A DNA stretch of 23,787 nt from a virus. Numbering within the stretch: position 1 is the stretch's first letter; each line of letters starts with the position of its first letter. Under the pieces are notes generated by a model. It searched no databases. It saw nothing but the letters and a program-made list of their open reading frames with translations, and was not told where the DNA came from. A program made the translations under genes and the position numbers. This document shows positions 1 through 23,787 of the stretch, one piece after another. The stretch is from the IMG/VR virus record IMGVR_UViG_3300012005_000053, positions 1-23,787 of that record, one strand, 5' to 3'.

Positions 1-149
1 GAGCGGACACGCGATGTTGCATTGGGCACGGCGTTGTTGGCTGTGGTTTGAGCCGCAGCACCGATAGGCTCAGCGACCGCGGCGGCGAGGGCTGCGTCGA
101 TCCCGTCGCCCCACGCGAGGAAGTTCGGATCACCCGAATGGTGCGCCAT
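1..149 (-). CDS. Probable tail fibre protein, N-terminus only
   Basis: This is the first 49 codons of a minus-strand gene that runs off the left edge. It begins MAHHSGDPNFLAWGDGID and continues with an Ala-rich stretch (AALAAAVAEPIGAAAQTT). An ATG at 149 is preceded by a strong Shine-Dalgarno sequence (GGAGG, then TCTG before ATG), which fixes the start. It lies 39 bp downstream of the preceding tail gene and continues the leftward operon. Ala-rich, helix-prone N-termini are common in trimeric phage fibres, and the position after the other fibre genes agrees, but no diagnostic domain is visible in this fragment. The function is inferred from position and composition only. Confidence 0.7.
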   Translation of the reverse strand, partial: MAHHSGDPNFLAWGDGIDAALAAAVAEPIGAAAQTTANNAVPNATSRVR

Positions 150-188
150 CAGACCTCCGCTTGCATGGTTGCCAAAGGGGCCTCGCCT

Positions 189-1427
189 CTAGTAGTAACT
201 GACAGAATGTCCAGGCCACACGTCGGGCCACTCATCAGTCCATACGTCGCCGAAAATTCCAATAGTTGGTAGCACCCCGAATTGCGGTACTCCAGGAGTA
301 ACTCCCAAAGGACAATTCTCCTCCAGCAACTTGGAGATGAGGTAACTGCGGTTGACCCGATCTGGGTAGTAAAAGGATTCTGAAGCATTCGCTACGCCAC
401 CCCAGATGTAGTCCGAACCAGAGGCACCATCAAAGTAGCCCCCAGTGGGAACCCCGGTCCCACTTACCTCCTCAAGCAGTGCGTTTGTAGCCGTCAGCAT
501 CTGCCCGGAAGTCCATGCTCCACCAGTAGCGGTGGGGTATACAAGGATTCTCGGTGACGTTCCGGGTGCAGCGGCATTACTTGTCAGTACCACGGTCTGT
601 GGGGTGCCGGTCAGGACGATGCTGTTGGACGGAGTGATATACCCAGAACCATCCTGTGCTTGGACGTTTATGGTTCTCCCGGCAGGCCCAGACACGACAA
701 CAGAACCCGACCAGAATGGCCTCCAGGTACCCACGACTGCACCAGTAGATAGCCACGTGTTGGTAGACCCGTCTACCTGAAACGCCCAGCCTGTGCCCTG
801 AACAACCCGGGCCCCACCTACTGCGGCGAGCCACCCGGTTGCATCCACAGCCAACGACGGGTTCGGGATAAAGTTCACCCGCTTTGGAACTACAACGCAA
901 TTGAGCGCTCGCGCTGGATGGAAGTCCACGGGTGCGGTTGCTGCGTACTTGGCGATCTCGAACTGGGCAGCATTGATAAACTCATACCCAGCGTTAACGA
1001 GCCCCTTGAACTTCAGGCCGATGCTGGCATATGCAGCCCGAGACCATGCCTTCTTCCCGCCCGAAACTGGGTAGTCCAGGGGGGTAGAAGCGATCGCGTA
1101 GTAGCGGCGGTAGCCTGAGGTCTGGGTGACATCAGAGGTGGTGGCTCCGCCATTGTGACTACGTACCAGGACCATGGCCGGATCGAGCGCGTTGGTCTGG
1201 TAGTGCGCGAAGTCGCGGAAGGATCCATAGGGTTCATTGAGGTATCCCTGAGCGGTTCCGTGCAGTGATAGGAGCCCGAAGGATACTGGAGCAACCAGGG
1301 TCGCCGGGATCTTCGCCCCTGCGCTGGAGAGCAGGCGCAGTGTGTCTGAAGCCGAACCGAAGTGGGGGCGCAGGACCATTCCTCGTGCGCCGCCGACAAG
1401 TCTAAGCCGTGCCGATCCCGCGGTCAT
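189..1427 (-). CDS. Tail protein with C-terminal carbohydrate-binding-like domain
   Basis: The product is 412 aa. Residues 1-180 form a domain I do not recognise. Residues about 183-358 look like the jelly-roll carbohydrate-binding modules of actinophage minor tail proteins: an opening VNFIPNPSLAVDATGW (the usual N-x-NPS-x-x-x-x-x-x-GW pattern) and a closing YFDGASGSDYIWGGVANAS (YFDG...D..W.G..N.S). The C-terminus is Trp/Asp-rich (DVWTDEWPDVWPGH). The open frame extends further upstream, but those residues are Arg/His-rich shadow of the neighbouring gene. The ATG at 1427 overlaps the previous stop as ATGA, so translation is probably coupled. It probably sits at the tail tip or on a fibre and binds cell-surface sugars. 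The role is inferred from the domain pattern and position. Confidence 0.8.
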   Translation of the reverse strand: MTAGSARLRLVGGARGMVLRPHFGSASDTLRLLSSAGAKIPATLVAPVSFGLLSLHGTAQGYLNEPYGSFRDFAHYQTNALDPAMVLVRSHNGGATTSDVTQTSGYRRYYAIASTPLDYPVSGGKKAWSRAAYASIGLKFKGLVNAGYEFINAAQFEIAKYAATAPVDFHPARALNCVVVPKRVNFIPNPSLAVDATGWLAAVGGARVVQGTGWAFQVDGSTNTWLSTGAVVGTWRPFWSGSVVVSGPAGRTINVQAQDGSGYITPSNSIVLTGTPQTVVLTSNAAAPGTSPRILVYPTATGGAWTSGQMLTATNALLEEVSGTGVPTGGYFDGASGSDYIWGGVANASESFYYPDRVNRSYLISKLLEENCPLGVTPGVPQFGVLPTIGIFGDVWTDEWPDVWPGHSVSYY

Positions 1428-3076
1428 TCCTGGATCGCGATCCAGTTGATGATGACCGTCCCGGTGTAAGCGCTGGCGTCTTCGGTGGCGACGATCATGG
1501 TGCAACCCGCCGTGGTCAAACTGACGAAGTGAACCCCAAGCACGTTGCATCCCGAGCCACTGAGGCCAATGCCAGGGGTGAGGACTGGCACTGATGAGAA
1601 CCTGCCCGAGGGAAAGGTGATCGCCTGAGTGAGGGTGTTGTCACCACCGAACACGAAGTTGGTGGTCCCGGTGGCGATCGCCGAGACACCCCCGGCGGTG
1701 CCTGGCTTGGGAAGTGTCACGGCGGTCGTACCCGTGGTCTGGTCCAAAAAGGCCCCGCTCGTGAAAGCCCCAGAGGCGTCGCACCCCAACAGGCGGGCGC
1801 CTGTCGCGGGGTCCGAGATGACGATTCCATAGGCTGGTTTGATCGCATTGGAACCAGCCTGTGACACGCACGCCGTCATGGTCGTGTTCGGTGAAAGAGT
1901 GTGGATCTGCACGTTGTCGAAAGTGCCCACGGTACAGTTTCCAATAGCGAGGAAACCTGACACTGTTGGACTATCCCCGGTGAGTCGGATTCCGGCGTTC
2001 AGATTGTCCACGGCAACGCACGCCGAGAAGTTGCTGCGCGTCCCGCCATCCACGAAACCGAACTTGTTGCTTTGGGCAGTACAGGCGTTGAACGTCGTCC
2101 CCGCAACCGTCGCATAAGTAATACCGAAGCCACCCTCAGCGTTGTCATTCGCCCTGCAACCGGTGAAGGTCGTTACTGCGTACCCCGACGACTCAAACCC
2201 GTAGAGGGTATTTCCTGAAGCCTCACACCCCACAACCTGGGCGGTGCAAATACGTCCAACTCCACCCGTGGTCAGGATTCCTGCGCCCGCATTGCCTGAC
2301 AGCATGACACCGCTAATGAGGGCGTCTACGACATCGCGGCTCGAACCCGCGTCAGGTTCTAGGTCGATACCTGCCCCCGGTGCCATGTACTTGGTAAGTC
2401 CAGTGTTGATGTACGCGCCGCCCTCGATCCGGGGCCTGATCGCGTCGATGATCGAGATCCCCTGACGGCGGTTGTCGTCGCTGACGCAGGACTCGAAGAC
2501 CACGTCGGTGGGGCGTTCGAAGACGAAGAATCCGTCACCCCAGCACTTGGTTGCATACACGCCCTTGGCGCGGAAGCGGTGACTACCAGCACCCACGGAG
2601 ATGGCGTAGCCCCATTCGCCTGCGGTGCCGGTATGGGCCACGACATCGCCCACGAACCGCCCACCGAGGATTGAGCAGTCGGCGGCGGTCACGTCAACCA
2701 TCTGGTAGTGCTGGTAGGTGGAGGTGTCCATGACGAACGTGGCCCCATAACAGGACAGGACGGTCCCGGCCTGATTGAGTTTGATCCCGCCAGAGTGGTC
2801 GTTGTCGAAGAGTTGCCCTGTGACGATCCGGTACGTGCGCCCTGCGGGGAACAGGAGCACCTTGCCGGGGTTGGCTGTGATCGCTGCGTTGATCGCGGCG
2901 GTGTCGTCGGTGCCGTTGCCAGCGGTGCCACTGCAGTCGCCCATGACACCCTCGCCTAGGACGTTGACGAACAGGTCGCGGAGCCTGATTGTTGTAGCGG
3001 AGATGGCAATGTCGCGAAGGTTGTCATCATCCGTCATTCCAGGGTCGCCCTCGACGTGGGTACCTGTTAGTGCCAT
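1424..3076 (-). CDS. Tail fibre/tailspike with right-handed beta-helix (pectate-lyase-like fold)
   Basis: The product is 550 aa. Residues about 40-80 carry the entry motif of pectate-lyase-superfamily phage proteins (GNGTDDTAAINAAI, then KVLLFPAGRTYRI). The next about 330 residues are short repeating beta-rungs rich in Gly, Asn and Cys, such as FTGCRANDNAEGGFGI and FNACTAQSNKFGFV, typical of a parallel beta-helix. The C-terminal about 110 residues form a separate beta domain ending VIINWIAIQE. Such proteins bind or cut surface polysaccharide as trimers, but no catalytic residues can be assigned by eye. The ATG at 3076 has AAAGGGG upstream. An internal ATG at codon 14 (MTDDDN) is an alternative start. 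It lies 15 bp after the large adaptor gene and overlaps the next gene by ATGA. Confidence 0.85.
   Translation of the reverse strand: MALTGTHVEGDPGMTDDDNLRDIAISATTIRLRDLFVNVLGEGVMGDCSGTAGNGTDDTAAINAAITANPGKVLLFPAGRTYRIVTGQLFDNDHSGGIKLNQAGTVLSCYGATFVMDTSTYQHYQMVDVTAADCSILGGRFVGDVVAHTGTAGEWGYAISVGAGSHRFRAKGVYATKCWGDGFFVFERPTDVVFESCVSDDNRRQGISIIDAIRPRIEGGAYINTGLTKYMAPGAGIDLEPDAGSSRDVVDALISGVMLSGNAGAGILTTGGVGRICTAQVVGCEASGNTLYGFESSGYAVTTFTGCRANDNAEGGFGITYATVAGTTFNACTAQSNKFGFVDGGTRSNFSACVAVDNLNAGIRLTGDSPTVSGFLAIGNCTVGTFDNVQIHTLSPNTTMTACVSQAGSNAIKPAYGIVISDPATGARLLGCDASGAFTSGAFLDQTTGTTAVTLPKPGTAGGVSAIATGTTNFVFGGDNTLTQAITFPSGRFSSVPVLTPGIGLSGSGCNVLGVHFVSLTTAGCTMIVATEDASAYTGTVIINWIAIQE
1430..1445. repeat. 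16-bp perfect palindrome at a gene junction
   Basis: CTGGATCGCGATCCAG is its own reverse complement. It covers the last codons of the beta-helix fibre gene and ends two bases before the ATG of the next gene. It could fold in mRNA next to the coupled start, or it could simply be coding sequence (it encodes part of the C-terminal NWIAIQE). No function can be shown. Confidence 0.6.
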
Positions 3077-3091
3077 GCGGAGGCCCCTTTA

Positions 3092-5140
3092 CTAGTAGAG
3101 AAGTGTGTAGACATCGGAGTAGGGCGAAGACCAGTAGGGAGCAACACCCAGCCCATGGAGAGTGGCCGTCTGGTTTAAGTTGGAGGCAACACTCAAGACC
3201 GGGGTACCATTTCTGCTTACCGTAATTGCGGTACCCACAAAGTTTACCGTAATTCGGTCCTGCGGGAGGAACGGCGTGGAGTATGCACCCAGCATCACAT
3301 ATGCTCCAGCAGTATGTGAGTACAAGCCCTCCATCGTGGCCAGCAAGAACGAAGTAGCACTAGCGCCTCGGAATACGACGAACTGCTTGTTGACCCCCGC
3401 TGCTTCCGCATTGAAGGTGGCGGACACATTCCCGTCTGCGGATCCCGGAATAGTGGCCAGCCCGGTACCGCTGGGCCAGAGCACGCCACCGTCTAGATCG
3501 GAGACCACCCATGTCCCGCTCTGCACCGTCCACGTCGCCGATCCTGTGTCCATCGTATGGCCCACTAGAGTTCCGTAGCGGTTACCGAACGAATCGAACG
3601 TAGAGCCGATGGTAGCCTCATTCTCAGTGTCCACCGTGCCTACTAACGCGCCCAACTCATCGAAGAACTCGATGACCGGGTAGGCCGGAATGACAAAGCC
3701 CTCACCTGCTTTGGCGTACAAGGATAAGGCAAGGTTGGGCCGGTCATCCAGTCCTATGATCTCCCAGTAGGCGTCATCGGTAAGCCCACCATCTGGTGGG
3801 GTTCCCGAGACTTCGTGCGTGGCCCGGTAGACCCTACCCTCGAAGTTGACGAGAGTGCCCCTCTGGTAGGTATCCGTCGCTAGATAGGGCAGTGGAAGGG
3901 GGATCGGTGTGCCAAACTTGAATACCTGACCCCGGTCAAGAGTTACTTCCCCGCCCCGCCTAGCGATAGAGCGCGCACCAAGGTCAGCGGTAAAACCGTT
4001 GTCATTGGAGACCTTCAGTGCATTGGCCGTCAGGTCAGCAGCATCTAGGACTGACTGAACCCCCAAGGCCAATGTCAAGGTTGGGTACTCCCCACCTGAG
4101 TAGGCCTGCCCCTCCCATCCAGCAATGGCCCCGTCAGTGTCGACGAGTGTCACATCTGAGGTGCCCGCTAGGTTGGTCCACCGGCTGTTGCTCGCCTGCG
4201 TCCCGGAGGGTGCCTGTTCCTGTCCGTAAGCCCCCCCGGTATTGCATTGGTAGACGTACCCGTTGAACCTGATTCGCTCCCCAGCCACGTAGTTGCGGAA
4301 GGTGGTGTACAGCGGGTAGGTCGGGTGGGCAAATGACGCGGCGTCATCGTTGACCATGAGGTTGGGGCCTAGGGACAACGCGACATCCAGAGATGTCGTC
4401 ATGGAGATCAGTGACTGTAGTTGCTCCAGCGTGCCCTTCTCCCGGCCGAGGACAGCCGCGCTGCCTACGCGCTGCCGGAAGAGCCCACTGGGGGCTGAGG
4501 ACTCATAGGTGATACCAAGTTGATCAGCCAACCGTGCGAGGTCACTGACGTGGCTCTTCTTCGGGTCATTCAGAAACTGGAGTGAGTCGAGGCTCGTCTT
4601 GACAGAGTCGAGCCCCCACCCGAGGATGCTGAGAAACTTCTTGAGCGTCTCGTTCTCGATCGGGCTGTCGTTGGCGTCCGTACCACTGGACTGGTGGTGG
4701 ATTGGGAGGAGGTCGAAGAGCCTCTGGCCGTACCCGTGGTCGACCACCATCAGAGTTGAGGCACCCCCGGCTCGCTGCCATACCCCCTCTGACTTCACGA
4801 AGAGGGTGTAGTAGTGCCAAGCCCCTGCGCGCACTCCCGCGTCCATGAGGCTATGGTCCGGTGCCGTCACATCCAGCAGGATCTCCCCGTCGGTCTCATT
4901 GACGGAGTACCCCGTGAAGTTCTTAAGGACTCGGAGCCCCGTCCATACCCCGCTGGGGCTCTGCCACGTGAGTGAGATGAGGTCATAGCCAATGGGCTCG
5001 GCGATAATCGGGTCGACTTTGAAGTCGATGAACTTCGATGTTAGTGGGAGGCTGTCCCCCGTGGCACCATAGAGGGACCAGTCAATGACAACTGGCCCAT
5101 ACTTCTCCGTCCCGTATCGGGTGTACGCGTAGATTGCCAC
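3092..5140 (-). CDS. Tail protein I-like baseplate/fibre adaptor with sugar-binding modules
   Basis: The product is 682 aa with a mosaic layout. Residues 45-130 look fibronectin-III-like. Residues 135-255 resemble the P2 gpI / phage tail protein domain (RLFDLLPIHHQ, then KKFLSILGWGLDSVK and LADQLGI, then REKGTLEQLQ). Residues about 278-325 (GERIRFNGYVYQC...W) and 420-463 (YQRGTLVNFEGRVYRAT...YWEI) are two small CBM5/12-like modules. Residues about 515-682 resemble a concanavalin/LamG-type lectin fold (TWTVQSGTWVVSD). The N-terminal part probably docks to the J-like wedge as gpI does, and the rest binds cell-wall sugars. The start is GTG at 5140 with GGGGGAT upstream, 3 bp after the preceding stop. 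Module boundaries are estimates. Confidence 0.82.
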   Translation of the reverse strand: MAIYAYTRYGTEKYGPVVIDWSLYGATGDSLPLTSKFIDFKVDPIIAEPIGYDLISLTWQSPSGVWTGLRVLKNFTGYSVNETDGEILLDVTAPDHSLMDAGVRAGAWHYYTLFVKSEGVWQRAGGASTLMVVDHGYGQRLFDLLPIHHQSSGTDANDSPIENETLKKFLSILGWGLDSVKTSLDSLQFLNDPKKSHVSDLARLADQLGITYESSAPSGLFRQRVGSAAVLGREKGTLEQLQSLISMTTSLDVALSLGPNLMVNDDAASFAHPTYPLYTTFRNYVAGERIRFNGYVYQCNTGGAYGQEQAPSGTQASNSRWTNLAGTSDVTLVDTDGAIAGWEGQAYSGGEYPTLTLALGVQSVLDAADLTANALKVSNDNGFTADLGARSIARRGGEVTLDRGQVFKFGTPIPLPLPYLATDTYQRGTLVNFEGRVYRATHEVSGTPPDGGLTDDAYWEIIGLDDRPNLALSLYAKAGEGFVIPAYPVIEFFDELGALVGTVDTENEATIGSTFDSFGNRYGTLVGHTMDTGSATWTVQSGTWVVSDLDGGVLWPSGTGLATIPGSADGNVSATFNAEAAGVNKQFVVFRGASATSFLLATMEGLYSHTAGAYVMLGAYSTPFLPQDRITVNFVGTAITVSRNGTPVLSVASNLNQTATLHGLGVAPYWSSPYSDVYTLLY

Positions 5141-5143
5141 GGG

Positions 5144-5764
5144 TTAAATCCCCCGGAGGAACACGCCGCTAATCCTAGAGCCACCCGTCGTCTGTGCTGC
5201 CGAGGAGGTTCGGTAGGCCCCCAGCCTTACCTGCGTTCCAGCGGTTAGTACACCAATCGAACAGACGCTCGCTTCAAAGGTATAGGTAAGCGTCCCTTGG
5301 AAATCGGAGGAAGCCAGTAGCCTAGTGTTCGCATAGATCCCGAGTCGACGAAAGCCATCATCACCATTTGCTCGCCAGATCGTGTACCCATTGATGTGGT
5401 ACCAACCCGTTTTGTTTACACGGAACCCGTTGACCCCGTTGTACCAGTGGAATGGGTCGTTGTTCGGAAGCGGGGTGGGGAATGGGACATACTGGACGAC
5501 ATCCTTCGCCACTGACTGTATGGTGTTTTCCCACATGTCGAAAGCAGGAATTGTCCTTCCACTCTCCAATGCGGATAGACGAGCAGCAAGACTAGCCATT
5601 GGTTCAAGATCGTCGCTGTCCAGCAGGTTCGGGTTTACCCCGAGAATAGTCTCCAGGGCCACTACCTCATCCTGAAGGTCATTGACGTGGGCAGCCATGA
5701 CATCGTCGGTGTAGTCATGCTTTGCCGTGAAAACCTTGATCGCTCTTGGGTACGATGCGGACAT
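5144..5764 (-). CDS. C1q/TNF-like trimeric fibre protein
   Basis: The product is 206 aa. The N-terminus (YPRAIKVFTAKHDYTDDVMAAHVNDLQDEV, here split: YPRAIKVFTAKHDY and DLQDEVVALETILGVNP) is a short attachment segment with a predicted coiled coil, a style often seen in actinophage tail genes. Residues about 75-206 look like a C1q-type trimeric jelly roll: FRVNKTGWYHINGY in the core strand, then LRGI at the end. The ATG at 5764 overlaps the stop of the J-like wedge gene by one base (TAATG), so the two are probably translated together. It is probably a short fibre or knob at the baseplate. The C1q assignment is from the strand pattern and needs a profile search. Confidence 0.75.
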   Translation of the reverse strand: MSASYPRAIKVFTAKHDYTDDVMAAHVNDLQDEVVALETILGVNPNLLDSDDLEPMASLAARLSALESGRTIPAFDMWENTIQSVAKDVVQYVPFPTPLPNNDPFHWYNGVNGFRVNKTGWYHINGYTIWRANGDDGFRRLGIYANTRLLASSDFQGTLTYTFEASVCSIGVLTAGTQVRLGAYRTSSAAQTTGGSRISGVFLRGI

Positions 5765-7248
5765 TAGGAGACCCCTCCAGAGGCAGTTACAACGAGATTA
5801 CCAAGCACGGGGAGTTCCCAATCACGGAAGACCATGTCGGCTGTTCCATACTGCGCTGAGTCAGATCGTACGACAATGGGAATAGTGACATACTGAACTC
5901 CCGCCACACTCATGATGGTGGCGTAGAAGTCCGAGACGGTAAGGCGCATCCCAAAGTCGACGCTAGAGAGACCCATCATTGTGCGTATTGCCTGCTCTAC
6001 GCTGTATTTGACTGCTGCCTGGTTGTACCGTCCGTATACTTGAACAACAATCGGGGTCGCTACCGATCCAACATTCACACTGATGAAGGCTGGACTCGCA
6101 ACAGAGATAGAGCAGCCAGCCAAAGCCTTCCCCGCCAGCACCTTCTGGACGTTAGATACCAAGAGTGCATTGGGCGCAGCCCCGTTGGCTCCGACGACAA
6201 AGACTGTTACCGAGGTGAAGGACCCAGCGACCGCATTGGCCCGCATGACTCCTGGCACTGCAATGGTGGCGTCAATGAAGTCCTGCAGGGTCACGGCCCT
6301 ATTCTGCGTCCGGAACGCGCGCGGCGCATTGGCGCGGATCTGGTCGGTACTCTCCGGATCTGTACCACCGGTCATGGCACTAGACTTGCTCGCTCCCACA
6401 CTATCCAGGGAGATGCTTACTCCGGATACCGAAGGATCAGCGATGTTGATTACCTGATTTGCTCCGATGTTCCCTACCACACCACCACCAATACGGTACG
6501 TGGCATAGATATTCAATTGATTGTTGGGTATTGCGCCGTTTAGGTTATCCCCAAAGGATACCCACGTCGCACCGGCCTCATCATTGAAAGTGGAGAATAC
6601 TTTGTCATTGGAATCGCCATCGACCAAGTAAAGTATCTGGGTCCACTCTTCGGTAGTTTCTCCTGTGGAGTCATACCCCGTTGAGATGAAGAGGTGTACC
6701 GAGCCCTCGATTACTGGCTGATTGGGGATGCGATACTGCTGTGAGGAAAGACCATTAGAGGCCCCCAGTAGTACCATCGAACTTGTCTGGCCCTGTGTGA
6801 CGGGGACGGTCACCTCGCCCCCAACCACCGTGATGGAGGCCTCCGTGTCCGTCTCATAGACGATAGAGTCATCGAGGCTTTCGATGTATCCAGTGACAAC
6901 CGCTGTTCTGGCGGGGATCACGACGGTCGACGGGCCCGGGTTGGCGGAGATGAAGGTCACAGTACCGACAGCGGGAATAGCACTGGAGGGAACATACCCG
7001 AGTAGTTCTGCAATCTGCAGGATACTTAGGCGTTGGGTGGCTGTGGACAGGTAAGCCTCCGCCTGCAGGCGGTCGCCGTAGTAGGACAGAATATCACCCA
7101 TGTAGGAGAGTAACTCCACAAGGACAACACCGAAGTCCCCTTCGGAGCGGCTCTGCCATTCAGGGAACTGCCTGCTGGCATAGTCAAGCAGGGAGGTCTT
7201 GAACCCCTCAAAGTCCTTGGACGTGTAGTCAATAGCCGGAACGCTCAT
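5764..7248 (-). CDS. Baseplate wedge protein, J-like (gp47/gpJ family)
   Basis: The product is 494 aa, close to the usual size of baseplate J-like proteins. The N-terminus has the family signature: IDYTSKDFEGFKTSLLDYA, then EGDFGVVLVELLSYMGDILSYYGDRLQAEAYL. A central TYRIGGGVVGNIGANQVINI matches the conserved Y..GGG..GN motif, and the C-terminal half has the typical ADQIRANAPRAFRTQNRAVT-like stretch and a VAGVQYV segment. In P2, Mu, T4 and eCIS tails this protein forms the wedge ring around the hub and carries the fibre adaptors. The ATG at 7248 overlaps the gp25-like stop as ATGA. The order gp25, J, then fibre genes is the standard one. Confidence 0.93.
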   Translation of the reverse strand: MSVPAIDYTSKDFEGFKTSLLDYASRQFPEWQSRSEGDFGVVLVELLSYMGDILSYYGDRLQAEAYLSTATQRLSILQIAELLGYVPSSAIPAVGTVTFISANPGPSTVVIPARTAVVTGYIESLDDSIVYETDTEASITVVGGEVTVPVTQGQTSSMVLLGASNGLSSQQYRIPNQPVIEGSVHLFISTGYDSTGETTEEWTQILYLVDGDSNDKVFSTFNDEAGATWVSFGDNLNGAIPNNQLNIYATYRIGGGVVGNIGANQVINIADPSVSGVSISLDSVGASKSSAMTGGTDPESTDQIRANAPRAFRTQNRAVTLQDFIDATIAVPGVMRANAVAGSFTSVTVFVVGANGAAPNALLVSNVQKVLAGKALAGCSISVASPAFISVNVGSVATPIVVQVYGRYNQAAVKYSVEQAIRTMMGLSSVDFGMRLTVSDFYATIMSVAGVQYVTIPIVVRSDSAQYGTADMVFRDWELPVLGNLVVTASGGVS

Positions 7249-7664
7249 CCGCGTATAACCTCACTCACAGTACCCCCCACCGAGATGACGGCCGTGTTGG
7301 TGTTCTTTGACAAGGATGATGCAGTAGACGCACTCTCCCTGCGGACATAATCAACGGCGATCTCTGAGACCCCAGACCCTTCAGGATGCACGACAGGGAC
7401 AACCCTCTGGAGGACGACACCCGGCTCATATTTCCCAAGCGCTTCTTTGGCCCGGGTAGCAATACTCTCAGCGACCAACTCGTCATCGGGAGCGAAGAGC
7501 ATCTCCTGCGTGGGAACCCCGTAGTCAGAGAGTACGACCCGCTCCCCTGGCTCGGTGCTTATCAGCGCTCGCACATGTTGACTGATCTGCTTATCCGGGT
7601 CGGCTGTGACAGCGACGGACCCACCAGGGCCGAGCGCGAATGGATGAAGCAGTTCAGTAGGCAT
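7245..7664 (-). CDS. Baseplate wedge protein, GPW/gp25 family
   Basis: The product is 139 aa, the normal size for gp25-like proteins. The family motif is visible: VRALISTEPGERVVLSDYG followed by MLFAPDDE, matching the conserved L.T..GER....YG....F pattern that nucleates the sheath at the baseplate. The C-terminal half (VDYVRRES...) is a short beta segment. The ATG at 7664 has only a weak Shine-Dalgarno (GAGAG). It follows the 589-bp interruption that holds the plus-strand gene, so its transcript must either read through that region antisense or start within it; no convincing minus-strand promoter was found there. Confidence 0.92.
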   Translation of the reverse strand: MPTELLHPFALGPGGSVAVTADPDKQISQHVRALISTEPGERVVLSDYGVPTQEMLFAPDDELVAESIATRAKEALGKYEPGVVLQRVVPVVHPEGSGVSEIAVDYVRRESASTASSLSKNTNTAVISVGGTVSEVIRG

Positions 7665-7733
7665 AGTGTAATTCTCTCAGACAGGCCGTAGTTTATTGGA
7701 CTGGTTGTACCCTCCAGGAGTACGCTTGGTCTA

Positions 7734-7762
7734 TTGACAAACCACGCGCATAGCGAGACACT
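7734..7762 (+). promoter_or_regulatory. Sigma-70/SigA-type promoter for the plus-strand gene
   Basis: A perfect -35 hexamer TTGACA (7734-7739) is followed after 17 bp by GACACT (7757-7762), which keeps the A at position 2 and T at position 6 of the -10 box. Transcription would start near 7769, giving a leader of about 45 nt to the ATG at 7814. It points rightward, against the surrounding operon. The -35 is strong; the -10 is only a partial match. Confidence 0.55.
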
Positions 7763-7813
7763 GACTGACGTGCATGCTCGCAAGGTTGCGGGGCTAGTAA
7801 CAGAGGAGTGGGA

Positions 7814-8251
7814 ATGGGTGCTCGACGAGCGGTTGTAGGTTCGGTGCTGGCTGGTCTGGCTGCGGTTGGTGGTACTGCGACAGTGGTCGCATCCCAGCCC
7901 CCGCCGACCCATGAGGTTCAAATGGTGCAGACCGTCAGGGGAGGCTCATCCGTGCTAAGCCCAAAGCAGTTCACTCCGACTGTGGCCCCAACGACCGCAG
8001 CACCTGCCCCGGTAGCATCAACTCGGGTAGCCACACGTGTGGCCTCCCCCAAGAGAACGGTGGCCATCGTGCCCAAAGTCGTAACTCCCAAGGCCGCAGC
8101 ACCCGCAGTGCCTTCATGGACGCCCCCGGTGCAGTCCCCGGGGCAGCCACCCAACCTGAGCGATGGCCCGGGGACCGCCCCCAATGGCGTCTTTGGTGGC
8201 GGGGCTCCTTCCACGCCAGCCCCCCACCCTGCCCCCGCGCCGAAGCCATAA
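7814..8251 (+). CDS. Hypothetical Pro/Ala-rich exported or membrane-anchored protein
   Basis: The product is 145 aa and I recognise no family. The N-terminus looks like a signal peptide or anchor: two Arg (MGARRAVVG) then a hydrophobic run SVLAGLAAVGGTATVVA, with a possible cleavage site at ASQ. The rest is low-complexity, rich in Pro, Ala, Thr and Val with scattered Lys/Arg, and ends APHPAPAPKP; such a chain would be extended and could span the cell wall. AGAGGAG lies 5 nt before the ATG, which I prefer to the in-frame GTG at 7808. It is the only plus-strand gene in the window, lies between gp25 and spike genes, and ends 2 bp from the converging spike stop. It may be an independently expressed accessory (moron-like) gene, for example for superinfection exclusion or lysis; this is speculation. 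Confidence 0.75.
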   Translation: MGARRAVVGSVLAGLAAVGGTATVVASQPPPTHEVQMVQTVRGGSSVLSPKQFTPTVAPTTAAPAPVASTRVATRVASPKRTVAIVPKVVTPKAAAPAVPSWTPPVQSPGQPPNLSDGPGTAPNGVFGGGAPSTPAPHPAPAPKP

Positions 8252-8253
8252 GG

Positions 8254-9402
8254 TCAGCGCAGCCACATCAGCGTCGCGGTTATGGTCGCCTTGTTTACTG
8301 AGTACGGGCCGAAGTCCTGAAAGAGCGAATGCGCCTGTGCAGCGATAGCCCAGACGGCACCTGGGGTGAGGCCAGTAAAGTGGAATGATCCGGCCGAGTA
8401 TGAGGTGGTGTACCCGTTGGAGCCGGACAGTCCCAGCCCATATGATGCCGATGTCTGCCCTATAAGGGCGACACGCACGCTTAGCAGGTCTGTACCGGTT
8501 CCATCGCTTCCTCCTGAGGTGTTGGGGTTGACACCATAGACCTCAGCAGAGCACGTCGCGAGCAGTTCGTTGCACCCCGGCGGGACAGTAATTGTGGTGG
8601 TGGCCACGTTCGCCCAGGCCAGATCTATCGAGAAGGCTGTATCCGTAAAATTGACGATGCCAGGGATAATTTGGTTCGTCAGTGCGGCATTGTTGATGAT
8701 CCCGGCAGGTAGGGACAGGGTTCCGGTGATCGCAGCATTTCCCCCGATGGTGGTGTCTCCGGTAGCGGCATCAAGATGAAAAGTTTGGGTTCCGGAAGGG
8801 CTCCAAGCCTTGATTCCAGAGTCTTCCGACTTTACGCCTCTATTAGCCAAGGCAGAGGTTTGGATCAGGGCCCCGGTGATAGTCTTTCCGTCAATGGCAC
8901 CCGCGATGATCTTCTCACCTGTTATTGCATTAGCGTGGATCTGGTCAGCAACAAGTTGGTTTACCGTTATGGTTTCGGCATCAATAGAGGCGATAACCTC
9001 GTGGGATAACTGACGGGGCACCCATGTCGTTCCACCCATACCCTCCCACTGGCCAATGAGAGTTCCAGTATCGCTCCTTTGCCACCAAACATCCCCTACT
9101 GAGTTTGGCGTGGAACCAGGGGGATCGTTGGAGTAGGTTATCTTTCTATCAATTAATACGTTTAGAGCGCTCATTCCATTGGCGATGTAGACAGGCTTCG
9201 TTACATCCCCACCAGAGAACTGGACCCAGATAATGTCCCCGAGCCCCGGAACACTGCTGGTAGGGTCTGAAGTCTCAGCCCATTCGCTGTCCGCCTCACC
9301 CAAAACCTGAGGTATACGAAGTATCAGCCTCTGGGCGGACATAGGGTCATTGTTCCGCTTGACCGTAGCCTTGTACATTCCAAAGATTTGACTACCTGAC
9401 AC
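8254..9402 (-). CDS. Baseplate spike protein with OB-fold N-terminus and fibrous C-terminus
   Basis: The product is 382 aa. Residues 1-75 look like the OB-fold of gp5/VgrG/gpV-type spikes (YKATVKRNNDPMSAQRL, then VPGLGDIIWVQFSGGD and KPVYI). Residues 93-135 form a small Trp-rich module (VGDVWWQRSDTGTLIGQWEG). Residues 140-190 are repeating ITVNQLVADQIHANAITGEK / IIAGAIDGKTITGAL segments, like the intertwined beta region of spikes. Residues 235-382 form a beta-rich terminal domain. It would trimerise under the hub and pierce or contact the envelope. The start is GTG at 9402, supported by GGAGG six bases upstream; the gene overlaps the hub gene by 11 bp. The long fibrous C-terminus is more elaborate than that of a minimal spike. 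Confidence 0.8.
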   Translation of the reverse strand: MSGSQIFGMYKATVKRNNDPMSAQRLILRIPQVLGEADSEWAETSDPTSSVPGLGDIIWVQFSGGDVTKPVYIANGMSALNVLIDRKITYSNDPPGSTPNSVGDVWWQRSDTGTLIGQWEGMGGTTWVPRQLSHEVIASIDAETITVNQLVADQIHANAITGEKIIAGAIDGKTITGALIQTSALANRGVKSEDSGIKAWSPSGTQTFHLDAATGDTTIGGNAAITGTLSLPAGIINNAALTNQIIPGIVNFTDTAFSIDLAWANVATTTITVPPGCNELLATCSAEVYGVNPNTSGGSDGTGTDLLSVRVALIGQTSASYGLGLSGSNGYTTSYSAGSFHFTGLTPGAVWAIAAQAHSLFQDFGPYSVNKATITATLMWLR

Positions 9403-10546
9403 GGATATCCTCCATCAACTGAGAAACCCAGACTTGGTTACCCCTCATCGTTGCGTAGGTGGCATCACTGGTGTTAGTAAGCGAAGCCGTCCTGTCGAAG
9501 GTTGCTGAGTAGACCTGATCACGCTCCAGATCAAGCGTCGTCGTGAACATATCCTTAGTTCGCTGGGCGTAGATATCGAACAGGTGAGTTACTCCCCTAG
9601 TAAGCCAGAGCCCCACGTTGTCCGTTGCAATAGCGGAACCAGTAACTTCGATGAGGTCCCCGGGATTTAGCGCCGCATTACCGTTGATATCTGCCCGGGC
9701 CGTGAGCCATCCCTGTGTCGCCAGCATCTTCGCGTCAGCCAGAGACTGGGCCACAGAGAAGTCGTCCACCGCCTTTGTGCTTAGCACCTGATGTAGTACT
9801 CCTTCGGCCGCAGTTCCAGTTGCATGCAGCGTCCGGGCGGACCTCTTGTCTACCCCGAATACCACGGCCTGCTTAGTCTGGCCGGTATCCCGGGGCACCA
9901 TATGCCCCCCCAGGACTTCGAAGTTCAGGAGCGTCGATACGGCGTTGCGGCCACGGTCTTGCCGGTAGGTGGGGACCCCACGTGAGAGCGGGCTGCTCAG
10001 CAGGGTGCGCGGGTTGAAGAAGGATCCCGTTGGCCCATCAACGAAGAGGCGGTACCCTGTCTCCAGTGCGAGCCCCTGCAACAGGGAGAAGTCGCTGATC
10101 CCTGGCTGCGCCCAGTAAGGGAGGACTCTCGGATGAACCGAGGTGATGGTACGCAGGCCGTGCTCTCTGAAGACCTGACGGGCCAAGGCCGAGGCAGATA
10201 TGCTGCGCCAGGACCTAGTCTGCTCCTCATTCATTGGCCCAGATGTCCCAATGAGGACGTATCGAAGGATCGTCCCCTTGGTCCCCGCCGTATTTGCAAT
10301 CACGGAATGGTGGTGGACGTAACCGTACCACGGAACTACGGAGTCAAACCGACGGCCGAAGTCAACCTGGGCAGGGGCCCATTCCGGCCAAACCGGTGTT
10401 CCCGTACCTGATCCGAATACACCGCCGACCTGTAGGTCAACAATGGCAAGGCTGTGAACCCCAAAGGCCTTACGGATTTCACACCGGCTTATGGCAGCCT
10501 TCTGGACTTCACCGCCAATGGTGAGGTACAGATAGGAGTCAGCCAC
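9392..10546 (-). CDS. Tail hub protein, phage late control D (gpD/gp27-like)
   Basis: The product is 384 aa, within the normal size range for gpD-type hubs. The pattern fits: an N-terminal beta region (YLYLTIGGEVQKA), a WYGYVHHHSVIAN strand typical of the first hub barrel, a central helical segment (SISASALARQVFREHGLRTI, then ISDFSLLQGLALETGYRLFVDG), and a C-terminal barrel with GWLTARADINGNAALNPGDLIEV. The FxxLQxLAxExGYxxxVxG motif is characteristic of the family. It forms the ring that links tube to spike. The start is GTG at 10546, overlapping the LysM gene by 8 bp. It lies directly before the spike gene, as in P2 and eCIS clusters. Confidence 0.88.
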   Translation of the reverse strand: MADSYLYLTIGGEVQKAAISRCEIRKAFGVHSLAIVDLQVGGVFGSGTGTPVWPEWAPAQVDFGRRFDSVVPWYGYVHHHSVIANTAGTKGTILRYVLIGTSGPMNEEQTRSWRSISASALARQVFREHGLRTITSVHPRVLPYWAQPGISDFSLLQGLALETGYRLFVDGPTGSFFNPRTLLSSPLSRGVPTYRQDRGRNAVSTLLNFEVLGGHMVPRDTGQTKQAVVFGVDKRSARTLHATGTAAEGVLHQVLSTKAVDDFSVAQSLADAKMLATQGWLTARADINGNAALNPGDLIEVTGSAIATDNVGLWLTRGVTHLFDIYAQRTKDMFTTTLDLERDQVYSATFDRTASLTNTSDATYATMRGNQVWVSQLMEDIRVR

Positions 10547-10811
10547 TGGGGAGTCTCAGAATCGTGCCAATAGGAATCTCGGTCCAGTCAAGGATCTCAG
10601 GATTCGCGTCCGCGATCTTCCACCACAGTGACCCATCTCCATACAGATCTGTGGCAAGAAGGTCGAGCCTGTCCCCGTCCTTCATGCTGTAGTAGGTGAA
10701 GGAGAAGCCCCAGGGGGTCTGTCGGCTCGGAACGACGGTCATCCGGGCACCACTAGGCCCATTGACTATCGTGGTCTTAGAACCGCTGTAGCGAGATCGG
10801 CTGCCTATCAT
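10539..10811 (-). CDS. LysM-domain tail protein (gpX/gp53-like)
   Basis: The product is 90 aa. Residues about 42-90 form a LysM-like fold: MKDGDRLDLLATDLYGDGSL, then WWKIADANPEILDW and IPIGTILRLP. This is the D.L..IA...YG....W..IA.AN......I..G..L..P pattern of phage gpX and the LysM part of eCIS Afp7. In tails this domain helps build the tube-baseplate junction rather than binding peptidoglycan in free form. It starts with ATG at 10811, overlapping the previous stop as ATGA, and is followed by the hub gene with an 8-bp overlap. In many systems this domain is fused to the protein encoded just upstream; here they are separate. Confidence 0.88.
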   Translation of the reverse strand: MIGSRSRYSGSKTTIVNGPSGARMTVVPSRQTPWGFSFTYYSMKDGDRLDLLATDLYGDGSLWWKIADANPEILDWTEIPIGTILRLPSG

Positions 10812-11590
10812 CGGCCACCCCTCCCCACATTGCTTGCCGAGTACCCGGCGTCAGCCACACCCGTACCGGCCACAACCTCCGCATTGGTTACCGGGAACAA
10901 CTGCATCCCTATCTCCAAGGAGCAACGGTTAGGAATCATCCTTTGCGTGAAGTGCGTGTACGACACATTCGCCGTGGAGATCACCCCATGATATGACAAG
11001 TGTTTTCCGAAGATAACACGAACTGGGACGTACTGCATGAATGAGGTTGGTGATGCATCGTCGATGAGGCTCACGTCTACCGCCGGGGACAGCCCTGCAG
11101 CCAATGCCTTGGTAAATGGGTCTGCCGCGATGGCTGCCCCTGTGGTATTCCCCGCTGGTGCGAACGCGCTAGCATCCCCAAGAATCCCCAACATAGCGTA
11201 GAAGTGCTTTATATCGGCTATCACACCCAGACGACTCGTCTCTACCTGCGAGTTGTACACCCACGTCTCATAGGTACGGTCGAATAGAAGGCTGAACGAA
11301 ACAGTCTGCGACATAGGCATCATCCAGATGCTGGCGTCCAGTGCACTCTGCACCTGCGTGTCACCAATAGTGTCAGTAAGTACGCTTCCATTCCACTGAA
11401 TTCCCGAGGGGTTGTACAAAAAGTTCAACCGGCGATAATAACCATTGACCTTCTCCTTGGCCTCTATTCTCCCTCGGAATAGTGTGTTACCACCCTCGGC
11501 CAAAGGGTTATTTATAGCGACCCCCGGGATAGCCCTGATCCTAGGGTCGAAAGGCGGGTTCTCTACGTAAGCAACGCCATCTGTGGGCAT
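10808..11590 (-). CDS. Tube-initiator/baseplate protein (CIS tube-like, Afp7 N-terminal type)
   Basis: The product is 260 aa. It has a segment with the look of contractile-injection-system tube-type proteins: YRRLNFLYNPSGIQWNGS, then SQTVSFSLLFDRTYETW, and later MQYVPVRVIFGKHLSYHGVI and SYTHFTQRMIPNRCSLEIGM. The F.FNP..i......N, SF.l.FDrT and F.....P.R.....L.. pattern is shared with Afp7/PVC7-like tube-initiating proteins. It would cap the tube at the baseplate, together with the LysM protein encoded next. The ATG at 11590 overlaps the tape-measure stop by one base (TAATG). The family assignment is from motifs and position. Confidence 0.75.
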   Translation of the reverse strand: MPTDGVAYVENPPFDPRIRAIPGVAINNPLAEGGNTLFRGRIEAKEKVNGYYRRLNFLYNPSGIQWNGSVLTDTIGDTQVQSALDASIWMMPMSQTVSFSLLFDRTYETWVYNSQVETSRLGVIADIKHFYAMLGILGDASAFAPAGNTTGAAIAADPFTKALAAGLSPAVDVSLIDDASPTSFMQYVPVRVIFGKHLSYHGVISTANVSYTHFTQRMIPNRCSLEIGMQLFPVTNAEVVAGTGVADAGYSASNVGRGGR

Positions 11591-14487
11591 TACGACACAC
11601 CCTTCGCGATGTCGGCAAGACGTTTATCATTCACGATCGTGTCCACGATCTGCCGACCAACCTGGGTACCCACGGCCGTCGTCGCCCCTGTTCCTAGAAT
11701 GATCTTGATAGATTCTTTTTCGAAAGTGATCATCACGCCTTTGCCACCCAAACCTGTAACTGCAGACATTGGGTTATTCCCAGCAAGGGCCTGACGAATG
11801 GCCTCCGCTTGCTGGGTCGGCACGATCATCTCACCCTTGTGAACTCGCGCGTCTTGATCTACATCGATGTTTGTTGAGCCACTGGCATAGCCCTTTTGGG
11901 CACCCCCCAGGTACTTCTTGTATTCACCATTCTTGTATGTTGACCAATCAGACCAGTTCTTTCCGCCACCTGACATCTCGTAAGCCACGCGGGAGTTGGT
12001 GGCCGTGTTGAACAGGTCTTCATTGCTTGATAGGTGGTACTGCTTAAGACGCTCTGGCCCCATCTTACCCAGCATGTTGATCTGGAACCAGCCATAGGAG
12101 TTGTCACCCGTAGCCGCATTTCCATTGTGGGCCCTGGCATTACCCTGAGACTCAGCCATCATAATGGCATAGGCCATGTTCAGTGAACTACCAGAGAAGC
12201 CCGCCTTAGAGAGCGTGTCCTTAATCGATCCCGAAGGAGCGGTGCTGGTTCCGCCCGTTCCGGCTGCGGCCTTGGTTGCCCCATTTCCTTTGCCACTTCC
12301 AGATGGCGAGGTAACTCCGAGGAATGACCCGAGCGCACCACCAAGGGTGTCCATCTCATTGAGCGCGTTACCAAAGAAGGAGGACGCGAACGAGGTACCC
12401 GCGCTAGAGCCGCTCCCCGTTTTGGAACTTGCGCCATCCGTGTTGGCCACGGCGTCCGTCGACATACTCCCCATTGAGCCGAGGAAGCGCCCAACCGTGG
12501 AGATCTCGTTCATGCTGACCGAGCGGATCCGGACGTTGGTTCCTGTATGTGCAGCCTCAATGATCTGGCTGGAGGAAACCAGCATGGCAACGTGGTGAGC
12601 CCCACCGCTCTTCGCGTTTCCACCGAAGAAGACGAGGTCACCCGGCTGGGCGTCCTTCTTGTTCACGGGCTTACCGGATGTCTGCTGCGCCTGAGAGGTC
12701 CGTGGCAGGTTGACCCCCACCTGCCTGAAAACGTACTGCATCAGCCCGGAGCAGTCGAAGCCCTGCTGAGGGGATGTGCCCCCGTAGTGGTAGGGGATCC
12801 CTAGGTACTTTTTGGCGATGGCTATGACATTCGAAGCCGTCTTACCCGCGCCGACAGTTCCGGTTGCCTTAGCGGAAGCACCACCAGCACGGTCCTGTCC
12901 GGCAGCCGCACCACCTGACTGCCCATCCACCCAGTTCTTCCCATTGAAAGCGTCATTGGAGGGCTGGATACCACCCTCGCCGAGGCCGATAAGCGGTGAA
13001 AACCTCAGGAACTTGGCGTACTTAGCCGCTCCCGCTGCCACCTTCACCCCGGTTCCTACAGCCCCTGCACCCTCACCAGTCACGCGGCCTACCACTCCTG
13101 GAGCAGCCTTCATTACTGCCTTGACAGATTCTCGGCCTGCACTTGTGAACAGCGCCTTCGCACCCGCCTTCGCGAGGAACATTCCGCCCATTGCCTCTGC
13201 TCCAGCACCTATGTTCCCTGCGGTTGGTGCGAGTCCTCCCAGGAACCCCTGAGAGGCTCCGAGACCTGAACCTAGGCCGGTCTTCAGGACTGCCGTCAGC
13301 GCTTTGGAGAATTTGTCAAGCAGACCCGTAGCACCACTAAGTCCCGCGCTGAATGCGTCGTTGTTGGCGTCCAACTGGTTTACCTTCTGAGCGGCCATTG
13401 CCTTCTGATTGGCCAAGTCGGTGGGTGTCAGGCCAATTGATGCCAGTTCAGTGGTAGCCACCTTTCCGGTCGGCGTCTTGTTCGCATACTTGTCAAGGAT
13501 GGACGTGTACTGGTCATAGGACTTGCCCTTTATACCTGCGTTTAGTTCAGCCTTTATCCCCGCGAGTGTCTGGGATCTCAGGTTCTCGTCAATCATCCCC
13601 TCACGCACCATGCGGCTCAGAGACTGCCCAATTTGGCTCGCCTGCCCGGTGGACCGCTCGACGGCTTCCGGGGTACCAGCAAACTTGGCTTTGTTAATGG
13701 CTTTGGTAACAAACTGGTGTGCAAGATCTCGTGGGGTTACTACTGCCCCCCCTTTACCGATCGTGGAGATACCGAACATGCGCAGAGTGTTGAATGTGGT
13801 CCCAGTCTGCATCTGCGACATGGCCCCGGCAGCCGACGCCTGAGAAAGGGTGGGGTCTATCAGACCGGAAATCCGGTTGTAGTTCGAGGCGGTGTTGTAG
13901 CCACTTGTTCCAACGGCGAGGCCCATCCTCTGCACGGTCATCTGCGCCGCTGCCGTATCGGCAACACCCATGGAGGTGTAGTTGTTCTGGAACATTGATC
14001 GAGCGCCACTGCCGTTGACTGCGGTCCGGTTGAGCATGGACGTCGCGGTGTTCATGGTAACGCGGTTGTCCATCTGGGCGATCCCAGCGGATGCTACGTA
14101 CCCTACAGTGCCCGCAATGGAGCGCGTGAGGGAATGCCCCCCATTTCCCTTTTCGGAGTCTCCAGTGCCCCCGGAGCGGCCCCCAGAGCCACCTCCAATG
14201 AGTTCGTCGTCCCAAGCCTTGCCTCTGCGCTGAGGAGCAGGGGGCTTCCCAGGAGTAGACCCGCCACCATTGTCCACAGTAGGCTTGTTACTCCCAGAGT
14301 TCCAGTCTTTGGCAATCCATCCAGCCGCGCTCTTAGCGGAGGCCCCAAAGCCCCCACTGCTTCGCCCCTGCGAGTAGGCGGTTCTGAGTTCCTGGACACT
14401 CTTGTTCAGGCTATCCAGCGAGCGCTGAAGCGTTGCCGTACCGAGGAGCGTCCCGGTCCCTCCGATGGTGCTCTCTTCGTTAGCCAC
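11590..14487 (-). CDS. Tape measure protein with NlpC/P60 and lysozyme-like domains
   Basis: The product is 965 aa. Residues 1-500 are Gly/Ala/Ser-rich and helical with a coiled-coil-like start (LQRSLDSLNKSVQELRTAYS), as expected for a tape measure. Residues about 552-670 are an NlpC/P60 peptidase: Cys579 in GFDCSGLM, His632 in AHHVAML and a third polar residue His647 in IIEAAHTG. Residues about 755-860 are a lysozyme/transglycosylase-like domain with Glu779 in AIMMAESQG and the SYGWFQIN motif. Near the C-terminus, RVHKGEMIVP resembles the G-E-x-V-P tape-measure ending. The protein sets tail length, and its enzymes probably open peptidoglycan during DNA entry. The start is GTG at 14487 with GAGGTGAT upstream, overlapping the chaperone extension by 8 bp. 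Confidence 0.93.
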   Translation of the reverse strand: MANEESTIGGTGTLLGTATLQRSLDSLNKSVQELRTAYSQGRSSGGFGASAKSAAGWIAKDWNSGSNKPTVDNGGGSTPGKPPAPQRRGKAWDDELIGGGSGGRSGGTGDSEKGNGGHSLTRSIAGTVGYVASAGIAQMDNRVTMNTATSMLNRTAVNGSGARSMFQNNYTSMGVADTAAAQMTVQRMGLAVGTSGYNTASNYNRISGLIDPTLSQASAAGAMSQMQTGTTFNTLRMFGISTIGKGGAVVTPRDLAHQFVTKAINKAKFAGTPEAVERSTGQASQIGQSLSRMVREGMIDENLRSQTLAGIKAELNAGIKGKSYDQYTSILDKYANKTPTGKVATTELASIGLTPTDLANQKAMAAQKVNQLDANNDAFSAGLSGATGLLDKFSKALTAVLKTGLGSGLGASQGFLGGLAPTAGNIGAGAEAMGGMFLAKAGAKALFTSAGRESVKAVMKAAPGVVGRVTGEGAGAVGTGVKVAAGAAKYAKFLRFSPLIGLGEGGIQPSNDAFNGKNWVDGQSGGAAAGQDRAGGASAKATGTVGAGKTASNVIAIAKKYLGIPYHYGGTSPQQGFDCSGLMQYVFRQVGVNLPRTSQAQQTSGKPVNKKDAQPGDLVFFGGNAKSGGAHHVAMLVSSSQIIEAAHTGTNVRIRSVSMNEISTVGRFLGSMGSMSTDAVANTDGASSKTGSGSSAGTSFASSFFGNALNEMDTLGGALGSFLGVTSPSGSGKGNGATKAAAGTGGTSTAPSGSIKDTLSKAGFSGSSLNMAYAIMMAESQGNARAHNGNAATGDNSYGWFQINMLGKMGPERLKQYHLSSNEDLFNTATNSRVAYEMSGGGKNWSDWSTYKNGEYKKYLGGAQKGYASGSTNIDVDQDARVHKGEMIVPTQQAEAIRQALAGNNPMSAVTGLGGKGVMITFEKESIKIILGTGATTAVGTQVGRQIVDTIVNDKRLADIAKGVS

Positions 14488-14650
14488 TGCTTATCACCTC
14501 AGATGCTCGTGCGGACTGCCATTTGAACCAGGAGAACCAGTGCCTGCGGTCTCTTACTGTCAACCGGCGTATCTCACTGAGGCTCAAAGCCGGGTTTGCT
14601 GCGACTATTTGTTCGAATTCGAAATATGTGTCGTGAAGATTACAGACCGA
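14480..14650 (-). CDS. Tail assembly chaperone frameshift extension (+1 frame)
   Basis: This is a 56-codon stretch in the +1 frame relative to the chaperone gene, filling the space between its stop (14640-14642) and the tape measure start, and overlapping the latter by 8 bp. It encodes DTYFEFEQIVAANPALSLSE then IRRLTVRDRRHWFSWFKWQ. A short segment ending in L-x-x-R-x-R-x-W is typical of the downstream part of tail assembly chaperones. No ATG, GTG, TTG or CTG lies in this frame after 14684, so it is probably reached by frameshifting. The only simple +1 slip is at TTT-C (14651-14654), where tRNA-Phe can move from UUU to UUC; the fusion would be 336 aa. An ATT start at 14680, 3 nt after AGGAGG, is an alternative. 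Confidence 0.6.
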   Translation of the reverse strand, partial: SVCNLHDTYFEFEQIVAANPALSLSEIRRLTVRDRRHWFSWFKWQSARASEVISSG

Positions 14651-15491
14651 GAAACAAATCCCCGATCGACAAAGCGAAATGGACCTCCTGCTCACACGCG
14701 TCGTGCGTGTAGGTAATGTCATCAAACTGCGGTCCAGGCTGACGATCCGTGATCTCACTAAGCAACTTCGCCCGATCCGGGATGGAGAGGGCCTTTACCG
14801 GGCCGGTCTGGTTGGCCACGATATCAACCTCACCCTTGGCGTCAGTAATGCTGATGACACATAGGGACAGCAGAAGCGTGTTCTGTTCGGCCGGGTTCAG
14901 GTCTACGGACGCTAGGGTATCCCTGTCTCTCCCGACGGGGAGACGAACAATGGCGGACTTACCCTTTCGAAGGGAGACCTCGAAGGTGCGATCACTGGAC
15001 GCCTTGAGTGTGCGAATCGGGATATCATCCACTGTCAGCGTGAGGTTGTACTGCTCATTGCAGTTGGGGCAGACAAGATCGTTGAACTCAATCTCAGCAC
15101 CATAGGTGGCTCGGCGGATTTCACGGAGAAGATAGTCCGCATCCCCGATCAACAGAGAACTCAGCATTTCCTTGCTGGCAGGAACGTCCCCAATGGAGAC
15201 GGTTCCACACGCAAGAATCGCATTGTAGAACTTATCCATCCGGCCCGACTGACGAGCCTTAGTGATCTGCTCCTCGTGCATACCGTTCAGTTCCTGAACC
15301 TCAGCCTCGTACTTTACGTCTTCGAGATCCAGACCCATAACCAGCCCTCCTGGTAGCCGGGTGAACGGGTCTGCCGGAAGTGTTACCACAGGCTTAGGAC
15401 CAGCCGTTGAGGCACTCTTGATAAGAGCCGCGATATCAGCATTGGCCACACTGGGGTTACTCAGTGGATCGATGAACTCTTTGTCAGCCAC
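14640..15491 (-). CDS. Tail assembly chaperone / T4 gp26-like baseplate protein
   Basis: The product is 283 aa. It has a zinc-finger-like Cys pattern (VCPNCNEQYNLTL, with another Cys in DACEQEVHF) and the layout of T4 gp26-like proteins: an N-terminal Pro-rich leader, a middle helical part (MDKFYNAILACGTVSIG, then MLSSLLIGDADYLLREIRRA), strands around the CxxC, and a C-terminal hydrophobic end (HFALSIGDLFLGL). Position between tail tube and tape measure is the usual place for the tail assembly chaperone, which keeps the tape measure soluble while tube forms. The start is GTG at 15491 with AGGAGA upstream. A probable +1 slip near the stop gives a longer form (listed separately). The gp26 relation is by motif; the chaperone role is inferred from position. 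Confidence 0.8.
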   Translation of the reverse strand: MADKEFIDPLSNPSVANADIAALIKSASTAGPKPVVTLPADPFTRLPGGLVMGLDLEDVKYEAEVQELNGMHEEQITKARQSGRMDKFYNAILACGTVSIGDVPASKEMLSSLLIGDADYLLREIRRATYGAEIEFNDLVCPNCNEQYNLTLTVDDIPIRTLKASSDRTFEVSLRKGKSAIVRLPVGRDRDTLASVDLNPAEQNTLLLSLCVISITDAKGEVDIVANQTGPVKALSIPDRAKLLSEITDRQPGPQFDDITYTHDACEQEVHFALSIGDLFLGL

Positions 15492-15524
15492 GGGTTATTC
15501 TCCTGATTAGGTTTCGAGTGGGTT

Positions 15525-16082
15525 CTACGAAGTGAATACGGCCTCAGACAACCCGATCGAGGCAGCCAACTTGTAGTCGAAGCCCTCATGAGCGAGTGTC
15601 ATCTGCTGGACCATGATCGCGTTAGCGCCAGCATCGAGATCCGAGAATGCGATGGCGGTGGGCCATGCGTTGTAGACCTTGAATGCGGCCTTCACCGGAA
15701 CGGGGCCCTTGGTTACGGGGTGGTCCATAACCTTGATCAGGAGGTTGGCACGGAAGTCCATACCCGCAGTGTTGATACCGGTGCCCTGCTGGACGGTGAA
15801 CAACTGCCGCATCCAGTCGAGCATCCTCGCATCACCCACAATAACGCCCTTTGAGAGGGTGATTGGGGCGAAGTCAGACTGGCCCGGCATCTTCTGCGTG
15901 GTGGTGTTCATGCCACCCTCACGATACGGGATCACTTCCGTCGTGATATTCAGACCGGAGACAGACATGAACCCCATCTTGATACCACCCAGAAGCCTGT
16001 TCGGGTGGTTGATATCGACGTTGAACTTGAAGTTCCTGAGCGGGTCAGTAGCGATGTGCCCGATGCTGCTTGTTGATGCCAT
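15525..16082 (-). CDS. Major tail tube protein (gp19-like)
   Basis: The product is 185 aa and fits the gp19-type tube family of myoviruses and contractile injection systems. Motifs include DPLRNFKFNVDINHPN near the start, MGFMSVSGLNITTEVIPYREGG (the F..V.GL....E...Y.EGG motif), PGQSDFAPITLSKGV and DWMRQLF. The subunits stack as hexameric rings inside the sheath. The ATG at 16082 has GAGGAG upstream. It lies 18 bp after the sheath gene, the usual sheath-tube pair, which agrees with high coordinated expression. Confidence 0.95.
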   Translation of the reverse strand: MASTSSIGHIATDPLRNFKFNVDINHPNRLLGGIKMGFMSVSGLNITTEVIPYREGGMNTTTQKMPGQSDFAPITLSKGVIVGDARMLDWMRQLFTVQQGTGINTAGMDFRANLLIKVMDHPVTKGPVPVKAAFKVYNAWPTAIAFSDLDAGANAIMVQQMTLAHEGFDYKLAASIGLSEAVFTS

Positions 16083-16100
16083 GGGGTTTCTCCTCAGCCC

Positions 16101-17603
16101 TTAGACAGCCTGTGAGCCGGTGAGGCTCTGGCCGATGTTGATGACAATGAACTCGGCGGGGGCTGCCAGAGCCAAGCCGATCTCGATGTTAACCACCCCT
16201 GCGTTCGCAGTCGACGGGGGGTTATTCTCAGCGTCGCACTTGATGTAGAACGCCTCCGACGGAGAGGAACCCTTGATCGCCCCTACCTGCCACTGGGTCT
16301 GCAGGAACTGCGAGATCACCTGGGTCAGGTAGTCCCAGAGGTCGGAGTCATTCTCCTCGAAGAGGGCTGGGCGAGAAAGTTCGGTAAGGGCGTACTTCAT
16401 ATAGATCAGCGTTCGCCGAACCGAGATGTACCGATCAGGCATACCTTGTTTGACCGTCCTCGCTCCCCAGATGCACAGACCAGCGCCTGGGGTTGTGCGA
16501 ATGACGTTGACGCCAAGGGGGTTCAAAGTATCCAGGTCAGTCGTGGAATAGCGGAACCTGGGAGCAAGGGCCCCACGCAGCGTGGTAGAGGTACCTGCAG
16601 GTGCCTTCTGAACGCCCTTGACCGTATCCGAACGGGCATACTGTCCTAGGACGAAGCCCCCGGGAGGAAGCGCGCGCGATGCCCCAGGTACTGCGTTGCT
16701 GGGGTCATCAGCGATAACCCACGGCGCATAAAGTGCCACCGTAGAGGACGCCGTTAGGGCCGAACCGCCAGAGAGAAGCGCGCCCTGGGCGGTAGCATTC
16801 GCCGCTGCGGTATCCGCATCTGCACCCTGTACGCCATCGACAACGAGGAACACATTCCCCTGTGTCTCCGCCCATGTGACGAGCGCGTTGATCGTCGTGT
16901 TCAAGAGGATCCCGGGAAGGTTGACATCCAGAGGAGTGATGATGCTATCCAGGGTCTGGGCGGCGGCGGAAAGGTCTGGTGAGCCTGTACCTTCCGTGCC
17001 ACTGGCCAACGACTGGGCGACCTGCACTGTCGGGGCGTTCACTGAGGTGTACGGGCTGGGCCCCATGTAGGCCAGCACAACAAGCGCAGAGCCGGATACC
17101 GGGGAGTTGACCACGTTGAGGGCGCTCCGGCTGTCAGCGGGGTCCAGAGACAGGTCATTGAAGCGCTCAACGGTGCTCCCCTTCGTGATGACCAGATCGA
17201 AGCGGGTAGCCGAAGCCACGAGGTCAACCGAAATCGAGTTACCCCACAAACCGGAAGCGACGGCGGTGACCTTCAGGACGTCAACAGGGGTGACCGGTGT
17301 GGAGTCCGTGAAGGTCTTGTTTGCGGCCACAGCGGAGGAGTTGACAGCACGAACAATGAAGCACCCGCCGCCCCCGTTGTTGAAGTACTCGTAAACGCTG
17401 TAAGGCAGGAGGTCACTGCCGTCACCGAAGCCACCGAACTTGGACATGTACTGTGACCAGGAGGTCACGAAGGTCGGAAGGATTGGGCCACCCTGCTTGG
17501 TGGTACCGACGAATGCCGCAGTGGCACTACCGGACGTGTCAACGCTCGGCTGGAGGGGGGTGAGCGTCTCATTGATATAGACGCCTGGGCGCTTGTAGAC
17601 CAT
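16101..17603 (-). CDS. Tail sheath protein
   Basis: The product is 500 aa. The N-terminus YKRPGVYINE is the classic sheath opening (PGVY..E), followed by TSGSATAAFVGTTKQGG and FGGFGDGSDLLPYSVYEYFN with NNGGGGCFIVRAV, all typical of phage tail sheath proteins. The C-terminal third (GLCIWGARTVK, YISVRRTLIYMKYAL, LQTQWQVGAIKGSSPSEAFY, EFIVINIGQSL) is the conserved sheath core that contracts around the tube. The ATG at 17603 has AAGGAG upstream. A 63-bp spacer separates it from the terminator gene. This gene is the clearest evidence that the phage has a contractile tail. Confidence 0.97.
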   Translation of the reverse strand: MVYKRPGVYINETLTPLQPSVDTSGSATAAFVGTTKQGGPILPTFVTSWSQYMSKFGGFGDGSDLLPYSVYEYFNNGGGGCFIVRAVNSSAVAANKTFTDSTPVTPVDVLKVTAVASGLWGNSISVDLVASATRFDLVITKGSTVERFNDLSLDPADSRSALNVVNSPVSGSALVVLAYMGPSPYTSVNAPTVQVAQSLASGTEGTGSPDLSAAAQTLDSIITPLDVNLPGILLNTTINALVTWAETQGNVFLVVDGVQGADADTAAANATAQGALLSGGSALTASSTVALYAPWVIADDPSNAVPGASRALPPGGFVLGQYARSDTVKGVQKAPAGTSTTLRGALAPRFRYSTTDLDTLNPLGVNVIRTTPGAGLCIWGARTVKQGMPDRYISVRRTLIYMKYALTELSRPALFEENDSDLWDYLTQVISQFLQTQWQVGAIKGSSPSEAFYIKCDAENNPPSTANAGVVNIEIGLALAAPAEFIVINIGQSLTGSQAV

Positions 17604-17666
17604 GGGTTACTCCTTGGTTAGTTATGTGCTTCCTTGGGATGCAGGTAATTGCTTCGAAGGGTAGTG

Positions 17667-18305
17667 CTAATGGACTACGAGGTTTTCAACGAGATGCGAA
17701 TCTTCGACACCGACGGCGATGTCAATTTCTGTGGCCGATGCTATGGCAGCAATGGTCGGGGGAATTTCGGTAGCGACGCGAATGACATAGTGAGTCCTGA
17801 AGACTCTCTTTCCATCATTGTCTTTTGCGGACTCGAACTCCGGGCCACCCTCAAGGAAGAGGCTGCGGACCGTTCCGTCTTCCGGAATTTCCAGATAGCC
17901 GAAGCGCGCGGGAAGGAGTTCCTGTTGAGCCAACTGCGCAACGAGTTCAACGTTATGCTGCTCCTTGCGGGAGTAGACGGTGACCTCGTAGTTGATGTTG
18001 TATGGGACTGGGAACTCAACGTTGTACGGGGATGTGCTGTAGTCCTCCACCAGTGAATTCCATGCGCCCTCAGACTCCGGGGTGTACAGAAGACGAGTCT
18101 TCCCCCGGTGCTCCCTCTCGTCGTCCTTGAGGATGCTCTGGTGCGCGATGACGATCAGCGGAAACGTCATGTTGGCGAACTCTGCCTCAGGCATGCGGTA
18201 GCGGCACAGGACAGGTCGGGCCCCGGCTCCGGCGTTGGTATCGGATACACTGAGGCCAGTCAACTTGGCCTTGAGCGCGGCATCCTCATTGAGAATCCAG
18301 GTCAT
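17667..18305 (-). CDS. Probable tail terminator / tail completion protein
   Basis: The product is 212 aa with no catalytic motif. The mixed alpha/beta pattern includes FPLIVIAHQSI, VPYNINYEVTVYSRKEQHNVEL and FRTHYVIRVATEI; YEVTVYS..., a helix and then a later strand resemble terminator/neck proteins that cap the tube and sheath at the head end. It stands between the stopper-type genes and the sheath, where the terminator is normally found. The ATG at 18305 overlaps the 57-aa gene by ATGA. A plus-strand open frame over the same bases (17649-18056) is judged a shadow. The role comes mainly from position. Confidence 0.68.
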   Translation of the reverse strand: MTWILNEDAALKAKLTGLSVSDTNAGAGARPVLCRYRMPEAEFANMTFPLIVIAHQSILKDDEREHRGKTRLLYTPESEGAWNSLVEDYSTSPYNVEFPVPYNINYEVTVYSRKEQHNVELVAQLAQQELLPARFGYLEIPEDGTVRSLFLEGGPEFESAKDNDGKRVFRTHYVIRVATEIPPTIAAIASATEIDIAVGVEDSHLVENLVVH

Positions 18306-18475
18306 CCGCGTCGACCTTTACGGCCAAGGCGCCGCAGCGCGGCGGAGACTATCGCTGGTGAGGCGGTTATGGCTAGGTACTTCGCTTGCTGGGCCTGGAA
18401 GCCCTTTACGAACTCTTGCAGGGAGGCCACGCTGGCAGCGGATTCCGCTGCAATGTCACGCCGTTTTGCGGGCAT
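18302..18475 (-). CDS. Small neck-region protein of unknown function
   Basis: The product is 57 aa: it begins MPAKRRDIAAESAASVAS, has a mid helix (LQEFVKGFQAQQAKYLAI) and ends basic (LRRLGRKGRRG). A strong Shine-Dalgarno GAGGTGA lies 4 nt before the ATG at 18475, and the stop overlaps the terminator start (ATGA), so it is almost certainly translated. I do not recognise a family. In other phages the slot between stopper and terminator often holds a small neck protein, so a structural or assembly role is possible. The basic tail might bind DNA; this is a guess. Confidence 0.75.
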   Translation of the reverse strand: MPAKRRDIAAESAASVASLQEFVKGFQAQQAKYLAITASPAIVSAALRRLGRKGRRG

Positions 18476-18542
18476 GGTTCACCTCACTGATCGAGACCGT
18501 ATGGGCAGATGTAAAAGCGCTGGGGTTGTTCGCATTCTCAGT

Positions 18543-19007
18543 TTACGGGGAGAGATGAAGGTCAAGGTAATCGGCAGCGCGCCGAAGTACTTCGGAGGAG
18601 TCTCCCAGAAGGCCTATCCCGGTATTGCAGTTTGCGCAGAGAAGAGAGCGCACCTTACCTGACGCATGACAATGATCCACGGACAGTCGTTTCGTGCTCC
18701 TGCTCTCCGGATGTCCGCATATAGCACAACAGCCTCCTTGGGAAGCCAGCAACTCGGCGTAGTCCTCTTCAGTCAAACCAAATCTTGCTTTTAGGTGGCT
18801 ACGGCGCTGCCCATCTGGGTCACCACCTGTACGGATGTACCTTGCTCTGCTTCTAAGCGCAACGCACTTCTTGCACGCCCACATCGGGAAGGGTCCGTAG
18901 GTCTTCCCCCGCTCATGGCGTAGCCGCATTGTAAACTCTTCTAGGGGTTTCTCGATCTTGCATACGTTACAGACTTTGACGTCTGTGAACCTCCGAGGTC
19001 TTGCCAC
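18543..19007 (-). CDS. HNH endonuclease, recombination endonuclease VII type
   Basis: The product is 154 aa. The N-terminal zinc-binding part has VCNVCKIEKPLEEF and WACKKC. Residues about 75-145 match the endonuclease VII fold: FGLTEEDYAELLASQGGCCA then ICGH, LSVDHCHASGKVRSLLCANC and NTGIGLLGDS. The DHCH with flanking CxxC pairs is the expected beta-beta-alpha-metal site. Such free-standing genes in structural operons are usually homing endonucleases rather than the phage's own Holliday-junction resolvase. The start is GTG at 19007 with AAAGGA 8 nt upstream. Flanking gaps of 67 bp on both sides contrast with the overlaps elsewhere in the neck operon, suggesting a later insertion. Confidence 0.9.
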   Translation of the reverse strand: MARPRRFTDVKVCNVCKIEKPLEEFTMRLRHERGKTYGPFPMWACKKCVALRSRARYIRTGGDPDGQRRSHLKARFGLTEEDYAELLASQGGCCAICGHPESRSTKRLSVDHCHASGKVRSLLCANCNTGIGLLGDSSEVLRRAADYLDLHLSP

Positions 19008-19020
19008 TACACCAGTCCTT

Positions 19021-19048
19021 TAGTATGAGCAAGTATTTGCTCATACTA
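19021..19048 (-). promoter_or_regulatory. Perfect 12-bp stem-loop upstream of the endonuclease gene
   Basis: TAGTATGAGCAA (19021-19032) and TTGCTCATACTA (19037-19048) are exact inverted repeats around a 4-nt loop. In the minus-strand mRNA the hairpin ends directly against the AAAGGA ribosome binding site of the endonuclease gene. It is AT-rich compared with its surroundings. There is no T-tract, so it does not look like an ordinary terminator. It may control endonuclease translation or mark the insertion boundary. Confidence 0.75.
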
Positions 19049-19074
19049 TTGTCTCGGCAATGAGGTGGAAGACG

Positions 19075-19593
19075 TTAGTCGCAGTACTTCGCGAACTGTG
19101 CGTCATTGACCAACTCATCCGGCTTCACCTGTGTGGCCTCGATTGAGACGACGATGTCTCTCCTCTGAATCTGCCCGAGGACATTGATCTTCATGACACG
19201 GAAGACTTTGTTGTCATAAACGATCCGGTCCAGAAGGTAGTCAGCCGTGGCCAAATCTGGGTGTGGGAACCCTGCCCTCGCATACTCCTTGAAACCCAAC
19301 GTAACGTGCAGGTCGTCGTTGTAGTAGAAGCCGGTGTCGTTGTCCTCGTTACCGGCCTCCTCGTGGATAACCTGCAGGCAAGGAAGATCAATCGGGCCAT
19401 TGTAGACGCGGCCACCCTCAGTGCCCTCGTCATAGATATCATGCACCGTCGAAGACTCACGCATGAATCGGAAGTACTCGATGTGGTCGCCATAGCCCTG
19501 CGTGTATCCGCGAAAACCCTCTTCGATCTCGTTGACTTCTTGGTCTGGGCTGAATCTTCCACGTTTCCAGTCAAGCCTAGCCATCAGAATCAC
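19075..19593 (-). CDS. Probable head-tail stopper / neck protein
   Basis: The product is 172 aa, acidic and rich in Tyr and Asp: MARLDWKRGRFSP near the start, YFRFMRESSTVHDIYDEGTE, DDLHVTLGFKEYAR, then YLLDRIVYDNKVFRVMKIN and RRDIVVSIEATQVKPDEL. A long loop followed by beta strands fits small barrel-type stopper proteins. It comes after the connector and before the terminator, where the stopper is expected. I use GTG at 19593, which has AAGG five bases upstream; the ATG three codons later (19584) is possible but has the ribosome site too far away. It overlaps the ParB-like gene by 17 bp. Assignment rests on size and order. Confidence 0.65.
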   Translation of the reverse strand: MILMARLDWKRGRFSPDQEVNEIEEGFRGYTQGYGDHIEYFRFMRESSTVHDIYDEGTEGGRVYNGPIDLPCLQVIHEEAGNEDNDTGFYYNDDLHVTLGFKEYARAGFPHPDLATADYLLDRIVYDNKVFRVMKINVLGQIQRRDIVVSIEATQVKPDELVNDAQFAKYCD

Positions 19594-19900
19594 TTGACCT
19601 TCGGTGAATGATCACAGGGACGGTGGGAACACGCGCAGCAATCGCAGACACCACTCGATGATGACCGTCCTGCATCGAATAGGCTTTCCTCCAGTCCTCG
19701 CTCAGCGGGTTCCAGCCCAGATCATTCTCATGAAGATGGATAGGCTCCTTGACACCATTCTCGCGGATGTCATCGGTCATCGACTGAAGTTCCTTAGAGC
19801 CGACTAGGTCCGACACATGGGCGCCATACTCATGGCTGTAGACGTCGTACAACTTAGCGCGGGGGAACTGCTGCGGGCTAAGGCTGTCTGAGGCAGCCAT
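19577..19900 (-). CDS. Small ParB-like domain protein
   Basis: The product is 107 aa. The second half has the ParB/Srx-type pattern: LQSMTDDIRENGVKEPIHLH followed by YSMQDGHHRVVSAIAARV and VPVIIH. DGHHRV corresponds to the conserved (D/E)GHHR phosphate-binding motif, and the preceding helix-strand fits. Larger ParB proteins bind DNA and CTP; small stand-alone versions in phages are mostly uncharacterised, some annotated as nucleases. Its start shares one base with the connector stop (TGATG) and its end overlaps the stopper gene by 17 bp, so it is embedded in the neck operon and co-expressed with structural genes. Whether it is a virion part, a nuclease or a DNA-packaging factor cannot be told from sequence. 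Confidence 0.75.
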   Translation of the reverse strand: MAASDSLSPQQFPRAKLYDVYSHEYGAHVSDLVGSKELQSMTDDIRENGVKEPIHLHENDLGWNPLSEDWRKAYSMQDGHHRVVSAIAARVPTVPVIIHRRSSDSDG

Positions 19901-20715
19901 CAGTAGTACCCGGCCCAGGCAGGGCTGGGAATGCCACTCTCATCAGCATTGCGCTCATCAATCGGAGGAAGCAGGCGCTGCGGAAGCGTGTAGTCGTCGA
20001 ACTCGCGCTCCTTGTAGATCGGGACCAACCGGCCAGTGGTGCGAGAGACCCGCCGAAGGGTGGACATCTCAATGCGGTGGATACCCACGTTAAGGGCCGC
20101 GCAGAGGGTGTCGTATTTATCGGTGAGGACGTCGATCTGGTTACGCATCTGCAGGTATCGCTGGGACCGCGCGATGTGGGTACCATCAGCGGTCGTGATA
20201 TCAATGTCTGTGCTCGCGTCCGTCGTCAATGCCCATAGGCACATGATCTGCACGAGGAGGACGAGCAACTGCTCCTCGACAGGCGGAAGATCTACCATTG
20301 TCAAGGGAACATCAACGTAGGAGATGAACCCTTCGACCGTTCGCATGCGCTTAGATACTGTCCGGCCGCTGGCATGCTGCAGGAAGGCATCCTCGACGTA
20401 GTCGGTTAGTTCCTCGTCCGCGAACATCCCAGCGGTTCTTCCATCGAGGAGGAGGGTGGTGCCGACCGGGAGCGGGTTGTAGTATCCGAACAGAAATAGC
20501 CGACCTTCAACCGCGTCAACGGCGAAGTCGGTCTGGTCCACGAGGTGGGTTAGGCCGTTGCTGTCTACTGCGTCGACTGTGGCGGCGGTGACTTGGGTCT
20601 CAGTGAGGTCATAGTCTCCAGCCTCCCCTGTGCCCGTAAAGGTGTCACGAAATGGCTTGCCACGATCCCCGAGTTCGCGTCGAACCCGGGCTACTAGGGA
20701 CGTGGCATCAGCCAT
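19900..20715 (-). CDS. Probable head-tail connector (adaptor) protein
   Basis: The product is 271 aa: an N-terminal helix (MADATSLVARVRRELGD), a beta segment (FTGTGEAGDYDLTETQVTAA then RLFLFGYYNPLPVGTTLLLD), then a mostly helical domain (FADEELTDYVEDAFLQHAS, LLVLLVQIMCLWALTTDAS, YLQMRNQIDVLTDKYDTLCA) and a basic C-terminal tail. Helical bundles with a long C-terminal arm are typical of gp6/gp15-type adaptors. The open frame extends to 20766, but those residues (RPRYWRWAGKK) are shadow of the upstream gene, so I start at ATG 20715, 4 bp after the previous stop. It is first in the connector-stopper-terminator order. Function is inferred from fold pattern and order. Confidence 0.65.
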   Translation of the reverse strand: MADATSLVARVRRELGDRGKPFRDTFTGTGEAGDYDLTETQVTAATVDAVDSNGLTHLVDQTDFAVDAVEGRLFLFGYYNPLPVGTTLLLDGRTAGMFADEELTDYVEDAFLQHASGRTVSKRMRTVEGFISYVDVPLTMVDLPPVEEQLLVLLVQIMCLWALTTDASTDIDITTADGTHIARSQRYLQMRNQIDVLTDKYDTLCAALNVGIHRIEMSTLRRVSRTTGRLVPIYKEREFDDYTLPQRLLPPIDERNADESGIPSPAWAGYY

Positions 20716-20719
20716 TTTC

Positions 20720-21394
20720 TTACCAGCCCAGCGCCAATACCGAGGCCGGGAACTGGATACTCTCACCTACGCCTGCGAGGAGCGCGGCGTCCAGTGACCA
20801 CACGTAGCGAACCTTCCCGGTAGAGCCTGTAGCAGCCTCCACTAGGGCTGCATGCGTGGCCTCTGAGGCCATCCCAGCCGAGAAGGGCCCATAGGTGAAC
20901 AAGGCACTGTTCGAAGTGCCACGGGGGCTCTGGTATGGGGCCAGATAGGACACCAGTTGTCGGGCGTACCCGGCGTCTGTGATCTCGGTTACGGTCAGCA
21001 TTGTCGCGTCGTCACCAGGATCTATGCTGAGCAGCGCAAGGTACGTATCCCCTGTATATGTGTTACCTGATACCGGAGTGATCGAGACTGAGGACCCAGC
21101 CGATGTTGTGACAATTGCTGTACCGCCCTGGGTGGCTGACAGGGTCAGGGTAGTCGTGGTGGGGACGGACTGGACGTAGTAGGTGGTGGCCGCAGCCAAG
21201 GGGGCCCCGGCTGTCATCGTACCCAGTTTGACCAAGTCGTTTACGAGAAGCCCATGGGCGGCTGACACTGTCAGCACTCCCGTGGTGATGGCTACGGTGA
21301 CCGTGCCGAGGCTGGCCGGGGTCCACACGTAAGGCTTACGGTTGGTAATGAAGTCCAGAACCATGCCAGCGAAAGTATCAGGCAGTCCAGGCAT
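20720..21394 (-). CDS. Fibre-like virion protein with inserted beta-rich module
   Basis: The product is 224 aa. Residues 1-28 and 112-224 belong together as a known phage fibre-type layout: FAGMVLDFITNRKPYVWTP, then TYLALLSIDPGDD, ITDAGYARQLVSYL, SNSALFTYGPF, and ESIQFPASVLALGW. Residues about 30-106 are a separate module beginning VLTVSAAHGLLVNDLVKLG that also occurs in the decoration-like protein encoded at 22186-22797. In the host protein the module sits just before the first core strand (YLALL). It is likely a capsid or neck appendage. The ATG at 21394 directly follows the previous stop (TAAATG). Confidence 0.72.
   Translation of the reverse strand: MPGLPDTFAGMVLDFITNRKPYVWTPASLGTVTVAITTGVLTVSAAHGLLVNDLVKLGTMTAGAPLAAATTYYVQSVPTTTTLTLSATQGGTAIVTTSAGSSVSITPVSGNTYTGDTYLALLSIDPGDDATMLTVTEITDAGYARQLVSYLAPYQSPRGTSNSALFTYGPFSAGMASEATHAALVEAATGSTGKVRYVWSLDAALLAGVGESIQFPASVLALGW
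21077..21307 (-). repeat. AHGL-type beta module, copy 1 (protein-level repeat)
   Basis: This stretch encodes residues about 30-106 of the fibre-like protein. Ungapped alignment by hand with copy 2 (22384-22611) gives 32 identical residues of 67, including shared AHGL, TTYYV/TEYFV, VPT and GGT blocks. It is a domain-level, not DNA-level, repeat. Confidence 0.75.
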
Positions 21395-21652
21395 TTACTT
21401 ACCAACCTTCTTGAACAGCCGCTGAAAGTCATCCAGCGGAAGGTGCGAGGAGCGTGGGTTAACGGAGCCTTCTGGCACCCATGAGAATAGGATGCCCTCG
21501 CTACCTCCGACACCAGGAATCGGCTTGGTATGGATGAGGTCAATAGAAACCTCGGTGCCTGTAAGTACAGCGCCAATACCAGTTCCGTGCCCTTCGGGTG
21601 CTGTCAGTGTGAACGTGTCACCCGTCTTGGGCTTGGTCTTCGTGATAGCCAC
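21395..21652 (-). CDS. Small beta-rich structural-region protein, unknown function
   Basis: The product is 85 aa: VAITKTKPKTGDTFTLTAPE, HGTGIGAVLTGTEVSIDLIH, then GGSEGILFSWVPEGS and a helical end DDFQRLFKKVGK. I do not recognise a family. I place the start at GTG 21652, which has AAAGAGG 5 nt upstream and leaves a 31-bp gap after the previous gene. In-frame ATGs at 21709 and 21727 would add 19 or 25 residues and overlap the previous gene, but have no ribosome site. Its stop abuts the next start (TAAATG). Position between capsid and connector genes suggests a head or connector accessory. Confidence 0.7.
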   Translation of the reverse strand: MAITKTKPKTGDTFTLTAPEGHGTGIGAVLTGTEVSIDLIHTKPIPGVGGSEGILFSWVPEGSVNPRSSHLPLDDFQRLFKKVGK

Positions 21653-21683
21653 GGAAGCCTCTTTCTTAGCCGGGGAAACTCGT

Positions 21684-22058
21684 TCAGTGCCAGACGTACC
21701 CAAGTTCATCAAGACGCGAGTAGACATGGTGTGGGGCCCGGTACTTGCGACCCTCTTCGAAGTCATAACTAGTCCCATGGCCGATGGTCATGTTCTCGAT
21801 CTTGGTGTTGACCCTGAACTCACGAACAGGCTCCTCTACCTCAACATCCTGGACCTCGTTAACGACCGGAGTGTCAACCATCGGGGCCTCGGTGTAGTCG
21901 ACGACCCCATCCTCTTTCTCTGCAGCCGCAGCGGCATTAGCAAGGGAAATCTCTCCCTCACGCTGACGAATGGCCTCAGCGTTGTCATCGGCCATCTGGG
22001 CCTTCTTGCGGCCGGTCATGTTGGCGGGGGAAACTCGGGAAACTGAAGCAGCGGACAT
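21684..22058 (-). CDS. Unknown head-region protein with acidic middle
   Basis: The product is 124 aa. The N-terminal half is polar and low-complexity (SANMTGRKKAQMADDNAEA-like region followed by LANAAAAAEKEDG), the middle is acidic (VQDVEVEEPVREF), and the C-terminal 45 residues look folded: RVNTKIENMTIGHGTSYDFE, then KYRAPHHVYSRLDELGYVWH. Short phage proteins ending with such a helix and strand are common after capsid genes but are functionally unassigned. The ATG at 22058 has GGAG 6 nt upstream; an upstream TTG (22070) is in frame but unneeded. It follows a 127-bp gap with inverted repeats. Confidence 0.75.
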   Translation of the reverse strand: MSAASVSRVSPANMTGRKKAQMADDNAEAIRQREGEISLANAAAAAEKEDGVVDYTEAPMVDTPVVNEVQDVEVEEPVREFRVNTKIENMTIGHGTSYDFEEGRKYRAPHHVYSRLDELGYVWH

Positions 22059-22185
22059 ATCATTCTCCAAGATTAGGGCGCGAGTGTTTTGGTCTTACTA
22101 GAACAGCGTAATGGGGAAGTCCCCCAGACTGTGAGCCTGAAGGACTTCTACATGAGTCTAAGGATTCACCCTGTTTGAGCAGTCC
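22059..22185 (-). promoter_or_regulatory. Structured intergenic region after the capsid/decoration genes
   Basis: At 127 bp this is the longest gap between adjacent minus-strand genes apart from the region holding the plus-strand gene. It contains three inverted repeats: TGGGG/CCCCA (22112-22116 and 22122-22126), GAAGTCC/GGACTTC (22116-22122 and 22142-22148) and AAGGACT/AGTCCTT (22140-22146 and 22181-22187). They share bases, so only some can form at once. No T-tract follows on the minus strand, so this is not a standard terminator. It may adjust downstream expression or protect the 3' end of the capsid mRNA; I saw no clear promoter. Confidence 0.45.
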
Positions 22186-22797
22186 TTAGTAGGTGATGTA
22201 CTCCACGGTCACATCGAGGTCAGCCGCACTGGTGCCAAATCCGAGTACTGACATCTTGACGGTATCCCCTGCAGCGAACTTCGGGCTGTAGGGAGCAGCA
22301 GGCTGCGGAACGACACCATTCACTGCAGCCGCGTTCGAGACGGTCGCGTTGGCCAGGATCGTCGGCTGGTCCGAAGACTTGGACAGTGAGAGGGCCGTGC
22401 CACCAGTCGTGATGTCGATGACCGTACCGCCGAGGGTCGCGGCAACCGTCAGTGAGGTCGGGGTAGGAACCGTGAGCACGAAGTACTCGGTAACTGCCAC
22501 AAGGCCGACGATGCTGGTTACGGCGCCAAGGCGAACCTTGTCACCCACGGCCAGACCGTGGGCGGTCGGAACAGAGAGCGTGTCGGTAGCCGCCACCGCA
22601 GTGACAACGCCGCGGGAGTAGACCGACGTGGTGTTCACGGAGATGTCGACGATCAGGGGGGCGGTTGTACCGGTCGTGCCGTTCACGGCCAGTGCACCGA
22701 CGACCTCACCGGCAACCGGGAATACTGCCCGGTCCTTGTCTCCAGTGGAGATGGTCCCCGTGGACTCGAACTTCAGAAATTGACGGACGTCAGGCAT
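22186..22797 (-). CDS. Head decoration/fibre-like protein with inserted beta module
   Basis: The product is 203 aa, encoded directly after the capsid gene. Residues 1-62 and 138-203 together fit a jelly-roll phage protein pattern: VVGALAVNG, TAPLIVDISVNTTSVYS, then QPTILANATVSN, FAAGDTVKMSVLGFG and ADLDVTVEYITY. Between them, residues about 63-138 form a distinct module (TLSVPTAHGLAVGDKVRLG, then TEYFVLTVPTPTSLTVAATL and GGT) that is also present in the fibre-like protein encoded at 20720-21394. The module seems to be inserted in a loop of the jelly roll. A decoration or head-fibre role is inferred from position after the capsid gene. The ATG at 22797 has GAGGAG upstream. Confidence 0.75.
   Translation of the reverse strand: MPDVRQFLKFESTGTISTGDKDRAVFPVAGEVVGALAVNGTTGTTAPLIVDISVNTTSVYSRGVVTAVAATDTLSVPTAHGLAVGDKVRLGAVTSIVGLVAVTEYFVLTVPTPTSLTVAATLGGTVIDITTGGTALSLSKSSDQPTILANATVSNAAAVNGVVPQPAAPYSPKFAAGDTVKMSVLGFGTSAADLDVTVEYITY
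22384..22611 (-). repeat. AHGL-type beta module, copy 2 (protein-level repeat)
   Basis: This stretch encodes residues about 63-138 of the decoration-like protein and matches copy 1 (21077-21307) over 67 ungapped positions with 32 identities by hand count. The flanking parts of the two proteins are unrelated, so the similarity is limited to the module. Confidence 0.75.
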
Positions 22798-22817
22798 GTG
22801 CGCTCCTCAGCGATAGT

Positions 22818-23787
22818 TCAGTTGGTCTCGATGGTCAGAGTGGCCTGATCGGTGATCATGCCAAGGCCCCAGATCGCGTACCATGCCAGGGCGTGCTCAC
22901 GGCCGAAGTCGAGGATACCGCCATCGCGCAGTTCGACGGGGAGGGAGATCGCGTGACCGAAAGCGTTGTCGCCGATGATGCTGGCCTGATAGACGGTGCT
23001 GGAGCCAGCATTCAGGATCTGCTTGACCTGAGTCGTCTCGATGAAGACAACATCATTCAGTCGGCCGATCTCACCGAGCATGAAGTTCCCGGGGGCCGCG
23101 TACTTGGTGACCTCGATGAACTCAGGGTCGTCACGGAGTTTGCGGCTCTGGTGCGGGTGGATGAAGGCCACGTAGGTCTCACCCAGGCGCGGGACGTTCT
23201 TGGTGGCCAGGGTCTCAACAGCATCCTTGGTGACAGCGGCGGTGAAGTCGAAGCCACCGGTCAGGCCGTTACGGGTCGTCGCAGCCGAGCCCTTGTTGTA
23301 CGGGCTCAAGCCGTCGAAGGCCGGAGGCGAGGAGAACTTGTTGTAGCCGTAGATGACCGAGGTCGCCTGGAGGAGAGTGTCGCGGGCGGAGCCGTCGAGG
23401 TACAGGGCCATGTTGCGGCCGAGCAGACGAGACGAGGAGGCCATGACGTCATCGAAGGAAGCATTCAGGAGCAACTCGGAGACGGCCACGGCGTACCCGT
23501 GCTCGGCAACGGTGATGGAGAACTGCGACGCTGACAACGCGTTGGTCGTCATGCGAACGCCTTCAACGAGTTGGCTTGCGGCCCCCAGGTTGTTGTACCG
23601 CATGAAGTTGATCGTCAGCCCGGGCTGAACGCCCAACTCCGTTTTCTTGACGGCAAACTGCTCATACCGCAAGATGGGCATTGACTGGAACAGGATCTCT
23701 TTCGACCAAATGACTTGAATGGCCTGACCCAGTTGACTGTTGGCACCTGCATACGCCGTGGGCGAAGCCGACAGCGCCGTGGAACCG
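22818..23787 (-). CDS. Major capsid protein, N4-gp56-like, 5' end cut by window
   Basis: The visible part is 322 residues; the frame stays open to the right edge, so the true start lies outside. An internal ATG at 23681 is not the start, because the upstream codons (AIQVIWSKEILFQS) continue the capsid pattern. Features of the N4-gp56 capsid family include PILRYEQFAVKKTELGVQPG, LTINFMRYNNL, ITVAEHGYAVAVSELLLNAS, FIHPHQSRKLRDD and a C-terminal AISLPVELRDGGILDFGREH with WYAIWGLGMI. The protein builds the icosahedral shell. Its stop lies 20 bp before the decoration-like gene. The scaffold, protease, portal and terminase genes would be expected beyond the right edge. Confidence 0.9.
   Translation of the reverse strand, partial: GSTALSASPTAYAGANSQLGQAIQVIWSKEILFQSMPILRYEQFAVKKTELGVQPGLTINFMRYNNLGAASQLVEGVRMTTNALSASQFSITVAEHGYAVAVSELLLNASFDDVMASSSRLLGRNMALYLDGSARDTLLQATSVIYGYNKFSSPPAFDGLSPYNKGSAATTRNGLTGGFDFTAAVTKDAVETLATKNVPRLGETYVAFIHPHQSRKLRDDPEFIEVTKYAAPGNFMLGEIGRLNDVVFIETTQVKQILNAGSSTVYQASIIGDNAFGHAISLPVELRDGGILDFGREHALAWYAIWGLGMITDQATLTIETN

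What the first reader, a model, noticed from the sequence alone, without database searches (positions are those of the whole stretch)
7814..8251. Lone plus-strand exported Pro/Ala-rich protein inside the baseplate operon
All other credible genes lie on the minus strand. This one is inserted between the spike and gp25 genes, which are normally adjacent, and has its own ribosome site, an N-terminal signal/anchor segment and a long extended Pro/Ala/Thr tail. That is the layout expected of an accessory gene acting at the host envelope, for example in superinfection exclusion, adhesion or lysis timing.
Basis: partly seen in the sequence, partly recalled or inferred. Interest (0 to 1): 0.6.

Follow-up and report, generated by a model that had tools for sequence, protein, structure and literature searches.

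The report
Antisense exported gene beside phage spike
A small, real but uncharacterised gene for an exported, proline-rich, mostly unstructured protein sits backwards inside the tail-assembly genes of some actinobacterial-type phages, next to a swappable spike tip, and is best guessed to change the infected cell's surface, for example to keep out further phages.

Summary
Window 7814-8251 (+) is the only credible gene on its strand, between the baseplate spike (stop at 8254) and gp25 (start at 7664). Homologues in the same antisense position occur in three other viral contigs (L002, L003 and, cut off, L026); the two full-length ones are 56-62% identical. The N-terminal 57 columns show dN/dS of 0.14-0.24, the ribosome site and an upstream TTGACAAA element are shared, and all antisense frames are broken. 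The protein has a Sec-type signal/anchor, a conserved segment (QPPPTHEV..VQ...SVLSPKQF) and a fast-evolving Pro/Ala/Thr tail with no predicted fold. It matches nothing in Pfam, PHROGs, NCBIfam, PADLOC, PDB, phages, plasmids or bacterial genomes. The gene is patchy: four other lineages lack it at this junction. Wherever it occurs it sits against one type of spike C-terminal domain; phages with other tips (tail-collar, peptidase S74, others) lack it. That resembles phage T5 oad-llp, where a receptor-blocking superinfection-exclusion gene lies on the opposite strand beside the receptor-binding gene. By analogy I favour an envelope-acting exclusion gene, but function is unshown. It is a new orphan family of a known kind of accessory gene.

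The parts
7814..8251 (+). Antisense accessory gene, 145 aa: signal/anchor (residues 1-27), conserved segment (28-57), Pro/Ala/Thr-rich disordered tail (58-145)
7803..7808 (+). Ribosome-binding site (AGAGGAGTGG-N-AATG context); GRGGAGTGG-N-ATG kept in L002 and L003
7734..7762 (+). Candidate promoter TTGACA-17-GACACT; TTGACAAA and AGCGAG kept in all three homologues, in no other relative searched. It falls below the strict sigma-70 scan threshold.
7682..8251 (.). Extent of the insert relative to L004-L007 (homology with them stops at 7681); about 570 bp, GC 0.64 against 0.58 for the window
8254..9402 (-). Baseplate spike, OB-fold N-terminus (Phage_base_V) with variable C-terminal half; the gene co-occurs with this C-terminal type
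7245..7664 (-). gp25 baseplate wedge gene on the other side of the insert

Best explanation
This is an accessory gene inserted, together with its own promoter region, on the strand opposite to the late genes, and inherited as a block with one type of spike C-terminal domain. It is probably transcribed from its own promoter, possibly before the late operon, and the protein is exported by the Sec pathway. The N-terminal hydrophobic segment either anchors it or is cut after VVA or VAS. The conserved membrane-proximal segment plus the flexible Pro/Ala/Thr tail then occupy the cell wall or membrane outer face, where they block or mask the envelope component recognised by the matching spike or used for DNA entry, so that further related phages are excluded and progeny are not lost on debris. 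Shown here: gene reality, selection, location, patchiness, co-occurrence with the spike tip, and signal-like N-terminus by rule. Inferred: promoter use, timing, export, target and exclusion.
For: Plus-frame homologues with dN/dS 0.14-0.24 over the first 57 columns. Invariant signal/anchor and QPPPTHEV..VQ / SVLSPKQF segments. Conserved ribosome site and TTGACAAA. Absence in four other lineages at the same junction. Discordance with gp25 relatedness: L002 and L003 gp25 are 92 and 89% identical to L004, which lacks the gene, and 80-81% to the window, which has it. A search with the spike C-terminal domain alone brought in a new contig (L026), which also carries the gene. Phages lacking it have other spike tips: tail collar (E 8e-17), peptidase S74 (E 6.5e-8) or a long tip with a marginal fn3 match. 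The T5 record shows a like layout: oad on the minus strand, llp on the plus strand with its own promoter, called a putative early promoter in AY587007. T5-type Llp blocks the receptor of the adjacent receptor-binding protein (PMC9586334, PMC4728585).
Against: No sequence or fold relation to any known exclusion protein was found. No lipobox cysteine and no folded domain. The spike C-terminus is not proven to bind a receptor; the window also has downstream fibre-like tail proteins. Co-occurrence rests on three lineages with the gene (L026 and L002 are 93% identical) and may be simple physical linkage. No strong promoter was found by the consensus scan.
Confidence: 0.4

Rival explanations
1. A lysis-timing or membrane-active protein: the Gly/Ala-rich N-terminal helix stays in the membrane and modulates holin or endolysin action, the Pro-rich tail spanning the wall.
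For: Weakly hydrophobic, small-residue N-terminal helix that is the most conserved part of the protein, as in SAR-type or antiholin segments (own knowledge).
Against: The gene is not beside any recognised lysis gene, is absent in most relatives, and carries no enzymatic domain. Lysis regulators are not expected to be tied to a spike-tip type.
Confidence: 0.15
2. A secreted or wall-linked surface protein of other use: adhesion, decoy, or modification of the host surface during infection, unrelated to exclusion.
For: Signal plus extended Pro/Ala/Thr tail resembles wall-spanning linkers; the rapidly changing tail suggests surface exposure or weak constraint.
Against: No LPXTG, wall-binding or adhesive domain; the tail carries no folded binding domain.
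Confidence: 0.2
3. A virion-associated or morphogenesis accessory of the variable spike tip (for instance a chaperone or decoration), encoded antisense by accident of recombination.
For: Strict adjacency to one spike C-terminal type; other lineages carry sense-strand small frames in the same slot (71-94 aa in L004, 48 aa in L020).
Against: Export signal and antisense orientation do not suit a late cytoplasmic assembly factor.
Confidence: 0.13
4. Mainly a regulatory antisense transcription unit acting on the late operon, the encoded peptide being incidental.
For: Conserved upstream element and antisense position within the late operon.
Against: Purifying selection acts on the protein sequence, with third-position excess and dN/dS 0.14-0.24 in the N-terminal part; ribosome site conserved.
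Confidence: 0.05
5. A chance open frame in GC-rich sequence.
For: 11% of shuffles give an ORF as long.
Against: Conserved in frame, start, ribosome site and position in other contigs, with purifying selection.
Confidence: 0.01

Closest known systems
Phage T5 / BF23 llp (lytic conversion lipoprotein) beside oad/hrs
   Same: Small exported protein gene on the strand opposite to the late genes, own promoter, next to a receptor-recognition gene; gene version paired with the recognition-gene version (PMC4728585; PMC9586334)
   Different: Llp is a lipoprotein (acylated Cys) with a folded disulphide-bonded domain of a Gram-negative periplasm; here no Cys, no predicted fold, probably a Gram-positive host; no sequence similarity found; T5 llp lies divergent at the end of the late block, this gene is convergent with the spike inside it
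Ltp of TP-J34 / TP-778L and the Ltp-like gp41 of Cutibacterium phage Aquarius
   Same: Exported phage protein with signal, disordered stretch and role (Ltp) or proposed role (gp41) in superinfection exclusion at a Gram-positive envelope (PMC11480721)
   Different: Those carry a folded C-terminal domain; this one has none, and no Ltp family match
Phage moron genes such as lambda bor and lom, phi80/N15 cor (own knowledge)
   Same: Extra gene with its own signals inserted in a late region, absent in near relatives
   Different: Those are prophage-expressed; this phage group looks virulent; no dedicated terminator found in the 2-bp convergent gap

Membership tests
Moron-type accessory gene | Extra gene between two genes that are adjacent in relatives | tested here: met
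   Present in window, L002, L003, L026; absent in L004-L007, L008, L019/L020, BRock, GiJojo
Moron-type accessory gene | Own promoter and terminator, expression independent of the phage cascade | tested here: inconclusive
   Conserved TTGACA element with weak -10; no strict consensus promoter; one weak terminator-like site at 8276, not above chance
Moron-type accessory gene | Composition differing from neighbours | tested here: met
   GC 0.667 for the ORF against 0.580 for the window, partly explained by Pro/Ala codons
Llp/Cor superinfection-exclusion lipoproteins | Lipobox cysteine | tested here: not met
   No cysteine in any of the three full copies
Llp/Cor superinfection-exclusion lipoproteins | Location beside the receptor-recognition gene and pairing with its type | tested here: inconclusive
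   Adjacent to a spike with swappable tip and co-occurs with one tip type in all four contigs that show it; receptor role of the tip unproven
Llp/Cor superinfection-exclusion lipoproteins | Blocks infection when expressed | not testable with these tools
   Needs an expression and plating test
Ltp family | Folded helical (HTH-like) repeats after the linker | tested here: not met
   No family match; model has only one N-terminal helix, mean pLDDT 49
Sec-exported protein | Charged n-region, hydrophobic core, acceptable signal peptidase site | tested here: met
   Rule-based only: MGxR[RK], core at residues 7-26 (Kyte-Doolittle 1.9), VVA|SQ or VAS|QP in all three; twin arginine not conserved; no SignalP available

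The most novel reading that the evidence does not exclude
A receptor-linked superinfection-exclusion cassette in contractile-tailed actinobacterial phages: spike tip and antisense exported blocker exchanged as one unit, the blocker being an intrinsically disordered, wall-spanning protein of a family not described before.
Probability: 0.27. Interest if true: 0.6.

Novelty: new variant of a known kind. Interest (0 to 1): 0.42.

Why it matters
Exclusion genes tied to receptor-binding genes are best known from coliphages. A conserved antisense exported gene that travels with a spike tip in actinobacterial-type myoviruses would give a marker for finding such pairs in Gram-positive phages and would make the target of the spike testable. 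At the least it is a new, selected orphan gene family missed by every family library searched.

Tried and rejected
The minus-strand alternatives were rejected: every antisense frame is interrupted and none is conserved. The chance-ORF reading was rejected by conservation. Family, structure and homology searches of the protein led nowhere: Pfam, PHROGs, NCBIfam, PADLOC, PDB, phages, plasmids, genome contigs. Structure prediction gave a low-confidence disordered chain, so no fold search was made. The gp25 search of bacterial genomes found no prophage. Rfam and tRNA scans found nothing. Twin-arginine export was rejected because L002 has RK. A wrong frame that I gave for the L003 spike made one family scan fail; the scan was repeated without it.

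Full report
What is there. The window is a 23.8-kb virus record with a contractile-tail gene block on the minus strand: sheath, tube, a tape measure with NlpC/P60 and lysozyme-like domains, gpD-like protein, spike with Phage_base_V, gp25, Baseplate_J, then fibre-like genes. The sheath and gp25 have their best isolated relatives in Streptomyces phages BRock, GiJojo and kin (gp25 34-40%, sheath about 42% identical), so an actinobacterial host is likely but not shown. ORF 7814-8251 is the one credible gene on the plus strand. It starts 149 bp from gp25's start and ends 2 bp from the spike's stop.

Is it a gene? Length alone is not convincing (108 of 1000 shuffles). Two IMG/VR contigs found through gp25 (L003 and L002) carry the same frame in the same antisense place, 62 and 56% identical. 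In the first 57 alignment columns dN/dS is 0.14-0.24. It rises to 0.37-0.66 in the middle and 0.62-1.27 in the tail. The gp25 controls give 0.03-0.16. Substitutions are most frequent in third codon positions over the first 100 columns. The stretch with the ribosome site is 87% identical across the three, and TTGACAAA followed 10 bases later by AGCGAG lies upstream in these three and in no other relative searched. Every antisense frame is broken in each copy. The gene is real and its N-terminal part is under selection.

The protein. MGxR[RK], a Gly/Ala/Val core at residues 7-26, and VVA|SQ or VAS|QP cleavage options in all copies give a Sec-type signal or anchor. Of 430 ATG frames of 80 aa or more in the window and a 44.8-kb relative, only this one passes a simple signal rule (rule made after the fact). 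It has no cysteine, no second membrane segment and no sorting motif. The remainder is a conserved segment (QPPPTHEV..VQ, SVLSPKQF) and a Pro/Ala/Thr/Val tail. AlphaFold2 gives one helix (residues 6-16) and otherwise coil, pLDDT 49 from a three-row alignment, consistent with disorder but not proof. No family library, PDB, phage, plasmid or genome search found a relative.

Presence and absence. In BRock and GiJojo the spike and gp25 are 8 and 9 bp apart. In L008 the gap is about 80 bp. L004-L007 (one lineage) carry a sense-strand 71-94 aa frame there, and L020 a 48-aa one. None of these records has the gene anywhere, though most are fragments. Homology with L004-L007 stops at 7681, so the insert is about 570 bp. 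By gp25, L002 and L003 are closer to L004 (92 and 89%) than to the window (80-81%). The gene's distribution therefore does not follow gp25, which indicates exchange or loss.

Link to the spike tip. The C-terminal halves of the spike are exchangeable between lineages: tail collar in L004 (E 8e-17), peptidase S74 in L020 (E 6.5e-8), a long tip with a marginal fn3 match in L008. The window and L003 share a different C-terminal domain (40% over 208 columns). L002 shows only its last 35 residues (frame). A search with this domain alone brought in one further contig, L026, and it carries the antisense gene too, cut off by the contig end. L026 and L002 are 93% identical over this stretch, so this is three lineages with both, against four lineages (L004-L007, L008, L019/L020, BRock/GiJojo) with neither. 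Physical linkage during block exchange explains this as well as functional pairing does.

Mechanism. The nearest working model is T5 oad-llp. In the T5 record oad is on the minus strand, with llp on the plus strand and its own promoter between them, labelled a putative early one in AY587007. Llp blocks the receptor (PMC9586334), and Llp and recognition-protein versions go together in T5-like phages (PMC4728585). In Gram-positive hosts Ltp acts at the envelope, and an exported protein with a long disordered stretch in a Cutibacterium phage has been proposed to do so (PMC11480721). The present protein lacks the lipobox of Llp and the folded domain of Ltp, so it belongs to neither family. It may work like them. 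Export, timing, target and exclusion are inferred. I put exclusion at 0.40, other surface function 0.20, lysis timing 0.15, assembly or virion accessory 0.13.

Lifestyle. BRock is reported as virulent with no lysogeny genes (PMC7453282). The 44.8-kb relative has DNA polymerase A, RecA and DnaB, and no integrase was seen among the ten proteins scanned. Expression during lytic growth is thus more likely than in a lysogen.

Verdict. A real, selected, orphan accessory gene with a suggestive position. It is a new variant of a known kind of phage accessory gene, and its function is not shown.

Noticed in passing
window 18543-19007 (-): Endonuclease VII-type (HNH) gene between tail genes 17667-18305 and 19075-19593, with no such frame at the matching place in the 44.8-kb relative of L008; probably a mobile endonuclease.
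   Followed up: partly
L004 3105-4134, L020 3-727, L008 2155-4917: The spike-gp25 junction is a variable slot: spike tips swap between collar, S74 and other types, and different small frames follow them.
   Followed up: partly
window 11590-14487 (-): Tape measure carrying both an NlpC/P60 peptidase and a lysozyme-like domain.
   Followed up: no
window 19577-19900 (-): 107-aa ParB-like protein (weak PHROGs match) among head-tail connector genes; a positional counterpart of 111 aa is in the 44.8-kb relative.
   Followed up: no
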